Part shown: positions 1 through 64,000 of the stretch, one piece after another | How the letters are laid out: every line of letters begins with the position of its first letter | Position numbering within the stretch: position 1 is the stretch's first letter | Assembly (NCBI RefSeq): GCF_004136315.1 | Contig: NZ_CP029562.1 | Coordinates: 3,619,501-3,683,500, forward strand | Direction: 5' to 3' | Source: Mesorhizobium sp. Pch-S | Lineage (GTDB): Bacteria > Pseudomonadota > Alphaproteobacteria > Rhizobiales > Rhizobiaceae | Length of the DNA: 64,000 bases | Position numbers and translations under genes: made by a program | Notes under the pieces: model-generated | Seen by the model: the letters and a program-made list of their open reading frames with translations, nothing else | Database searches by the model: none | What the model was told of the DNA's origin: nothing

Positions 1-918
1 GGAAAACCGCTGCAGCGCTGCCTCGCAGAGATCGAGGATGCCATCCTCCATGGGCAGATGACCGCCGAAATCAGCCAGCCAGCCGATCTTGCCGCCGGTT
101 GCCATGCCGTCACCGATGCCGTCGAGGAATGATCGCTGCGGATCGTAAGACAGGGGTGCTTGCGGATGATAGCCGGCCTGCACGTCGAGCAGGAGTGCCA
201 TGTCGCGCACGCTGCGGCCCATCGGTCCTTCGACGCCCATCTGCGCATGGAAGACCTCGAAACCGGGGCCACCCGGAACCAGTCCCTGCGACGGGCGGAA
301 GCCGAAGACATTGTTGTAGGCGCCGGGATTGCGCAGCGAGCCGCCGAAATCGCTGCCATCAGCCAGCGGTACGAGGTCGAGCGCCAGCGCGACAGCCGCG
401 CCGCCACTGGATCCGCCAGCCGTCCATGCCGGATCGAAGGCATTGAGGGTCGGTCCGAAGACGGGATTGTAGGTGTTTGAGCCGAGGCCGAACTCCGGCA
501 CATTGGTCTTGCCGATGACGATGGCGCCGGCGTTGCGCATGCGCTCGACGAAGTACTCGTCGGCCTCGGGAACGAGATCGGCAAAGATCGGTGAGCCGAA
601 CGTGGTCTTGAGGCCCTTCGTCTGGGCGAGATCCTTGATGGCGATGGGCAGGCCGAACAAGCTGCCGGTTTTACCTCCCGCAGCAAGATGGCTATCCGCG
701 GCATCTGCCTCGACGAGCAGGTCGGCGCGATCGCGCAGTGAGACGATTGCGTTGACCTTGGGGTTGAGCGCCTCGATGCGATCGAGGAAGGCAGTGACGA
801 CCTCGCGCACCGAGAGCCGTCGTTCGCGGATCGCTGCGGCGAGATCGACTGCGCTCAGGGAACAGATGGCACCTGCCGGTGGAACGGCATGCCGGCTTTC
901 GGGACGAGAGCTGGTCAT
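1..918 (-). CDS. Amidase (amidase signature family), C-terminus cut by window edge
   Basis: The frame is open from an ATG at 918 to base 1, giving 306 residues with no stop, so the C-terminal part lies outside the window. The amidase signature is clear: a K-D-L catalytic lysine region (near residue 80, 'IAIKDLAQTKG') and the glycine/serine box 'AGGSSGGAAVA' carrying the cis-Ser of the Ser-cisSer-Lys triad. The family hydrolyses carboxamides to acid plus ammonia; the substrate cannot be read from the sequence. The start lies one base after the ribokinase stop, so the two genes are probably co-transcribed and translationally coupled. A nucleoside- or sugar-amide salvage role is a guess from that neighbour only. 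Confidence 0.88.
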   Translation of the reverse strand, partial: MTSSRPESRHAVPPAGAICSLSAVDLAAAIRERRLSVREVVTAFLDRIEALNPKVNAIVSLRDRADLLVEADAADSHLAAGGKTGSLFGLPIAIKDLAQTKGLKTTFGSPIFADLVPEADEYFVERMRNAGAIVIGKTNVPEFGLGSNTYNPVFGPTLNAFDPAWTAGGSSGGAAVALALDLVPLADGSDFGGSLRNPGAYNNVFGFRPSQGLVPGGPGFEVFHAQMGVEGPMGRSVRDMALLLDVQAGYHPQAPLSYDPQRSFLDGIGDGMATGGKIGWLADFGGHLPMEDGILDLCEAALQRFS

Positions 919-919
919 A

Positions 920-1828
920 TCAGCGATTGTCCGCGCCGAGTGCCGCCTCGACTTCTGTAGCCTGCGGGATTGCCGGCTGGGCGCCTGGCTTCAGGCATGC
1001 GAGCGAACCAGCCGCGGCTGCGCGGATCAGAGCCGCCTCCAATGTCAGGCCGGATTCCAGTCCCGCCGCCAGATAGCCGCAGAACGTGTCGCCGGCGCCG
1101 ACCGTATCCACTGGAACGATCTTGAGGGCCGGTACTTTCAGGAATTCTTCGCCGGTCGCAGCCAGAACACCTTCGCCGCCGAGGGTGACGACGATGGTGC
1201 GGCCGGTTTTCCTTGCATAGGCGCGCATGCGTTCCGGACGATCCGCTCCCGTCAACCCGAGCGGCTGGCAGTAGAGGTCGAACTCGGTCTCGTTGGCCAC
1301 GACATAGTCGGCCTTGGCGAGCAACGCGGCGGCTTCTCCACGAGCGGGTGCCGTGTTGAGCACGGTGATCGCGCCAGCGTCTCTTGCCGCTTCGAGTGCC
1401 GTCTCCACGGTCTTGAGCGGGATCTCGTGCTGCAGCAGGACGACATCGCCCTTTTTGAGCTGCGCCTTGACGATGTCGCCGGGCAGCACGGCGTCGTTGG
1501 CGCCGGCGACCACCGCGATCATGTTCTCGCCATCGCCGCCAACCAGGATATGGGCTGTGCCGGTGGAGCTGTGCGTTCGGGCAACGGCCGACAGGTCGAC
1601 ATTGCCGGATTCCAGCAGTGCCAGCGCATCACTGGCGAAGCCATCCTTGCCAACCGCACCCACCATGCGCACCTTGGCGCCGGCGCGCGCGGCGGCCAGT
1701 GCCTGGTTGGCGCCCTTGCCGCCCGGTGCGGTTGTGAAGGAGCTTCCGGGCACTGTTTCGCCAGGACCAGGCAGGCGCTCGACCGTGACGATAAGGTCGA
1801 GGTTGATGGAACCGATGGTGACGATCAA
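920..1828 (-). CDS. rbsK: Ribokinase (PfkB family)
   Basis: A 302-residue PfkB-family sugar kinase that phosphorylates D-ribose to ribose 5-phosphate in the cytoplasm. The N-terminal substrate motif 'PGGKGANQA' (about residues 35-43) and the C-terminal motif 'DTVGAGDTF' (241-249, catalytic Asp247 and anion hole) are both intact, and the length is usual. It starts with ATG at 1828. It is followed after one base by an amidase gene on the same strand. A ribose-type ABC transporter sits in the window at 15.7-20.5 kb but in a separate transcription unit, so functional linkage is inferred. A related nucleoside or deoxyribose kinase is a less likely alternative. Confidence 0.92.
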   Translation of the reverse strand: MIVTIGSINLDLIVTVERLPGPGETVPGSSFTTAPGGKGANQALAAARAGAKVRMVGAVGKDGFASDALALLESGNVDLSAVARTHSSTGTAHILVGGDGENMIAVVAGANDAVLPGDIVKAQLKKGDVVLLQHEIPLKTVETALEAARDAGAITVLNTAPARGEAAALLAKADYVVANETEFDLYCQPLGLTGADRPERMRAYARKTGRTIVVTLGGEGVLAATGEEFLKVPALKIVPVDTVGAGDTFCGYLAAGLESGLTLEAALIRAAAAGSLACLKPGAQPAIPQATEVEAALGADNR

Positions 1829-2058
1829 GGCGGGCCCCTCAGGATTGTTCTGAGCTTGTTTTGGCGCGGACCCTAGCGTTTCTCCTCGTCGAAGGAAACC
1901 GATTTGCCGTTAAGCAGGCCCTCCTTCCCCTGCGCAATGGTTCGGACATCAGGCGTGATGTCGCCAGCAAGGAGGCCACCTTGCGGATTTGTCGTTGCAC
2001 GGGTAAAATAAAACAATAAATTCAATTATTTAAATGGTTTCATCAGGAAAATTGAACC

Positions 2059-2952
2059 ATGCGCCTGCGTCATCTTCTGCTGGCCCTCGGCATCGTTTTC
2101 ATCTGGGGCGTCAACTTTGCCATTATCAAGCTCGGGTTGAGGCAGGTCTCGCCGTTGGCGCTGGGCGTGGCGCGTTTTGTGCTCGCGGCCTTTCCGTGGG
2201 TGTTCTTTATTCCGCGTCCCAAGGTGCCCTTGCGTCTGATCGCGCTCTATGGGCTTCTGATCTTTGCCATGCAGTTCGGCTTCCTGTTCACCGGCATGAA
2301 GCTTGGCATGAGTGCGGGGCTGTCCTCGCTCATCCTGCAGTTGCAGGTGTTTTTCACCATTGGCCTGTCGGTGCTGCTGCTTGGCGAGCGGCCGACGATA
2401 TGGCAGCTGGCCGGCGCGTTGCTGGCCTTCGCCGGTGTCGGCGTGGTGGCCTTCAATGTCGGGGGCGACGTCAGCGTGATCGGTCTCGTCCTGCTCGTCG
2501 CAGCAGCTGCTTCCTGGGGCGGCGGCAACATCGTCTCAAAACGGATTTCCCAGCTTTCGACGACCCCCAACGTGCTTGGGCTGGTGGTGTGGGGCAGCCT
2601 TTTCGCGCTGCCGATCCTGCTGGTGGTTGCACTGCTGCTCGATCCCGACCACCTCGTTTCGAGCTTCACCAACCTCGACTGGGTATCGGTCGGCTCGATC
2701 GCCTACATCGTCTACCTGTCGACCCTGCTCGGTTTCGCGGTCTGGGCGAGTCTGCTTGCCCAATATCCGGTGTCGACGGTCGCGCCGTTCACGTTGCTGG
2801 TGCCCGTGTTCGGTTTTCTGGGCTCGGCCGTACTGCTTGGCGAACCGCTGCAAGGCTGGAAGCTCGGCGCCTCCAGCCTTGTCATTGCGGGCCTGTGCAT
2901 CAACCTGTTCGGGTCGCGGTTTGCAGCGCTTCGCATTCGCTCAAACGCTTAG
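2059..2952 (+). CDS. EamA/DMT-superfamily permease
   Basis: A 297-residue inner-membrane protein made almost entirely of hydrophobic segments (about ten helices) in two EamA repeats. It begins 'MRLRHLLLALGIVFIWGVNF', typical of drug/metabolite transporters such as the YdcZ/RhaT-like exporters of amino acids, cysteine metabolites or amides. The substrate cannot be assigned. The 230-bp region upstream (1829-2058) is AT-rich just before the start (about 2005-2040) and likely holds its promoter, divergent from rbsK. It converges on the Ada-like gene. Confidence 0.88.
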   Translation: MRLRHLLLALGIVFIWGVNFAIIKLGLRQVSPLALGVARFVLAAFPWVFFIPRPKVPLRLIALYGLLIFAMQFGFLFTGMKLGMSAGLSSLILQLQVFFTIGLSVLLLGERPTIWQLAGALLAFAGVGVVAFNVGGDVSVIGLVLLVAAAASWGGGNIVSKRISQLSTTPNVLGLVVWGSLFALPILLVVALLLDPDHLVSSFTNLDWVSVGSIAYIVYLSTLLGFAVWASLLAQYPVSTVAPFTLLVPVFGFLGSAVLLGEPLQGWKLGASSLVIAGLCINLFGSRFAALRIRSNA

Positions 2953-2991
2953 GCGCGCCCTGACATTCTCAAGCGAGGCCGGCCTTCAGGG

Positions 2992-3912
2992 TCAGGCCGC
3001 GCCGACCGAAAGCTGACCCGCCTCCCAGCCCAGAATGGCGCGCTTGCGGGTCAAGCCCCAGTGGTAGCCGGTGAGCGCGCCGGATTTGCCGAGTGCCCGG
3101 TGGCAAGGCACCACGAAGGACAATGGGTTGGCGCCGACCGCTGCACCGACAGCACGGCTGGCAGTCGGCTGGCCGATCTCGGCGGCAATCGCCGAATAGG
3201 TGCAGGCCTTGCCCATGGGGATACGCAGCAACGCCTCCCAGACACGGATCTGGAAATCCGAACCGATCATCACCACACGCAACGGCTGGTCGGAACGCCA
3301 GCTGGCGGGATCGAAGATGCGTGCGGCATAGGGAGCCGTGGCGCTGATGTCCTCGACGTAGTTGGCGTTCGGCCAGCGGCTCGACATGTCCTTGAACGCG
3401 GCCTGCTCGCTGCCCGCGTCATTGAAGGCGAGGCCGGCCAGGCCGCGATCGGTGACCATGATCAACGCGACCCCGAAAGGCGAGAGGTGGAAGCCGTAGC
3501 GAATGGTCAGTCCTTCACCACGGGTCTTGTAGTCGCCCGGAGACATCGCCTCGTGCGTCACGAACAGGTCGTGCAGCCGCCCTGGGCCGGACATGCCGAC
3601 TTCAAGGGAGGTTTCCAGCAGCGGCATGCCTGAATCGAGCAGTCGGCGCGCGTGGTCGAGCGTTACGGCCTGCAGGAAGGCCTTCGGTGACAGCCCGGCC
3701 CAACGGGTGAACAATTTCTGCAAGCCGGTTGGCGTTTCGCCAACATCCTCGGCCAGAGCCTCCAGCGACGGCTGGTCGCGGTAGTCGAGGCTGATCTTTT
3801 CGATGGCGCGGCGCACGACCTCGTAGTCACTGCCGTCGGGCGTGATGTCCTTCTCGAGGGTCGGGGCGATCTTCATCGGCATTTTGGTATTCATAGCGAG
3901 ATGAGCGTTCAT
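2992..3912 (-). CDS. Ada-like protein: AraC HTH fused to O6-methylguanine-DNA methyltransferase
   Basis: A 306-residue protein with an AraC-type helix-turn-helix region (about residues 35-130) followed by a methyltransferase ribonuclease-like domain and the DNA-binding domain with the alkyl-acceptor motif 'VPCHR' (Cys270). The C-terminal part would repair O6-methylguanine in a suicide reaction. Compared with E. coli Ada it lacks the N-terminal zinc/Cys phosphotriester-sensing domain, so self-activation by methylphosphotriester transfer is not expected. The start at 3912 is chosen because 'GGGAGAA' lies just upstream; an in-frame ATG at 3972 would place the N-terminus inside a dispersed palindromic repeat. 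It converges with the EamA gene. Confidence 0.9.
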   Translation of the reverse strand: MNAHLAMNTKMPMKIAPTLEKDITPDGSDYEVVRRAIEKISLDYRDQPSLEALAEDVGETPTGLQKLFTRWAGLSPKAFLQAVTLDHARRLLDSGMPLLETSLEVGMSGPGRLHDLFVTHEAMSPGDYKTRGEGLTIRYGFHLSPFGVALIMVTDRGLAGLAFNDAGSEQAAFKDMSSRWPNANYVEDISATAPYAARIFDPASWRSDQPLRVVMIGSDFQIRVWEALLRIPMGKACTYSAIAAEIGQPTASRAVGAAVGANPLSFVVPCHRALGKSGALTGYHWGLTRKRAILGWEAGQLSVGAA

Positions 3913-3925
3913 GGCAATTTCTCCC

Positions 3926-4014
3926 GGAGCAGAATGCAACGCATTCTGCTCCTTCTTCCTGTTTCGCCGCATGATCCTGTCCGGAAAGTCTGCAACTTCC
4001 CGGGATCGTGCTCT
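3926..4014. repeat. Dispersed palindromic intergenic repeat (two parts)
   Basis: A perfect 12-bp inverted repeat with a 3-base loop at 3926-3952 (arms GGAGCAGAATGC / GCATTCTGCTCC) is followed at 3969-4011 by a second imperfect palindrome (gcatgatcc ... gggatcgtgc). The second part resembles the element at 16850-16895. It sits in the 5' leader of the Ada-like gene, directly upstream of its Shine-Dalgarno. Confidence 0.7.
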
Positions 4015-4068
4015 TGAACGCGAATATCGGGGTTTCCGCAGGCGGTCTCCACCCGTTTCCTGCGAAGG

Positions 4069-4563
4069 TCAGCGTGCCTTGACGGTGGCGAGAGCGCGGG
4101 TGAAAGCCTTGGCGAAGCTCTCCCGGTCGTCGGGGTTGAGGAAGCCGCCGATCGCCACGCTTTGACCGCGCGACTCGACAGCCATTGCGGTGATGCCGAT
4201 CTCGGTGTGGCGGGCCACCGAGAAGCGCGACCAGAACGGGTTGAAGTGGTGTTCCTCGGTCCTGCCCGAAGGTGCGGTCTTGCGGATATCGAGTGCCGTA
4301 CGCGACACCGAGACTTCCTCACGGGCGCGTGCCGCACGATAGTTCAGGCGGAAAGCGATATAGATGGCCAGAACGTCGAGGCCGAAGAAGCCGAAGATCG
4401 GCCAGGCGCCGTTGGCCAGGAAGACCACGCCTGTGACGGCCCAGCAAAACAGCAGCGCGCCGATCAGGATCGCGAAGCCCGTGCGGCCCAGCGATCGGTG
4501 CGGCATGAGCAAAGCCTGAAAGATCGGTTCGTCAGCAGCGAAAGGGGCATTTGTATCGCTCAT
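4069..4563 (-). CDS. DUF2244 domain membrane protein
   Basis: A 164-residue protein with two hydrophobic segments near residues 28-70, the layout of DUF2244 proteins common in alphaproteobacteria. After the membrane segments comes a cytoplasmic region with 'HHFNPFWSRF', typical of the family. Function is unknown. It is divergent from nth with only 22 bp between the start codons, so the two promoters must overlap the 5' ends of the genes or lie within that gap; the same neighbour pair is usual in Rhizobiales. Confidence 0.82.
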   Translation of the reverse strand: MSDTNAPFAADEPIFQALLMPHRSLGRTGFAILIGALLFCWAVTGVVFLANGAWPIFGFFGLDVLAIYIAFRLNYRAARAREEVSVSRTALDIRKTAPSGRTEEHHFNPFWSRFSVARHTEIGITAMAVESRGQSVAIGGFLNPDDRESFAKAFTRALATVKAR

Positions 4564-4585
4564 CGCGTGATATTATAGGAAGCGC

Positions 4586-5386
4586 ATGGCAGTCCCCAAG
4601 CTCAAAGATCGTCGCAGTTCGGAAAATCGGTCCACGTCCAAACGCAACGGGGCGTCGCGGCCCCCAGCAAGGAAATCGTCGCGCAGCAGATCGGCTTATA
4701 CGCCAGCCGAAGTGCACGAGATTTTCCGCCGTTTTGCCATACAAAGGCCGGAGCCGAAGGGCGAACTCGAACATGTGAACGCATTCACGCTTCTGGTGGC
4801 TGTCGTGCTGTCGGCGCAGGCGACCGACGCAGGGGTCAACAAGGCAACCCGTCCTCTGTTCAAGGTCGCCGACACGCCGGAGAAGATGCTGGCGCTCGGC
4901 GAGGCCAAGGTGGGCGAGTACATCCGCACCATCGGCCTGTGGCGCAACAAGGCCAAGAACGTGATCGCGCTTTCGCAGGCGCTGATCGACGACTATGGCG
5001 GCGATGTGCCTGACAGCCGCGACGAACTCGTCAAGCTGCCCGGGGTCGGCAGGAAAACCGCCAACGTCGTGCTCAACATGGCCTTCGGCCAGCACACGAT
5101 GGCGGTGGACACGCATATCCTGCGCATCGGCAATCGGCTCGGCCTTGCTCCCGGCAAGACGCCGGAACAGGTCGAGGAGGGGCTCATCCGGATCATTCCG
5201 GATGAATACATGCGCCATGCGCATCACTGGCTGATCCTGCACGGCCGCTACGTCTGCAAGGCGCGCAAGCCCGACTGTCAGGCGTGCATCATCGCCGACA
5301 TCTGCAAGGCCGCTGAAAAGACGAATGCCATCCCAGCGCCTTTGGTCGAACTGGCTCCGCTCGAACCCGCTGGCGAAGTGCTGTAG
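4586..5386 (+). CDS. nth: Endonuclease III (DNA glycosylase/AP lyase)
   Basis: A 266-residue base-excision repair enzyme that removes oxidised pyrimidines and cleaves at AP sites. The helix-hairpin-helix 'LPGVGRKTANV' contains the catalytic Lys157, the catalytic Asp175 lies in 'AVDTHILR', and the C-terminus has the 4Fe-4S loop with cysteine spacing C-x6-C-x2-C-x5-C ('CKARKPDCQAC...C'). The N-terminal 40 residues are a basic, low-complexity extension beyond the E. coli length of about 211. It is divergent from DUF2244. Confidence 0.96.
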   Translation: MAVPKLKDRRSSENRSTSKRNGASRPPARKSSRSRSAYTPAEVHEIFRRFAIQRPEPKGELEHVNAFTLLVAVVLSAQATDAGVNKATRPLFKVADTPEKMLALGEAKVGEYIRTIGLWRNKAKNVIALSQALIDDYGGDVPDSRDELVKLPGVGRKTANVVLNMAFGQHTMAVDTHILRIGNRLGLAPGKTPEQVEEGLIRIIPDEYMRHAHHWLILHGRYVCKARKPDCQACIIADICKAAEKTNAIPAPLVELAPLEPAGEVL

Positions 5387-5395
5387 CCGATAGCC

Positions 5396-5851
5396 TTAGA
5401 GGCCGTAACCACGCGCCATGGCGGCCGCGAAAGCCGGGATCGCCAGGAAAAGCAGAGCTTCCAACCAGATGTAACGGCGCACCGAAGCCAGTTCGTGGCC
5501 AGGCGGCTGGAATGCAGGGCTCGCTGTCGCCTGCCGGTTCCAGGAGATGAAACGAATCGTAGGCACAATAGAGAGCAGGCCGACTGTCGCAAAGATCGCC
5601 ATCTTCACCCAGAACACCCAGTTGTAGACGTAGAATTCCCAGCCTTTCAGGCCATGGAAGACGCGGCCGATGCCGACAAGGATGATCAGAACGGCGAGCA
5701 TGCCGTAATGGCGATCGACGCGGGCGAGGCGGCGCAATGTGCCGGGCGTCAACTCGTTGCGTATGAGCACGAACTCGGCGGCGATCACGCCAGCCAGCGA
5801 AAAGGCCAGCAGGTGATGCAGGATGGTCAGGACGAGATCGGTGGTTTCCAT
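5396..5851 (-). CDS. DUF2214 family membrane protein
   Basis: A 151-residue inner-membrane protein with four hydrophobic segments and conserved-looking histidines ('TILHHLLAF' near the N-terminus). It matches the DUF2214 family of unknown function. The start at 5851 (METTD...) is preferred because an AAAGGGA ribosome-binding site precedes it; in-frame ATGs at 5857, 5875 and 5881 are alternatives. It converges with nth, with stops only 9 bp apart. Confidence 0.78.
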   Translation of the reverse strand: METTDLVLTILHHLLAFSLAGVIAAEFVLIRNELTPGTLRRLARVDRHYGMLAVLIILVGIGRVFHGLKGWEFYVYNWVFWVKMAIFATVGLLSIVPTIRFISWNRQATASPAFQPPGHELASVRRYIWLEALLFLAIPAFAAAMARGYGL

Positions 5852-5964
5852 CTGCATTCCCTTTCGCGATCGCATTTTCATACGCTGTCAGCAGAGAAAT
5901 GCCCAGCCGGCCTAATCGCACGCTGCTGAATTGATCTCTATGCGCGGCTGACTAATGTTGACGG

Positions 5965-6195
5965 ATGACGAAGCTGACACGCGCAATCAATCCAATGCCT
6001 GATGATGTCAGGGACGCACTCGACCGGGAGGGGCTCGGTGCCGCGTATGCGGCGCGGCCCGACTACCAGAAGAATGACTATCTGGGCTGGATCTCGCGAG
6101 CCAAACGCGAGGAGACACGGCTGAAGCGGCTCAATCAGATGCTGGACGAATTGAAGCGCGGCGGCGCCTACATGAACATGGCCTGGCACGGCTGA
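5965..6195 (+). CDS. Small YdeI/OmpD-associated family protein
   Basis: A 76-residue cytoplasmic protein whose sequence ('YLGWISRAKREETRLKR', then a helical tail) matches the OmdA/YdeI C-terminal family (bacteriocin-protection, OmpD-associated). It corresponds to that short domain alone rather than the longer two-domain form. The exact role is unknown. It is a single gene between a divergent DUF2214 gene and a GNAT gene. Confidence 0.72.
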   Translation: MTKLTRAINPMPDDVRDALDREGLGAAYAARPDYQKNDYLGWISRAKREETRLKRLNQMLDELKRGGAYMNMAWHG

Positions 6196-6316
6196 GCCTG
6201 CCCGAGCTGATTTGTTCCCAGGTTGAGGTACCGTGCTGGCCGGGGCGTGTCTTGTCGACTGGCCCTTGTTCCCTATCCGCCGCCTGTTAGGTGCGACCCG
6301 AAATCAGGAGGCGACA

Positions 6317-6856
6317 ATGACAACGACAATTCGCACCGCTGCGATCCTCGAGACTGAAAGGACCATCCTGCGTGCTCACGCTTTGGATGATTTTGACGCC
6401 TATGCACAGATGTGGGCCGATCCCGTCGTGTGTCGCTTCATCGGCGGCAAGGTGCGCACACGTGAAGAAAGCTGGATGCGGTTCCTGCGGCATGCCGGCC
6501 TGTGGTCTCTGATCGGTTATGGCTACTGGGCGATTGAAGACAAGGCGACTGGACGTTTTATCGGCGAGGCAGGTTTTCACGACATGAAGCGTGACATAAC
6601 GCCTTCCCTGGAGGGGATGCCCGAAGCCGGCTGGGTATTGGCCTCCGAGGCGCATGGCAAGGGTATCGCCAGCGAGGTTGTTTCGCGCATGGTCACCTGG
6701 GCTGATGAGACGTTCGGTGGCGCCCGCACCGTCTGTATCATCGCTCCCGAAAACGGGCCTTCACTGAACGTGGCGTTCAGAGCCGGCTACGCCGAGGTGT
6801 TGCGTACGACCTATCATGGGGAGCCCACCATCCTTTTGGAACGGCTGCCCACGTGA
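6317..6856 (+). CDS. GNAT-family N-acetyltransferase (RimJ/RimL-like)
   Basis: A 179-residue acetyltransferase of the RimJ/RimL type: 'LETERTILRAHALDDFDAYAQ' at the N-terminus, 'EAGWVLASEAHGKGIASEVV' as the acetyl-CoA binding motif A (about residues 105-124), and an 'NGPSLNVAFRAGY' motif near the C-terminus. It probably acetylates an amino group on a protein or small molecule; the substrate is not assignable. The ATG at 6317 is preceded by a strong AGGAGG, so it is preferred over the in-frame upstream start at 6233. Confidence 0.88.
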   Translation: MTTTIRTAAILETERTILRAHALDDFDAYAQMWADPVVCRFIGGKVRTREESWMRFLRHAGLWSLIGYGYWAIEDKATGRFIGEAGFHDMKRDITPSLEGMPEAGWVLASEAHGKGIASEVVSRMVTWADETFGGARTVCIIAPENGPSLNVAFRAGYAEVLRTTYHGEPTILLERLPT

Positions 6857-6884
6857 GTTGAGTGTTCGCTCGCTTTCGAGCAAA

Positions 6885-7427
6885 CTATTCATCAGGCAGG
6901 CGCAGCGTCTTCAGAAGCGTTGCCAGTTCCGGCTCGTCGATCAATGTGGCCGCATCGTCCACCTTGAGCCAGGCACGTTGGCGCGTGTTTGCCTCAGGCC
7001 AGTTCGCCAACTCCTCGCTGACCGAGAGCAGATAGACCGTGACATTGACGCGCGCGAAACTGGACGTCAGGCGTTTCCAGTAGGAATAGCTGCCGGCGGG
7101 CTGTTTCAACGTCTTGCCGATGACACCCGCTTCCTCCTGGGCTTCGATGGTGGCGGCCTTGCGGCCACTCTTGCCTGGCATCGGCCAACCCTTTGGGACG
7201 ATGAAACGCTGTGTCTGGCGCGATGTCACCAACATCACTTCGATCCCGCTATCCGCTCCCTGGCGAAAGGGGATGGCGGCGACCTGGCGGATCGTCTTGC
7301 CTTTCTTGGCCTGCTCGACCGCCAGCTTTTTCGGCAACGGCTTTGCGACCGACGGCTTGGCTGCGGTCGGAGCGGTATTTTTCCTGGGCGTATTTTCGCG
7401 CCCGCTCTTTTTCTTGGTTGCCGCCAT
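6885..7427 (-). CDS. NUDIX hydrolase
   Basis: A 180-residue protein with a basic, Ala/Lys-rich N-terminal 40 residues followed by a Nudix fold. The Nudix box is of the DIPP-like alphaproteobacterial form, 'GWPMPGKSGRKAATIEAQEE' then AGV, in which the metal-binding E-x2-E-E core is kept while the usual Arg before it is Glu. It likely hydrolyses a nucleoside or inositol-linked diphosphate. The start at 7427 is chosen because GGAAG precedes it; 7448 is an alternative. It converges with the GNAT gene. Confidence 0.85.
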   Translation of the reverse strand: MAATKKKSGRENTPRKNTAPTAAKPSVAKPLPKKLAVEQAKKGKTIRQVAAIPFRQGADSGIEVMLVTSRQTQRFIVPKGWPMPGKSGRKAATIEAQEEAGVIGKTLKQPAGSYSYWKRLTSSFARVNVTVYLLSVSEELANWPEANTRQRAWLKVDDAATLIDEPELATLLKTLRLPDE

Positions 7428-7566
7428 GGCGCTTCCAATCAAACCCACCTGGCGGTTCAGGCAGACCTCAAACTAGCATAAACATCGGCAATGCGCGCGA
7501 TCGCTCGCGTGCTGCAATCCCATTATGGATTCTAATAGACGGCTAAGCAAATTCAATGCTGTCTTG

Positions 7567-7860
7567 TCAGCGACAGCCACCCACCACGCTACCGCCATTG
7601 GCTGACGATTGACAAGGTTGCCGGAGCGCCGGCGCCACCGGCTGTGGTGGCGTGACGACCTGCCGGTCGATCTCACGGTATATTTGCTGCTGCTGCTGAA
7701 ATTGCTGCCGCTGGATCTGGTTTCGCAGCGCCTGCAGATCGACCTGGCCGATCGAGTTGACGCCCGGGCGTACAGGCTGCAGGGATTGCGCTCCGGCTGG
7801 CAAACTGGCGATAGCCGCTAGGCCCAGTCCACAGATGACAGTTGCGTAATGCCGTTTCAT
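7567..7860 (-). CDS. Small exported Gln-rich protein, function unknown
   Basis: A 97-residue protein with a clear signal peptide ('MKRHYATVICGLGLAAIASL', cleavage likely after PAGA). The mature part is rich in glutamine ('RQQFQQQQQIYREIDRQ') and proline, with two cysteines near the C-terminus. The start at 7860 is chosen so that the signal peptide starts properly; an upstream ATG at 7890 would add ten residues. I do not recognise a family. Confidence 0.6.
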   Translation of the reverse strand: MKRHYATVICGLGLAAIASLPAGAQSLQPVRPGVNSIGQVDLQALRNQIQRQQFQQQQQIYREIDRQVVTPPQPVAPALRQPCQSSANGGSVVGGCR

Positions 7861-8002
7861 CGTCCGCCACCATATCGTTCGGGCAATCATCCGAACTTAT
7901 ATAGTGCAGCTGGCCGGGAGGTCCACGTCAGCCTCATCCTGCATCGGTACAATGCGCTTTGGTCGCCGCAATCGGACATCCGGTAGTTTCGACCGCGCAT
8001 GC

Positions 8003-8032
8003 GAAACGGGCCACCCAAGGGCAGCCCGTTTC
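8003..8032 (-). terminator. Hairpin downstream of the pilin relic, possible terminator
   Basis: A perfect 9-bp stem (GAAACGGGC 8003-8011 / GCCCGTTTC 8024-8032) with a 12-base loop lies just past the stop of the pilin relic at 8060. It has no long T-run, so a terminator role is tentative. Confidence 0.4.
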
Positions 8033-8059
8033 AATGCACAGCCGGCGGCTATCAAGCCA

Positions 8060-8220
8060 TCATTTGACCTGGTCGGAGATGTTGAACTGGGTGTTCAGTT
8101 TATCGCCGAGTGTAGTTGCCCCGCCAATGATCGCAAATGCGATCAAGGTGGCAATCAGGCTGTATCCAATGGCAGTCGCGCCCGATTTATCCTGAACAAA
8201 CGCACAAGAAGCTGGGCCAT
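8060..8220 (-). pseudogene. Frameshifted Flp-type pilin relic
   Basis: From an ATG at 8220 the first frame reads MAQLLVRLF and then leaves the pilin frame. From about 8194 the next frame reads 'QDKSGATAIGYSLIATLIAF' and continues to a stop at 8060 with a close match to the intact pilin at 8292-8456 (SGATAI-Y-LIA-LIA-AII-GATTLG-KLN-QF). A single missing base near 8195 explains the break. In addition the Glu of the 'ATAIEY' processing motif is Gly here, a residue that prepilin peptidase substrates and assembly need. It is therefore very likely a dead tandem copy. Confidence 0.75.
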
Positions 8221-8291
8221 CATCGGACTTAATCAGTTAAGCCCAAGGGTCGACGGCGTCTCCGGTATCGGCCGGAAACGCCGCGAAGCCA

Positions 8292-8456
8292 TTACTTGAG
8301 CGAGTTGGAGATGTTCGTGAACTGGCTGTTTAGCTTGTTGCCAAGCGTGGTGGCGCCGGTGATGATTGCGAGCGCGATGAGAGCGGCGATCAGGCCGTAT
8401 TCGATGGCGGTGGCGCCCGATTCATCCTTGAAGAAGCGCGAAATAAGGTTGGTCAT
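8292..8456 (-). CDS. Flp family type IVb pilin
   Basis: A 54-residue prepilin: a short basic leader (MTNLISRFFKDESG), cleavage expected after the Gly, then 'ATAIEYGLIAALIALAII' with the required Glu5-Tyr6 pair and hydrophobic helix. It is the structural subunit of a Tad/Flp pilus used for adhesion and would be processed by a TadV/CpaA-type peptidase. No tad/cpa assembly genes are in this window, so it is an isolated pilin locus with a decayed second copy downstream. Confidence 0.9.
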   Translation of the reverse strand: MTNLISRFFKDESGATAIEYGLIAALIALAIITGATTLGNKLNSQFTNISNSLK

Positions 8457-8819
8457 GGTGGTACCCTTTGCCCGGTTGTGACGTTCGTTCGACGGTTTCT
8501 TTTCGAACCGTGGCCCATCTTGCGAGACTTCAATTGCGGACCGGTTAAGACGAATGGTAAACAAAGTGTAGATCAGGTGTTTGCTTAACAAAGCACCAAC
8601 GAGAGCGGAGAAATTTCGATAAAATATTGAATATTACTTGGTCCTTAATTTCAGTTCTGTCTGATCTTTCGGATTGAGGTCGATTGGATATGCACTCTTG
8701 CCTTGAGCCGCCTCTCGCCTGTTTGACCCGGAACGCAGGCGATAAGCCGTCACATCAGGTTCACCTGGCCTAAATAGGGTTCCCATCGAATTTTGCTGCA
8801 CTGCAAAAGGAGCGGGACA
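8457..8819. other. Intergenic region between divergent pilin and pit genes
   Basis: 363 bp without a convincing gene. The middle (about 8605-8655) is AT-rich and likely holds the two divergent promoters. I looked for a PhoB box (paired CTGTCAT-like repeats) before pit and do not see a good one. Confidence 0.5.
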
Positions 8820-10424
8820 ATGGTGGACGTAACTTCAAGTGAAATAGGAATTCCGCGGCCCGAGCATCCGCTCGAGGGACCAAGCATGGTCGGAAAATGG
8901 TTCATGCCGGTTTTCCTGGCAATCGTGATTGGCGGGCTGGCCTATGTCGGCTATGCGCTGAGCCAGGATCTGACCAGCGCCGTGGCCGTGCCGTGGATCC
9001 TGCTCGGCCTCGCGCTGCTGATCGCGCTTGGCTTCGAATTCGTCAACGGCTTCCACGACACCGCGAATGCGGTCGCGACCGTGATCTACACGCATTCCAT
9101 GCCGGCGGAACTCGCCGTGATGTGGTCGGGTTTCTTTAATTTCCTGGGGGTGCTTACAGCCAGTGGCGCTGTCGCCTTCGGCATCATTTCGCTGCTGCCG
9201 GTCGAACTCATCCTGCAAGTCGGCTCGAGCGCCGGTCTTGCCATGGTGTTCTCGCTGCTGACGGCGGCGATCATCTGGAACCTCGGTACCTGGTATCTCG
9301 GCCTGCCGTCCTCGTCCTCGCACACGCTGATCGGTTCGATCGTCGGCGTGGGCCTCGCCAATCAGTTCCTGGCACCGGCCGGCAGTGCCACCAGCGGCGT
9401 CGACTGGACGAAGGCGACGGAAGTCGGCATGTCACTGCTGATATCGCCGCTGTTCGGTTTCGGCATGGCAGCGCTGCTGCTTCTGGTGATGAAGCTGCTC
9501 GTCCGCAACAAGGCGCTCTACGAGGCTCCGAAGGGCAACACACCACCGCCATTGTGGATCCGTGCATTGCTCATCTTCACCTGCACGGGTGTATCCTTCG
9601 CCCATGGTTCCAATGACGGCCAGAAGGGCATGGGTCTGATCATGCTGATCCTGATCGGCGTGGTTCCGACTGCATTCGCGCTGAACCGCACGCCGGACGT
9701 GAATTACCTCGAAGCCTACAAGACTGCTGCGGCACAGGTGGACACCGTGCTCGGAAAATATGTCAAGCCGGGTGTTACTGTCTCGGATGCCAAGGCCGTC
9801 GTCAGTGAGGCTGTTCGCACGAAGACCTGGACCGACCAGACCACCCCGGCACTGCAAACCTTCATCCAGCAGACCAACACGCTGGTGTCGCCTTATCCGT
9901 CGGTCGAGAAGCTGCCGATCGAGCTGGTCAGCAATGCGCGCAACGACATCTACCTGATCGGTGAAGCGCTGAAGCTGATCGACAAGAAGAAGCTGCTGCC
10001 GATGGAAGCCGATGATCTGAAGGTGGTGACCGCCTATCACAAGGCCGTCGACAACGCGACCAAGTTCATCCCGCTTTGGGTCAAGATCGCGATCGCGCTG
10101 GCGCTCGGGCTCGGCACGATGGTCGGCTGGAGACGTATCGTCGTCACCGTTGGCGAAAAGATCGGCAAGACGCACCTGACCTACGGCCAGGGTGCTTCCG
10201 CTGAACTGGTTGCCATGGGCACGATCGGCGCCGCCGATATGCTCGGGTTGCCGGTCTCCACCACCCATGTTCTGTCGTCGGGTGTTGCCGGAACGATGGC
10301 TGCGAACGGTTCCGGCCTGCAGTGGTCGACGGTGCGCAACATGTTGCTGGCCTGGGTACTGACGCTGCCGGCTTCGATTGCGCTGGCCTTCGGCCTCTTC
10401 GTGCTGATGCGCGCTCTGTTCTAG
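8820..10424 (+). CDS. pit: Inorganic phosphate transporter, PiT family
   Basis: A 534-residue inner-membrane symporter that takes up phosphate (as metal-phosphate) with protons. Both halves carry the PiT signature: 'NGFHDTANAVATVIYTHSM' near residues 72-90 and 'FAHGSNDGQKGMG' near 260-272, with 'PSSSSHTLIGS' and 'PVSTTHVLSS' loops after each. A soluble insertion of about 110 residues separates the halves. The start at 8820 follows AAAGGAG; an in-frame ATG at 8793 is less likely. Unlike many rhizobial pit genes there is no DUF47 (phoU-like) partner next to it. Confidence 0.93.
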   Translation: MVDVTSSEIGIPRPEHPLEGPSMVGKWFMPVFLAIVIGGLAYVGYALSQDLTSAVAVPWILLGLALLIALGFEFVNGFHDTANAVATVIYTHSMPAELAVMWSGFFNFLGVLTASGAVAFGIISLLPVELILQVGSSAGLAMVFSLLTAAIIWNLGTWYLGLPSSSSHTLIGSIVGVGLANQFLAPAGSATSGVDWTKATEVGMSLLISPLFGFGMAALLLLVMKLLVRNKALYEAPKGNTPPPLWIRALLIFTCTGVSFAHGSNDGQKGMGLIMLILIGVVPTAFALNRTPDVNYLEAYKTAAAQVDTVLGKYVKPGVTVSDAKAVVSEAVRTKTWTDQTTPALQTFIQQTNTLVSPYPSVEKLPIELVSNARNDIYLIGEALKLIDKKKLLPMEADDLKVVTAYHKAVDNATKFIPLWVKIAIALALGLGTMVGWRRIVVTVGEKIGKTHLTYGQGASAELVAMGTIGAADMLGLPVSTTHVLSSGVAGTMAANGSGLQWSTVRNMLLAWVLTLPASIALAFGLFVLMRALF

Positions 10425-10447
10425 GCGCGCGCCGCCTCGGACCAGCG

Positions 10448-10480
10448 AGGCTGGCGCGGCTTCACCGTGCCAGCCTTTTC
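10448..10480 (+). terminator. Rho-independent terminator after pit
   Basis: Stem AGGCTGGC (10448-10455) / GCCAGCCT (10469-10476) with a 13-base loop, followed by a T-run, 24 bp past the pit stop. Confidence 0.8.
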
Positions 10481-10554
10481 GTGGTTTTTGTCACGGGACT
10501 TTGTCCCGAAGGACTTTCTGATCGTTCTCGACCAAATCAAGGCTCCATGCATCG

Positions 10555-11577
10555 ATGAATGAAGCGCCGCGTTTCAACCTTCCGGGACACGAGAGCAGCG
10601 AACAGGTGCCCGGCCTGATCTTTGCCTATCGTGCATTGCCAGGCCAGCCACCTACGGTTCTGGCGCAGAAGGATATCGAGGCCGCGCTCGCCGCAGATGA
10701 AGGATGGGTTTGGCTGCACGTCGATCTGGTCGACCAGCGCGCGCATGGCTGGGTGGGGCACGCTTGCCGGCTGCCCCATGCGTCGCGAGCCATACTGGAA
10801 GGGCACGACAGCCTGGTGCTCGGTCATGAGGACGGGGTGGTGCATGGCGTGTCAGCCGACATGCACAAGGATATCGAGCGGCGATCGAGCACGATCGGCC
10901 GGCTGCATTTCGCGGTCACCGAACGCCTGCTGGTGACCGGACGCCGGCATTCCCTGGAGGGTGTCGACCAGCTGCGTCGCGCACTCGGCGATGGCTTGAA
11001 GCTGCCGACGGCCTTCGATCTGTTCGAGGCGATCGTCGGAGCCTTCTGCAAGAATACCGGCCTGAGGCTCAGCGAAGCAGCAAGACAGCTCGATGAAGTG
11101 GAAGACAATCTTGTCACCGAGCGGCTGAGCGATGAACGGCGGCGGCTCAAGGAAGTGCGCCGGCTGGCGGTTGCCCTGCACAGACCGGTTTCCGGCATGG
11201 TTGCGCTGTTCGAGGATGAAGATCGCGACGAATGGCAGCTTTCCTCGACTGCTCACGCGGTGTTGCAGCGCCTGTCGACACGGCTTGAACGGCTCGACCG
11301 CGAGATCGTCATGATCAATGACCGTGCCAGGTTGCTGCAGGAGGAAATGGCGGCCGAACTGGCCGACGAATCCAACCGAAGCCTGAAGGCCATGGCCGTG
11401 ATGAGCGCACTGCTTCTGCCGGGTACGCTGGTGGTCGGAATCTTCGGCATGAACACCGCGGGATTGCCGTTCACCCAGGGCGATAGCGGTTTCTGGTGGG
11501 CCGTGGGTCTCGGCATCGGGGCAACCGCAACGTTCTATTGGCTGCTACGCCGCGCTGGTATCAGCCTGCGGTTTTGA
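10555..11577 (+). CDS. CorA-family divalent cation transporter (ZntB-like)
   Basis: A 340-residue CorA-superfamily protein: a long cytoplasmic funnel domain rich in charged helices (residues 1-275) and two C-terminal membrane helices joined by the signature 'GIFGMNTAGLPF', with GMN at the pore entrance. The overall sequence is closer to the ZntB branch (zinc or other divalent metal flux) than to magnesium CorA. It is preceded by a small GGGAC/GTCCC hairpin at about 10495-10507, of unknown meaning. Confidence 0.88.
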   Translation: MNEAPRFNLPGHESSEQVPGLIFAYRALPGQPPTVLAQKDIEAALAADEGWVWLHVDLVDQRAHGWVGHACRLPHASRAILEGHDSLVLGHEDGVVHGVSADMHKDIERRSSTIGRLHFAVTERLLVTGRRHSLEGVDQLRRALGDGLKLPTAFDLFEAIVGAFCKNTGLRLSEAARQLDEVEDNLVTERLSDERRRLKEVRRLAVALHRPVSGMVALFEDEDRDEWQLSSTAHAVLQRLSTRLERLDREIVMINDRARLLQEEMAAELADESNRSLKAMAVMSALLLPGTLVVGIFGMNTAGLPFTQGDSGFWWAVGLGIGATATFYWLLRRAGISLRF

Positions 11578-11580
11578 TGC

Positions 11581-11630
11581 CGGAGCGTTTCCGGACGTAA
11601 ACCGGTACGCACCTTTGCTGAAATGGCTCC
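11581..11630. repeat. Dispersed intergenic repeat, imperfect palindrome
   Basis: Immediately after the transporter stop, a segment beginning cggagcgtttccggacg and ending aaatggctcc has inverted ends (GGAGC / GGCTCC). It shares the 'gagcgtttccg' start with the elements at 15730, 24003 and 37264, so I group it with that repeat family. Confidence 0.5.
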
Positions 11631-11652
11631 AGCGGTCCTGGCCCGATCGGCT

Positions 11653-12828
11653 TCAGCTCGGATCCTCGCGGTGCAGGTCGTGAATGGCCACGCCTTCCAC
11701 ATTCGTGGGCGGTGTCAGCCACTGACGGTGTCGCAGTGTACGCTGGGTGTCTTCCAGCCCCGTGTCCCAGTGCTCGCGCATCGAGGTGCCGGAGAACTCG
11801 TAGTCCTTGGCGTGTCCCTCATAGCCCTTGTGCTGGTAGATGAGGTGGATGATGTTGACGATCCCGGCATCGGAATAGTCGGCGATCAGAGCCTCTTCCT
11901 CCGGAGTACGCATCTCAGCCGGCACGCGCTTGAGCGCATCGAGAAGCTGCATCTTGAGGCCGTGAATGCGCCTGAAATTGTCGGTGTTCTGACGTGTGCG
12001 GCTGGAATACATGATGTCCTTGTGGCGCGACAGCACATCCGGCATGCCGCGCGGCAGCACGCCGCGAGCGCTGAACAGATCGACCTGGAAAACCAGCGAG
12101 CTGCGGTCTTCCTCCTGGTCGAGGAGGTATTGCAGCGGCGTGTTCGAGACGATGCCGCCGTCCCAGTAGTATTCGCCTTCGATGCGGATCGCGGGGAAGG
12201 CAGGAGGCAAGGCACCGGAAGCCATGATGTGCTCTGGCCCGATACGCACCTTGTCGGTGTCGAAATAGACGAAGTTGCCGGTGCGCACGTTGACGGCACC
12301 GACGCTCAGGCGCTTGCGGCCATCGTTGAGTACATCAAAGTCGATCAGCTGCTCGAGCGTGTCCTTCAATTCCGCCGTGTCATAGAAACTGGTTGCACCT
12401 TCGGCCCCCGACTGCTCCAGCCATGGATTGGGGAAACGCGGCTTGAAGAAGCCGGGTTGTCCCATCGTCATCGTCATCCACGAACTGGTGCGATTGCGGA
12501 TGTCGCGATAGATGTCGCCTTCCGGTGTGTAGGCCCAGATCTTGCGACCGGAAATCGTCTGCCAGAACTGTTCCAGCCGTTGCAGGCGGCGGCTCGGCTC
12601 GTTACCGGCGATGATCGAGGCATTGATCGCTCCGATCGAAACCCCGGAAAGCCATGTCGGCTCGCAACCGGCATCGGACAAGGCCTGGTAGACGCCGGCC
12701 TGATAGGCGCCGAGCGCACCGCCGCCCTGCAGCACGAGCGCGACGCGGTCATACTGCGAGGCGATTTCCTGGATGGTGGCGGCGTTCGCCTTGGTTTTGT
12801 TGCGGTCCAGCACGGTCAACTCCGGCAC
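11653..12828 (-). CDS. Patatin-like phospholipase with DUF3734-type C-terminus
   Basis: A protein of about 391 residues with a complete patatin catalytic core: oxyanion loop 'QGGGALGAYQAG', nucleophile elbow 'GVSIG' (Ser about 64) and the 'DGG' aspartate in 'YYWDGGIVSN'. The C-terminal 150 residues fit the DUF3734 extension. The start is uncertain: the frame has no ATG between the adc stop and the core, so a GTG at 12828 is proposed; TTG at 12816 is possible. It follows acetoacetate decarboxylase, with bdh divergent, which fits turnover of polyhydroxybutyrate or lipid carbon, but phospholipase activity is equally possible. Confidence 0.85.
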   Translation of the reverse strand: MPELTVLDRNKTKANAATIQEIASQYDRVALVLQGGGALGAYQAGVYQALSDAGCEPTWLSGVSIGAINASIIAGNEPSRRLQRLEQFWQTISGRKIWAYTPEGDIYRDIRNRTSSWMTMTMGQPGFFKPRFPNPWLEQSGAEGATSFYDTAELKDTLEQLIDFDVLNDGRKRLSVGAVNVRTGNFVYFDTDKVRIGPEHIMASGALPPAFPAIRIEGEYYWDGGIVSNTPLQYLLDQEEDRSSLVFQVDLFSARGVLPRGMPDVLSRHKDIMYSSRTRQNTDNFRRIHGLKMQLLDALKRVPAEMRTPEEEALIADYSDAGIVNIIHLIYQHKGYEGHAKDYEFSGTSMREHWDTGLEDTQRTLRHRQWLTPPTNVEGVAIHDLHREDPS

Positions 12829-12841
12829 ATGATTTGAAAGG

Positions 12842-13591
12842 TCAGCGCGCGCCGGCGAGGTAGTCGTGAACGACCTCGCCGAGGCCGAGGGTAAGGTCGG
12901 CGGTGAAATGCAGCGCCGAAACGACTTCGAGCACCGGCAGGCGTGCCACATCGGCCACGACGTGCGGGCGCAGATCGAGCGCCGCGGGGGCGGTCCAGGC
13001 CTCCTTCAAGGTGATGTCCGTCAGATGATAGCGCACGAGTTCGCAGATGCGCGGCGTACCGTCGACATGCGGAATGATCTTGACCAGGAAGTTCGGTGCG
13101 TTCAGCGCGGCCGTCACCTGCTCACGATCGGCTTCGCGGTGCTTGTAGCCCATCGTGCCGGTGGCGCAGAGCACCGAACCATAGTGCAACGTGCCGACGA
13201 CGACCTCGCCTTCGTTGACGATCTTCGGGTTGGCCAGCTTCTTCGGGAAGCCCCACAACTCGCGGCCACCAGCGATTGGCGCATCGTCATCCAGATACAT
13301 GGAATGGACGTAGACGCCGTGCTCGCCATTGAAGCGTACGGGAATGACCTGGCCGCTTTCGGTGTAGTCGCCGAAACCGGTGGAGTCCGGCATGCGGATG
13401 AATTCGTATTTCACCAGCGGCTCGCCGTCGATTTCCAGCGGCGCTGGTACCACCGCTTCCAGCGCTTCGCGCGTGGTGCGGTAGGTGATGATGACATACT
13501 CGCGGTCGAAGAAACGATAAGGGCCCGGCGGGAAGGAGGGATTGGTCAGCGGCATGGCGTAAGCGCGCTTCACGACGTCGGCGATTTCCAA
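12842..13591 (-). CDS. adc: Acetoacetate decarboxylase
   Basis: A 249-residue enzyme that converts acetoacetate to acetone and CO2 through a Schiff base. The catalytic lysine pair is seen in 'LWGFPKKLA' (Lys117 with neighbouring Lys118 that lowers its pKa), and 'KYEFIRM' carries the family's conserved Glu. The length matches the family. It is the first gene of a minus-strand pair with the patatin-like gene and is divergent from 3-hydroxybutyrate dehydrogenase, whose product is its substrate, so the locus handles ketone bodies from PHB. Confidence 0.93.
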
Positions 13592-13636
13592 GCTGTCACC
13601 TCGGGACTGAAGGATGTCACATCAGAAATAACGAAT

Positions 13637-13659
13637 GTCATGTTGCATGGCAGCATGAC
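13637..13659. promoter_or_regulatory. Candidate operator in the adc/bdh divergent promoter
   Basis: A 23-bp near-perfect palindrome (GTCATG-t-TGC-atg-GCA-g-CATGAC) lies in the 202-bp gap between adc and bdh, 46 bp from the adc start. Its regulator is unknown. Confidence 0.45.
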
Positions 13660-13793
13660 GGGTTTGTGTCGGGTCCATGAACGATTTCAGTCGTTTGTCG
13701 GTTCCAGAATGAAATCGACACATGTTTGTGATGGAAACTTGCTGCAATGCACCTAGTTAGAATGTCACTTCAACTGCCAGCCGAGAGATCATC

Positions 13794-14582
13794 ATGGGTT
13801 CCCTGACTTCAAAGAACGCGCTCGTCACCGGCTCGACCAGCGGCATCGGCCTCGCCATTGCCCGAGCCTTTGCCGCCGAAGGCGCCAACATCACCATCAA
13901 CGGGTTGGGTGATCCCGCCGAGATCGAAAAGGAACGCCTGGCGATCGAAGCGGATTTCGGCGTCCAGTGCCGCTATTCCGGTGCCAACATGCTGAAGGGC
14001 GAGGAAGTGACTGCGATGGTTCAGGAGGCCGAAAAGGCCTTCGGCAGCGTCGACATCCTGGTCAACAACGCCGGCATCCAGTTCGTCGCGCCAATCGAGG
14101 AATTCCCCGATGACAAGTGGGAGGCGATCATCCGCATCAACCTGCTTGCGGCGTTCTATGCGATCAAGGCGGCACTGCCCGGCATGAAGGCGCGCAAATG
14201 GGGGCGCATCATCAACACGGCATCCGCTCATGCCCTGGTCGCGTCGCCTTTCAAGTCGGCTTATGTTTCGGCCAAGCATGGCATCGCCGGTCTCACCAAG
14301 ACGGTAGCCCTCGAAGCCGCTCAGGATGGCGTGACCGTCAACGCGATAGCGCCGGGATATGTGTGGACGCCGCTGGTCGAGAAGCAGATTCCCGACACGA
14401 TGAAGGCGCGCAACATGACGGAAGAACAGGTCAAGCATGATGTGCTGCTGGCCGCCCAGCCGACCAAGGAATTTGTGACGGTGGAAGAGATCGCCGCGCT
14501 TTCGGTGTTCCTCTGCTCGGATGCGGCGAAGCAGATTACCGGAACGACGCTGCCGGTCGACGGCGGCTGGACCGCGCAGTAA
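13794..14582 (+). CDS. bdhA: 3-hydroxybutyrate dehydrogenase (SDR)
   Basis: A 262-residue short-chain dehydrogenase that interconverts 3-hydroxybutyrate and acetoacetate with NAD. Features: 'TGSTSGIG' cofactor motif (residues 12-19), 'NNAGIQF', catalytic Ser ('NTASAHALV') and 'YVSAK' (Tyr-x3-Lys). 'AAQPTKEFVTVEEIAAL' and 'GTTLPVDGGWTAQ' at the C-terminus are typical of bacterial 3-hydroxybutyrate dehydrogenases. It is divergent from adc, giving a 3-hydroxybutyrate to acetoacetate to acetone route. Confidence 0.92.
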   Translation: MGSLTSKNALVTGSTSGIGLAIARAFAAEGANITINGLGDPAEIEKERLAIEADFGVQCRYSGANMLKGEEVTAMVQEAEKAFGSVDILVNNAGIQFVAPIEEFPDDKWEAIIRINLLAAFYAIKAALPGMKARKWGRIINTASAHALVASPFKSAYVSAKHGIAGLTKTVALEAAQDGVTVNAIAPGYVWTPLVEKQIPDTMKARNMTEEQVKHDVLLAAQPTKEFVTVEEIAALSVFLCSDAAKQITGTTLPVDGGWTAQ

Positions 14583-14605
14583 CGCCTCGCCGTCCAAATG
14601 AGATA

Positions 14606-14637
14606 GCCGGCGTCGCCTGTCGAGGCAGCGCCGGCTG
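14606..14637. terminator. Hairpin between convergent bdhA and MerR genes
   Basis: AGCCGGCG (14606-14613) pairs with CGCCGGCT (14630-14637), with a nested GCCT/AGGC stem inside. It lacks a clear T-run but lies between two convergent genes, so bidirectional termination is likely. Confidence 0.5.
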
Positions 14638-14652
14638 TGTTCCGTGGGCCGA

Positions 14653-15591
14653 TCAGTGGCCGGGCGGAGATAGCAGCGGCGTCATTGCCCGGTTGATCCA
14701 TTGCCATTCGTTGCCGGGTTTCCGATCCGGCTCCCCACCACGCAGGATGGCCAGCAGTTCCTGGTAGCGGGCCGAGCGGGCATGGTGCTTGCGGTATTGT
14801 CCAAGATGCCAGTCGAGGAAGGCGCGGTCAGGTTCGCGCTGCATTGCCTTCGCCGATTTCTCCAGCCATTCGCGAGCAATGGCGATACCGGTCGGTGAGA
14901 GTGGGTCGTTGCCTTCATCGATCGCGGTCCTGACGCTGGCCAGAATTGAATTCGCTGCTTCCGCGTAAGCCTTCGGGTCGAATTCACCGTTCCACATCGT
15001 GGCTGTGTCCGCCTGCATTTCGGCCAGGAAGCTCTCGTCGGTGATCATTGCGGTGATCTCGTTCCACGCATCGATCTGGTGTGCCGTCGGATCGTCTGGC
15101 AATTCCGGCATCGAGGCATCGATCATCTGCCGCTTCCAGTCTTCGCCCATGTCGGCGTTGGCGGCCACCTTGTCGTAGAACCGTTCCATCATGTTTCGCA
15201 TCTGTGTCTGTGACAGGGTCGTCATCGTCCAAAGTCTCCTCAAGTCGGTTTCGGTTGGCTGATCGATCTTGAGCGTGGTGCGCAGCACGGAGGCGATACG
15301 GCGGCGGGAGGCAATCTCGGCTTCCAGTGTATCCAGCCGCATGGCCAGGACCTCTTTCAGCGAAAGATGCCGGGACAGGATCTTGCGGATGGCGGCCAAA
15401 CCGATGCCTGCTTCCCGCAAGGCCCGGATCAGGTCGAGGCGGGCGACATCGGCATCGGAATAGACCCGGTAATTGCTGAACGTCCGGGTTGCCGGGGGCA
15501 GCAGTCCCTTGTCGGAATAGAAACGGATACGCCGCACCGAGATGCCGCTCATCCGTGAAAGGTCGCCGATCGTGTGCATTTTCTCGCTCAT
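14653..15591 (-). CDS. MerR family transcriptional regulator
   Basis: A 312-residue regulator. The N-terminus is a MerR winged helix ('TIGDLSRMSGISVRRIRFYSD' region, residues 7-75) followed by a dimerisation helix. The remaining 200 residues are helical and contain no metal-binding cysteines, suggesting a ligand-sensing domain of the drug/organic type rather than a metal sensor. No partner gene is adjacent in the same direction, so its target is unknown. Confidence 0.85.
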   Translation of the reverse strand: MSEKMHTIGDLSRMSGISVRRIRFYSDKGLLPPATRTFSNYRVYSDADVARLDLIRALREAGIGLAAIRKILSRHLSLKEVLAMRLDTLEAEIASRRRIASVLRTTLKIDQPTETDLRRLWTMTTLSQTQMRNMMERFYDKVAANADMGEDWKRQMIDASMPELPDDPTAHQIDAWNEITAMITDESFLAEMQADTATMWNGEFDPKAYAEAANSILASVRTAIDEGNDPLSPTGIAIAREWLEKSAKAMQREPDRAFLDWHLGQYRKHHARSARYQELLAILRGGEPDRKPGNEWQWINRAMTPLLSPPGH

Positions 15592-15729
15592 GGAACCGTC
15601 CTAACGTCTCCACCAGGTGGAGGGTCAAGCGCGGTGATGAGGCTTTTTTGCGTGGGGCTTTTCGCTGAGGCTGGAGCAGCCAGGTGGAATCACCGGGCGT
15701 TACAAAACTGCAGTTAAAACAATATCAGG

Positions 15730-15767
15730 GCGTTTCCGCGTTTCCGTGAAGGACGGAAACGCTCTAG
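15730..15767. repeat. Dispersed palindromic repeat overlapping the LacI gene stop
   Basis: A stem GCGTTTCCGT (15738-15747) / ACGGAAACGC (15753-15762) preceded by a duplicated GCGTTTCC, ending ..gctctag. The same unit recurs at 24003-24042 and 37264-37302. The TAG stop of the LacI gene is supplied by the repeat's edge. Confidence 0.75.
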
Positions 15768-16786
15768 GCAGTGGTCTTCCTGCCGACCGGCGCCGTGGAA
15801 CTGCGTATGACAAGCACTCCGGAAAGCAGATCGTCGTTCCCGGCAGCTGCTCCGCTGCCATCGATCGCCGCTGCGACAGCGCGTTTGGCGATCTCCTCGA
15901 CAGGCTGGCCGATGGTTGTGAGCCTGGGTGTTATCAGCCCGGCCAGCGGAATATCGTCGAAGCCGATCACGGAAAGCTCATCCGGCACCTTGATGCCGAG
16001 ATCGTCGGCGGTGCGCAGAAGGCCGATCGCCTGCTGGTCGTTGGCCGTCGCAATGGCAGTCGGCCGCATGGCCTGAGCGCGATCGAGCAACCGGCGACCG
16101 AGTGTTTCGCCGGAAACGTAGTCGAAATGGCCCTCGACGATCTCCGGCTTTATACCCACGGCGTCGAGGTGATCGACAAAACCCGCCCGGCGCGCCCGGG
16201 AAACCGGTGCGTCAGCTGGGCCTGCAATGTAGGCAATGCGGCGGTGGCCGAGCCCGATCAGATGGTCCGCGGCAAGTGCGGCGCCGCCATGGTGATCGAC
16301 GGACAGCAGGCCGTGGCCTGCCAGGCGACGATCGACGACGACGGTCGCCGTATCACCCTTCCAGCCTCGCGACTGGCCGGATTGGATCGGCACCACGATC
16401 AGCCCGGTGGGGCGGCTTTTCAACAGACTTTCGATCTGCGCGACCTCGATCTCGGGATCGTCGTTGGTGATCGACAGAAGCACCGACAGGCCGGAGCGGA
16501 AGGCGATGGCCTCGACATGCTTGGCAAGCTCGGCAAAAAACGGATTGGTGATGTCGGGGATCACCAGGCCGATCATGTCCGTGCGGCGGCGGCGCAGGCC
16601 GCGTGCCACATGGTTCGGCTTGAAGTCGAGCTCGCGGATCGTCGCCTCGACCCTTTCCCGCAATGCCGCGCCCACGGTTTCGTTCTTGGCCAGAACGCGC
16701 GATACCGTTCCGATCGAAACCCCCGCCTGTCGGGCAACGTCCTTGATGTGATCACGCTGGTCCCACCCGAATGTTGTGGCGATCAT
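15764..16786 (-). CDS. LacI family regulator of the downstream-encoded sugar ABC operon
   Basis: A 340-residue LacI/GalR protein: helix-turn-helix 'IKDVARQAGVSIGTVSRVL' (residues 14-32), hinge helix, and a periplasmic-binding-protein-like effector domain ('MIGLVIPDITNPFFAEL'). It is the last gene of the operon SBP-ATPase-permease-regulator on the minus strand. A perfect GAAACGTTTC-centred palindrome upstream of the first gene (20487-20506) is the obvious target, making this an autoregulatory sugar-induced repressor. The effector is probably ribose or a related pentose, by transporter class only. Confidence 0.9.
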   Translation of the reverse strand: MIATTFGWDQRDHIKDVARQAGVSIGTVSRVLAKNETVGAALRERVEATIRELDFKPNHVARGLRRRRTDMIGLVIPDITNPFFAELAKHVEAIAFRSGLSVLLSITNDDPEIEVAQIESLLKSRPTGLIVVPIQSGQSRGWKGDTATVVVDRRLAGHGLLSVDHHGGAALAADHLIGLGHRRIAYIAGPADAPVSRARRAGFVDHLDAVGIKPEIVEGHFDYVSGETLGRRLLDRAQAMRPTAIATANDQQAIGLLRTADDLGIKVPDELSVIGFDDIPLAGLITPRLTTIGQPVEEIAKRAVAAAIDGSGAAAGNDDLLSGVLVIRSSTAPVGRKTTA

Positions 16787-16793
16787 GCCACAT

Positions 16794-16898
16794 TAGAGCG
16801 CCGCGCGTCTCTTCGGACGCGCAAAGGTCGCTGTAACATTTTCATCTGGCGCATGATCCTTTCCGAAAATCGATTCCGATTTTCGGGGTCATGCGCTA
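16794..16898. repeat. Composite dispersed repeat between permease and LacI genes
   Basis: Two adjacent inverted structures: one at 16803-16822 (CGCGCGTC..GACGCGC) followed by 'aaaggtcgctgtaaca', and one at 16850-16895 (gcgcatgatcc-tttccgaaaatcgattccgattttcgg-ggtcatgcgc). The element fills the gap between the permease stop and the regulator start. Its edge ..gcgcta gives the permease TAG stop. It resembles the second part of the element at 3969-4011. Confidence 0.7.
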
Positions 16899-17880
16899 GG
16901 CTTTCGTTAGCCTTTCGCGATATTTGTCAAGGATGACGGCGAGGATGATGACGAAGCCGGTGATCATCTGGCGCATGAAGTCGCTCAGGCCAAGCAGGAT
17001 AAGACCGTTAGCCAGCACGCCGATGATGCAGGCGCCAAGCAATGTGCCGACGATCGAACCGCGGCCGCCGCTCAGGCTGGTGCCGCCGATGATGACGGCA
17101 GCGATCGCGTTGAGCTCGAAACCGATGCCGATGATCGGGCTCGCAATGTTGAGGCGCGCCATGTAGATGATGGCGCCGATGCCGACTGCCGCACCGCAGA
17201 TGGTGAAGGCTGCTACCTTGTAGAAGAACACGTTGTGGCCGGCGAGGCGGGTTGCTTCTTCATTGTTGCCGATGCCGTAGAGCACGCGCCCGAACACCGT
17301 GCGGGTCAGCACGAACCAGCCGATGGCCACAAGCAGCAGCGCGATCAGGAACAACACCGGCACACCGTAGATCGTCTGCGAGCCGAAGGCGTTGAAGGCA
17401 GCCGGAAAGGAATAGATGGTCGAAGCGCCAGTAACCTGGAGCGCGGCGCCGCGTGCAATGTTCAGCGTGCCCAGCGTGACGATGAAGGAGGGAATGCCCC
17501 ACCAGGCGCTGACCAGGCCATTCAACAGACCAAACAGGATGCCTGCCGCGACGGCACTGAGCGTTGCGAGCATGACAGCAACCGATGGATCGAGACCCGG
17601 AAGCGTCATCACCGTGCCGGCGACGACCGCGGCAAAGGCCAGGACCGAGCCGACGGACAGGTCGATGCCGCCGATCAGGATGACGAAGGTCATGCCGATC
17701 GAGAGCACGAGGTTGATCGTCACCTGGGTCAGGATGTTGGTGATGTTGGATGAAGTCAGGAAGTGCTGCGTCGTCAGCGAAAAGACGATGATCAGCACGA
17801 TCAGCGCAATGCCGATACCGGCCTCCCGCAACACGGTCTTGGCTGTGGCGCCGAGCGAGCCGGTCGAAGGGCTGTTGAGT

Positions 17881-17894
<14 letters not shown>
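16896..17894 (-). CDS. Ribose-type (CUT2) ABC transporter permease
   Basis: A 332-residue inner-membrane permease of the RbsC/BPD_transp_2 family: about ten hydrophobic segments, 'GGIDLSVGSVLAFAAVVAG' (the conserved RbsC motif) and 'GGTSLSGGRGSIVGTLLGA' near the C-terminus. The start at 17894 (MDATEL...) is preferred; it overlaps the ATPase gene by 14 bp, which fits coupled translation. Its stop codon falls in a dispersed repeat. Confidence 0.92.
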
Positions 17895-19449
<1,555 letters not shown>

Positions 19450-19508
19450 GGATCGTTCCACCTTCTGCCACCACGCCCGGCGAAGGGCGCGGCAGCAGGT
19501 CGAGGAGG

Positions 19509-20444
19509 TTACTTCACGTCGTCCGAGGTGACGAGCTTGATGTCGGTCTTGACCCAGCCCTTGAGCGGCGCGCCGCCCTTGAGCACGCCAAGTGCCTTGT
19601 CGATTGCATCGGCCGCCATCTGCTGACCGAATTGGTCGACGGTCGCCAGCATCTTCTTTTCCTTGAGCAGCGGCTGCACGGCGGGGATGTTGTCGAAGCC
19701 GACAACCTCGATCTGCCCGGTCTTGCCCGCGGCCTCGATGGCCTTGACGACGCCAACGGCCATGGAGTCATTGGCGGCCATCACACCCTTGATGTCGGGA
19801 TTGGCGGTCAGCATGTTGGCGAAGACCGAATTGGCTTCCTCTGTTTCCCAGTGAGCAGTGCGGGAATCGATCAGGCTGAGCTTGCCGTCCTTGATCGCAT
19901 CCTCGAAACCGAGCTTGCGCTGCGCGGCGTTGTCGGCACCGGGGTTGCCCTCGATGATGACGACCTTGGCGCCTTCGCCAAGCTTCTTGGCGAGCGCATC
20001 GCCGGCCAGTTTGGCACCGGCGCGGTTGTCCGGTCCGACGAAGGCGAGATCTACGCCGGCTTCCTGCTTGGCCTTTTCGTCCAGCGCCACGTCGAAATTG
20101 ACCACGACGATGCCGGCTTCCATGGCGCGCTTCAGCGGCGGTACCAGCGCACGGGAATCTGCCGGCGCCACAACGATCGCGTCGACCTTCTCGGTGATGA
20201 AGCTCTCGACGGCATTGATCTGGGTCTCGATATCAGTCTCCGACTGCATGCCGACAGCCTTCAGCGTGTAATCACCGCGCTTGGCTTCATGCGCCTTGGC
20301 GCCTTCGAGCATGTTCTTGAAGAACTCGTTGGCCAGCGACTTCATGACCAGGCCGACAACAGGTTTGTCGGCAGCAAAGCTGACGGCAGGCACGGTCAGC
20401 GAAGCCGCCAGGATGCCGGCGGCGATAATCTTTCCGAACTTCAT
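19509..20444 (-). CDS. Ribose-type ABC transporter substrate-binding protein
   Basis: A 311-residue periplasmic binding protein with a signal peptide ('MKFGKIIAAGILAASLTVPA', cleavage after SFA). The mature part matches the Peripla_BP_4 family ('VGLVMKSLANEFFKNML', 'VVIIEGNPGADNAAQRK', 'VVGFDNIPAVQ'), which binds monosaccharides such as ribose. First gene of the operon; GAGGAAAAC precedes its ATG. The exact sugar is not determined; allose, xylose or another sugar is possible. Confidence 0.92.
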   Translation of the reverse strand: MKFGKIIAAGILAASLTVPAVSFAADKPVVGLVMKSLANEFFKNMLEGAKAHEAKRGDYTLKAVGMQSETDIETQINAVESFITEKVDAIVVAPADSRALVPPLKRAMEAGIVVVNFDVALDEKAKQEAGVDLAFVGPDNRAGAKLAGDALAKKLGEGAKVVIIEGNPGADNAAQRKLGFEDAIKDGKLSLIDSRTAHWETEEANSVFANMLTANPDIKGVMAANDSMAVGVVKAIEAAGKTGQIEVVGFDNIPAVQPLLKEKKMLATVDQFGQQMAADAIDKALGVLKGGAPLKGWVKTDIKLVTSDDVK

Positions 20445-20486
20445 GTTTTCCTCCACGATTTGCCATCGCGTCCTTTCCTCCCGAAC

Positions 20487-20506
20487 GCGATGAAACGTTT
20501 CATCGC
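20487..20506. promoter_or_regulatory. LacI-type operator of the sugar ABC operon
   Basis: A perfect 20-bp palindrome with the core GAAACGTTTC (arms GCGATGAAAC / GTTTCATCGC), starting 42 bp upstream of the binding-protein start codon. GAAACGTTTC is the classic half-site pairing of RbsR/PurR-class LacI proteins, and the operon's own last gene encodes such a protein. Confidence 0.8.
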
Positions 20507-20621
20507 AGACTTTCGACGAAGCTGTCAAGGATGTCAGGCAAGTCGGATGACGCGATCATTTCGTGTGCCATTGCGCCGTATGGCTCGCCAAAAGCCGGGA
20601 AGTATCTGTTTGACAAAAGAA

Positions 20622-20647
20622 AAAGCCGCCTGCTGAGCGGCGGCTTT
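20622..20647 (-). terminator. Intrinsic terminator of the ArsR/SRPBCC operon
   Basis: Stem AAAGCCGCC (20622-20630) / GGCGGCTTT (20639-20647) with an 8-base loop. Read on the minus strand it is followed by TTTTTCTTTT, 18 bp after the SRPBCC stop. Confidence 0.85.
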
Positions 20648-20665
20648 CTGCGTGTTTGCGGATAC

Positions 20666-21133
20666 TCAGGCGGAAAGCAGAGCGTTCAGGCGATCCCAGC
20701 TCTCGACGGCTCCGGATTCGGCGCCTGATTGCACCATGCCGTCACGCGCTTCGATGGATTGAAACACCGATTGCGCGACGATCCTGGTCTTGCCGCCCAC
20801 GTCTTCGAAGGTGACGGTTTCAAGCAGGACGTGGCCCGGCATGCCTTCGAATTCAAAGGTGCGCACCATGCGGGAAGGGGCCGTGATTTCATGGTGAACG
20901 CCATGGAAGCCATATTCGTTGCCCGCCTTGTCGCGCTGCACGAAGCGCCAGACTCCGCCTTGCCTCGGTTCGAACTTGTCGATCGTCGTCGTCAGCCAGC
21001 TTGGCCCCCACCAGTTCGGGATCGCCTTAGGGTCAGTGTAGACGGCGAAGACCTGTTCACGCGGCGCATCGAACGTTCGCGTCATGACGATCTCGTATTT
21101 GCCGGTGTCGGCGGTAAATGTGGTCTTGGACAT
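20666..21133 (-). CDS. SRPBCC (AHSA1-like) domain protein
   Basis: A 155-residue START/AHSA1-fold protein: 'MTRTFDAPREQVFAVYTDP' and 'IPNWWGPSWLTTTID' mark the helix-grip fold with a hydrophobic pocket. Such proteins bind a hydrophobic ligand; the function is otherwise unknown. It follows an ArsR regulator after 55 bp on the same strand, a very common pairing in which the regulator controls both. The start at 21133 follows GGAGTG. Confidence 0.87.
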   Translation of the reverse strand: MSKTTFTADTGKYEIVMTRTFDAPREQVFAVYTDPKAIPNWWGPSWLTTTIDKFEPRQGGVWRFVQRDKAGNEYGFHGVHHEITAPSRMVRTFEFEGMPGHVLLETVTFEDVGGKTRIVAQSVFQSIEARDGMVQSGAESGAVESWDRLNALLSA

Positions 21134-21188
21134 AAAACACTCCATTTCATAATAAAAACAGCTAGTTGAGTGGGTGACGGACGTTCGT

Positions 21189-21527
21189 CTAGTTCTTGCT
21201 GGCTTTTCCTGCTGCTGCGATATCGCTCAGAAAGGCATCAAGCCGATCGAAGCTTTCCTCCCAGTGGGTGCGGTAGTTCCAGACCCAGTCGGCCACCTCT
21301 TTCAGGGCCTTGGCTTCGAGATGACAGTGCCGTCGCTGTGCCTCGCGGGTCTGGGAGACCAGGGATGCTTCCTGCAGCACCTTGAGGTGCTTCGAAATGG
21401 TGGGGAGACGGAGGTCGAATGGCTCCGCCAGTTCGTTGACGGTCGCGTCGCTTTCAGCCAGCCGCATCAGGATGGCGCGGCGGGTGGGATCGGCAAGCGC
21501 ATGGAAGGTGAGGCTGAGTTGATCCAT
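21189..21527 (-). CDS. ArsR family transcriptional regulator
   Basis: A 112-residue winged-helix regulator ('LADPTRRAILMRLAESDATV', recognition helix around 'RLPTISKHLKVLQ'). It has no cysteine pair of the metal-sensing ArsR type, so it is not an arsenic sensor; it belongs to the group paired with SRPBCC proteins. A perfect palindrome TAGCTAATTAGCTA sits 13 bp before its start, a likely autoregulatory operator. Confidence 0.88.
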   Translation of the reverse strand: MDQLSLTFHALADPTRRAILMRLAESDATVNELAEPFDLRLPTISKHLKVLQEASLVSQTREAQRRHCHLEAKALKEVADWVWNYRTHWEESFDRLDAFLSDIAAAGKASKN

Positions 21528-21540
21528 TTATTTTCCCATG

Positions 21541-21554
21541 TAGCTAATTAGCTA
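21541..21554. promoter_or_regulatory. ArsR operator palindrome
   Basis: TAGCTAATTAGCTA, a perfect 14-bp palindrome in the ArsR promoter, placed where a bound repressor would block the start region. Confidence 0.6.
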
Positions 21555-21799
21555 ATCGGTAAAATAAGAAAGAAGCCGATCCTGTCAAGCCTGCGGCCGC
21601 GCGAGGCGGGTATTATTTTCGTCTATGTCGGTGTCCTGGGATGGCCATTGCGAGATTGTCGAGGATCGACAGTGGGTCCATCAGGCTCGGCAACGCCGGC
21701 TGGTAAGGTTAACAGTTGGTTTCCAAGCAGAAGCGCAACAAACGTGATGTAAGGGCGGTCGAGGCTAAAAGCCTCATTGGGGGGACATGATCTTGGGGT

Positions 21800-22807
21800 A
21801 TGCTGGTGGCATCGTATTTGGAGACGATCTCGGATATTGAAGCGCGCATGCTGAAGCCTCCGGCAAAAGACATTGTCATCAATGCACGCAGCGGTCGCAT
21901 AGACGGCGCGAGCATGCATGAGGCCGTGGCCCTGCGGACACTGCGGCTGGCGATGCGGGTCCTGTTGCCGCTGCGCCAGTTCGGGTTTTCTTACGTGGCG
22001 CGTGCCGTACGCGCCTTGCTGCCAAGCAAACGCTCGATGGTGTTTGCGCTGACACCTGGCGCATCGATGCGCGTTCCCTATTGCGATCCCTACTGGTCGA
22101 TCCTGCTTTTGCCCGACTATTCGTACGAGCGCTCGATGATGACGCTGCTCGATGCTGTGCGCGACGTCGACTACGGCTTCATCGATGGCGGCGCGAACTA
22201 CGGCTACTGGTCGATCCTGGCGAGCGGTCCTGAGGCCGGCAACAAGCCGACTGTGGCAATCGAGGCGGCGGCGGATACATTTCGCGTGCTGGAAGACAAC
22301 CGTTCGCTCAACGGCGGCCGTTACAGCGCCCTGAACCGGGCTATCGGCGCGGTGAGTGGTGAGCATGTACGCATCTTCGGCGCAAAACACGAGGCGCGCA
22401 CCACCGTCGATCCTGCCGATGGCTCGCGGCCCATTCTCGAATGCGATACGATCAGCGTCGACGATCTCGCCGAATTGCCGCTTTTTGCCGGGCTCGACAA
22501 ATTCGTGGTCAAGCTCGACGTCGAGGGGGTGGAGATAGCCGCATTCTCAGGCGCAACGCGGTTGCTCGGCAGAGATACCGTTTTCGTCTACGAGGATCAC
22601 GGGTCGGATCTCGACCACGCGACGACCCGCCATGCGCTGGATGTGCTGAAATTGCGCGTCTTCTGGCTGGGGCATGGCCGGCGCCGCGAAATCACGGCGC
22701 CGGAGCAATTGGCGGATATCAAGAAATCGCGGCGTTTCGGCTACGATTTCATCGCCACGTCCAGTCCATTCTGGATCGACCGACTGGAAGGGTTGGTCGA
22801 CGAATAG
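21800..22807 (+). CDS. FkbM family methyltransferase
   Basis: A 335-residue protein with an FkbM SAM-dependent methyltransferase domain in the central and C-terminal part: 'DYGFIDGGANYGYWSILAS' is the SAM-binding motif I (about residues 123-141) and 'FVVKLDVEGVEIAAFSGA' is the diagnostic FkbM segment (about 237-254). These enzymes O-methylate sugars or polyketides, often in surface polysaccharide. The start is ambiguous: ATG 21800 after GGGGT, or ATG 21848. It stands alone between convergent and divergent units. Confidence 0.85.
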   Translation: MLVASYLETISDIEARMLKPPAKDIVINARSGRIDGASMHEAVALRTLRLAMRVLLPLRQFGFSYVARAVRALLPSKRSMVFALTPGASMRVPYCDPYWSILLLPDYSYERSMMTLLDAVRDVDYGFIDGGANYGYWSILASGPEAGNKPTVAIEAAADTFRVLEDNRSLNGGRYSALNRAIGAVSGEHVRIFGAKHEARTTVDPADGSRPILECDTISVDDLAELPLFAGLDKFVVKLDVEGVEIAAFSGATRLLGRDTVFVYEDHGSDLDHATTRHALDVLKLRVFWLGHGRRREITAPEQLADIKKSRRFGYDFIATSSPFWIDRLEGLVDE

Positions 22808-22840
22808 AATGCCGGGCGGCGGCAAATTCGTCTTGGCATT

Positions 22841-23926
22841 TCATTCCAGGCCCTTGGCCCGGTTCCATGCCTTGGACCACATCTTCAAGGCCTTTTGGTC
22901 GAGCGCCTTGGGAAGATGAAAGCGCTTCTGAGCTTCCGCGGACGGATAGAGATCCGGGTCGTTGCGCAGCTTTTCGTCGAGCAAGGCAAGCGCGGCTTTG
23001 TTCGCGGTCGAAAAACCGGTGTCCCTGGCGGCCGATGCGGCAATCTCGGGCCGCATCACGAAATCGATGAAGGCGTGCGCGGCCTCCGGGTGCGGCGCGT
23101 CGCTCGGCACGGCAAGCACGTCCGCCCACATCAGATTGCCTTCTTTCGACAGCCGATAGGTGATCGAGAACGGCCGTTTCGCTTCCTTGGCACGGATGTC
23201 GGCGATGTGCATGTCGCCGGAGAAGCCGAGCGCCACACAGGCATCCCCCTCGGCAAGGTCATTGATGTAGCTGGAACTGTGGAACTTGCGCACATAAGGG
23301 CGGATGTTGGTGACGACGTCCACCGCCTTCTGCAATTCTCCGGGATTGGTGGTGTCCGGGTCAAGGCCGAGATAGATCAGCGCGAGGCCCAGGACCTGTT
23401 CGGAATCGTCGAGCATGGTGACGCCGCAAGGGGCGAATTTGCTGACGACTTCCGGGTCGAAAAGCATGCGCAGCGAGTCGACCGGTGCATCGGGCATGAT
23501 GGCTTTGATCTTGTCGATATTGTAACCGACACCGGTCGTGCCCCACATCCAGGGCACACCATGCGCGCCGCCCTTGTCGATCTCGTCAACGCGCGCGACC
23601 ACCGCCGGGTCGAGATTGGACAGGTTGGAAAGCCGGCTCTTGTCAAGCGTGGCCCAGACGCCCACGGGCAATTCACGCTGCAGGTGCGGCGACAGGTTGA
23701 TGGTGATGGCGTCGTAGCCGGAACCGCCGGTGAGGATTTTGGTCTCGACCATGTCGTTGGAATCGAACAGGTCATAGGAGACCTTGATGCCGGTTTCCTT
23801 TTCGAATTTGGAAATGGTGTCGGGTCCGAAGTAGGATTCCCAGGAATAGAGGTGCAGCACCTTTTCTTCGGCCGGAGCCGAGGTCGCAAAAAGGCATGCC
23901 GCGGCAAGCGCGGGCCAGAGTTTCAT
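22841..23926 (-). CDS. PotF-like polyamine ABC transporter substrate-binding protein
   Basis: A 361-residue periplasmic binding protein with a signal peptide (cleavage near TSAPA) and the PotD/PotF pattern: 'LHLYSWESYFGPDTISKFEK', 'FDSNDMVETKIL', 'VGYNIDKIKA'. It should bind putrescine, agmatine or a related amine. It is the last gene after aguA, aguA and aguB on the minus strand, separated from aguB by 216 bp that hold a dispersed repeat. No permease or ATPase genes are nearby, so it must either share a transporter encoded elsewhere or act as a sensor. Confidence 0.88.
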   Translation of the reverse strand: MKLWPALAAACLFATSAPAEEKVLHLYSWESYFGPDTISKFEKETGIKVSYDLFDSNDMVETKILTGGSGYDAITINLSPHLQRELPVGVWATLDKSRLSNLSNLDPAVVARVDEIDKGGAHGVPWMWGTTGVGYNIDKIKAIMPDAPVDSLRMLFDPEVVSKFAPCGVTMLDDSEQVLGLALIYLGLDPDTTNPGELQKAVDVVTNIRPYVRKFHSSSYINDLAEGDACVALGFSGDMHIADIRAKEAKRPFSITYRLSKEGNLMWADVLAVPSDAPHPEAAHAFIDFVMRPEIAASAARDTGFSTANKAALALLDEKLRNDPDLYPSAEAQKRFHLPKALDQKALKMWSKAWNRAKGLE

Positions 23927-23942
23927 CGTTTCCTCCCTTGGT

Positions 23943-24042
23943 GCAATTCCAGGAAAAGTGCGTAGCGGTTTTCCGTCCGGAATTGCGTGAAAACAAAGAG
24001 TTAGAGCGTTTCCGCGTTTCCGTAAAAAAACGGAAACGCTCT
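23943..24042. repeat. Composite dispersed palindromic repeat
   Basis: First unit 23943-23986 has ends gcaattcc / ggaattgc and an inner aaagtgcgtagcggtttt. Second unit 24003-24042 has stem GCGTTTCCGT / ACGGAAACGC with an A-rich loop. The same two units in the same order recur at 37204-37302. Confidence 0.8.
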
Positions 24043-24142
24043 CGTGGGCTCCGAATCGTTGCCGGAGCCGTTTAATCAGAGCGTCGCTTGAACTGTGTGG
24101 ACGCTCCGATAGTCGTCAACGCCGCCGCCGTTGGCGCATGCG

Positions 24143-25033
24143 CTATGCAGCATCCTTGGTGAGCAGCCGCTCCGGTGTTGTTTCCAGAAGCGCCTGATAG
24201 AGATCGGGACGTCTATCGCGGAACACGCCCCAGCTGCGGCGGGCAGCCGCGATCTCATCGAGATCGAGAGCGGCCGTGATCACGCTCTCGGAGACACGGT
24301 CGGCTTCGGCAAGCTTGGCACCGGTGTGGTCGGTGATGAAGGACGAGCCGTAGAACACCACCTCGTTCATTTCACCCTTTTCAACGCCGATCCGGTTGGC
24401 GGCAATGACCGGAGTAAGATTGGCGCCGGCGTGGCCTTGCATGACACGTTGCCAATGGTCTCTCGAGTCCCAGCCGGGATAGGACGGTTCCGAACCAATG
24501 GCGGTGGGGTAGACCAACACCTCGGCGCCCATCAGCACCATGGCGCGTGCCGCTTCGGGGAACCACTGGTCCCAGCAGACACCCGCGCCGATCTTGCCGG
24601 CCGCGGTTTCGAAGACCCTGAAACCGGTATCGCCATCGGCGAAGTAGAGCTTTTCGGAATAGCCGGGGCTGTTGGGAATGTGGCTCTTGCGATAATGGCC
24701 GAGCACCTTGCCGTCGGCGTCGATCATCACCAGTGTGTTGAACAATCTCGAACCGTCGCGCTCGAACAGGGACACGGGTAGAACGGTGCCTGTTTCACGC
24801 GCCAGGGCAGCCATGCGAGCGACGGTCGGATGGCCGTCGAGGGGGCGGGCACGGACATTGTGACGTTTGTCCTCGTCCATGCAGAAATAGACACCTTCGA
24901 ACAGTTCCTGCAGAACGACAAGCTGGGCACCGCGCCTTGCAACCGCGCGGACATGGTGTTCAAGCTTGTCGAGATTGGCTTCGATCTCGTCGGTGCAGGA
25001 AATCTGGACGGCGGCTGCAATCAGCTGACGCAT
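24143..25033 (-). CDS. aguB: N-carbamoylputrescine amidase
   Basis: A 296-residue nitrilase-superfamily amidase that turns N-carbamoylputrescine into putrescine, CO2 and ammonia. The Glu-Lys-Cys triad is intact: Glu43 in 'VLQELFEG', Lys116 in 'YRKSHIPNSPGY', Cys153 in 'GVCWDQWFPE'. The sequence throughout is typical of AguB rather than of other nitrilases. It has no signal peptide and acts in the cytoplasm. It follows the Tat-signal agmatine deiminase gene by 8 bp. Confidence 0.95.
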   Translation of the reverse strand: MRQLIAAAVQISCTDEIEANLDKLEHHVRAVARRGAQLVVLQELFEGVYFCMDEDKRHNVRARPLDGHPTVARMAALARETGTVLPVSLFERDGSRLFNTLVMIDADGKVLGHYRKSHIPNSPGYSEKLYFADGDTGFRVFETAAGKIGAGVCWDQWFPEAARAMVLMGAEVLVYPTAIGSEPSYPGWDSRDHWQRVMQGHAGANLTPVIAANRIGVEKGEMNEVVFYGSSFITDHTGAKLAEADRVSESVITAALDLDEIAAARRSWGVFRDRRPDLYQALLETTPERLLTKDAA

Positions 25034-25041
25034 GGTTCACC

Positions 25042-26151
25042 TTATCGGGGTTGCTGTTGTGTGACGCAGTGGATGCCGCCGCCGTTCTCGTAGATGCGGT
25101 CCATATCGAGCTGCACGATGCGGCGCTCCGGATGCAGCCGGCCGAGCGTTTCCCTGGCAAAGGCATCGGCTTTCCTGTCGCCGAACTGCGGCGTGTAGAG
25201 CGCGCCGTTGCCGACATAGTAGTTGGCATAGCTGGTCAGGAAGTCCTCGCTCGTGGAGCGCGCATTCGTGGCGGAGGGAATTGAAATCACCTCGAAAGCA
25301 CGGCCGCGGGCATCTTTGGCCTTGGCCAGGATGGCGAGCGCCTCTTCGTGAGCCCGACCCCATTCGGACGTATCGCCTGGCCAACTACTGGCCACGAGCA
25401 GCCCGGGTTTCACGAAGCGGATCGAACCATCGATATGCCCGTCGGTGATGTCCTTGCCGCGGACGCCAGGGACCCAGACCACGACCTCGACGCCGAGCGT
25501 CTTCTTGAGGTGCTGCTCGATCTCGGCGCGACCGAGCCCGGGGTTCCGGTTGTCGTTGACCCAGCAGCTCTCGGTGAGCAGCAAGGTGCCGTGGCCGTCA
25601 TATTCGATGCCGCCCCCTTCGCCTCTGATCGAAAAGACCCGACGATCGGCCCCGACAGACTTGGCGACGCTGGAAGCGATCTCGGCATCATGCGCATGCG
25701 CCTGCTTGTTGCCCCAGCCATTGAAGCGGAAATCGACCGCGGCAATCGTGCCACCTGAAGTTCGCACGAACACCGGTCCGGAATCGCGCATCCACATGTC
25801 GTCGGTCGCGATGTCGATGAGCTCGACTTCAGGACCACACAGCTCTGCCGCAAGAGCATGATGTTCCGCAGCCGCGGCCATTGTCACCGGCTCGTTCTCG
25901 GCGATGGCTGCCGCCAGGCGGCCGAGCGTCTCCTGGACACTTTCGTAATAAGCGCCCGGCCCGCCATAAACGGCCGGCGTGCTTGGCCAGGCCATCCAGG
26001 TCCTGGCATGCGGTTCAGCCTCGGAGGGAACAGTCACCTTCCGGCTTTCCGCGTTCGCCGACTTGATCGCGATCTCAGGCATGAGCGCCAATCCTGCTGC
26101 TGCCGTGATGACGTGACGACGTGTCCATGATGGCTCCTTTCGTTCGTCCAT
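25042..26151 (-). CDS. aguA: Agmatine deiminase with Tat signal peptide
   Basis: A 369-residue agmatine deiminase (agmatine to N-carbamoylputrescine plus ammonia). The N-terminus has a twin-arginine signal, 'SWTRRHVITAAAGLALM', predicting export to the periplasm. The guanidine-modifying fold is complete: 'MWMRDSGPVF', 'ITDGHIDG' and the C-terminal 'GGGIHCVTQQQP' with nucleophile Cys362. Its start ATG overlaps the stop of the preceding deiminase gene (TAATG), so the two are translationally coupled. An exported copy beside a cytosolic copy is unusual. Confidence 0.92.
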   Translation of the reverse strand: MDERKEPSWTRRHVITAAAGLALMPEIAIKSANAESRKVTVPSEAEPHARTWMAWPSTPAVYGGPGAYYESVQETLGRLAAAIAENEPVTMAAAAEHHALAAELCGPEVELIDIATDDMWMRDSGPVFVRTSGGTIAAVDFRFNGWGNKQAHAHDAEIASSVAKSVGADRRVFSIRGEGGGIEYDGHGTLLLTESCWVNDNRNPGLGRAEIEQHLKKTLGVEVVVWVPGVRGKDITDGHIDGSIRFVKPGLLVASSWPGDTSEWGRAHEEALAILAKAKDARGRAFEVISIPSATNARSTSEDFLTSYANYYVGNGALYTPQFGDRKADAFARETLGRLHPERRIVQLDMDRIYENGGGIHCVTQQQPR

Positions 26152-27173
26152 TACAGGGGCTGTTCCTGGGTGATGCAGTGGATGGCGCCTCCGGCGGGCA
26201 CGACAGCGCCGACGTCGACGGTGACGATGCGTCGATCCGGGAAGGCGCGTGCGACCGCTGCCATGGCCTCTTCACCCGAAGGACGGCCGAAGGTCGGCAT
26301 GACGATGCCGCCGTTGGCAATGGCAAAGTTGATGTAGGAACGTGCGAACACGTCGCTGGTCGCCTCGACATCGTAAGCCTCGGGAATGGGGATGACGTCG
26401 AAACTGCGCCCGCGCGCGTCGGTCTGGCTGCGCAGGGCCGCAAGATTGTCGGCAAGGATGCGCCCATGCAGGTCCGCCGGGTCGGGATTGTATTCGAACA
26501 TCACCACGCCGGGTCGGACGAAGCAGCACATGCCATCGACATGGCCATCCGTTTCGAGATCCAGCGGGTCGCCTGGCAGCCACACGACCTTTTCGAGGCC
26601 GAGCATGCGGACGAGTTCCTTCTCCACCCACGCCTTCGACACGCCAGGATTGCGGTTGGAATGCAGCAGGCTGGTCTCGGTCACGATCAGCGTTCCTTCG
26701 CCGTCGGTGGTCAGCGAGCCACCTTCACAATGGAGGAAGGAACGAAGGGCAAGTGCATCTTCTCGAGCCAGGATGCGTTCGGCCAGCGCATTGTCCTGAT
26801 CATAAGGTTCGTGCTTGCAGCCCCAGGCGTTGAAGCGCCAGGACACGCCACCGAGGTTGCCATCGGCAAGCTTCAGGAAGGTCGGGCCTGAATCGCGGAT
26901 CCAGCAATCGTCGATCGGGATCTCCACGACATCGATGTCTTTTCCAAGCTGGGCATGAGCATCCTTGGCGTGATCGGGATGAACCACCATGCTGACGGGT
27001 TCGAACTGAGCAATGGCATGGGCGACATCGGCATAGGCCTGCTGCATTGCCGGCAAATTGGCGCCATACAAGTCCTGGCGGTGGGGCCAAGCCATCCACG
27101 TCTTCGCATGCGGCTCGAATTCCGCCGGCCGACGAAATTTCAGCCGCTGCGCCGGCCACTCGATGGCATTCAT
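26151..27173 (-). CDS. aguA: Agmatine deiminase (cytosolic paralogue)
   Basis: A 340-residue agmatine deiminase without a signal peptide. It keeps 'CWIRDSGPTF', 'ETDGHVDG' and the C-terminal 'GGAIHCITQEQP' with Cys333; the glycine before the Ile is Ala compared with the more usual GGGIHC. The start at 27173 follows GGAGAG; in-frame upstream ATGs at 27203 and 27230 are less likely. It is the first gene of the agu operon, divergent from a LysR regulator with 96 bp between. Confidence 0.92.
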   Translation of the reverse strand: MNAIEWPAQRLKFRRPAEFEPHAKTWMAWPHRQDLYGANLPAMQQAYADVAHAIAQFEPVSMVVHPDHAKDAHAQLGKDIDVVEIPIDDCWIRDSGPTFLKLADGNLGGVSWRFNAWGCKHEPYDQDNALAERILAREDALALRSFLHCEGGSLTTDGEGTLIVTETSLLHSNRNPGVSKAWVEKELVRMLGLEKVVWLPGDPLDLETDGHVDGMCCFVRPGVVMFEYNPDPADLHGRILADNLAALRSQTDARGRSFDVIPIPEAYDVEATSDVFARSYINFAIANGGIVMPTFGRPSGEEAMAAVARAFPDRRIVTVDVGAVVPAGGAIHCITQEQPL

Positions 27174-27182
27174 CAAAACTCT

Positions 27183-27273
27183 CCATTCATGTATGGAGCT
27201 CATTGTTATGCCGATGCCGATCCTATACAACTGAGAAGGATTCCTGCTTTTATTGAATGGAATTCATGTATGG
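27183..27273. promoter_or_regulatory. Repeated candidate LysR site between aguA and lysR
   Basis: CCAT-t-CATG-t-ATGG at 27183-27196 is an interrupted palindrome; its part attcatgtatgg is repeated exactly at 27262-27273, where it includes the regulator's own ATG. Two copies in a 96-bp divergent promoter suggest activator/repressor sites. Confidence 0.45.
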
Positions 27274-28163
27274 CGCGGTTCCGGCATATTCCTCCCACGC
27301 AATTCCTGAAGGGATTCGAAGCGGCTTCTCGGCTCGAAAGCTTCAGCCGCGCCGCCGAGGAGCTCGGCCTCAGCCAGTCGGCAATCAGCCATCAGATGCG
27401 CCTGCTCGAAGGTCATGTCGGACAACCGCTGTTCCTGCGCATCGGTCGAGAAGTTCGGTTGACGGATGCTGGGCGCGACTATCAGCGCACGGTACGCCGC
27501 TGCCTCGAATTGATGGAAGAGGGCTACCGGCGTCTGGAGCCCTATCGAAAGCCGGGTAGCGTCGTCATCTATGCGCCGCGGGATTTCAGCCGACGTTGGC
27601 TGCTGCATCGCTTGTCTTCCTTGCAGGCGGCTGTACCGGCCTGCGAGCCCTGGCTCGACACCAGCGGGACAGCGATCGATTTCCAGACGATGGAAATAGA
27701 CCTGGCGATCATCCACGCCGAAGTGCCGCCAGAGGGTTACGAGAGCCTGCGGATCGCAAAGGACATCCTGTCACCGGTTGCGACTGTGGCGCTGGCGGAA
27801 ACACTGGACGAACCATCCGACCTGCTTGGCGTTCCGCTCATCCATGACGAGCGGCCGCTTGGCTGGGCTGATTGGTTCAGGGGCGCCGGCGTCGAAGCGA
27901 ATGGCAGCTGGCACGGCAGCAACTTCAGCGACTGTGATCTTGCACTTGCGGCGGCCGAACTTGGCCAGGGCGTGGCGCTGGGCAGCCTGCCGCTGGTCGA
28001 GGTTGCGCTGGCAACAGGGGCTCTCGTGCGCCCTTATGGCCACGCCCTCGAAACGGGCCGCGCGTGGTACGCCTTGTCCACTCGGGACCGGCTCAGGGAT
28101 GTCGATGTACAGGGGGTATGGGATTGGTTGGCGGAACATGCCATGGATCCAGGCGATCAATGA
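27270..28163 (+). CDS. LysR family regulator (GcvA-like) of the agmatine operon
   Basis: A 297-residue LysR-type regulator: N-terminal helix-turn-helix ('FEAASRLESFSRAAEELGLS' and 'QSAISHQMRLLEG', residues 14-50) and a type-2 periplasmic-binding-like effector domain with 'GQGVALGSLPLVEVALATG', typical of the GcvA/AmpR branch. It is divergent from the agu operon, the usual arrangement for a LysR protein and its target; agmatine or N-carbamoylputrescine is the likely inducer by inference. Confidence 0.88.
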   Translation: MARFRHIPPTQFLKGFEAASRLESFSRAAEELGLSQSAISHQMRLLEGHVGQPLFLRIGREVRLTDAGRDYQRTVRRCLELMEEGYRRLEPYRKPGSVVIYAPRDFSRRWLLHRLSSLQAAVPACEPWLDTSGTAIDFQTMEIDLAIIHAEVPPEGYESLRIAKDILSPVATVALAETLDEPSDLLGVPLIHDERPLGWADWFRGAGVEANGSWHGSNFSDCDLALAAAELGQGVALGSLPLVEVALATGALVRPYGHALETGRAWYALSTRDRLRDVDVQGVWDWLAEHAMDPGDQ

Positions 28164-28220
28164 CAAGTTCTATGGGGTCGGCTGGAGAGACGATCGCATG
28201 GCGGCCATATCGCCTCGATG

Positions 28221-29375
28221 TCAGCGCCCGAGTTCTCGCAGCCATTTTTCGAAAGTCGGCGTCGGCGATTGATCGATGTGGGTAACGGCAGGCAACTGGC
28301 CGGTGGCGGCCTTCCGGACATCGCTCGGGCTTAGCCTGAATTCGTGGATGAACGCGCGCGTGAAATTCGCCGCGACGTCAAAGCCTGCCTCCTCGGCAAT
28401 GTCCAATACGCGCTGGTTGTTGGCCGGATCGCTGAGCGCCGCGTAGGCATCCTGCAGGCGCTTCCTGCGTATGTAGTTGAGAACGCCACCGCTTGCCTCG
28501 AACAGCTGGTAGAGACGCGTACGGGAGATGCCCATCGCACGAGAGATGCTGTCGGGATTGAGGTCCTGCGAGCCGAGGTTGCTGTGAATGTAGTGGTGCA
28601 CCCGTTCCATCGCGCTCAATGTCAGCGGATTGACGCCGTTCTGGCGATTGGCTGCTGCTTCTGCAAGGCAGGTGACGAGCATGTCTCGTATTGTGTACAC
28701 GATCTTCACGAGGTCGCTCGCCACAAGTGTCGGCAGCCTTGTTTCGACGCTGCCGATATAGTCGATCAAAAGGGTTGCGTAGTTGCCCGTGAAGACTGAA
28801 TTGTTGGCCGCGACCAGCATGCCCGCGTTGCCGGCGAACAGGTCGTACGGCATGTAGAGCAGGGTCACCTCGCTTTCGGTGGCCCGTCCCCGATAAGGGT
28901 GGCCGAGCGAACGAAATGTGACGGTATCGCGGCGGCTTTCCACGACATGGCCATCGACCTCGGTCCAGGCGTTTCCCCTGTGTGGAATGCCGATGTACCA
29001 ATGATCTATAGAGCTCGAACGCAGTTTTTCAGCCGACCGTGCGTAACGATATGCATCGGTGCGCTGCCGCACGAGCAGCATCTTGCCAAGGTTCCAGGCG
29101 GTATGTTCAGCAGCAAAACCATTTTGCGGGGCTACCCCGTCGGGCAGATTGACTTCGACTATGGGCTCCAGATGAGAGCGCCAGATGCTGAATTGTTCTG
29201 CCGGTTCGAACTGTGCTGTTGAAAAGCGCAGCGGTGTGAGGGCTGGCGGCGCGGAGAAAACCGCATCATTCGTCTGATCGGTGTCGCGTGGCCAACGCCG
29301 CCGCTCCACGCGAGGCGTCCCTTCCGGGTCGGCTGACGCGTTCAACCTATCAGGCTGGTCTGAACGATCGCTCAT
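28221..29375 (-). CDS. AraC family regulator, CuxR-like
   Basis: A 384-residue AraC-type regulator. The first 45 residues are polar and probably disordered; residues about 50-220 form an AraC_binding_2 cupin-like domain; the C-terminal 110 residues carry the two helix-turn-helix motifs ('ISRAMGISRTRLYQLFEASG' and 'VLDIAEEAGFDVAANFTRAF'). It is divergent from the uxs polysaccharide operon, as cuxR is in S. meliloti, where CuxR is a c-di-GMP-dependent activator of uxs1. I infer orthology from position and family; I could not confirm the c-di-GMP contact residues. The start follows GGAGATCTTGA. Confidence 0.8.
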   Translation of the reverse strand: MSDRSDQPDRLNASADPEGTPRVERRRWPRDTDQTNDAVFSAPPALTPLRFSTAQFEPAEQFSIWRSHLEPIVEVNLPDGVAPQNGFAAEHTAWNLGKMLLVRQRTDAYRYARSAEKLRSSSIDHWYIGIPHRGNAWTEVDGHVVESRRDTVTFRSLGHPYRGRATESEVTLLYMPYDLFAGNAGMLVAANNSVFTGNYATLLIDYIGSVETRLPTLVASDLVKIVYTIRDMLVTCLAEAAANRQNGVNPLTLSAMERVHHYIHSNLGSQDLNPDSISRAMGISRTRLYQLFEASGGVLNYIRRKRLQDAYAALSDPANNQRVLDIAEEAGFDVAANFTRAFIHEFRLSPSDVRKAATGQLPAVTHIDQSPTPTFEKWLRELGR

Positions 29376-29760
29376 TCAAGATCTCCAACCCAGACCATGT
29401 CGCCGAACAAACGCTGCAACCTTTCAAAAAGTTGCAGAGTAAAAGTCGGCTTTTTCTACATGCCCCAGATTCATGGCGACAATTTGTGGTCGCGGAATCA
29501 TCCAGACCGGGCCGCATTTCACATACGCGTCGTCGCCAGATTTGGCTGAGAGAAATGTACACCAGGATAACATCTCGGATTCAAGGATAACGACAGCTCC
29601 AGGAACATATGCTCTAAATATTTAATGTCTAATTACCAATTAACATCGTTAAATATTGGTGTCTTGAGGGGGTGTATCCAAATAATATTTGGAAAAAATT
29701 CTGAAATTTGAAAACAAAAAAGCAAAAATCTGAGTTTGCGTAAAATCGTTGGAGGCGTTG
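29376..29760. other. Long AT-rich regulatory region before the uxs operon
   Basis: 385 bp between the divergent AraC gene and uxs, with no gene seen. It is clearly more AT-rich than the surroundings from about 29605 onward. It contains a direct repeat (29615-29630 and 29650-29664) described separately, and should hold the activator-dependent promoter of the polysaccharide operon. Confidence 0.7.
29615..29664. promoter_or_regulatory. Direct repeat, candidate AraC/CuxR binding site
   Basis: TAAATATTTAATGTCT at 29615-29630 and TAAATATTGGTGTCT at 29650-29664 share TAAATATT and TGTCT with a 35-bp offset. AraC-family proteins bind direct repeats; the second copy ends 97 bp upstream of the uxs start. 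Confidence 0.45.
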
Positions 29761-30819
29761 TTGAGTAGAGTAACCAACTATTTGTTTCATTCCGAGCCGG
29801 CAAATATTGAGCCGGCTTGGAATGACATTTTGACGCCGCCGCGTCCCAAATCTTCCAAGACAATTCTCGTTGCCGGTGGTGCGGGGTTTCTGGGCTCGCA
29901 TTTGTGCGAGCTCCTGATCCGCAAAGGACATCGGGTCGTCTGTATCGACAATTTCTCCACGGGCAGGCCGGAAAACGTCCGGCACCTCAGGTCGTCGGGG
30001 GCCTTCACATTGCTTCGTCACGATGTCGTTGACCCGATCGATCTGAAGGTCGACGAGATCTACAATCTCGCTTGTCCGGCTTCACCGCCGCACTACCAGG
30101 CCGATCCGATCCATACCACCAAGACCAGTGTGCTTGGCGCTCTGAACCTGCTGGAAAATGCTGCCCGCTACAACGCGCGCATCCTTCAGGCCTCGACTTC
30201 AGAGGTCTATGGCGATCCGAATGTTCATCCGCAGGTCGAGAGCTACTGGGGAAACGTCAATCCCTTCGGGCCGCGCTCGTGCTACGATGAAGGCAAGCGT
30301 TGCGCCGAGACGTTGTTCCACGACTTCAGCAGGATCCGCGGCGTCGAAATCAAGATTGTCCGCATCTTCAATACCTACGGGCCGCGGATGCGGCCTGACG
30401 ATGGCCGCGTTATTTCCAATTTCATAGTCCAGGCTCTCCGGGACGAGGATATCACCATTCACGGCGATGGTTCGCAGACGCGTTCCTTCTGCTTTGTCGA
30501 TGACCTGGTTGACGGCTTCCTGTCCATGATGGCGTCACCGGCGTCACTGACGGGACCAGTCAATCTGGGCAATCCGGTCGAGTTTACAGTCGCCGAACTC
30601 GCCGGCCAGGTTCTTGCCCTGACTGGGTCGCGGTCGCGCATCGTCCACCGCCCGCTGCCGACAGACGATCCGCGTCAGCGGCGTCCCGACATTTCGCTGG
30701 CGATGCACGAACTCGGTTGGCAGCCAAGGGTGGTGCTGGCGGAGGGGTTGAAAAGAACCATAGCCTATTTCGAAGCCGTCCTCGCTGCGGAACGCCGCAA
30801 GCTTACCGAGGTGGCATGA
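29761..30819 (+). CDS. uxs1: UDP-glucuronate decarboxylase (UDP-xylose synthase)
   Basis: A 352-residue extended SDR that converts UDP-glucuronate to UDP-xylose with bound NAD. '[16 protein letters not shown]' is the cofactor motif, '[19 protein letters not shown]' is diagnostic of UDP-xylose synthases, and 'SCYDEGKR' holds the catalytic Tyr-x3-Lys. No ATG precedes the conserved core; GGAGG at 29751-29755 points to a TTG start at 29761 (TTG 29749 or 29758 are alternatives). It is the first gene of a seven-gene operon and is followed by uxe with an ATGA overlap. Confidence 0.9.
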
Positions 30820-31805
30820 TGGGCAGCCGGCGTATCCTCGTCACCGGCGGTGCCGGCTACATCGGAAGCCACACAGCCAAGCTGCTGCGGTCGAGAGGCC
30901 TGGAGCCCGTCGTCTATGACAATCTGGCAACGGGCAACCGTTCGTCGGTGCGCTGGGGCCCATTCGTGCACGGTGATGTGCTGGATACCGTTCACCTGAC
31001 GCGCACGATGGAACTGTTTCAACCGACGGCCGCCATTCATTTTGCTGCCTCCGCCTATGTCGGCGAATCCGTCGAGGATCCTTCGAAATATTACCACAAC
31101 AACGTCGCGGGCATGTTGTCGCTGCTCGACGCCGCCCGGCAGGCGGGCCTGGAAAAGGTCATCTTCTCCTCCAGTTGCGCCACCTATGGCGTGCCCGCCA
31201 GTCTTCCGATCGCCGAAAGCATGCCGCAGGTCCCGATCAATCCCTACGGCAAGACGAAGCTGATGGCGGAACAGATGCTGGCCGACTACGCCACTGCCTT
31301 TGGCCTGCACTATGTGGCGCTGCGCTATTTCAATGCCTGCGGGGCGGACCCCGAAGGTGAACTTGGCGAATGGCATGATCCCGAAACGCATCTCATTCCG
31401 CGGGCGTTGCTGGCCGCCGCCGGCCGCATCGAAAGGCTCGAAGTATTCGGTGACGATTATGACACAGCCGACGGCACCTGCGTCCGCGACTACATCCACG
31501 TCAGTGATCTCGCCTGGGCACATGTACTCGCCTACGAGCATCTGGCGCGGGGTGGCGGCAATCTCGCCGTGAATCTCGGCACCGGGCGTGGTGCCTCGAT
31601 CCTCGAAATCCTCGAAACCATCGATCGCGTCACCGGGCACAGTGTCCCCATCGCGATCCAGCCGCGTCGCGCCGGTGATCCACCCGTGCTTTACGCCGAT
31701 CCAAGTCTCGCCCGCTCGACACTTGGCTTCTCGCCGCAATACTCAGATCTCGACACCATTGTGCGCACAGCGGCACCGTTCTTCGGATTGGGAGCGTGCC
31801 CATGA
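30816..31805 (+). CDS. uxe: UDP-sugar 4-epimerase (UDP-xylose/UDP-glucose 4-epimerase)
   Basis: A 329-residue GalE-family epimerase: '[16 protein letters not shown]' at the N-terminus, '[10 protein letters not shown]' and 'NPYGKTK' (Tyr-x3-Lys). In S. meliloti the enzyme at this position interconverts UDP-xylose and UDP-arabinose and can also act on UDP-glucose/galactose; sequence alone cannot separate these. Placement directly after the UDP-xylose synthase, with start ATG overlapping its stop (ATGA), argues for UDP-arabinose formation here. Confidence 0.87.
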
Positions 31806-33649
31806 CGGCGTGTACCACCAGCGAGACTCGCGGCCTTCGCCTCAGCCAGAAGCCGTTGCTGGCGCCGGTTCTCCGCGGTTATCGCCGTGCAGAGTACTTC
31901 GTCGGCGTGACATTGTGGCTAGCAGCCCTGCTTTATTTCTGGATCTGGTGGTTCAAGCCATCCCATCATTTCAGCCTGTTCGGAAGTGCTTTGACCACCT
32001 ACGAACTGGCCTGGATCACGCTTATGCCGGTCTATCTGATCGTCGTTTTTGCGGGTGCCCGGCAATCTGTTGGCCCCTTGCGAATACCTGCTGGCAGCCG
32101 CGTCGCGATGGTGGTGACCAAGGCTCCGTCGGAGCCGTTCTCGATCGTTGCCGAGACGTTGCGTGCGATGCTGGCCCAGACCGTTCCGCACGACACCTGG
32201 CTTGCCGACGAGGATCCATCACCTGCAGTGATCGACTGGTGCCGTCGTCATGGCGTGTTCGTTTCAACCCGCCGCGGGCGGGCCGACTATCACCGCGCTA
32301 CGTGGCCGCGCCGCACACGCTGCAAGGAAGGCAACCTCGCTTTTTTCTACGACCACTATGGCTATGACCGCTATGATTTTGTCTCGCAGCTGGACGCCGA
32401 CCATGTGCCGGAGCCCGACTATCTGTGGAACATGCTGCGGCCGTTCGCCGATCCTTCGATCGGTTATGTCTCTGCGCCGAGTATCTGCGACCGCAATGCT
32501 CGCCAAAGCTGGTCGGCGCGGGGGCGGCTCTATGCAGAGGCCAGCCTTCATGGGGCGATGCAGGTTGGCCACAACGCCGGGCTCGCTCCGCTCTGCTTCG
32601 GATCACACTACGCGGTGCGCACCGCAGCGCTCAAGGAAATCGGTGGCCTGGGGCCGGAACTGGCCGAGGATCATTCGACGACGTTGATGATGAACGCGCA
32701 TGGCTGGCGCGGAATCCATGCGGTGAACGCGATCGCACATGGTGATGGTCCCAGTACCTTTGCCGATCTCGTCACCCAGGAATTCCAGTGGTCGCGCAGC
32801 CTGGTGACGTTGCTGCTGCAACATTCGCCGATCTACGTGCCTCACCTGCCGCGACGGTTGCAGTTCCAGTTCCTGTTTTCCCAGCTCTGGTATCCGCTCT
32901 TTTCTTCGTTGATGGCCCTGATGGTGGCGACACCGGTCATTGCGCTGCTTCGCGACGAAAATTTCGTGGCGGTCACCTATCCGGATTTCCTGATGCATTT
33001 CCTGCCGCAATGGCTGGTCCTTATCGGACTGTGCTTCCGTTGGCGCGCCGCAGGCTGTTTCAGGCCCGTCGATGCCAAGATCTGGAGCTGGGAAAGCGCA
33101 TTCTTCCTGTTGGCCCGCTGGCCATGGGCACTCGCTGGCAGCGTCTCTGCTCTGCGCGACTGGATGACCGGAACCTTTGTCGAGTTTCGCGTTACCCCCA
33201 AGGGAACTTCGGAAGTCGATCCGTTGCCGTTCAGGGTCTACGCGCCCTACGTGGCGATCGCCGTAGGCTCCGCCTTGCCGGCCTTGTTGATCGATGACGC
33301 CAACGCTGGTCGCGGTTTCTATCTTTTCGCAATCATCAACAGCGTTTTCTACACCCTGCTGACGGTCGTCATCCTGGCCAGGCATGGTCGTGAAAATCGT
33401 TTGAGGACGGTCAGCCGGTTTTATCGCCCGGCGGTGACCGCAGGCGTTCTCTCCATGATCGCGCTGCCAGCGTTTGCTGCTGTCCTGCATGGCCGCGAGA
33501 GTGTCGAGGTTCTCGCCTGGGGCACGCAACATCTTCAGCTTTTCGAGGAGCGCTATTCGGCTGCCGGTGCCGGTATCGGCCGGACGGAGGTGCGAAAAAC
33601 CGTGTTCAGGCCGCATTGGCGCTGGGCGATCGAAGATACGACGGAATGA
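31802..33649 (+). CDS. Processive family 2 glycosyltransferase (cellulose-synthase-like)
   Basis: A 615-residue membrane glycosyltransferase. Two hydrophobic segments near the N-terminus are followed by a GT2 domain with 'ADEDPS', the nucleotide-binding 'QLDADHVPEPDY' and the catalytic base region 'LAEDHSTT', then several C-terminal membrane helices. The acceptor motif normally written Q-x-x-R-W reads Q-E-F-Q-W here, followed by SRS. It would polymerise and extrude a glycan from nucleotide sugars made by its operon partners. Its start overlaps the uxe stop (ATGA). No BcsB or PilZ domain partner is seen. Confidence 0.87.
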   Translation: MTACTTSETRGLRLSQKPLLAPVLRGYRRAEYFVGVTLWLAALLYFWIWWFKPSHHFSLFGSALTTYELAWITLMPVYLIVVFAGARQSVGPLRIPAGSRVAMVVTKAPSEPFSIVAETLRAMLAQTVPHDTWLADEDPSPAVIDWCRRHGVFVSTRRGRADYHRATWPRRTRCKEGNLAFFYDHYGYDRYDFVSQLDADHVPEPDYLWNMLRPFADPSIGYVSAPSICDRNARQSWSARGRLYAEASLHGAMQVGHNAGLAPLCFGSHYAVRTAALKEIGGLGPELAEDHSTTLMMNAHGWRGIHAVNAIAHGDGPSTFADLVTQEFQWSRSLVTLLLQHSPIYVPHLPRRLQFQFLFSQLWYPLFSSLMALMVATPVIALLRDENFVAVTYPDFLMHFLPQWLVLIGLCFRWRAAGCFRPVDAKIWSWESAFFLLARWPWALAGSVSALRDWMTGTFVEFRVTPKGTSEVDPLPFRVYAPYVAIAVGSALPALLIDDANAGRGFYLFAIINSVFYTLLTVVILARHGRENRLRTVSRFYRPAVTAGVLSMIALPAFAAVLHGRESVEVLAWGTQHLQLFEERYSAAGAGIGRTEVRKTVFRPHWRWAIEDTTE

Positions 33650-33685
33650 GTGCTTAAATGGAGGCGCCGCAGGGCGTTGGATGCC

Positions 33686-35077
33686 ATGAAGATCGCAGTC
33701 ATTGGAACCGGTTATGTCGGCCTCGTCAGCGGTACATGCTTTGCTGAATGGGGTCATGAGGTGATCTGCGTCGACAAGAACGTCGACAAAATCTCGGGTC
33801 TACTCAAAGGACGATTGCCGATTTACGAGCCGGACCTCGACAAGATGGTTGCACGCAACCAGGCGGCGAAACGACTTGCTTTTACCTGTGATCTTGCCGC
33901 GGCGGTGACGAATGCGCAGGTCGTGTTCATCGCGGTCGGAACGCCTTCGCGGGCAGGGCAGGGTGACGCCGATCTTTCGTTCGTCTACATGGCGGCGCGC
34001 GAGATGGCGCCGTTCCTGGCGGAAGGCGCGGTGGTCGCGGTCAAGTCGACAGTCCCTGTCAGTACAGGCGACGCGGTGGAAAAGATCATCGCCCGTGCGC
34101 GTCCCTACGGGTCTTTTTCGGTAGCGTCCAACCCGGAATTCCTGCGCGAAGGCGCGGCGATCGGTGATTTCATGAGGCCGGATCGCGTGGTCGTCGGCGT
34201 CGAGGACGGTCGTGCGCGTGCTGTGATGGCAGCACTCTACCAAGGGTCGCTGGGCGATGTTCCACTCGTCTTCACGGACAGGCGTACATCGGAGCTCATC
34301 AAATATGCCGCCAACGCCTTTCTGGCTACCAAGATCACATTCATCAACGAGCTGGCGGATCTCTGCGAGAAGGTCGGCAGCAATGTAGGTGAGCTGGCGC
34401 TGGGCATAGGGCTTGATCGGCGTATCGGCACCAGCTTCCTCAATGCGGGTCCAGGCTACGGTGGATCCTGCTTCCCCAAGGATACGCTCGCGCTGCTGAG
34501 GACCGCTCAGGACTATGGCGTGGTTCTGCGCATCGTGGAGGAAACGATCGTCGCCAACGAGGCCCGCAAGCGCAAGATGGCGCTCAAGGTCATCGAGGCT
34601 GTCGGTGGTGACGTCGAGGGGCTGACGATCGCCGTGCTCGGATTGACCTTCAAGCCAGACACCGACGACATGCGCGAGGCACCATCGGTGCCGCTGATCG
34701 AGACACTGCAGCGCTATGGGGCCAACGTCCGTGCCTATGATCCCGTCGGACTGGAGAATGCCGCACGCATGCTGGAGGACGTCACCCTGCTTGACGATCC
34801 TTACGAATGCGCTCGCAATTCGGATGCGGTGGTGGTGCTTACCGAATGGGACAGCATCCGCCGCATCGACCTAGGCCGTCTCAGGCGGCTGGTGCGGACG
34901 CCGGTGCTCGTCGATCTGCGCAATGCGATCGAACCGGGCGCGGCGTCCGCCGCAGGCTTCCACGTTTCGGTGGTCGGGCAACGCTCCGAGCACGCGGAAT
35001 GGGCGAACCCCACAACGGACGAGCCGGATTTCGAAAAGACAGCCTCCGGTTTGCCTCGGATGGTGCGTGGAAAGTGA
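33686..35077 (+). CDS. ugd: UDP-glucose 6-dehydrogenase
   Basis: A 463-residue enzyme oxidising UDP-glucose to UDP-glucuronate with two NAD. 'AVIGTGYVGLVSGTCFAEWG' is the NAD motif, 'AGPGYGGSCFPKDT' carries the catalytic Cys, and 'LGLTFKPDTDDMREAPS' is the UDP-binding C-terminal motif. It supplies the substrate of the UDP-xylose synthase encoded earlier in the operon, completing UDP-Glc to UDP-GlcA to UDP-Xyl to UDP-Ara. ATG at 33686, 36 bp after the glycosyltransferase stop. Confidence 0.96.
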   Translation: MKIAVIGTGYVGLVSGTCFAEWGHEVICVDKNVDKISGLLKGRLPIYEPDLDKMVARNQAAKRLAFTCDLAAAVTNAQVVFIAVGTPSRAGQGDADLSFVYMAAREMAPFLAEGAVVAVKSTVPVSTGDAVEKIIARARPYGSFSVASNPEFLREGAAIGDFMRPDRVVVGVEDGRARAVMAALYQGSLGDVPLVFTDRRTSELIKYAANAFLATKITFINELADLCEKVGSNVGELALGIGLDRRIGTSFLNAGPGYGGSCFPKDTLALLRTAQDYGVVLRIVEETIVANEARKRKMALKVIEAVGGDVEGLTIAVLGLTFKPDTDDMREAPSVPLIETLQRYGANVRAYDPVGLENAARMLEDVTLLDDPYECARNSDAVVVLTEWDSIRRIDLGRLRRLVRTPVLVDLRNAIEPGAASAAGFHVSVVGQRSEHAEWANPTTDEPDFEKTASGLPRMVRGK

Positions 35078-35084
35078 GGCGCAG

Positions 35085-35681
35085 ATGAACACTCATGTCA
35101 TCGATTGCCTGCGGCGCAGCGGTGTTGCTTTCGGCACGTGGCCGTTGACGCTCGTGGCTTTCGGTCTCGCACTGTGCGGTGGAGCGGCTACTGCTGCCGC
35201 GGAGCCAAGCGCGGTGCCGGCTCAGGCGAGAGTCATGACTGCGCTTGAGCTACATGACCTTTATCGGGACAAGACCTGGCAGTGGAGCGATGGCGCGGGA
35301 CGCTTCCAGGAAGAAGGTCGCATTTTCCGGGCCTGGTCTGGCAACGGAGCCAATGCCAGTTGGGCAGAGGGGCGTTGGACCCTGACCAATGACGGGCAGT
35401 TGTGCCTGCGGGCTGTATGGCACAGCCCGGGCGGCAGCTCCCCCAAAAAGACCTGCTTCCGCCACAAGCTTCATGACGGCACGGTCTATCAAAAGAAGGA
35501 GCCGTCAGGCGCCTGGTATGTGTTCAAGCACGCGGCGCCTGACAAGGACGACGAGTATGTCAAGCTCGTCGAACAAGACACGGTGAGCGCCAAGGTGATG
35601 GCCTATCGGCCGGTGGCGCAAGAGATGACAACCCCAAAAACCGTACCGCTTCCGACGCCAGCGCCGGTCGGTGCGCAATGA
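35085..35681 (+). CDS. DUF995 family exported protein (first copy)
   Basis: A 198-residue protein with an N-terminal hydrophobic segment or signal (residues 12-40, ending ATAAAEP). The body matches DUF995: 'LYRDKTWQWSDGAGRFQEE' and then 'WTLTNDGQLCLRAVWH', with cysteine pair and 'KKEPSGAWYVFKH'. Function is unknown; the family is frequent in Rhizobiales polysaccharide loci. It starts 7 bp after ugd and has a paralogue two genes on. Confidence 0.82.
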   Translation: MNTHVIDCLRRSGVAFGTWPLTLVAFGLALCGGAATAAAEPSAVPAQARVMTALELHDLYRDKTWQWSDGAGRFQEEGRIFRAWSGNGANASWAEGRWTLTNDGQLCLRAVWHSPGGSSPKKTCFRHKLHDGTVYQKKEPSGAWYVFKHAAPDKDDEYVKLVEQDTVSAKVMAYRPVAQEMTTPKTVPLPTPAPVGAQ

Positions 35682-35696
35682 TAGCGGAGAACGACC

Positions 35697-36659
35697 ATGA
35701 GAAGGAAATTAGCGGTTATCGCGCTCTCGTGCGCGGGACTGATGCTGAACGGGGCGGGCCTCGCGGCCAACCAACGCCCCCTGGGCATTCCCAACGAAAA
35801 CTCGGCGACGGCAACCATGCCTTCGGACAAGCGTCCGGTGATCACGCCGGCGTCCGTCGGTTTCGGGGCCTACGATCCTCACGGTGATTTCGGCAGCGAC
35901 GCCAATTCGAAGATCGAGCATCTGTTCCTGCCCTGGGAAGATGTCGATCTTCGCACGCTCGCGCTGGCCGACGACTATGCGCAGAAACGCGGGCGTTCCC
36001 TGCTCATCACCGTCGAGCCATGGTCTTGGTCGCCCAACTGGCGGCTGTCTTCATCGCAATTGCTGTACAGCGTCCTGAGCGGTGAACGCGACGGCTACAT
36101 GGCTGCCGTCTGCTCCGAGGCCGCGAAGCTGAAAAGCGATGTCACCATTCGCTGGGCACAGGAAATGGACGAAACCGACAACCAGTTCACCTGGGCACAC
36201 TGGAATCCGCCGGACTATGCGAAAGCCTATCAACGCATGGTGACCGTGTGCCGCGAGCACAACAAGACCGCAAAATACATGTGGTCGCCGAAGGGCAATG
36301 AAGGCCTGGAGGCATTCTATCCCGGCACCAACTTTGTCGACATCGTCGGCCTCTCGGTGTTCGGCTACCAACCCTATGACCAGGGTGTCATCGGCCATGA
36401 CACGAGTTTCGTCGAGCAGATGCGGGAGAAATATGCCCGCGTCAAAGGCTTCGGCAAGCCGATCATGGTTGCAGAACTCGGCTATGAAGGGGATGCCGGC
36501 TATGTCAAGGATTGGGCACAGAGCGTCGCCAAATCCTATCCGGAATTTCCCGAGTTGAAGGCCATCGTCTACTTCGACGATCGCGAGGTTTATCCCTGGC
36601 CGAAAGGGTACGGCCTGCCGAACTGGCGCGTGGTGCAGACGCGCGAAGCATCGAATTGA
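35697..36659 (+). CDS. GH26-like glycoside hydrolase, exported
   Basis: A 320-residue protein with a signal peptide (cleavage after GLAA). The body is a beta/alpha-barrel hydrolase resembling family GH26 mannanases/xylanases: 'IRWAQEMDETDNQFTWAHW' supplies the putative acid/base Glu and 'KPIMVAELGYEGDAGYV' the putative nucleophile Glu. It probably trims or releases the polysaccharide made by the operon, as hydrolases in synthase loci commonly do. Substrate linkage is unknown. Confidence 0.82.
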   Translation: MRRKLAVIALSCAGLMLNGAGLAANQRPLGIPNENSATATMPSDKRPVITPASVGFGAYDPHGDFGSDANSKIEHLFLPWEDVDLRTLALADDYAQKRGRSLLITVEPWSWSPNWRLSSSQLLYSVLSGERDGYMAAVCSEAAKLKSDVTIRWAQEMDETDNQFTWAHWNPPDYAKAYQRMVTVCREHNKTAKYMWSPKGNEGLEAFYPGTNFVDIVGLSVFGYQPYDQGVIGHDTSFVEQMREKYARVKGFGKPIMVAELGYEGDAGYVKDWAQSVAKSYPEFPELKAIVYFDDREVYPWPKGYGLPNWRVVQTREASN

Positions 36660-36685
36660 ATGAGGCGAGGGGTGGGAGAAAAGAG

Positions 36686-37198
36686 ATGACCATTGCACAC
36701 GGACTGATCATGGTTGCGGCACTGGTCGGCGCGGCGGGCGCTGCAACGGTTGCCGCCTCGGCTGCGCCCAGCGCCGCCACGATCAAACAGGCCGAACCGC
36801 TCAGCAACGAAGACCTTTATCGGCTCTACAGCCAGCGGTCATGGATATGGAAAGACGGCGCCGGCTATTTTGCCGTGCCGCAGCGCCGTTTTTCGGCGTG
36901 GACGGGGAAGGGCAGGAACGCTTCCTATGGGGTAGGGAGCTGGTTCATTACCGATGCTGGCCGGCTTTGCTTCAAAGCCGACTGGTATGCCAAGATCGGC
37001 GCCGCGCCGGCTCTTACCTGCTTCAGCCACCGCAGGAAGGGCAACGTCATATTCCAGAAGCGTGAGCCGAAGGGCGATTGGTATGTCTTCGCAAACGCGC
37101 CGGTCCGGAAGGGTGATGAAATCACCAAGCTGCGGCGGGGCGATTATGTCGTCGCAAAATTGGGCAAGGTCGAGGACAGACTGGCACTCAAGCGCTGA
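36686..37198 (+). CDS. DUF995 family exported protein (second copy)
   Basis: A 170-residue paralogue of the product at 35085-35681, with a signal-like N-terminus (residues 1-27) and the same blocks: 'LYRLYSQRSWIWKDGAGYF', 'WFITDAGRLCFKADW', 'QKREPKGDWYVFANA'. Unknown function. Last gene of the operon, followed by a dispersed repeat. Confidence 0.82.
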   Translation: MTIAHGLIMVAALVGAAGAATVAASAAPSAATIKQAEPLSNEDLYRLYSQRSWIWKDGAGYFAVPQRRFSAWTGKGRNASYGVGSWFITDAGRLCFKADWYAKIGAAPALTCFSHRRKGNVIFQKREPKGDWYVFANAPVRKGDEITKLRRGDYVVAKLGKVEDRLALKR

Positions 37199-37203
37199 CC
37201 CGG

Positions 37204-37302
37204 GCAATTCCAGGGAAAGGGTATAACGGTTTTCGGTCTGGAATTGCGTAAATACAAAGAGCTAGAGCATTTCCGCGTTTCCGTGAAAAACGGAAACGCT
37301 CA
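37204..37302. repeat. Composite dispersed palindromic repeat
   Basis: Second full copy of the two-unit element at 23943-24042: gcaattcc..ggaattgc (37204-37247) then GCGTTTCCGT/ACGGAAACGC (about 37274-37300). It lies just after the polysaccharide operon and may also serve as its terminator. Confidence 0.8.
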
Positions 37303-37306
37303 AGAG

Positions 37307-37332
37307 CCGGCAGTTGTTCGAGCAACTGCCGG
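37307..37332. terminator. Strong hairpin between convergent units
   Basis: CCGGCAGTTG (37307-37316) / CAACTGCCGG (37323-37332) with a 6-base loop, 24 bp past the stop of the convergent lipoprotein gene. No T-run on either side. Confidence 0.5.
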
Positions 37333-37355
37333 TTCCGTCTTCAGCATGTTTGACG

Positions 37356-37691
37356 TCAGGTTCGGAGGAAACAGTGCGAGGTCTGTCCGAAGCCGCTTGG
37401 CGAGCAGATGTGTGGCGCACGGCCATAGAACCGCACGTTGTCGGAAATGTTCTGCGTGCTCTTGGCCACCGTGGCGCGGCGGCTGACCGTCGCGATCTTG
37501 CCTTTAGGCTTGATGACCTGCGCCGTGAAGGCATGGCTCGCCTGCGTGGTAACAGACGCGGATTTTACATTGCTGTCGGTTATGGAGTTGCAGCCCGATA
37601 GGGCCATTGTCACGATTGCAGCACAGAGCAGCGGAACCGTGTGAAGCTTACTGCCGGCCCGGGAGGGGGCAGCCTTCGAAATCGAAGCCAT
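37356..37691 (-). CDS. Small putative lipoprotein
   Basis: A 111-residue protein with a signal peptide ending in the lipobox 'MALSGC' (Cys about residue 33), so the mature protein is likely lipid-anchored. The rest is basic and Thr/Ser-rich with no recognised domain and two further cysteines near the C-terminus. GAGG 8 bp before the ATG at 37691 supports that start over the in-frame ATG at 37706 or the long upstream extension. Confidence 0.62.
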   Translation of the reverse strand: MASISKAAPSRAGSKLHTVPLLCAAIVTMALSGCNSITDSNVKSASVTTQASHAFTAQVIKPKGKIATVSRRATVAKSTQNISDNVRFYGRAPHICSPSGFGQTSHCFLRT

Positions 37692-38347
37692 CCTGTCATT
37701 CCTCATTGGTTGGGGGCATGCACGTATGCAACCAAGAGATACACCGAGTCGCTTAAGACACCGTGGAAACAACGCTGCAAATGCACAGCTTTCGCGGAGC
37801 CTGTTCTTAACGACTTGCGTGGAAGTTCGTACGAGTGGCTGGCGGTTCCGTACTGCTACAGTGGCGCCGTCTTGATTGCCGGGGCCTTCTAGCGTCGCTT
37901 TCCCTTGCCTGACAGTAAAAAATAATCGCAGAGCGAAACAATCGAAGAGTGACGGGTCGATATTGGAGGCAGCCTCCATTCGCCCGCTCCCGACAGTTTC
38001 CTTGAACGGCAGGATTTCGGCCGACACGCGCGAACTTCCCCGTGGCAATGGTTCGAGCAAAGATCGATCGCGTAGGTGAAGTCGAGCCGGGGAAAGTCGG
38101 CTGGCCATCTTACCGTCCAGCAGTCGGCGTCGCGTTCGGCAGCATGATCCTCAAGTGTAAATGATCGAGAACCGGCCAGGCGGAGCGCAAAAAACATTCG
38201 ATATTGACGGTGAGGACAGAGGCGATTTTCTTTCCCGCAATCGCAATTTCCATAAGAATTATCGACATCGAACATTCCATGGCGATGGCCCCTTCCGGCT
38301 TCATCATCCGGGACAAGTGCTGCTCGGCAGAGAACAGGATTATTCCT
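37692..38347. other. Long region without a confident gene
   Basis: About 656 bp. Open frames exist on both strands (the longest minus-strand one runs 38110-38370, 86 codons) but none has a recognised family or good start signal. It may be a decayed gene remnant plus the promoters of the flanking divergent genes. Confidence 0.5.
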
Positions 38348-38710
38348 TTGACGACGACTGATCTGCACAAGCCGCAGCTTTTCCTGCTTTCTCCCGACTT
38401 CGAGGATGCTGCGTATCCCGAGCAACGCTTCTTTTGCCGTCATTCGGCATTGGTCGAGGGCGTCATTGCTTCTTTTCCTGCGCTTGAGGACCTGCTGGAC
38501 ATCCGACGGGTCGACTTCAAACGACCGCGTACGGAGGTTGTCGCCTTGCTCGGAGAAGCGAACCAGGCATTGCCTGTTCTCATACTCCGACCTGGTGAAA
38601 CGTCTGGACAGGTTTCAGGCGAAGCCGGTGGCAGGCAGTTCATTGCCGGCGCCGAACCGATCATCGCAGCTCTCGTGGAGCGTGAATTCATCCCGCCGCC
38701 TCATCCGTAG
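38348..38710 (+). CDS. DUF3088 family protein
   Basis: A protein of about 120 residues matching DUF3088: 'LFLLSPDFEDAAYPEQRFFC', 'ALVEGVIASFPALEDLLDI', 'LGEANQALPVLIL'. The pattern (Cys after the first strand, then a proline-preceded strand) resembles a thioredoxin/glutaredoxin-like fold; the role is unknown. No ATG fits the family's N-terminus; TTG at 38348 with AGGA 8 bp upstream is proposed, ATG at 38279 is the alternative. Confidence 0.72.
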   Translation: MTTTDLHKPQLFLLSPDFEDAAYPEQRFFCRHSALVEGVIASFPALEDLLDIRRVDFKRPRTEVVALLGEANQALPVLILRPGETSGQVSGEAGGRQFIAGAEPIIAALVEREFIPPPHP

Positions 38711-38876
38711 AGGCCGGCCGGCTGCCTTTCATCAAGGGAAGCGAGCCATTCCGGATTTCGCGCGCCGGCTGAAAGGCTTTTCTCCATAAGCGGCCAATTT
38801 CGCCAAATAGTCTATAAAATCTATGGAATTAATCGACTAAAATATCGAGCGATACGGTGACGAAGAAGGGGATGCC

Positions 38877-39863
38877 ATGTCCTACGTTTTGAGTGCACTC
38901 GATAAGAGCCCACTGGTCGGTCGGGACAGCCCGACCGATGCGCTGAAGCGCACCATCGCGTTGGCGCAATTGGCAGAACGCCTGGGCTACCATCGCTTCT
39001 GGGTCGCGGAGCATCACAACGTTTCCGATCTCGCCAGTTCGTCGCCGGAAATCCTCATTTCCCATCTGCTTGCCCACACCAGCCGCATCAGGATCGGTTC
39101 GGGCGGCGTCATGCTGCAGCACTACAGCGCCTACAAGGTGGCGGAGAATTTCAATCTTCTTGCCTCGCTGGCGCCGGGCCGCGTCGACCTCGGTGTCGGC
39201 AAGGCGCCAGGTGGCCTGCCGCTGTCGACCCGCGCGCTCCAGGCAGATCGCGACCCGTCGCGCAAACCTGATTTTGTCCAGCAGATCGCGGAACTGGGTG
39301 CCTATCTTGACAGGCAGGGGCCAGTCGAAGGACTGGCCGCAACGCCCTTGCCGACGATTGCGCCGCAGCGTTTCCTGCTCGGAGCCAGTGTCGATAGCGC
39401 CGAACTTGCTGCGGCACATGGCTGGGAGTTCGTTTTTGCCCGCCACCTTAACGGTGACGACGCCCTGCTCGACGCGGTCGCATCGAGCTATCGCAGCATC
39501 GCCGGCAAGGCGCCGATCGTCGCCGTGTCGGCTATCGTTTCGGAATATGCCGGCGAGGCGATCGCAGAGGCGGAAAACACCAAGCTGTTCAAGGTGCATG
39601 TGCCAGGTGCGCAGAGCGTAACGGTCGGCAGCGCGGAGCAGGCCGAGGAATATGCACGGCAGGTGGGTGCCGCCGAGTATCGCATCGAACCGAAGCAATC
39701 GAGCGTGATCGCTGGCACGCCCGATCAGGTCTGGGCCGAATTCGATCGCCTGGCCGATCGTTACGGTATCGCCGAATTCATTGTCGAACCGGCCGTCAAC
39801 GGTTCCTGGCGTCTCGCCACGCTGGAGCTCCTGGCGCGTCGACGCTCGGCTGTCGCCGCGTAA
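38877..39863 (+). CDS. LLM class flavin-dependent oxidoreductase (MsnO8/YtmO-like)
   Basis: A 328-residue luciferase-like monooxygenase: 'ALKRTIALAQLAERLGYHRF', 'WVAEHHNVSDLASSSPEIL', 'RIRIGSGGVMLQHYSAYKVA', 'GRVDLGVGKAPGG' are the family blocks of an FMN-dependent TIM barrel. It would use reduced FMN supplied by a separate reductase. It starts the cluster of genes 38.9-48.1 kb that resembles the Bacillus ytm operon, where YtmO is of this type. Confidence 0.88.
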   Translation: MSYVLSALDKSPLVGRDSPTDALKRTIALAQLAERLGYHRFWVAEHHNVSDLASSSPEILISHLLAHTSRIRIGSGGVMLQHYSAYKVAENFNLLASLAPGRVDLGVGKAPGGLPLSTRALQADRDPSRKPDFVQQIAELGAYLDRQGPVEGLAATPLPTIAPQRFLLGASVDSAELAAAHGWEFVFARHLNGDDALLDAVASSYRSIAGKAPIVAVSAIVSEYAGEAIAEAENTKLFKVHVPGAQSVTVGSAEQAEEYARQVGAAEYRIEPKQSSVIAGTPDQVWAEFDRLADRYGIAEFIVEPAVNGSWRLATLELLARRRSAVAA

Positions 39864-39896
39864 GACGCAGCCCGACCAGGAAGAAGGATTTCGCGC

Positions 39897-41249
39897 ATGA
39901 GTGAAAAACGCATTCCATTCGGCATCATGCTGCAAGGCCCTGGTGGCCACATGAATGCCTGGCGGCACCCCAGCGTGCCGGCCGACGCAAGCACCAATTT
40001 TGACTACTATGTCAGGACTGCCATACAGGCCGAGGCGGCTGGCATCGCATTCGCGTTCGTGGCCGACGGGCTCTACGTCAACGAACAGTCGATCCCGCAT
40101 TTTCTCAACCGGTTCGAGCCGATCGTGCTCCTGTCGGCATTGGCGGCGGCAACGAACCGCATCGGCCTGGTCGGAACGCTTTCCACATCCTATAGCGACC
40201 CGTTTACCGTCGCCCGGCAGTTCGGCTCGGTGGACCTTGTGAGCGGTGGCCGCGCCGGCTGGAATGCCGTCACCTCTCCGCTCGAGGGTTCGGCCAAGAA
40301 CTATGGCCGCGACAAGCATCCCGAGCACGCGCTGCGTTACCAGATCGCTGCCGAGCATATCGAGATCGTCAAGGGTCTGTGGGACTCCTGGGACGACGAT
40401 GCCTTCGTTCGCGATCGCGACACCGGCCAATATGTCGATTTCTCCAGGATGCACCGCCTCAACTACAAGGGGCGGTTCCATTCGGCGGAAGGGCCGCTCA
40501 ATCTCGGCCGCTCCGCCCAAGGGCAGCCGGTGCTGTTTCAGGCAGGTGCCTCCGAGGACGGCGTGTCGCTGGGCGGCCGTCATGCCGACGCCGTCTTTGC
40601 CGGCGCTGACTCTTTCGAGGAAAACAAGGCACTTTCCCGGCGGCTCAAGGACGCTGCCGTAGCGCATGGACGCGCTGCTGACGACATCAAGATATTCCCG
40701 GGCATCGCGCCGATCGTCGGGGCGACCGAGGCGGAGGCCGAGCGCAAATATCAGTTGATCCGCGATCTCGTCAGCGTGCCGGAAGCGCTGCGCTATCTCG
40801 GCCGCTTCTTCGATCATCACGACTTCGCGGCCTATCCGCTCGACGAGCCGTTTCCCGACCTGGGCGATATCGGCCAGAACAACTTCCGCTCGACCACCGA
40901 TCGTATCAAGCGGACTGCAAGAGAAAGGGGGCAGACGCTTCGTGAGGTTGCCCTGGAAGTGGCAACACCACGGACGCGTTTCATCGGCACGCCTGAAAAG
41001 GTCGCAGACGAGATCATCCGCTGGGTCGATGGTGGTGCCGCCGACGGTTTCGTTCTTTCGTTCCAGGTGATCACCGAAGGTCTCGATGACTTCGTCGAAC
41101 ATGTCCTGCCGCTGCTCGAGGCGCGCGGCAGACACAGCAGCCAGCTCGCTGGTAAGACTCTGCGTGATCATCTCGACCTGCCCTTCAAGGAGAGCCGCTA
41201 CAAGCAGTCCGGTGAGGGAGCCAAATCCGCGGCGGAGCGCGCGGCCTGA
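39897..41249 (+). CDS. NtaA/SnaA/DszA family FMN-dependent monooxygenase
   Basis: A 450-residue two-component monooxygenase ('[19 protein letters not shown]', '[20 protein letters not shown]', '[14 protein letters not shown]', '[13 protein letters not shown]'), the family that cleaves C-S or C-N bonds in compounds such as nitrilotriacetate, dibenzothiophene sulfone and S-modified cysteines. It resembles Bacillus YtnJ/YxeK in family. Spaced 33 bp after the first monooxygenase; its TGA overlaps the ATG of the next gene, so coupling is likely. The flavin reductase is not encoded nearby. Confidence 0.9.
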
Positions 41250-42478
41250 TGACCATTCATCACGCCGCTCCGGTCAAGGATGACGTTGCTTCGACGCTGC
41301 TTGCCTATCGCGACGAATTCATCGCTCTGCGGCGCAAGCTGCATAGCGAGCCGGAAATGGGTTTTCGCGAGGTGAAGACCTCGGCGCTGGTCGCGGAGCT
41401 GCTGGAGTCCTGGGGTTACGAGGTGACGCGCGGCGTCGGCAAGACCGGGGTCGTCGGCACATTGCGCAACGGCGACGGCGACGCCTCGATCGGCATAAGG
41501 GCTGACATGGATGCGCTGCCCATCGTCGAGGCGACAGGTCTTGCCTATGCCAGCACGACACCCGGCACCATGCATGCCTGCGGTCATGACGGCCACACGA
41601 CAATCCTTCTGGCCGCGGCGCGGTATCTTGCCGAGACGCGGAAATTCTCCGGAACGTTCCGGGCGATCTTCCAGCCTTCGGAAGAAGGCGGTGCCGGTGC
41701 GCGTGCCATGATCAATGATGGCCTGTTCGAGCGGTTTCCCGTCGATGCGGTTTTCGGGCTGCACAACTGGCCTGGCGTGCCAACCGGCCAGTTCGGTTTT
41801 CGCCCCGGCCCGACGATGGCTTCGGTCGATCTCGCCATCATCCGCGTCATCGGCAAGGGCGGCCACGGCGCCAAGCCGGCGCAGGCGGTCGATCCGGTTG
41901 TTGCCGCAGCTTCACTGGTGCTGGCGCTGCAGACGGTGGTGTCGCGCAACGTCGATCCGCTCGAGACCGCAGTGGTGACCGTCGGCACCATCAACGGCGG
42001 GATCGCGGCCAACGTCATACCCGACAGCGTCGAGCTGAAACTGACCGTGCGTACCTTCAACGAAACCGTGCGAGAGCAGATCAAGGCCCGCATCATCGCG
42101 CTGGCCGAAGCGCAGGCCGCAAGCTACGGCGCGCGCGTCGAGATCAGCTATCCGCGTGGCTATTCCACGCTGGTCAATCACGAGCGGGAGACGACGTTCG
42201 CGCGGCAGGTTGCCTCGCGGCACTTCGGCGAGCGGCGGCTTGAGACGGATTTCCGGCCGATCACCGCCAGTGAGGATTTCGCGTTCATGTTGCAGGAGCG
42301 GCCAGGCAGTTATCTGTTCATCGGCAATGGCGACAGCGCCGATCTGCACAGCCCGCGCTACGACTTCAACGACGACATCCTGATCGATGCCGCCCGATAC
42401 TGGGTGCATCTGGTGCAGGGCTATCTGGCCGATCGCAACGGCAGCCATCCAACCCCTGAAGGAATCGAGGCGCCATGA
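41249..42478 (+). CDS. M20 family N-acyl-amino-acid amidohydrolase (SndA/YxeP-like)
   Basis: A 409-residue metallohydrolase: 'ADMDALPIVEATGLAYAS', the metal ligands in 'MHACGHDGHTT', 'FQPSEEGGAGARAMI', and the C-terminal 'TASEDFAFMLQERPG'. It removes the acyl group from N-acyl amino acids. With the N-acetyltransferase next to it and the monooxygenase before it, the likely job is deacetylation of N-acetylcysteine after C-S cleavage. ATG overlaps the previous stop. Confidence 0.9.
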   Translation: MTIHHAAPVKDDVASTLLAYRDEFIALRRKLHSEPEMGFREVKTSALVAELLESWGYEVTRGVGKTGVVGTLRNGDGDASIGIRADMDALPIVEATGLAYASTTPGTMHACGHDGHTTILLAAARYLAETRKFSGTFRAIFQPSEEGGAGARAMINDGLFERFPVDAVFGLHNWPGVPTGQFGFRPGPTMASVDLAIIRVIGKGGHGAKPAQAVDPVVAAASLVLALQTVVSRNVDPLETAVVTVGTINGGIAANVIPDSVELKLTVRTFNETVREQIKARIIALAEAQAASYGARVEISYPRGYSTLVNHERETTFARQVASRHFGERRLETDFRPITASEDFAFMLQERPGSYLFIGNGDSADLHSPRYDFNDDILIDAARYWVHLVQGYLADRNGSHPTPEGIEAP

Positions 42479-42996
42479 CCGACGGCTTTCTTTACACCAC
42501 GCCGCTCGATCCGCGCGCGCAACCGCTGATCGAGGCGCTTACCTGGGAATATGAGACACGCTACGGCAATTACTGGGGTGAACCGGCCGGCGCCGAAATG
42601 GCGCGCTATCCTGCCGAGCTGTTTGCGCCACCCCACGGCGCTTTCCTCCTGCTGATGCGCGGCGGAACGGCTATCGCCGGAGGCGCCTTCAAGCGCTACG
42701 ATGAGCGCACCGCCGAACTCAAGCGCGTCTGGACCCATGTCGAGCTGCGTCGGCAAGGACTGGCGCGTATCGTGTTGGCGGAACTCGAAGCGCAGGCACT
42801 GCGGCAAGGCTACAGCAGGATCTACCTGACGACTGGCTTTCGACAGCCAGAGGCTGCGGGCCTCTATCTCAACAATGGCTACACCGCGCTGTTCGACACG
42901 ACAGTCGATCCGGAGATCCACGGCTCGCTTCCCTTTGAGAAAGACATCAGCGCACTGGTGACAGGCGTGGCTGAACCTATCCGCAAGGCAGGGTGA
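42475..42996 (+). CDS. GNAT N-acetyltransferase (SnaA/YxeL-like role)
   Basis: A 173-residue GNAT protein with acetyl-CoA motif 'ELRRQGLARIVLAELEAQAL' (about residues 88-107) and 'TTGFRQPEAAGLYLNNGYT' near the end. In the B. subtilis pathways an N-acetyltransferase first acetylates the S-modified cysteine before oxygenation; this gene occupies that role by context. ATGA overlap with the amidohydrolase gene. Confidence 0.85.
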   Translation: MTDGFLYTTPLDPRAQPLIEALTWEYETRYGNYWGEPAGAEMARYPAELFAPPHGAFLLLMRGGTAIAGGAFKRYDERTAELKRVWTHVELRRQGLARIVLAELEAQALRQGYSRIYLTTGFRQPEAAGLYLNNGYTALFDTTVDPEIHGSLPFEKDISALVTGVAEPIRKAG

Positions 42997-43173
42997 GTGC
43001 GTATTTCATGAAGAGTTTCAGTAATCATGCGTGAAATTTGGATGGCAATGTCAATTCGAAGTGAAAAGTTGAAAAAACTTGCCGTGACCGAAGGAAAATA
43101 ATTCTGAATATGAAATCACAAAGCTGAGAAAATCTTACGATAAACAGATTGTTCCTGGAGAGGCGGAATCGAA

Positions 43174-44973
43174 ATGACAACAGTTACGGATGTCGGCGAT
43201 ATCTCCGCTGCCAGGCGATCACGATCCATCGAAAGCCACACGGGCTACAAGGTCGTACCGGCCAAACATCATTGGCGCACGGTCGGAACGATCGTCGCGG
43301 TTCTGGTGATCGCGGTCACGCTGCATTCCGTCCTGACCAATCCGCGCTGGGGCTGGGATGTCTTTGCAAAGTTCTTCTTCTCCGAGCCGGTGCTTGTCGG
43401 TCTCGGCCGCACCTTGCTCCTGACGGTGCTTGCTTCCGCGCTGGGCTTCCTGCTCGGCACAGTGCTGGCCTTTGCGCGTGTATCGACCTCGCCGCTGTTG
43501 TCCGGCGTGTCCTGGGCTTATATCTGGTTCCTGCGCTCGATCCCTCTGATCGTGCTGCTGCTGGTTCTGAACAATCTCGGTTACCTCTATCCGACCGTCG
43601 ATGTCGGGGTGCCGTTCACCAGTATCCTGTTTGCGCAATACAATACCGTCGAGGTGCTCAGCCCGTTCGCGGTGGCGCTGATCGGGCTCAGCCTCAACCA
43701 GGCCGCCTTTTCGGCCGAGATCATCCGCGGCGGCATCCTGTCGGTCGATCATGGACAGCACGAGGCCGCCGCAGCGCTCGGACTGTCGCGGCGCCGGCAG
43801 GCGCTCAACATCGTGCTGCCGCAGGCAATGCGCGCGATCCTGCCCAGTGGCTTCAACGAGATCATCGGCCTGGCGAAATCGACCTCGATGGTCTATGTGC
43901 TCGCCCTGCCGGAGCTGTTCTATACAGTCCAGGTCATCTATCGCCGCAACCTGGAAGTCATCCCGCTGCTGATGGTGGCGACGGTCTGGTACCTGGTCAT
44001 CATGAGCGTGCTCTCGCTCATCCAGATCGCGATCGAGCAGTATTACTCCAAGGGAGCCACCCGCAAGGCGCCCGGGCCCGTGTTCAGGCGGATCGCCGCA
44101 TTCCTGTCGCGCCTGCCCTTCGGACCGGTGTTGGTTGGGAAACAGAATGTGGTGGAGACGAAGCAGGTCGTCGTCCGCAAGCCTCTTGCTGCGGTCAATC
44201 TGGGCGATCGTGGCGCCGGCCGTATCGAGATCCGCGATGTCAGCAAGCGCTTCGGCGTGCTGACCGTACTCGACCAGGTCAGTCTCACTTTGGCACCGGG
44301 AACGGTCACGGCCATTATCGGCCCGTCGGGCGCCGGCAAGTCGACGCTGCTGCGTACGATCAACCATCTTGAACGCACGGATGAAGGCTTCATTTCGATT
44401 GATGACGAGTTGATCGGTTATGCGCGCGACGGCAACGTACTCTACGAGCTGAAGGAGGGCGCCATCCGCCGCCGCCGTTCGGCAGTCGGCATGGTGTTCC
44501 AGAATTTCAACCTGTTCCCGCATCTGACGGTGGTTGAGAACATCATCGAGGCGCCGGTGTCGGTCCATGGCGTACCGCGCGCCGAAGCGGTTGAAACAGC
44601 CCTCGATCTGCTCGCCCGCATCGGCTTGTCCGACAAGGCCAATGCCTATCCGCGCCATCTGTCAGGCGGCCAGCAGCAGCGTGTGGCCATCGCCCGGGCA
44701 CTCGCACTGAGGCCGAAGGTCCTGTTGTTCGACGAGCCGACCTCGGCGCTCGATCCGGAGCTGGTCGGCGAAGTCCTCGACGTCATCAAGGAACTGGCGG
44801 ATTCCGGCACGACCCTGGTGATCGTCACCCACGAAATCGGCTTCGCCCGTGAGATCGCCGACACCGTCGTCTTCATGGAAAGCGGCAAGGTGGTCGAGGT
44901 GGCGCCGCCGGCCAAACTCTTCAGCGAACCGGCGCATCCGCGCACCCGCGCCTTCCTGGCAAAGGTCCTCTAG
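43174..44973 (+). CDS. Fused amino-acid ABC transporter permease/ATP-binding protein
   Basis: A 599-residue fusion. Residues about 35-300 form a HisM-type permease with the family EAA-like loop ('HEAAAALGLSRRRQALNIVL'). After a linker, residues about 350-599 are a GlnQ/HisP-type ATPase: Walker A 'GPSGAGKST' near 383, signature 'LSGGQQQRVAIARAL' near 496, Walker B 'VLLFDEPTSALD' near 518. The pair would form a polar amino-acid importer as a homodimer. It is followed by two binding-protein genes, which fits uptake of S-modified cysteine or cystine-like substrates. Confidence 0.93.
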   Translation: MTTVTDVGDISAARRSRSIESHTGYKVVPAKHHWRTVGTIVAVLVIAVTLHSVLTNPRWGWDVFAKFFFSEPVLVGLGRTLLLTVLASALGFLLGTVLAFARVSTSPLLSGVSWAYIWFLRSIPLIVLLLVLNNLGYLYPTVDVGVPFTSILFAQYNTVEVLSPFAVALIGLSLNQAAFSAEIIRGGILSVDHGQHEAAAALGLSRRRQALNIVLPQAMRAILPSGFNEIIGLAKSTSMVYVLALPELFYTVQVIYRRNLEVIPLLMVATVWYLVIMSVLSLIQIAIEQYYSKGATRKAPGPVFRRIAAFLSRLPFGPVLVGKQNVVETKQVVVRKPLAAVNLGDRGAGRIEIRDVSKRFGVLTVLDQVSLTLAPGTVTAIIGPSGAGKSTLLRTINHLERTDEGFISIDDELIGYARDGNVLYELKEGAIRRRRSAVGMVFQNFNLFPHLTVVENIIEAPVSVHGVPRAEAVETALDLLARIGLSDKANAYPRHLSGGQQQRVAIARALALRPKVLLFDEPTSALDPELVGEVLDVIKELADSGTTLVIVTHEIGFAREIADTVVFMESGKVVEVAPPAKLFSEPAHPRTRAFLAKVL

Positions 44974-45071
44974 GCCGATCCCTTTCCACGCCAGTCATCT
45001 GTGCGGAGCACTGGCATACCCGTCCTTCGTGGCGGGCAAGCTTTCGCACGTCTCGAAACAGGAGCAGGCAC

Positions 45072-46013
45072 ATGACCATTCATCGCAGTCGGTTTTCCTT
45101 TGTATTGGCGGGGTTCGCCGGCCTTGGGCTGTGGGCGACGACATCCATGGCAGCCGAGTTCGATCTCAGCCCGGAACAGCCAACGCGCGTTCATGCCGAG
45201 AAGAGCGAGAAGGCGATCGCGGCGATCCCGAAGGACTACAAGTTCGTCGAGCCCGGCGTCCTGACCGTCGGCATCAATCCGTGGGATCCACCGGTCGCCA
45301 CCTATGCCACCGACGCCAAAACCGTCGTCGGCACCGATCCGGACCTTGCCGTCCTGCTCGCAGAAACGCTCGGCCTCAAGCTGAACCTCGTCGCCGTTGC
45401 GTGGGAAGACTGGCCGCTTGGCCTGTCCTCCGGCAAGTTCGACGCGGTCATCAGCAATGTGACGGTGACGGAGGAGCGCAAGGAGAAGTTCGACTTTTCC
45501 ACCTACCGGCAGGATGTGCTCGGCTTCTACGTGAAGAAGGATAGCAAGATCACGTCGATCAAGGAGCCGAAGGACGTTGCCGGGCTCAAGGTCATCACCG
45601 GGGCTGGCACCAACCAGGAGAAGATCCTGCTGGAATGGGATCGCGAGAATGTTGCTGCGGGCCTGAAGCCGGTAGAGGTGCAATATTATGATGACCGCGC
45701 CGCGAGCCAACTGGCGATCCAGTCGGGTAGGGCGGACGCCGAGTTCAACCCGAATGCCACCCTGGCCTATGGTGCGGCTGTGAACGGCGGAACCAAACTG
45801 GTCGGCGTCGTCAGCGGCGGTTGGCCGCGCACCGCCGAAATCGCGGTGGCCACCCGCAAGGGCAGCGGGCTGGCTGACCCATTCAAGGTTGCCGTCAACG
45901 AACTAATCGCCAGCGGCAAGTATGGCGAGGTCCTGAAGAAGTGGAGCCTGACCGAGGAGGCGATCGACAAGTCGGCCACCAATCCCCTCGGCCTGCCGAA
46001 ACCCAACAGCTGA
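45072..46013 (+). CDS. Amino-acid ABC transporter substrate-binding protein (first of two)
   Basis: A 313-residue periplasmic binding protein (SBP_bac_3) with a signal peptide (cleavage about residue 28, SMAA). Typical blocks: 'DPDLAVLLAETLGLKLNLV', 'FDAVISNVTVTEERKEKFDF', 'GLKVITGAGTNQEK'. Mature N-terminus 'EFDLSPEQPTRV' is shared almost exactly with the next gene product. It should deliver substrate to the fused transporter 98 bp upstream. Confidence 0.92.
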   Translation: MTIHRSRFSFVLAGFAGLGLWATTSMAAEFDLSPEQPTRVHAEKSEKAIAAIPKDYKFVEPGVLTVGINPWDPPVATYATDAKTVVGTDPDLAVLLAETLGLKLNLVAVAWEDWPLGLSSGKFDAVISNVTVTEERKEKFDFSTYRQDVLGFYVKKDSKITSIKEPKDVAGLKVITGAGTNQEKILLEWDRENVAAGLKPVEVQYYDDRAASQLAIQSGRADAEFNPNATLAYGAAVNGGTKLVGVVSGGWPRTAEIAVATRKGSGLADPFKVAVNELIASGKYGEVLKKWSLTEEAIDKSATNPLGLPKPNS

Positions 46014-46025
46014 TCAGGGGCTGAA

Positions 46026-46054
46026 GGCCGCAGGCGTATCTCCCGCCTGCGGCC
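46026..46054. terminator. Strong hairpin between the two binding-protein genes
   Basis: GGCCGCAGGCG (46026-46036) / CGCCTGCGGCC (46044-46054) with a 7-base loop and no T-run. It probably attenuates transcription or protects the upstream mRNA, rather than ending the operon. Confidence 0.55.
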
Positions 46055-46088
46055 CCGTCCGCGATTTATCTTCAGAACGAGTGTCGCC

Positions 46089-47021
46089 ATGCTCTCCAGA
46101 ACATACCTTCTTGCTCCCGTTTTCCTGGCTACGTTGCTTGTGGCTGCGGGTGCTGCCGCCACCGCCCAGTTCGACCTCAGCCCGGAGCAGAGCGGCCGTG
46201 TACGCGCCGACAAGGACGATGCGCTAGTCAAGACCATTCCGAAGGATTTCCATTTCGTCGATGAAAGCGTGTTCACGGTGGCAGTCGCTCCGTCCGGTGT
46301 GCCGCCGATCGCCAGCTACGCCACGGACGCTGCTACGGTCATCGGTGCCGACCCTGATATTGCCCAGCTCGTCGCTGACAAGCTTGGCCGGCCACTGAAG
46401 CTGGTGGCGGTCGCCTGGGAGGACTGGCCGCTCGGCATCATCTCCGGCAAATTCGATGCCGTTGTTTCCAATGTCGGCGTGACCGAGGAGCGCAAGCTCA
46501 AATACGACTTTTCCAGCTATCGTCAGGGGCTGCACGGCTTCTATGTCCGTAAGGACAGTCCAATCCAGAAGATCGCCGAGCCTACGGACATTGCCGGGCT
46601 GAAGATTGTCACTGATCCCGGCACCATCCAGGAAAAGATCATCGTGGAATGGGATCGGCGCAACCGCGAGGCCGGGCTGAAACCGGCCGAGATCATCCTG
46701 TTCGACGATGAAGCTGCGTCGAGTCTGGCGTTGCGCTCCGGGCGCGCCGACGCCGTCTTCAGCGTCAATGCGGTGCAATCCTATCAGGCGGCGGTGACCG
46801 GCGACGCGCGACTGGTTGGCACCGTCAATGCCGGCTGGCCATTGACCACGGATGTCGGCGTGGTGACGCGCCGCGGCAGCGGCATCGCCGATGTTGTCAC
46901 GGCCGCGCTCAACGAGACAATCAAGGACGGGACGTACAAGCGAGTTCTCGATAAGTGGAACCTCGGACCTGAAGCGATCGATCAGTCGAGAACCAATCCA
47001 CCCGGGCTGCCGAAATATTGA
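46089..47021 (+). CDS. Amino-acid ABC transporter substrate-binding protein (second of two)
   Basis: A 310-residue paralogue of the preceding protein, with its own signal peptide (cleavage after AAATA) and the same blocks ('FDLSPEQSGRVRADK', 'DPDIAQLVADKLGRPLKLV', 'FDAVVSNVGVTEERK', 'GLKIVTDPGTIQEK'). Tandem duplication followed by divergence suggests two related ligands served by one fused permease/ATPase. Confidence 0.92.
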   Translation: MLSRTYLLAPVFLATLLVAAGAAATAQFDLSPEQSGRVRADKDDALVKTIPKDFHFVDESVFTVAVAPSGVPPIASYATDAATVIGADPDIAQLVADKLGRPLKLVAVAWEDWPLGIISGKFDAVVSNVGVTEERKLKYDFSSYRQGLHGFYVRKDSPIQKIAEPTDIAGLKIVTDPGTIQEKIIVEWDRRNREAGLKPAEIILFDDEAASSLALRSGRADAVFSVNAVQSYQAAVTGDARLVGTVNAGWPLTTDVGVVTRRGSGIADVVTAALNETIKDGTYKRVLDKWNLGPEAIDQSRTNPPGLPKY

Positions 47022-47067
47022 GCTCCGATCCGATGCGGAAACGTCCAGCCTGGAGCGAGTACGATCG

Positions 47068-48108
47068 ATGACGAAGCCCATCATTCGGCGTCTCGCTTTC
47101 CTCACGCCGGGCAATTATCCAGACAACGATCCAGCCGCCGGTTTCGAAAAGACGCTGCAGCTGTTCGAATTCGGCGAGGACATCGGTTTCGATGGGGCCT
47201 GGGTCAGGCAGCGCCACCTGGAACCCGGTATCTCCTCGGCCGCGGCCTTTCTGGCGGCGGCCAGTCAGCGCACCCGCAGGATCGAACTCGGCACCGCGGT
47301 CATTCCGATCGGTTATGAAAGCCCTTATCGGCTGGCGGAAGATCTTTCCACCGTCGATGTCCTGTCGCGCGGGCGGCTCAATGTCGGATTGAGTGCCGGC
47401 ACGCCTCCGCATGCCGAGACGCTGGGGCCGCTGGTGTTTGATGGTGACTGGCGCAGCTTCGATTTCTCACATGAGCGGGTGTTGCGTTTTGTTCGTAATC
47501 TCAAGGGGGAGCCAATTGGCGCGCCGGGCGCAATCGTCGAATTTCCTGGCGGCCGCGTCACGCCAAGACTCCAGCCTTATGCGGCCGGCCTTTCAGAGCG
47601 GATCTGGTATGGCGGCGGCTCGCTGCGATCCGCCGAATGGGCAGGGCGCAACGGTCTCAATCTCTTGATCGGCAATGTGACTTCGGGTGAAGGTACGGAC
47701 GATTTCTTCGAAGCCCAGCTTCGGCAACTGGAAGTTTTCAAGGCTCAGGCCGGCCACGGTCGTGTCGCGCTCGGCCGTGTCATCGTCCCTTTCGATGGTG
47801 CCGACGCAGTGACGCGCCAGCGCTATCGCGCCTATGGCGAGGGCCGGGACGATAGGACAGGCAAACCGCATGGCGAGCGGCGCACATTGTTCGCGCGCGA
47901 TCTGGTAGGCCCATCGCAGGCTATCGTGGAGGCGTTGCTCAGCGATCCCGTGTTTGCTGAAGTGGAGGAATTGCGCCTCGAACTGCCTTACAGTTTCCGG
48001 CACGAGGACTACGAGCAGATCCTGTCCGATGTGGTGGAACACATCGCGCCGGTTTTCGGATGGGCAGAAAAGACTGCCGAAACAAAGTCGGCACCTGCTT
48101 CAGCCTGA
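47068..48108 (+). CDS. LLM class flavin-dependent oxidoreductase (third monooxygenase)
   Basis: A 346-residue luciferase-like protein: 'LAFLTPGNYPDNDPAAGFEK', 'LFEFGEDIGFDGAWVRQRHL', 'IELGTAVIPIGYESPYRLAE', 'GRLNVGLSAGTPPHAE'. It ends the cluster 47 bp after the second binding-protein gene. Its presence gives three flavin monooxygenases in one locus, which suggests several S-substituents or sequential steps. Confidence 0.87.
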   Translation: MTKPIIRRLAFLTPGNYPDNDPAAGFEKTLQLFEFGEDIGFDGAWVRQRHLEPGISSAAAFLAAASQRTRRIELGTAVIPIGYESPYRLAEDLSTVDVLSRGRLNVGLSAGTPPHAETLGPLVFDGDWRSFDFSHERVLRFVRNLKGEPIGAPGAIVEFPGGRVTPRLQPYAAGLSERIWYGGGSLRSAEWAGRNGLNLLIGNVTSGEGTDDFFEAQLRQLEVFKAQAGHGRVALGRVIVPFDGADAVTRQRYRAYGEGRDDRTGKPHGERRTLFARDLVGPSQAIVEALLSDPVFAEVEELRLELPYSFRHEDYEQILSDVVEHIAPVFGWAEKTAETKSAPASA

Positions 48109-48576
48109 CAATTTGCGCGAGTCGGCGGCGTTCAAGATACCGTCCGGGCGGCGTCAGCGTTCGTCAACGTCGACACGCTCCTGGTCTTCGGTCGAGATGC
48201 TCGGTGCCATTCGATCATTATGGTCGGTATGGAAGGCCAGTTTGCGCTCCCAGGGATCGAAAAACCTGACGATCGAGCGCGCTGTTTTGGCCTTATGGCC
48301 AAAGTGGTTTTCTTTCATACTGAACATGGCGCAGGTTCCCCTTCTGCGTTACTCACCCGAAAAGCCGTCGAGTCGACAGGATATCCAGACGGCTTGCCTT
48401 GCAGTGTCTGACACCCCCCGCACCATCAAGGCAGTCTACATCTAAACGGACCAAGATGAAGGCGCTTACTCCATTTGGGGCATCAGCCATGACAATTGCG
48501 TGTCTGTCTGTAACGTATTTGGCAGAATGCTGTGCTCAATCGGTAAATGCTACAGAAGCGCGGCTACCTGGTACGG
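48109..48576. other. Intergenic region with one possible small gene
   Basis: 468 bp between the last monooxygenase and the VOC gene. Apart from the 57-codon minus-strand frame at 48154-48327 (listed separately) I see no gene; a plus-strand frame at 48456-48623 starts like a signal peptide but has no ribosome-binding site and runs into the VOC gene. Confidence 0.5.
48154..48327 (-). CDS. Possible small protein, unknown
   Basis: A 57-residue frame from ATG 48327 (or 48318), reading MFSMKENHFGHKAKTARSIV and then 'RFFDPWERKLAFHT' and an acidic tail. AGGGG lies about 11 bp upstream. Codon choice looks ordinary for the window and the charged, soluble composition is protein-like, but there is no recognised family. 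Confidence 0.38.
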   Translation of the reverse strand: MFSMKENHFGHKAKTARSIVRFFDPWERKLAFHTDHNDRMAPSISTEDQERVDVDER

Positions 48577-48975
48577 TCACAGCACTCCGAACCGTTTCCT
48601 GGCGGCATCGGTGGCAGGCATGAACAATGCGACGATCGTGCCTTCGGGGTCGCGGAACTGCATCGAGCAGTTCCCCCAAGGCATCATCTTGGGTTCGTGC
48701 ACCAGCTCGACCTTGCCCCTCAGCCGGTCAAATTCGGCATCGACGTCGTCGACCATGAATTCGATGATCGCCGTGCGGTTGGCGGATGGCTCGGCGCTGC
48801 CTTCCTTGAACAGGGCTACCGTCTCCGCACTGCCGATCGCAAGCGTGGCCGATGGCATGACAATCTCGGCAAAGACAGGGGCCAGCCACTCGGCGCGTTG
48901 GCCGGTCACCGTTTCGTAAAAGCCGACCATGCCTTCCACGTCGGAGGCGATCAGGCGAATGGATGCAAATTTCAT
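48577..48975 (-). CDS. VOC family (glyoxalase/bleomycin-resistance-like) protein
   Basis: A 132-residue single-module VOC protein: 'MKFASIRLIASDVEGMVGFY' at the start, a central 'IIEFMVDDVDAEFDRLRG', and 'MPWGNCSMQFRDPEGTIVALF' at the end, the usual metal-binding Glu region. Metalloenzyme or binding protein of unknown substrate. It is divergent from a WYL-type regulator across 99 bp, a very common pair, and the start at 48975 fits the family's N-terminus. Confidence 0.87.
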   Translation of the reverse strand: MKFASIRLIASDVEGMVGFYETVTGQRAEWLAPVFAEIVMPSATLAIGSAETVALFKEGSAEPSANRTAIIEFMVDDVDAEFDRLRGKVELVHEPKMMPWGNCSMQFRDPEGTIVALFMPATDAARKRFGVL

Positions 48976-49074
48976 CGTTTGTGATCCTTCAATTTGGCGC
49001 GACGGATATGACGTCGCGACAAGCTTGTGGCACACGCCTGTTGCCACCATAATGGCAGTAGGAGTCAGCATCGC

Positions 49075-49781
49075 ATGCGTCGTGCAGATCGATTGTTTCA
49101 GATCATCCAAATCCTGCGGCGGTCGAGCCGACCGGTGACGGCCGCGGCCTTGGCCGCGGAAATCGAGGTATCAAAACGCACCGTGTACCGTGATGTGGCC
49201 GATCTCATCGGCCAGAGGGTTCCTATCGTGGGAGAGGCAGGTTTCGGCTACCTGCTGGCTCCTGAATACGACATGCCGCCGCTGATGCTGACGCCTGACG
49301 AACTCGAGGCCGTCGTGCTGGGATCGCAATGGGTTGCGGCGCGTGGCGACAGGGTGCTCTCAGGCGCAGCCAATGATGTCGTGGCCAAGATCGCGGCAGT
49401 CGTCCCCGAACGCCTGCGGCAGTTCATCGTCGCACCAAGTGTCGGTGCCAAGCCGGGAAGAACTATGTCGCCGGACCCGGTCGACACGACGGAACTGCGG
49501 ATGGCGATCGCGAAGGCAGGAAGCTGCGTTTGCGTTATCGGTCCGAAAACGGCGAGGAGACGGACCGCATCGTCTGGCCGGTTATCCTGGGCTACGATGA
49601 GGCGACACGGCTGATCGTCGCCTGGTGCGAGTTGCGGCAGGGGTTCCGACATTTCCGCACCGACCGGGTGATACAGGCCACGGTTCTTGCGGTTGCCAAT
49701 GGCCTGCGCAAAGGCGAGTTGCGTCGCCGCTGGGAGCTTTGGCGCGAACAGCAGCGCCGGGATCGAATTCAGCACGAGTGA
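49075..49781 (+). pseudogene. YafY-type HTH/WYL regulator with a frameshift
   Basis: The first frame (start 49075, after AGGAG) gives the HTH_11 domain ('LFQIIQILRRSSRPVTAAAL') and the first part of the sensor region to about 'LRMAIAKAG'. The second half of the WYL domain is in another frame: 'LRYRSENGEETDRIVWPVIL' to the stop at 49781. One extra base near 49518-49525 (AAGGCAGG where AAGGGCAGG is expected) would restore a normal 235-residue protein. It is either a recent mutation or a sequencing error. Its partner is the divergent VOC gene. Confidence 0.82.
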
Positions 49782-49811
49782 GGTGCTGACTTTGTCCGCC
49801 AGCCACAAGCT

Positions 49812-49837
49812 GGAACCCGGCCGTTAGGCCGGGTTCC
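49812..49837. terminator. Bidirectional terminator hairpin before the porin stop
   Basis: A perfect 11-bp stem GGAACCCGGCC (49812-49822) / GGCCGGGTTCC (49827-49837) with a 4-base loop between the convergent regulator and porin genes. Confidence 0.7.
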
Positions 49838-49860
49838 GAGATCCAATTCAGGACGACATT

Positions 49861-50979
49861 CTAGAAATCGCGCTGGAAACGAAGCACGCCGCCGACCCCG
49901 TCGCTCTTGGCGTGGTACTTGCTGGCAGACTTGTTGAAATAGTCCACTTCGCCCGTGACCGTGAAGCCCGGAACGAGCTGATGCGCAATGTTCGCGGCGA
50001 GGGCAAAGGTCTTGCCCTGGTCATAGGAGGCCTGGACGTTGAACGCGGTCTTCTCGTTGAACTTGTAGGTGCCGCCGCCCCAGACAGCCCACTTGCCATC
50101 CCATGGCTTGTAGAAGCTGCGCAGCGAGTTCTTTTCGGTGCCATAGCCACCGAGCACGAACAGCGAAATCTGGTCGGTTGCCTTCACATCCAGGCGGACC
50201 TTGCCGGCCCATTCTTCATAAGCGCTGTTGTAAGCTGCAACGCCGGAGATGGAGCCCCAGCCCTGGGTGTACTTGGCACCTGCGACCACGTGCGGAACGT
50301 AGCTGTCGATGGTCTGATTTGCGGCTCTGGCAACCCACAGACCGGCATCATTCTTGACGCGGGTGTTGTAGCTGCCCGATCCCTGTTCCAGCGAAACGAT
50401 CGCCGAGAAGCCGTTGCCGGCATCAAACGTGTAGCTGATCAGATTGGTGTCGTATTCACCGAAGGGGATGAAATCGTCGTTGATGACGTTGCCGGCATAA
50501 CCCGAGAAGGTGTTGAAAGCCGATTCATCCTTACCGACGCGCAGGCCACCAAGCTGGATCCATGCGAAGTTCAGCGTGACATCCTTGTTGCGGGCGTTGG
50601 CGTTGTCGCCGCTGTTGCCGAAATTGAAGCGGGTTTCGGTATAGGTCTTGAGGGTTCCGAGCTCGGTTTCCTGGCCGGTCCAGGTCTTCAGTGTGAAGCG
50701 GGCGTTCTTGGCATAGGTGTCACGCTCACGGCCATTCAGGCGGTCTGTCGTCTTGACGCCGCCGAAATCGCCGAGACCTACGTCATAGCGCACGTAACCG
50801 CCAACACGCAGGCAGGTCTCGGTGCCCGGGATATAGAAGTAGCCGGCGCCGTAGACGTCGCAGATCTTGACGTATTCAGCGGGTTCCGGCTCGGCGACGA
50901 CGACGGCGTCGGCAGCACGCGCACCGGAAACCGCGAGCAGTGCCGCAGCCGAGCCGAGGAGAAGGCCCTTAACGTTCAT
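49861..50979 (-). CDS. Outer-membrane porin (Omp2b/porin_2 family)
   Basis: A 372-residue beta-barrel porin with signal peptide ('MNVKGLLLGSAAALLAVSGA', cleavage after ARA). 'VKICDVYGAGYFYIPGTETC' then LRVGGYVRYD is the conserved start of Rhizobiales Omp2-type porins, with two cysteines, and the protein ends in Phe ('LRFQRDF') for BAM recognition. General diffusion of small hydrophilic solutes. The start at 50979 follows GGAGTTTGAA; a longer frame to 51072 lacks the signal position. Confidence 0.95.
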   Translation of the reverse strand: MNVKGLLLGSAAALLAVSGARAADAVVVAEPEPAEYVKICDVYGAGYFYIPGTETCLRVGGYVRYDVGLGDFGGVKTTDRLNGRERDTYAKNARFTLKTWTGQETELGTLKTYTETRFNFGNSGDNANARNKDVTLNFAWIQLGGLRVGKDESAFNTFSGYAGNVINDDFIPFGEYDTNLISYTFDAGNGFSAIVSLEQGSGSYNTRVKNDAGLWVARAANQTIDSYVPHVVAGAKYTQGWGSISGVAAYNSAYEEWAGKVRLDVKATDQISLFVLGGYGTEKNSLRSFYKPWDGKWAVWGGGTYKFNEKTAFNVQASYDQGKTFALAANIAHQLVPGFTVTGEVDYFNKSASKYHAKSDGVGGVLRFQRDF

Positions 50980-51491
50980 TTCAAACTCCTGTCTTTGGAA
51001 ACGTGTCCTCGAAAAGGCAGAATCTTTTTCCTTTTCGTGCGAAGCCATCGCATCGAATCCTGCTGTCGGCAAATTGATTTCAGATTCTATCGAATAGTTG
51101 TTGCCATAGTTGTTTCATATGTTGTGAGAATGCCACGATTTAATTCGGATCCTGACCATTTTAATACTTAAGGTAAGGAATCTAACTAAAATTATTTCAC
51201 TAAAGTATTGTCCGTGGAGTCGTAATCCATTCAGTTGTGCAGTATATGAAAAGCACATCGACCTCCAGTCGATGGGCGGTTCCGTATCGGTGTATCCCCT
51301 GCAGTCGAAACGGGACCGCCATCTAATCAGATTTTGATTAGATCCGAATCTCTTTCGATTATGATTTCAGATGTTCTTGGATTGATTTTACGCTATGAGC
51401 CTGGCGTCGAGTGGAATAAAAAACCAGTCGACCGGTAGTTTGCAATTGCTTTCAAGCGTACCTGGGTCTGGCCAGGATGTGACGATTTTTC
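50980..51491. other. Gene-free AT-rich region between porin and MarR genes
   Basis: 512 bp with no protein gene. It must hold the porin promoter (51000-51180 is AT-rich) and contains a block of three abutting hairpins at 51256-51343, listed separately as a candidate RNA. Confidence 0.7.
51256..51343. ncRNA. Candidate structured small RNA: three abutting hairpins
   Basis: Hairpin 1: CATCGAC/GTCGATG (51256-51274) with loop CTCCA. Hairpin 2: GGCGGTTCCGT/ACGGGACCGCC (51275-51320), 11 pairs including one G-T wobble, 24-base loop. Hairpin 3: ATCTAATCA/TGATTAGAT (51321-51343), 5-base loop. The three stems follow each other with no spare base, which is unlikely by chance in an otherwise AT-rich spacer. 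The CTCCA loop could pair with Shine-Dalgarno sequences. Strand is not certain; plus is assumed for the loop argument. Confidence 0.45.
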
Positions 51492-51944
51492 TTACCTGTT
51501 GGTGAGAAAACGATTGGATTTTGGCTGTCTCATCGAAATGCGACGAAGGATTTTCGTGGCGATTTCCAGCTCCGCTGTATCGAACTCGGACAAGATGTCT
51601 TCATGCAGTTCGCTAAGCATTTCTTCGAGCTTGGCAGCGAGGGTCGTGCCTTCTTCGGTAAGCCAGAGGGCTTTTGCACGTTGGTCCTTCGGATCTTCGC
51701 GACGTTCAATCAATTTGGCCGCTTCAAGCTGGGTAATCATGTCGGCAAGCGTCGCTGCGCGAATGCCAATGCTGTTCGCGACCTCGGATTGCCAGACACC
51801 ATTTCCCAGTCTCGAAACCCAGATCAAAGGCATTGCGCGGGCTTCGGAAATGTCGTGGCGCATGAATTTCCGCTCTGCGTGGGAACGCCAGCGTCTGTCA
51901 GCGCGAACCAATTCAGATACCAAGTCCCGACGCGCGCTTTTCAA
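51492..51944 (-). CDS. MarR family transcriptional regulator
   Basis: A 150-residue winged-helix MarR protein: 'MPLIWVSRLGNGVWQSEVAN', recognition helix 'GIRAATLADMITQLEAAKLI', wing 'RREDPKDQRAKALWLTEEG'. The target is unknown. It lies downstream of (same strand as) a sensor kinase gene, with 273 bp between that hold an 11-bp-spaced GTGGAG repeat, so the two-component system may control it. Confidence 0.88.
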   Translation of the reverse strand: MKSARRDLVSELVRADRRWRSHAERKFMRHDISEARAMPLIWVSRLGNGVWQSEVANSIGIRAATLADMITQLEAAKLIERREDPKDQRAKALWLTEEGTTLAAKLEEMLSELHEDILSEFDTAELEIATKILRRISMRQPKSNRFLTNR

Positions 51945-52104
51945 GTCAAACCGCCTCTATTCCAACTGCACTTGCATTTCGGGCGGTCCTGCGGGCCCTC
52001 CTCACCTGCCGGCTTCCCTTGCCCCAATGTCCGATCGAAAGATGTCATGGCACTGAGAGCGCGCCTTTTATCACATGCTGCAAAGGTCGCGATTGCATGG
52101 ATGG

Positions 52105-52124
52105 TTCGTGGAGGTTTCGTGGAG
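52105..52124 (+). promoter_or_regulatory. 11-bp-spaced direct repeat, candidate response-regulator site
   Basis: TTCGTGGAG at 52105-52113 and again at 52116-52124, exactly 11 bp apart. A TATAAG follows 16 bp later at 52141. The same GTGGAG pair with 11-bp spacing occurs at 54225-54242, on the other side of the two-component genes. Confidence 0.5.
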
Positions 52125-52217
52125 CAAGGCCGTTCGACGTTATAAGGATGCCGGCGAATCCTTTGCAGCGCAAATGAGCGGACAAGTCTGCTGCAAGCGA
52201 CTGTGAGCCGGCTCGTC

Positions 52218-53306
52218 TCAGCCAGAAACAGCTTTCCCATCCGTGTCAGGCGAGAGCGGCAGCGAGATCTCGATGACAAGACCGCCGCTTGGCGACGTGC
52301 GGGCCACGGCATCTCCGCCATGTGCGCGCAGGATGGCTCTCACGATGGCCAATCCCAATCCGCTGCCCCCACTTTTACGAGAGCGAGATTCGTCGGCTCG
52401 CCAAAACCGCTCGAACATTTTTTCGTGGCTTTCAGGAGGGACGCCCGGACCGGAGTCGGAGCAGCGAATGATTCCGGTCAAGCCGGAAACAAAGGTCTGC
52501 ATGTGCACCGTGCTGTGCGGAGCGTAGCGGTGCGCATTGTCGAGTACGGCCAACAGTGCCTGGCGCACGCGATTGCGGTCGACTTTGCATGGAACGGACT
52601 GCAGGTCTTGCTCCAGCCTTATACCTGCGGCCGCCGTTTCCGGTTCCATGGCACCGGCGATTGCCTCGACTTCGCGGGCCAGGTCGACCATTTCCAGATC
52701 CAGATCGAGATGGCCGGCGCTGGCAAGTCCAAGGGTCCGCAGGTCTTCGACGAGATGCGTCAAACCGTCAACGTGGGCGATGAGATTGCCGTACAACTCT
52801 CTGGTCGGCGGAAAGACACCATCGGCCATTCCTTGCAAACGGCCCCGAAGGATCGTCAGCGGCGTGCGCAGTTCGTGCGCGATGGCGGAGTTCGAGAACC
52901 GCAGTTCGGATTCGGCGGTCTCCAGGCGCCAGGCCATCGTGTTGAAATCGCTGATCAGCGTTTCGGCTTCCCCAAAACCATTCTGGACCACCTCGGCGCG
53001 GGCGCTGAAGTCTCCGCTGGTGATGGAGCGAAGCGCTTTGGCGACGGTTTCCAAGGGACGTAGAATTCGACGCGCCAGCCTCCATCCGACGATACCTGCC
53101 GCAACCAGGCTGATCGCAACAAAAATGGCGAGTGCGATGAAATCGGTCAGTACCCAATCGCTCTCCTCACCCTGGATCGCGACGGGCACAAGCCACTCAT
53201 AATTGTAGTAGTAGAGAATGCCACCGAAGAACATGACTGCGAGCGCCAGCAGCGTCACAGCACTGATCGACAGCATTACCTGACTGCTGAGGGTTCCCTT
53301 TCTCAT
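52218..53306 (-). CDS. Sensor histidine kinase (BaeS-like)
   Basis: A 362-residue membrane kinase: two transmembrane helices (about residues 10-35 and 60-80) around a short periplasmic loop, a HAMP domain ('RILRPLETVAKALRSITSG'), the phospho-acceptor 'IAHELRTPLTILRGRLQGM', then the ATPase domain with N-box ('VLDNAHRYAP'), 'DSGPGVPPE', 'FERFWRADESRSR' and 'GSGLGLAIVRAIL'. The region after the histidine resembles BaeS, a sensor of envelope stress. The start at 53306 is used; 53324 is an in-frame alternative. It is 72 bp after the regulator gene. Confidence 0.92.
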   Translation of the reverse strand: MRKGTLSSQVMLSISAVTLLALAVMFFGGILYYYNYEWLVPVAIQGEESDWVLTDFIALAIFVAISLVAAGIVGWRLARRILRPLETVAKALRSITSGDFSARAEVVQNGFGEAETLISDFNTMAWRLETAESELRFSNSAIAHELRTPLTILRGRLQGMADGVFPPTRELYGNLIAHVDGLTHLVEDLRTLGLASAGHLDLDLEMVDLAREVEAIAGAMEPETAAAGIRLEQDLQSVPCKVDRNRVRQALLAVLDNAHRYAPHSTVHMQTFVSGLTGIIRCSDSGPGVPPESHEKMFERFWRADESRSRKSGGSGLGLAIVRAILRAHGGDAVARTSPSGGLVIEISLPLSPDTDGKAVSG

Positions 53307-53378
53307 CGAGGTCCAGTCAATCAACGAGAGGCGTCGGGTTGGTCGGCCCGGCAGTGCACATGGAGCGCATCGTGGCCC

Positions 53379-54080
53379 CTAGTGACAGCTCGAGACGAGC
53401 TTGTAGCCGACGCCGCGCACTCCGGTGACAAGACCATCGGCTCCGGCCGAAGCAAGCTTGCGCCTCAGATTGCTTACATGGCTGTCCACCGTACGTTCCA
53501 ATGCTTCTCCTTCCGGGAGACATGCGTCGACCAACTCGCCGCGCTCGAAAACCCGGTTCGGCGAACCGGCCATATGGGTCAGAAGGCGAAATTCGGTCCG
53601 GGTCAGCTCCAGTGAGATCTCACCCCTTACCGTTTCCACTGATGCCATATATGCGCTGGGGTCGATTGTGAGAGGTCCAACCCTGATCGCGGTCCCCGCA
53701 TCTCGCCCCCGGGTTCGTCGCAACACGGCCTTTGCGCGGGCGACAACCTCGAGGGGGTTGAACGGTTTAACGACATAGTCGTCCGCTCCGATGCGGAGAG
53801 CCTGCAGCTTGTCCAGGTCTTCCGCGAGCGCAGTGACCATGATGACAGGAGTGTCGCCTCGTCTGCGCAGGGCGGCGAGCACTTCATATCCGTCCTGTCC
53901 TGGCATCTTCACATCCAGAATGATGATATCGGGCCGAAGGCGCAGATGGTGCGCCAGTCCGGTCGGACCGTCATTGGCGCTGACGGTCCGAAAACCCTCC
54001 CGGCCGAAGTAGGTCTCAAGAATGTCGACGATTTCGGGCTCGTCCTCGACGAGCAGTACAAGCGCGTTTTCCACCATCAT
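53379..54080 (-). CDS. Response regulator, OmpR/PhoB family (BaeR-like)
   Basis: A 233-residue regulator: receiver domain with 'LLVEDEPEIVDILETYFGRE', phospho-acceptor Asp in 'IIILDVKMPGQDG' (Asp56), and Lys in 'ADDYVVKPFNP'; the C-terminal winged helix has 'ISLELTRTEFRLLTHMAGSP' and ends 'VTGVRGVGYKLV'. It is the partner of the downstream kinase. OmpR-type proteins bind paired direct repeats about 10-11 bp apart, and such a repeat lies at 54225-54242 upstream. ATG at 54080 is preferred over TTG at 54086. Confidence 0.93.
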   Translation of the reverse strand: MMVENALVLLVEDEPEIVDILETYFGREGFRTVSANDGPTGLAHHLRLRPDIIILDVKMPGQDGYEVLAALRRRGDTPVIMVTALAEDLDKLQALRIGADDYVVKPFNPLEVVARAKAVLRRTRGRDAGTAIRVGPLTIDPSAYMASVETVRGEISLELTRTEFRLLTHMAGSPNRVFERGELVDACLPEGEALERTVDSHVSNLRRKLASAGADGLVTGVRGVGYKLVSSCH

Positions 54081-54224
54081 CGGCAACTGTCTTCCGGCGT
54101 GCTGTCGTCCGCTGTTTTCCGTCGTCTGGCGATGGTCTGGCGGCTAAAATTGCAAGAGCGCTCCCGTCATAACCCACCCTTGATGGGCGCTTGATCGCGC
54201 TGAGTTCAGGATGTGTCGATATTG

Positions 54225-54242
54225 TGTGGAGTTTTTGTGGAG
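54225..54242 (+). promoter_or_regulatory. 11-bp-spaced direct repeat, candidate response-regulator site
   Basis: TGTGGAG at 54225-54231 and at 54236-54242, exactly 11 bp apart, between the response-regulator gene and the divergent DUF6074 gene. It matches the pair at 52105-52124. Confidence 0.5.
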
Positions 54243-54324
54243 TCTCGAGGGCGTTTTGAAGGGGAAACAAACCGGGTCTGGCAGAAGCTGAAAAAGGGTT
54301 CGGTTCACTGTTGGTAAACCATCC

Positions 54325-54588
54325 ATGGTCGATCGTCCCGACATGGCTGAATTGATTCCCTTTCCACTTCATTCCCGCGCAATCCTGGTTCGCTCGATTT
54401 CCGATGATCTGGAGGTCGTTCATGGTCCGAGCGCCAACGCGTTCTGGCGAGAGCGCATTGCCGGTATCGTCGCCGGGTTGCGCGCGGACGGTGTCGCGGA
54501 TGACGCGATCCGAGTGGAGATTCTTGGCTTGCAGTCCGCTGTTCAGTCAGAGTTGCAGAGACGCGCCCGCTCGGCGGCAGTGCTTTAG
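54325..54588 (+). CDS. DUF6074 family small protein
   Basis: An 87-residue protein with the DUF6074 pattern: 'ELIPFPLHSRAILVRSI', then helices with 'FWRERIAGIVAGLRADGV' and Arg-rich C-terminus. The family is limited mainly to Rhizobiales and has no known function. It is divergent from the two-component operon and 83 bp downstream of the GTGGAG repeat, so it could belong to that regulon. Confidence 0.78.
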   Translation: MVDRPDMAELIPFPLHSRAILVRSISDDLEVVHGPSANAFWRERIAGIVAGLRADGVADDAIRVEILGLQSAVQSELQRRARSAAVL

Positions 54589-54674
54589 AACCGGATCATT
54601 GCCGCTAAACGGTGCTTGCGTTTTTCTATCTCGGTTGCCTGATATGACCGCGGCGCGGTCCATGCCCCGGGTGA

Positions 54675-55139
54675 TCAGTCGCGATGGAAATCTGCGACAA
54701 AAAGCTTGCCGGCATCGCTTGCATCCGGGGGGAGAACCTCGCCACAGGCCTTGCAGTGCACTTGGGCGACAAATTCCGCCCCACATGAATGTCTCAGGAC
54801 AAAGGGATCAGCACCGCCGCCGAGATTCTCACGTCCCCAGCGCTTCAATGTGAGCAGCACGGGCGACAGCGCTCGACCGGACGGCGTCAACCGATACTCA
54901 TAGCGCGGAGGATGTTCGCTGTATGGGACGCGCGTGAGGACACCGTGTTCCTCAAGCTTGCGAAGTCGAACAGCGAGAATGTCCCGCGGCGCCCCGGTGT
55001 GGCGGGCGATGTCGGTGAAACGCTGAGGACCGTAAAACAATTCACGGACGACGAGCAGGCTCCATCGATCGCCAACCACCTCCAGGGCATCGGCGATATT
55101 GCAATGGCGTGGAACCTCACTTGGCGGAATCGAAAGCAT
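54675..55139 (-). CDS. HxlR family transcriptional regulator
   Basis: A 154-residue winged-helix regulator: 'CNIADALEVVGDRWSLLVVR' with the family's N-terminal Cys, 'RFTDIARHTGAPRDILAVRL' recognition helix, 'GRALSPVLLTLKRWG'. The C-terminus has a zinc-ribbon-like Cys pair ('CGAEFVAQVHCKACGE'), not seen in the shortest HxlR proteins. Two matching palindromes lie in the divergent 121-bp promoter it shares with an alpha/beta hydrolase gene. The start at 55139 fits the family; the frame extends further upstream without a good start. Confidence 0.88.
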   Translation of the reverse strand: MLSIPPSEVPRHCNIADALEVVGDRWSLLVVRELFYGPQRFTDIARHTGAPRDILAVRLRKLEEHGVLTRVPYSEHPPRYEYRLTPSGRALSPVLLTLKRWGRENLGGGADPFVLRHSCGAEFVAQVHCKACGEVLPPDASDAGKLFVADFHRD

Positions 55140-55161
55140 GCCGAAACTTAATCTCCGCAGG

Positions 55162-55176
55162 GTTTGGAAATCAAAC
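55162..55176. promoter_or_regulatory. HxlR operator, copy 1
   Basis: GTTTGGAAATCAAAC, a 15-bp palindrome (extending one base each side to GG..CC) 22 bp upstream of the HxlR start. It has the same plan as copy 2, GTTKGRAAATCMAAC. Confidence 0.6.
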
Positions 55177-55210
55177 CAAATAAGAGTTGTGTTTTCAAAC
55201 TCACTATGCA

Positions 55211-55241
55211 ACGAGTAAGTTGGAAAATCCAACTTACTCGT
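55211..55241. promoter_or_regulatory. HxlR operator, copy 2 (long perfect palindrome)
   Basis: Arms ACGAGTAAGTTGGA (55211-55224) and TCCAACTTACTCGT (55228-55241) around AAA. Its core GTTGGAAAATCCAAC (55219-55233) matches copy 1; centres are 57 bp apart. It ends 19 bp before the hydrolase start. Confidence 0.65.
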
Positions 55242-55260
55242 GAAGGGCTCAGATCCCGGC

Positions 55261-56076
55261 ATGACCCCGCAGCATGACACCATCCCCGGGCCCGCCCCTC
55301 GTATCGAAGCCTTTGCTGATCGCCTGTTGCGGGTACGGCGACCGCCCGTAGACACACTGACCAAGGGCGAAACAGAGATTTCGCTTCTAGTCACGGCGCC
55401 GGGCAGTTGGCCGGATGGTGCCGAAATCAGGGTGAATTTGCGTCGGCGTGGCGATGGACCAAACGTTCTGCTGGTGCACGGCTGGGAGGGCGCGCCGTCC
55501 GACTTCACGGTGATCAGTGACAAGTTGGTGGCAGCAGGCTTTTCCCTTTGGTCGCCCGACCTGCCGGGTCACGGCCGCTCCGATGGTGAACGTCTTTCCA
55601 TTCCACTCGCTGCGCGCGTTCTGCACGCGGTTGCTGCCGAAGCTGGCTCGTTTGCATTGGCTCTCGGCCATTCCATTGGTGGCGCCTGCCTCGTCCACGC
55701 GTTGGCGGGAGGCCTTGCCGTCGAACGTGTCGTGCTTCTGGCAACGCCCACGCGTTACGGAAGTTTCGTTCGCTTTGCCTCCGCACAGGCAGGATTGAAG
55801 GGATTGGCCGTCGAGGCGCTGATGGAACTCCTGCATGATCTGATTGGTGAACATCCCGACTGGATCGACATGCGTCGTCAGGCGGCGGCCATGCAGAAGC
55901 CGGCGCTGTTCGTGCATTCGACCGATGACAGGATCGTGTCCTTCACGGCGGCAAAAGAGGTTGCTTCAATCTGGCGTGGTGCTCAATGGATGGCTGTCAA
56001 CGGCCTCGGCCACGGGCGACTTCTTGGGGACGCAGACGTCGTTGCCCGTGTGATTGCATTCGCGTGTACCGGCTGA
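55261..56076 (+). CDS. Alpha/beta hydrolase
   Basis: A 271-residue alpha/beta hydrolase. 'NVLLVHGWEGAPSDFTVISD' holds the oxyanion HGW motif, 'LGHSIGGACLVHAL' the nucleophile elbow (Ser), and 'FVHSTDDRIVSF' and 'VNGLGHGRLLG' the Asp and His of the triad. Esterase or lipase-like activity is likely; the substrate is unknown. It is controlled presumably by the divergent HxlR repressor, whose palindromes cover its promoter. Confidence 0.88.
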   Translation: MTPQHDTIPGPAPRIEAFADRLLRVRRPPVDTLTKGETEISLLVTAPGSWPDGAEIRVNLRRRGDGPNVLLVHGWEGAPSDFTVISDKLVAAGFSLWSPDLPGHGRSDGERLSIPLAARVLHAVAAEAGSFALALGHSIGGACLVHALAGGLAVERVVLLATPTRYGSFVRFASAQAGLKGLAVEALMELLHDLIGEHPDWIDMRRQAAAMQKPALFVHSTDDRIVSFTAAKEVASIWRGAQWMAVNGLGHGRLLGDADVVARVIAFACTG

Positions 56077-56418
56077 GGAAAGTGGAGATGGTGCACGCGA
56101 TTTGCCTCGGCACCAAGCCTGGTCATCGGTAGGCGGCCGATAGGCCATCCGGAACTCGTGTCACACCACAATCAGCGATTTGAAAGGCCATGCGGAGTGT
56201 TCAGTTGGCGGGGAGAGCGCTCTTACATTTGAGCGATCTGCCTCGCGACTATCGATACAATCGCCACAACCATCACAATCCCCAAAGCCGACAGGAATGC
56301 GCCGATAAATAATGGTGAATAGGATTTTCTGTATTCATGGCCTTTGCCAAGATAACGCATCTGAAGAAGTCCTCTCGCGCTGGCAAAACGATGTTGGGCA
56401 TCGAGGCATTGCGATCGT
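56077..56418. other. Intergenic region with a possible small membrane-protein gene
   Basis: 342 bp between the hydrolase stop and the stop of the FAH-family gene. A 45-codon minus-strand frame at 56223-56360 is listed separately; nothing else is apparent. Confidence 0.5.
56223..56360 (-). CDS. Possible small single-pass membrane protein
   Basis: A 45-residue frame: polar N-terminus MRYLGKGHEYRKSYSPLF followed by one strongly hydrophobic helix 'IGAFLSALGIVMVVAIVSIV' and ARQIAQM. AGAGGAC lies about 10 bp upstream of the ATG at 56360. The separation into a basic N-terminus and a single membrane helix is typical of real small membrane proteins. It lies 58 bp after the start of... the rhamnose operon's last gene end, so it could be its final member. 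No family recognised. Confidence 0.42.
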   Translation of the reverse strand: MRYLGKGHEYRKSYSPLFIGAFLSALGIVMVVAIVSIVARQIAQM

Positions 56419-57270
56419 TCATGGATTGGCGTCCGCCCGGAACGTCTGGCGCTGGGTGCCGAGGCCCTCGATACCGAGTTCGACGACGTCGCCGTCTTTC
56501 AGGTAGCGCGGCGGCTTCATGCCCATGCCGACGCCTGGCGGCGTGCCGGTGGAGATGATGTCGCCGGGATGCAGGCTCATGAACTGTGACAGGTAGGAAA
56601 CCAGGAAAGCCACGCCATAGACCATCGTCCGGGTCGAACCGTTCTGCATCGTCTCGCCATTGACGGTGAGCCACATCTTGAGATCCTGCGGATCCTTGAC
56701 CTCGTCCCTGGTCACCAGCCATGGCCCGGTCGGGCCGAAGGTGTCGCAGCTCTTGCCCTTGGTCCATTGTCCGGAGCGCTCGGTCTGGAACGCCCGCTCC
56801 GACACGTCGTGGGCGACGCAGTAGCCGGCGACATAATCCAGCGCCTCGGCTTCGGAGACATATTTGGCGGTTCTGCCGATGACGACGCCGAGTTCGACTT
56901 CCCAGTCGGTCTTGAGCGATCCGCGCGGGATGAGGACGTCGTCATCCGGTCCGACGATGGCCGAGGTGGCCTTCATGAACACCACCGGCTCTGGTGGCAC
57001 CTGCAGGCCGGATTCGGCGGCATGGTCGGCATAGTTGAGACCGATGCAGATGAACTTTCCCGTGCCGGCGACGCAGGCACCGAAGCGCGGCTTGCCGGAG
57101 ACGGCCGGCAGGGCCTTCGCATCGAGCCTGGCAAGGCTGGCGAGCGACGCCGGATCCAGGGCCTTGCCGCCGATGTCGGCGACGTGGCCGGACAGATCGC
57201 GGATGGTGCCGTCCGCATCGACGAGACCGGGCTTTTCGGCGCCGGCGGCGCCATAGCGAACAAGTTTCAT
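56419..57270 (-). CDS. FAH-family hydrolase, likely 2,4-diketo-3-deoxy-L-rhamnonate hydrolase (LRA6-like)
   Basis: A 283-residue fumarylacetoacetate-hydrolase-family protein: 'CIGLNYADHAAESGLQVPPE', metal ligands in 'TDWEVELGVVIGRTAKYV', 'GKSCDTFGPTGPWL', 'TGTPPGVGMGM'. The family splits acylpyruvates. In the diketo-hydrolase route it would convert 2,4-diketo-3-deoxy-L-rhamnonate to pyruvate and L-lactate; the neighbouring dehydratase and dehydrogenases point to that. The L-fuconate analogue is the main alternative. Confidence 0.87.
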   Translation of the reverse strand: MKLVRYGAAGAEKPGLVDADGTIRDLSGHVADIGGKALDPASLASLARLDAKALPAVSGKPRFGACVAGTGKFICIGLNYADHAAESGLQVPPEPVVFMKATSAIVGPDDDVLIPRGSLKTDWEVELGVVIGRTAKYVSEAEALDYVAGYCVAHDVSERAFQTERSGQWTKGKSCDTFGPTGPWLVTRDEVKDPQDLKMWLTVNGETMQNGSTRTMVYGVAFLVSYLSQFMSLHPGDIISTGTPPGVGMGMKPPRYLKDGDVVELGIEGLGTQRQTFRADANP

Positions 57271-57289
57271 ATGTGGTTTCCTTGGCTGT

Positions 57290-58036
57290 TCAGTAGGTGG
57301 CCCGGCCGCCCGACAGGTCGAAGACGGAGGCGGTGGTAAAGCTGTTTTCTTTCGAGACGAGCCAGGCAACCATGTTCGCGGCCTCGTCGACTTCGAGGAA
57401 GCGCGCACGAGGGATTTTCGAAAGCATGTAGTCGATGTGCTCCTGCTTCATCTGATCGAAAATGCGGGTGCGTGCAGCTGCCGGAGTGATCGCGTTGACG
57501 GCGATGTCGTATCCGGCCAGTTCCTTGCCCAATGATTTCGTCATGCCGATCACCGCTGCCTTGGATGCCGAATAGGCCGATGCATTCGGGTTGCCCTCCT
57601 TGCCGGCGACGGAGGCGATGTTGACGATGCGGCCGTAGCCACGCGCCTTCATGCCTGGGACGATGGCGCGATTGACGTAAAAGGCACCATTCAGGTTGAT
57701 GTCGATCACACGCTTCCAGTCATCGAGCGGATAGGCGTCGAGGGAATGATTGGGACCGGCGATGCCGGCCGAATTCACCAGGATGGCGATCGGCCCGCTC
57801 CCGGATTCCGCCTGGGCCGCCGCCGCGACGACGGCACCGGCATCGGTGATGTCGACCACGACGGCTTTGGCTGCATCGCCCAGTTCGGCGGTTGCCCTCG
57901 CCAGTTCCCCGGCATCCATGTCCCACAGGGAAACTTTGGCGCCGGAGGCGATGAAACGCCTGGCGATGGCAAAGCCGAGGCCTTGCGCGCCACCGGTGAC
58001 AACGGCCGTCTGCCCGGCCAGATCGATCTGATTCAT
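57290..58036 (-). CDS. SDR, likely 2-keto-3-deoxy-L-rhamnonate 4-dehydrogenase (LRA5-like)
   Basis: A 248-residue classical SDR: 'VTGGAQGLGFAIARRF' cofactor motif, 'NSAGIAGPNHSLDAYPLDDW', 'IASVAGKEGNPNASAYSASK' (catalytic Ser and Tyr-x3-Lys), 'VFDLSGGRATY' end. In the L-rhamnose diketo-hydrolase route this oxidises C4 of 2-keto-3-deoxyrhamnonate. The start at 58036 follows AAGGA; ATG 58057 would overlap the dehydratase gene. Confidence 0.87.
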   Translation of the reverse strand: MNQIDLAGQTAVVTGGAQGLGFAIARRFIASGAKVSLWDMDAGELARATAELGDAAKAVVVDITDAGAVVAAAAQAESGSGPIAILVNSAGIAGPNHSLDAYPLDDWKRVIDINLNGAFYVNRAIVPGMKARGYGRIVNIASVAGKEGNPNASAYSASKAAVIGMTKSLGKELAGYDIAVNAITPAAARTRIFDQMKQEHIDYMLSKIPRARFLEVDEAANMVAWLVSKENSFTTASVFDLSGGRATY

Positions 58037-58049
58037 GGAGTGGTCCTTC

Positions 58050-59231
58050 TCATTCAAAAGGCGTCAGCATGGCGCGATCGGCGATCTCCATGCCGAAACC
58101 CGGAGCGTCACCAACGACCAGCTTGCCGCCCGTTGGCATCGGCTCGTTCTTGAACAGGCTGCCGAACACCGGCAGCACCGTGCGGCCGTCGGAACTTGCA
58201 GCGACATATTCGCAGTAAGGCGAGTTCGGCTGCGAAGCGATGAAATGGTAGGAGTAGGGGCCGCTGCCATGCGGGATGACAGGAATGTCATAGGCGGAGG
58301 CATGGGCGGAAATGCGCAGCAGTTCGGTGAGTCCGCCGACCCAAATGACATCGGGTTGCAGGATGTCGACCGCCCGTTCCTCGATCAGGCGGCGGAAGCC
58401 GTAACGCGAATACTCGTGCTCGCCCGTCGTCCAGCGGATGGTCGGATGCGCCTGCTTGATAAGCCGCAGGCCCTCGACATCGTCGGGATGCAGCACTTCT
58501 TCCCACCAATAGATGTCGAGCGGCTTGCACGCCTCGGCCAGACGAATGGCGTAAGGAACGTCCAGCGACATGTAGCAGTCGACCATCAGCGGATAGCCGG
58601 CTCCGACCTTTTCGCGATGCGCAGCGAGGAATTCGACATTGGCGCGCAAGCCGCCTTCGCCGTCGGATGGACCGTGGGGAAGCGGCACCTTGCCGCCCCA
58701 GAATCCCATCGCCTTGACGGCATCCGGTGCCGGGCCGGTGCAGTAGAAGCTGATCTCGCTGCGGCTCAGGCCTCCGATCAGATTGTAGACCGGTTCCCCG
58801 CGCAGCTTGCCGACCAGATCCCAAAGGGCGAGGTCGACGACGCTGATTGCCGCGACAGTCAGGCCCTTTCGACCATAGAACATCGAGGCTCTGAAGAGCT
58901 GATCCCAGATGCGGTTGATGTTGCGGGCGTCCTGGCCGATGAGGAAGCGGGAGAAATGATTGCGGATCAGCCAGAGCGCGGGAGGGCCACCGAAGCCGGT
59001 GGCAACGCCGACAGCGCCGGAATCCGTTTCGATCTCGATGACGATCGAGCCGAGCACGCCGATGCCCCAGCTCGTGCGGCTCGACTTGTATTCGGGGTAG
59101 GCGGACATCGGGTTGCTGATCAGCGTGTCGATCAGCCAATGCCCTTCTTTCTGCCGGTGATAGTCACCGCCGTTTCCCTGGCTTTCGACGAGATAGGTGC
59201 GCACGGCGGCTATTCGAAATTGAGAACTCAC
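58050..59231 (-). CDS. L-rhamnonate dehydratase (enolase superfamily)
   Basis: A 393-residue mandelate-racemase-group enzyme. 'GGDYHRQKEGHWLIDTLISN' then PMS matches the L-rhamnonate dehydratase N-terminus, and metal ligands sit in 'LMVDCYMS', 'WWEEVLHPDD' and 'TTGEHEYSRYG', with the acid/base His in 'VIPHGSGPYS'. It dehydrates L-rhamnonate to 2-keto-3-deoxy-L-rhamnonate. The start is GTG at 59231 with GGAG upstream. It is between two SDR genes of the same pathway. Confidence 0.9.
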   Translation of the reverse strand: MSSQFRIAAVRTYLVESQGNGGDYHRQKEGHWLIDTLISNPMSAYPEYKSSRTSWGIGVLGSIVIEIETDSGAVGVATGFGGPPALWLIRNHFSRFLIGQDARNINRIWDQLFRASMFYGRKGLTVAAISVVDLALWDLVGKLRGEPVYNLIGGLSRSEISFYCTGPAPDAVKAMGFWGGKVPLPHGPSDGEGGLRANVEFLAAHREKVGAGYPLMVDCYMSLDVPYAIRLAEACKPLDIYWWEEVLHPDDVEGLRLIKQAHPTIRWTTGEHEYSRYGFRRLIEERAVDILQPDVIWVGGLTELLRISAHASAYDIPVIPHGSGPYSYHFIASQPNSPYCEYVAASSDGRTVLPVFGSLFKNEPMPTGGKLVVGDAPGFGMEIADRAMLTPFE

Positions 59232-59260
59232 TTTGTGCTCCGCTGCTCTGGTGCGTTGAC

Positions 59261-60043
59261 CTATTGGAGGTTGACGAACATGCCGCCGTCCACCAGCAGC
59301 GATGCGCCGGTGACATAGGCGGCCATGTCGGATGCGAGGAACGCGACGCAGGTGGCGACATCCTGCGGCTGGCCGATGCGACCCAGCGGGATGCGTTTGC
59401 CGAAATAGGCGAGCTTTTCCGCATCCTCGAGGTCTTCGCGGTTCAAGTCAGTCAGGATGGCGCCTGGCATCACGGAATTGCAGCGGATGCCGTAGGGACC
59501 AAGCGCGATCGCGGTGGACTGCATGAGTGAATGCAGGCCGGCTTTGGTCGGGGTGTAATGCGTCTGCATGCCGCCCCCGACAAGCGCCGAGATCGAACTG
59601 GTGGCCACGATGGCGCCCCCCGTTTTCTGGTTCTTCATCCGGTTTGCTGCGGCCTGGCAGATATGGAATGCACCCTCGAGATTGACGGTCACGGTGCGCT
59701 GCAACAGCTCCGGTGGCATGTCGAGGAAGGTGTGGAAGGGACAGATGCCGGCATTGGAAGACAGAATGTCGACGCCACCGAAGGCTTTCACCGCGGCATC
59801 GACCAATGCTCTCGCCGTGGCGGGTTCGCCTATGTTGCCCTCTACGGTCACGCATCTGCGCCCAAAGGCCTCGACTTCGGCGACCACGGCGTCGACGGCC
59901 GAGGCTTTGCCATAGCTACCATCGTTCTCGCCGAAGTAGCCGAGCACCACGTCCGCGCCCTGCCGCGCGAACTCGGTCACGATGGCGCTGCCGATACCGC
60001 GTGATCCGCCGGTGACGATGGCGCGTTTGCCTTCAAGCAGCAT
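59261..60043 (-). CDS. L-rhamnose 1-dehydrogenase (SDR)
   Basis: A 260-residue SDR: 'VTGGSRGIGSAIVTEF', 'SNAGICPFHTFLDMPPELL', 'ATSSISALVGGGMQTHYTPT' and KAG (Ser, Tyr-x3-Lys), 'VTGASLLVDGGMFVNLQ'. The NAGICPFH and GGMQTHYTPTKAG blocks are characteristic of bacterial L-rhamnose 1-dehydrogenases (LRA1), which make L-rhamnono-lactone. ATG 60043 follows AGGAG. First cytosolic step of the route encoded by the genes downstream. Confidence 0.9.
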   Translation of the reverse strand: MLLEGKRAIVTGGSRGIGSAIVTEFARQGADVVLGYFGENDGSYGKASAVDAVVAEVEAFGRRCVTVEGNIGEPATARALVDAAVKAFGGVDILSSNAGICPFHTFLDMPPELLQRTVTVNLEGAFHICQAAANRMKNQKTGGAIVATSSISALVGGGMQTHYTPTKAGLHSLMQSTAIALGPYGIRCNSVMPGAILTDLNREDLEDAEKLAYFGKRIPLGRIGQPQDVATCVAFLASDMAAYVTGASLLVDGGMFVNLQ

Positions 60044-60056
60044 GAGCGTTTCTCCT

Positions 60057-60470
60057 TCAGACCGCGCGAGGGGCAAAGCCGGCTTCGAGTACGGGCATCA
60101 GCAGGTCTTCGAGATCGGAGACCTCGACGCGTGCCGGCTTCGGCTCACGCCCGGCAAAGCCGATCGTGGCGCGCACCTGCGGCGACAGGAAATAGATCGC
60201 GGCGATTGTCTCGCAGAACGCATCGTAGGCGGCGCTGTCGCGAAGCTTCAGGGCCGTGAGTGCCGCTGCCGGCTCGATGCCTGTTGCTTCAGAAACAACA
60301 GCGCGCAGTCGGCCCGGCAGGTCTGGTGCATAAGTCTCGGCCTGAACGAGCAGCGGTCCCGATACCCCAGCCTGGCTGGCACAAATGGCGTCACGCGCCG
60401 GGGGGATCAAAGTGTCCGCGAGCCGGTCAAGGACGCTGCATTCGAGGGCTGTCAGCGGTTCGTTGCTCAT
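60057..60470 (-). CDS. Small subunit of GMC dehydrogenase (gluconate 2-dehydrogenase subunit 3-like)
   Basis: A 137-residue protein resembling the gluconate 2-dehydrogenase subunit 3 family: 'LTALECSVLDRLADTLIPP' at the start and 'VSDLEDLLMPVLEAGFAPR' at the end. In known complexes this subunit accompanies a GMC flavoprotein and often carries a Tat signal; here no signal peptide is seen. Its ATG overlaps the GMC stop by 4 bp (ATGA). Confidence 0.8.
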   Translation of the reverse strand: MSNEPLTALECSVLDRLADTLIPPARDAICASQAGVSGPLLVQAETYAPDLPGRLRAVVSEATGIEPAAALTALKLRDSAAYDAFCETIAAIYFLSPQVRATIGFAGREPKPARVEVSDLEDLLMPVLEAGFAPRAV

Positions 60471-62116
60471 GACGCCATCCTCTGGCTTGCGCGGTTGGCG
60501 ACGACATGGGCGGCGCTCCAGGACGCAAAGGCGGCGATGGTGGCCGTTGGGTTGACGCCGGCCGAAGTCGGCCAGACGCTGCCATCGACGATGTAGAGAT
60601 TGGCTATGTCATGGGCGCGGCCATGGCGGTCGACAACGCTGTCCTGCGGATTGTCGCCCATCCTTGCCGTGCCGAGGATGTGCCAGCCGGATTCGCGGCT
60701 TTGTGGTGCTGTGACGGTGCGGTAGGCGCCGGCCTCGACCAATGACTCCCTTGCCCGCTCGGCCATGAACTTCAGCATGCGCTTCGAGTTCTCGCCGGTC
60801 CGGTAGTGAATCTTCACGCCCGGCATGCCGGTGTCGTCCGTCGCCGTGGTGTCCAGCTCGATCCGGTTTTCAGTATCCGGCAGATCTTCGCATATGATGC
60901 CCCAGGAGACCGAACGGCCGAAACGGCGGGCGAACTCCTCATGGAAGCTTTCACCCCACAGCTGGTTCTCGTCTCCCCAGGGCCAGCGGCGTGCGATCTG
61001 GGCCGGGCTGCCCGTCGGCTGCAGACTCCATTTCGATCCGCGCACGAAGTCGCGATCCCTGGATGTCTCGTAGAATTGCAGTGTGTAGGCGACCTGGCCC
61101 CAGGCGCCGCGATAGCTTTCCAGCGGTGCATCGAAAAGGCCGACGACAGCTGCCGTGGGGTGCAGCATCAGCCGTCTGCCGACGAGACCGGAACTGTTGG
61201 CGATGCCGTCTTCTCGCCCCGGGCGTCTGCTCGACAGGAGCAGGCGAGGCGTGCCGACGCCATTGGCCGCGACGACAACGATCGCTGCCTTGGCGAGATG
61301 TTCCTTGCCGGTGTTTCGATCGACATAGACCGCGCCTCGCGCCAGTCCGTTCCGGTCGATTTCTATTCTGGTCGCGCGCGCGTTGGTAACCAATCGCACG
61401 CCCTGGCCAAGCAATGCCGGCCAGTGGGTGCGATCGGTTGAAGCTTTCGCCTTTTCGACACAACCCCACATGCAGGCGGTGCGTTGCTGGCAAGGCTCCA
61501 TGCCATTGCGCGGGACGGTGGCGATGGCGTTGGTGCCGGGCCACCAATGCCAGCCGAGCCGGTTCTGGGCCGCAGCGACAAGGCGTCCCGCCTTCGTCAG
61601 GTCCACCGGCGGCAACAACTCGTCCTGTCCCGGATACATCGGGTCGCCGGCGACGCCTGACACGACGAACTCGCGTTCCGTGCGCGCGTAATGCGGCATC
61701 AGGTCTTCATAAGAAATCGGCCAGTCGTCCGCGACGCCGTCCAGAGTGCGGACACGGAAATCGCTGGGCAGGTTGCGCATCCAGTTGGCGGCCCAGGAAA
61801 TGGACGACCCGCCGACACCGTTCCAATAGAGTGGGACAATGTCGGATTGGTCGACCGAGATCGGAAAGTCGCCGGAATTGTCGCGTTTCGTCGGCACATA
61901 TTGCCAGTCACGGGAAGCGGTCAGTTCGAATCCCGGTCGGTCGGAAATGGCCTTGGCGTAGTCGACCCAGTCGCCCTGTTCGAGGCAGACCACACTCATG
62001 CCTGCTTCCGCGGCACGCCTGGCGAACACCGCTCCGGACGGCCCGGATCCGATGATCAGGACATCGCAGTCGATCGGCTTTGGCGTGTCTGCCATGGCTG
62101 TGTTTCCCGGGCTCAT
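60467..62116 (-). CDS. GMC family oxidoreductase (large subunit)
   Basis: A 549-residue flavoprotein: FAD motif 'DVLIIGSGPSGAVFARRAAE' near the N-terminus, 'WNGVGGSSISWAANWMRNLP', 'PCQQRTACMWGC' with a Cys cluster, and the C-terminal 'HILGTARMGDNPQ' and 'SVWPTSAGVNPTATIAAFAS'. It likely oxidises a sugar or sugar acid, passing electrons to the respiratory chain through a partner subunit. In this operon it may act on rhamnose, the lactone or another sugar. The start at 62116 lies 4 bp after the permease stop; ATG 62095 is an alternative. Confidence 0.88.
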   Translation of the reverse strand: MSPGNTAMADTPKPIDCDVLIIGSGPSGAVFARRAAEAGMSVVCLEQGDWVDYAKAISDRPGFELTASRDWQYVPTKRDNSGDFPISVDQSDIVPLYWNGVGGSSISWAANWMRNLPSDFRVRTLDGVADDWPISYEDLMPHYARTEREFVVSGVAGDPMYPGQDELLPPVDLTKAGRLVAAAQNRLGWHWWPGTNAIATVPRNGMEPCQQRTACMWGCVEKAKASTDRTHWPALLGQGVRLVTNARATRIEIDRNGLARGAVYVDRNTGKEHLAKAAIVVVAANGVGTPRLLLSSRRPGREDGIANSSGLVGRRLMLHPTAAVVGLFDAPLESYRGAWGQVAYTLQFYETSRDRDFVRGSKWSLQPTGSPAQIARRWPWGDENQLWGESFHEEFARRFGRSVSWGIICEDLPDTENRIELDTTATDDTGMPGVKIHYRTGENSKRMLKFMAERARESLVEAGAYRTVTAPQSRESGWHILGTARMGDNPQDSVVDRHGRAHDIANLYIVDGSVWPTSAGVNPTATIAAFASWSAAHVVANRASQRMAS

Positions 62117-62120
62117 TGTT

Positions 62121-63128
62121 TCATGCGCCCTTGAGATTGCGCCGCGCGCCATAGCGGGAGGCAAGGATGTTCAACAGCACCGCGGCGACGATGATGATGC
62201 CGCTGACGACCGGCTGCAGGTACGAATTGATGCCCATCAGAACGAGGCCGTTGCCGATCAGGGAAATGACGAAGATGCCAAGCAGCGTCCCGAGGATCGA
62301 ACCGCGCCCACCGGTCAATGCCGTGCCGCCGACCACGACGGCGGAAATGACACTGAATTCCAGGCCGCTGCGCGAAACACTGGCGTCGCCGACTCCGTTG
62401 CGCGCGGTGAGCAGGATCGCGGTTATCGCGGCCAGGAAGCCGGCAATCACAAAGAGCATGACGCGGATGTTGCGCACCTTGATGCCGGCCAGATGCGCCG
62501 CACTGGCATTGCCGCCGATGGCAAAGATCGAGCGTCCAAAAGCCGTCTTGCGACTGATGAAGGCAAACAGGCCGAACAGAACGAACATGATGATGGCCGA
62601 GACCGGGATTCCCAGCAACTCCCCGCCCAACCAATCGAGGAAATCGTTCGGCGGAATGGTGACCGGGACGGAATCGGTAAGGTAAAGCGCAAGGCCTCCC
62701 AGCGCGCTCCACAGACCCAGGGTGCCGATGAACGAAGGAACGTCGAAAAAGGCTCGCAGGATACCCGGCACTGCGCCGAGGGCACAGCCAATCAGGGCCG
62801 TCATGAGGAAAGCCAGAACGATCGGCAATTCCTCCGACTTCAACAGAAAGGCGAAACAGACCGACAGGAACGCGACCATCGGGCCGACGCTGATATCGAT
62901 TTCGCCCGAGATGATGATCAGCGTGGCGCCCCAGGCTGCGATACCGAAGGTGGCGGCATCGCGCAGGATCGAGACCTGGTTTCGGAACGTCAGGAAGTTG
63001 TTGGCGTAGAGGGTGAACGCCAGATAGAGCAGGGCAATCACCACCAGCAAGCCGATCTCGTTCATGCGCTGGAAATCGAGACGGCGCTTTGGCCTGGCGA
63101 CGTCGGTGGAGTATGTTGATGGGGCCAT
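62121..63128 (-). CDS. Sugar ABC transporter permease (CUT2 family)
   Basis: A 335-residue RbsC/BPD_transp_2-type permease with about ten hydrophobic segments: 'ISGEIDISVGPMVAFLSVCF' and 'GGTALTGGRGSILGTLLGI'. It imports a sugar, probably L-rhamnose judged by the operon. Stop and start spacings of 4 and 12 bp to its neighbours show a single transcript. Confidence 0.92.
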   Translation of the reverse strand: MAPSTYSTDVARPKRRLDFQRMNEIGLLVVIALLYLAFTLYANNFLTFRNQVSILRDAATFGIAAWGATLIIISGEIDISVGPMVAFLSVCFAFLLKSEELPIVLAFLMTALIGCALGAVPGILRAFFDVPSFIGTLGLWSALGGLALYLTDSVPVTIPPNDFLDWLGGELLGIPVSAIIMFVLFGLFAFISRKTAFGRSIFAIGGNASAAHLAGIKVRNIRVMLFVIAGFLAAITAILLTARNGVGDASVSRSGLEFSVISAVVVGGTALTGGRGSILGTLLGIFVISLIGNGLVLMGINSYLQPVVSGIIIVAAVLLNILASRYGARRNLKGA

Positions 63129-63140
63129 GGTCCTGTCGCC

Positions 63141-64000
63141 TCAATGCGCTTGATCGGAGATGCTGGCTGTCATCAATGTGTCGGCACTGATGCCCGGAGC
63201 GACGAATTCCCCGACGATGCGTCCGTCGCGCAGCACCACCACGCGGTCACACACCTTCGGTAGCTCTTCGATCTCGCTGGAGACGAAGATGATGCTCTTG
63301 CCCTCCGCAGCGAGCGCACGGATGATTGCGTAGATCTGGCTTTTGGCCTCGACGTCGACGCCGCGTGTCGGCTCGTCGAGCAGCAACAGTCGCGAACCGG
63401 CATGGACCCAGCGGCCGATAACGATCTTCTGCTGGTTGCCGCCGGAAAGTGTGCCAATTGGCGTCGTCGTGTCCGGCGCCTTGACGCTCATACGCTCGAT
63501 GATCTGGCGCGTAGCGGCGGCCACCCGCCGCGCCGACAGCACACCGAAGGTGGTGACCTGTCCCGCATCGCTCATCACCGTGTTCTCGTCGATGCCGAGA
63601 AGCGGCACGATGCCGTCGTCCTTGCGGCTTTCGGGCGTCATGCCGAGCCCTCGTTTCAGCATGCCGGCCCAGTTCTCGTCTGTTACGTCGACTCCGTCGA
63701 GGACAACGCTGCCGGCATCGGCGCGCTCCTGACCTGCGATGATGCGGAGCAGCTCGGTGCGCCCCGACCCGAGCAAGCCGGCTATGCCAAGGACCTCGCC
63801 GCGCCTGAGATCGAAGCTGATATCGCGAAGTTTGGGCGGGTAGCTGATGTTGCGCACCGCCAGCAACGTGCCGCCCGCGCTGCGCGGTATCACCAGGTCG
63901 TCCTTCCTTTCGTCGTGGCCAAGCATCATGCGCACGATGTCGCTTGTGTCGGCGGTGCCGATGTCGAGGGTTGAAACGATGCGACCGTCGCGCATCACGC
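63141..64000 (-). CDS. Sugar ABC transporter ATP-binding protein (CUT2), N-terminus outside window
   Basis: About 286 residues of the C-terminal part of a tandem ATPase; the frame runs open to the window end, so the first cassette is missing here. Seen: the degenerate second Walker A 'GLLGSGRTELLRII', 'LSGGNQQKIVIGRWV', 'LLLLDEPTRGVDVEAKSQIY'. It pairs with the permease at 62121-63128. A binding protein is expected beyond 64000. Confidence 0.92.
   Translation of the reverse strand, partial: VMRDGRIVSTLDIGTADTSDIVRMMLGHDERKDDLVIPRSAGGTLLAVRNISYPPKLRDISFDLRRGEVLGIAGLLGSGRTELLRIIAGQERADAGSVVLDGVDVTDENWAGMLKRGLGMTPESRKDDGIVPLLGIDENTVMSDAGQVTTFGVLSARRVAAATRQIIERMSVKAPDTTTPIGTLSGGNQQKIVIGRWVHAGSRLLLLDEPTRGVDVEAKSQIYAIIRALAAEGKSIIFVSSEIEELPKVCDRVVVLRDGRIVGEFVAPGISADTLMTASISDQAH

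Follow-up and report, generated by a model that had tools for sequence, protein, structure and literature searches.

A predicted CuxR-linked APS-type operon with its own ugd gene and a conserved candidate operator upstream of uxs

The window, a 64,000-nucleotide stretch of DNA from Mesorhizobium sp. Pch-S, contains at positions 28221-37198 eight genes defined from open reading frames and Pfam matches, in which an AraC-type regulator on the reverse strand is divergent from uxs-uxe-GT2-ugd-DUF995-GH26-DUF995 on the forward strand. Order, strands and outer coordinates agree with a preliminary description of this DNA. Gene starts were refined from the sequence upstream of uxs and an alignment of relatives, which places the most likely start of uxs at a TTG (29761) behind a GGAGG, where three relatives have a GTG, and those of the following genes at ATG codons at 30816 (uxe, overlapping the uxs stop), 31802 (apsS, or GTG 31796), 33686 (ugd), 35085 (apsH1), 35697 (apsE) and 36686 (apsH2). 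With these starts, the intergenic gaps between uxs and apsH2 do not exceed 36 nt and thus fit a single predicted transcript. Since the arrangement recurs in many other genomes, it has not arisen by chance. The features are as follows:

28221..29375, reverse strand: cuxR-like AraC regulator of 384 residues (PDB 5NLA match, HTH_18, motif alignment)
29551..29595, forward strand: CuxR box, proposed operator, AGAAATGTACACCAGGATAACATCTCGGATTCAAGGATAACGACA (conserved footprint; 41-bp core at 29555-29595)
29590..29618, forward strand: putative uxs promoter with -35 ACGACA, 17-bp spacer and -10-like TCTAAA (TAt enrichment across loci)
29761..30819, forward strand: uxs, predicted UDP-glucuronate decarboxylase (UDP-xylose synthase; UXS1 matches; probable TTG start, longest ORF from 29749)
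30816..31805, forward strand: uxe, UDP-xylose/UDP-glucose 4-epimerase-like (4TWR match)
31802..33649, forward strand: apsS, cellulose-synthase-like GT2, proposed polymerase (GT2 Pfam, BcsA match, motifs)
33686..35077, forward strand: ugd, UDP-glucose 6-dehydrogenase (three UDPG_MGDP_dh domains; TIGR03026)
35085..35681, forward strand: apsH1, DUF995, N terminus signal-like by eye (PF06191; small beta barrel in model)
35697..36659, forward strand: apsE, GH26-like hydrolase, N terminus signal-like by eye (PF02156; GH26 fold)
36686..37198, forward strand: apsH2, DUF995 (PF06191)

The forward genes follow the order uxs-uxe-apsS-apsH1-apsE-apsH2 of the arabinose-containing polysaccharide (APS) operon, with ugd inserted between apsS and apsH1. 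The names are those of the S. meliloti genes in section 18 of PMC7902896, with apsE assigned to the GH26 gene and apsH1/apsH2 to the DUF995 genes by position, and the same section describes the product of the S. meliloti operon as an arabinose-containing polysaccharide. As this section names the S. meliloti system, the earlier view that such a system is not described finds no support. The S. meliloti locus (L010, CP073680.1) resembles that of the window in its divergent CuxR, its gene order save ugd and the box upstream of uxs, with identities of 52% (CuxR), 74% (Uxs), 77% (Uxe), 69% (ApsS) and 67% (ApsE), whereas it lacks ugd, is located on pSymB instead of a single 6.6-Mb contig and has different neighbouring genes.

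Our survey comprises 68 loci and takes in 50 of 59 genomes with ApsE, in a sample chosen by similarity to the window's proteins and with duplicates (L003-L006, L008, L009) excluded from tree and counts. Within this set, tblastn locates ugd inside the operon in 40/68 APS loci and in 32 of the 43 that are CuxR-linked, among which an operonic ugd is the commoner state. In a quick ApsS tree with long branches, used only for this pattern, loci of the S. meliloti branch form the largest group lacking an operonic ugd, and the model operon of this organism is not the commonest form. The operonic copy of the window shares 51-95% identity with the 39 other operonic copies, compared to at most 46% with three other over-cut-off copies in the same genome. 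The preliminary description had claimed that the operon contains its own ugd and that all steps from ugd to polymerase and hydrolase lie on one transcript; the position of ugd bears out the former, while for the transcript we have a prediction from gene spacing.

Uxs and Uxe are both SDR enzymes. Uxs matches four UXS1 chains with 371-374 bits, followed by the next family at 143 bits, and is by these scores predicted to be a UDP-xylose synthase, closest to UXS over other SDR enzymes. Uxe matches the UDP-glucose 4-epimerase 4TWR (E 2.9e-154) and is by sequence indistinguishable from GalE. The original CuxR/APS studies reportedly found Uxe to be bifunctional and the polymer to consist mainly of arabinose. 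ApsS resembles BcsA over residues 169-412 (E 1e-15), encompassing the GT2 core and the following stretch, and contains the motifs DAD, AED and QEFQW. Latter is present in 68/68 ApsS sequences, in place of QxxRW, the motif of processive GT2 enzymes. Unlike BcsA, the 11 ApsS proteins scanned contain no PilZ domain, and the operon genes show no match to BcsB or BcsC and, by Pfam, no apparent outer-membrane exporter. The expectation that synthases from CuxR-less loci might carry a PilZ domain of their own was not borne out in the ten examined (0/10). The complete genome gives no match to the mutase families PF03214 (RGP) and PF03275 (GLF), a lack that is compatible with another mutase.

The Pfam assignments of the downstream genes are clear for both DUF995 proteins (178 and 175.5 bits for ApsH1 and ApsH2) and closer to the cut-off of 20.2 bits for GH26 (28.2 bits). 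Because ApsE found no match in the PDB by sequence search, its fold was modelled. The model displays a GH26 fold, with the lichenase CtLic26 (2CIT) as best Foldseek match (E 8.8e-13, 19% identity), which also shares the two glutamates, and with lichenase, galactanase and mannanase as fold neighbours. The proposed catalytic residues E156 and E260, which from the GH26 motifs we take to be acid/base and nucleophile, are located within GH26-like motifs and are invariant in 68/68 sequences. Together, modelled fold and invariant glutamates place ApsE as a predicted member of GH26. The model of ApsH1 is a small beta barrel (mean pLDDT 79, 120/198 residues at 90 or above), for which fold searches provided middling matches only, to small-barrel and lipocalin-like proteins. 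A fusion protein of 473 residues combining DUF995 and GH26 (P0097, JGI source) ties DUF995 to the hydrolase.

The regulator aligns over residues 20-380 with S. meliloti CuxR (PDB 5NLA; E 1.1e-117, 396 bits, about 52% identity), whose crystal structure has reportedly been solved and which is said in the original studies to be opposed by MucR. This full-length similarity and an N-terminal RxxxR motif (ERRRWPR, residues 24-30) uphold the earlier assignment as CuxR-like AraC protein, and the alignment shows no loss of RxxxR, the fate of the c-di-GMP contact residues having been named as a point to check. More broadly, [DE]RRxxxR is found in 53/59 CuxR-like ORFs and is missing in distant AraC relatives and in one ORF without the N-terminal half. 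R113, W137, R155 and R164 are conserved along with RxxxR and altered in L060 and L061, which suggests a role for these residues. According to PMC9045272, CuxR binds c-di-GMP through RxxxR, and the regulator of the window would probably bind the same messenger and activate transcription of uxs.

Upstream of uxs, we find a conserved box of 41-45 bp (29551-29595), which overlaps the predicted -35 element and is the sole match in its own genome at up to 3 mismatches. The box scores in 42/43 CuxR-linked APS operons and in 2/24 loci that are not CuxR-linked (L098 and L100, with cuxR elsewhere in both genomes), with L129, which has no uxs, left unscored. The single CuxR-linked APS locus without a box, L078, also lacks RxxxR. 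In a scan of 146 genomes from the genus (box at 2 mismatches), 55 contain box and CuxR, 8 CuxR only and 2 box only (G027, G145), with a backward-pattern control yielding 0; the Fisher p of 7.5e-29 is uncorrected for relatedness and therefore inflated. CuxR matches of at least 39% without box at 2 mismatches occur in G015, G079, G090, G140 and G059, latter being truncated, and even at 3 mismatches none is found in the CuxR-linked genomes G733 and G828. The box is also missing at L094, despite a CuxR in the same genome that adjoins the second APS copy L197. The box remains in front of uxs where cuxR is found downstream of the operon (L070-L073, L076, L113, L114, L116, L118, L119) and accompanies cuxR copies away from APS in 11/11 loci (L045-L055). 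We thus propose the box as a putative operator bound by CuxR, a role that looks new, although parts of it may already have been published; CuxR is not mentioned in PMC11387232.

The 3' end of the box (ACGACA, 29590-29595) would constitute the -35 element of a putative uxs promoter, 17 bp downstream of which the sequence TAt is enriched in 42 loci. The -10-like hexamer of the window (TCTAAA, 29613-29618) is a poor match, and a consensus promoter scan, whose matches did not exceed chance, listed no promoter at 29590-29618. The stretch between box and uxs is AT-rich.

These features suggest a mechanism in which, at raised c-di-GMP, the CuxR-like regulator would bind the messenger via its N-terminal RxxxR and, presumably as a dimer, occupy two half-sites arranged in tandem with a spacing of about 20 bp (29551-29595). 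From there it would recruit RNA polymerase to the promoter, the -35 of which coincides with the final hexamer of the box. Ugd would then provide UDP-GlcA and Uxs UDP-xylose, from which Uxe would form UDP-L-arabinopyranose, to be polymerized by ApsS across the inner membrane, with ApsE and the DUF995 proteins presumably acting on the polymer as it is exported or trimmed. In this scheme, gene content, RxxxR, the conserved box and the invariant catalytic residues are features of the sequence, whereas binding of c-di-GMP, occupancy of the box by a dimer, activation, export and the identity and linkage of the polymer are postulated. Since neither of the two mutase families searched is matched in the complete genome, the residues should be arabinopyranosyl, and the predicted product is an arabinopyranan with equatorial linkages that would be cleavable by the GH26 enzyme. 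We assign a probability of about 0.82 to the joint reading of the locus as an APS system of the S. meliloti kind with its own ugd and of its control by CuxR and c-di-GMP. It would extend a known c-di-GMP-controlled polysaccharide system.

The box could instead serve another activator or repressor, for example of the MucR or LysR type, with its link to CuxR reflecting shared regional ancestry. The case for CuxR is built on co-occurrence and position, kinship among genomes inflates the Fisher test, and the AT-rich stretch and a LysR gene adjoining the locus would suit such a regulator. However, the box stays at uxs where cuxR has a downstream location, it is found beside the detached cuxR copies and at L098 and L100 with cuxR elsewhere in the genome, and LysR is next to cuxR in few loci, which together renders another regulator very unlikely.

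With respect to the product, the resemblance of Uxe to GalE, the role of UDP-xylose as intermediate and the fold neighbours of ApsE would be compatible with a polymer containing xylose, galactose or a mixture instead of an arabinan. We consider this unlikely in light of the arabinose-containing polysaccharide ascribed to the S. meliloti operon in section 18 of PMC7902896, whose gene content is otherwise equal. Arabinofuranose units generated by an unrecognized mutase appear quite improbable: although the search covered two known families, neither PF03214 nor PF03275 is matched in the complete genome, and no operon gene fits such a family.

If, as proposed, the box is a CuxR operator, its further occurrences would put forward a second synthase and a second-tier regulator as candidate targets, together with an acyltransferase and adhesin-like proteins. 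It precedes a LuxR-type regulator at four loci in three Sinorhizobium-group genomes, adhesin-like proteins with cadherin/Ig domains at two loci and a further DUF995 gene and an acyltransferase in one genome. We give even odds to the proposal that the box marks a c-di-GMP matrix regulon across Rhizobiales, which, if true, would allow such regulons to be read directly from genome sequence. In one genome, the box is located about 1.1 kb from a pair encoding HlyD and a cellulose-synthase-like GT2, beside a detached cuxR, and many Mesorhizobium contain a CuxR copy apart from APS with boxes in front of small HTH-like and DNA-ligase-domain proteins.

The gene order of the locus given in the preliminary description, AraC / uxs / uxe / GT2 / ugd / DUF995 / GH26 / DUF995, was confirmed by open reading frames and Pfam assignments, both of which underlie the following features:

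28221-29375, minus strand: AraC regulator (HTH_18)
ending at 37198, plus strand: APS operon, encoding two SDR enzymes, a GT2, a UDP-glucose dehydrogenase, a DUF995, a GH26 and a second DUF995 protein

With the assigned starts, neighbouring genes of the operon either overlap or are separated by no more than 36 nt, and the most likely start of uxs is the TTG at 29761, since a GTG occupies the aligned place in three relatives. The genome consists of one contig of 6.62 Mb and its closest named records are a Mesorhizobium locus (L003, CuxR 86% identical) and a DUF995 protein recorded under M. amorphae (98%). At 24143-27230, the ORF list contains three minus-strand frames side by side, which presumably resemble a carbon-nitrogen hydrolase and two agmatine-deiminase-like proteins.

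It is well supported that the locus belongs to a known kind of system, that of the arabinose-containing polysaccharide (APS) of S. meliloti described in section 18 of PMC7902896. In the annotated S. meliloti pSymB locus (L010), the regulator is accompanied by SDR, galE-like, GT2, DUF995, GH26 and DUF995 genes in the same order, whereas the window adds ugd between apsS and apsH1, and the operon thus contains its own ugd as had been claimed. The survey covered 68 ApsS-encoding loci, of which one is the window, one is L010 and 66 come from other genomes; ugd was counted where it lies up to about 4.5 kb downstream of apsS and in the same orientation. The gene is present in 40 loci (CuxR in the stretch in 32, not in 8) and absent in 28 (CuxR in 11, not in 17). 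In a quick tree of ApsS, every CuxR-linked locus except L078 falls into a single clade of 46 rows, the CuxR clade; 32 of its rows carry ugd and 8 of the 14 that lack it form the S. meliloti group. The distribution of ugd requires 12 changes on this tree, indicating that gains or losses were frequent, and either state may be the older one. Identity of the window ugd ranges from 51 to 95% across the 39 other operonic copies and is at most 46% with the three other family members above the cut-off in its own genome, which rules out a recent local duplication as its origin. One compared record titled Bacillus subtilis (L006, JAHREI010000003.1) holds a complete cuxR-APS locus close to that of the Rhizobiales record L005, and in light of this likeness the record is probably mislabelled or contaminated.

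The top PDB match of the regulator is 5NLA (E 1.1e-117, residues 20-380), identified in PMC7499043 as S. meliloti CuxR, to which the window protein is about 52% identical. CuxR binds c-di-GMP via an RxxxR motif (PMC9045272) and the alignment bears out the proposed likeness at this site, as the N terminus of the window protein retains ERRRWPR. The pattern [DE]RRxxxR is found in 53 of 59 CuxR-like ORFs of fetched loci (42/45 in APS loci, 11/14 elsewhere), with constant arginines and varying inner letters (ERRLLPR, ERRQSVR), as expected of a binding motif. The six ORFs without it comprise one whose N-terminal half is absent (L071), a second AraC gene (L117), a 37% relative (L078) and three 33-35% relatives (L060, L061, L089). 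R113, W137, R155 and R164 are conserved together with RxxxR, and are altered in L060 and L061.

What the locus adds to the known system is a proposed operator upstream of uxs together with wider candidate targets; binding of CuxR is predicted, and the operator may have been published before. The uxs upstream regions of four Mesorhizobium-type loci and six others, S. meliloti among them, were aligned group by group and shared one and the same conserved block, located at 29551-29595 in the window. The consensus of this box is AGAAATGnACGnnnnGATAAnTTTCCGGATTCnnnGATAACGACA and the autocorrelation of its profile is highest at 20 bp, which fits two tandem half-sites. Scored as matches at 18 fixed positions, 42 of 43 CuxR-linked loci reach 13-18, the sole exception being L078 with a score of 11, whose AraC protein lacks RxxxR. 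The weakest box (L103) scores 13 where shuffles reach up to 12, and four loci score 14 or 15 where they reach 12-13, so that single weak cases are not proof. Among APS loci without adjacent CuxR, 24 of 25 were scored, L129 lacking uxs. Of these, 22 range from 8 to 11, including L090 with upstream sequence too short to judge, and two (L098, L100) score 17 and 16. A search for CuxR in 12 of the genomes holding these loci, four of them chosen for a box or their place in the CuxR clade, gave matches in six: G663 and G576 (53%), G622, G613 and G522 (49-54%) and G756 (25%, with an internal stop). Since G663 harbours L098 and G576 harbours L100, both box-bearing loci have a genomic CuxR. A counter-example is L094 of G613, which has no box; the CuxR of this genome adjoins a second APS copy (L197).

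Of 42 loci, 36 have a T at 17 bp past the box; the next base is A in 32 and the one after it T in 26. This places AYGACA, the hexamer that closes the box, where a -35 element would stand, and a class II activator layout is thus predicted. The TAT of S. meliloti starts one base later, and the -10 of the window, TCTAAA, is weak. Between cuxR and the box, an inverted repeat at 29411-29440 (ACGCTGCAACCTTT/AAAAGTTGCAGAGT), largely kept in L042 and L043, may represent part of a leader of cuxR or serve in its autoregulation.

The genome of the window contains a single box at up to 3 mismatches. Across 146 genomes of its genus, a box (up to 2 mismatches) is found in 57, with none in a backward control, and CuxR (E 1e-40 or better) in 63; 55 genomes contain both, 8 only CuxR, 2 only a box (G027, G145, with two mismatches each) and 81 neither. 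The CuxR-only genomes include three with just 33-35% relatives (G042, G133, G136), where the two fetched loci (L061, L089) lack RxxxR, one with a partial match (G059) and four with a 39-42% type (G015, G079, G090, G140), where the boxes of three fetched loci (L057-L059) score 14 or 15 of 18. Among 49 additional genomes picked from the survey, a box (up to 3 mismatches) occurs in 36, again with none in the control. Of the 13 without, 11 have an APS locus that lacks adjacent CuxR and falls outside the CuxR clade; the other two (G733, G828) are CuxR-linked, with weak boxes not found at 3 mismatches. G522, the twelfth genome with a non-CuxR-clade APS, has a box next to a detached cuxR. Loci L079-L088 and L120-L129, with ApsS outside the CuxR clade and no adjacent CuxR, show no box where scored, and no PilZ was detected in ten of their synthases scanned.

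Boxes outside APS operons were found at the following genes:

L187, L189, L190, L191: LuxR-type (GerE) gene, four loci in three Sinorhizobium-group genomes, Pfam on two
L192: SDR gene, uxs-like by eye, adjoining a detached cuxR
L193, L195: cadherin/Ig-domain proteins, L193 barely above a Pfam cut-off
L194: histidine kinase gene, box upstream
L196: DUF995 and acyltransferase genes of one genome, each with its own upstream box
L204: HlyD and GT2 genes near a detached cuxR, the first beginning about 1.1 kb from the box

No clear target gene was evident at the boxes of L188 and L198-L203. Many non-APS boxes carry one to three mismatches, their chance level being gauged by the backward control alone. 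In genus loci with CuxR but no APS operon (L045-L055), which retain RxxxR, a box is divergent from cuxR in all 11 fetched, with a second box in four. The first type precedes a HTH-like ORF of about 100 residues where displayed (e.g. L143, L145, L159; Pfam below cut-off), the second a ligase-domain-like ORF in 10 of 13 displayed loci (DNA ligase; Pfam on one). A GGDEF-EAL gene follows cuxR in L053, and L045 and L046 have ORFs that look comparable by eye.

Among the enzymes, Uxs matches UXS1 at 374 bits and the next family at 143. The closest match of Uxe is UDP-glucose 4-epimerase (516 bits), making UDP-xylose and UDP-glucose epimerisation inseparable by sequence. ApsS can be aligned with BcsA and contains DAD (67/68, one gap), AED (68/68) and, in place of QxxRW, QEFQW (68/68); PilZ was found neither in the window ApsS nor in ten others without adjacent CuxR. 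ApsE retains E156 (RxxxEM) and E260 (AELG) in 68/68 loci. Its model (mean pLDDT 72, below 50 across residues 1-63) has a GH26 lichenase as first match, followed by beta-1,4-galactanases and GH26 mannanases, suggesting a GH26-like fold. The DUF995 model is a small barrel, confident in its core, for which fold searches gave no decisive match, and a single 473-residue protein (P0097) joins DUF995 to a GH26 domain. Neither PF03214 (RGP) nor PF03275 (GLF) has a match in the genome of the window; controls run on 14 genomes were positive in 1 and 4. On stereochemical grounds, the polymer may consist of L-arabinopyranose units: an inverting GT2 would form alpha-L-arabinopyranosyl links, which geometrically resemble beta-D-galactosyl links and might be cleaved by a GH26 enzyme. 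In several loci, L095, L097 and L109 among them, a second GH26-like gene, 36-38% identical to apsE, lies close to the operon but is encoded on the other strand.
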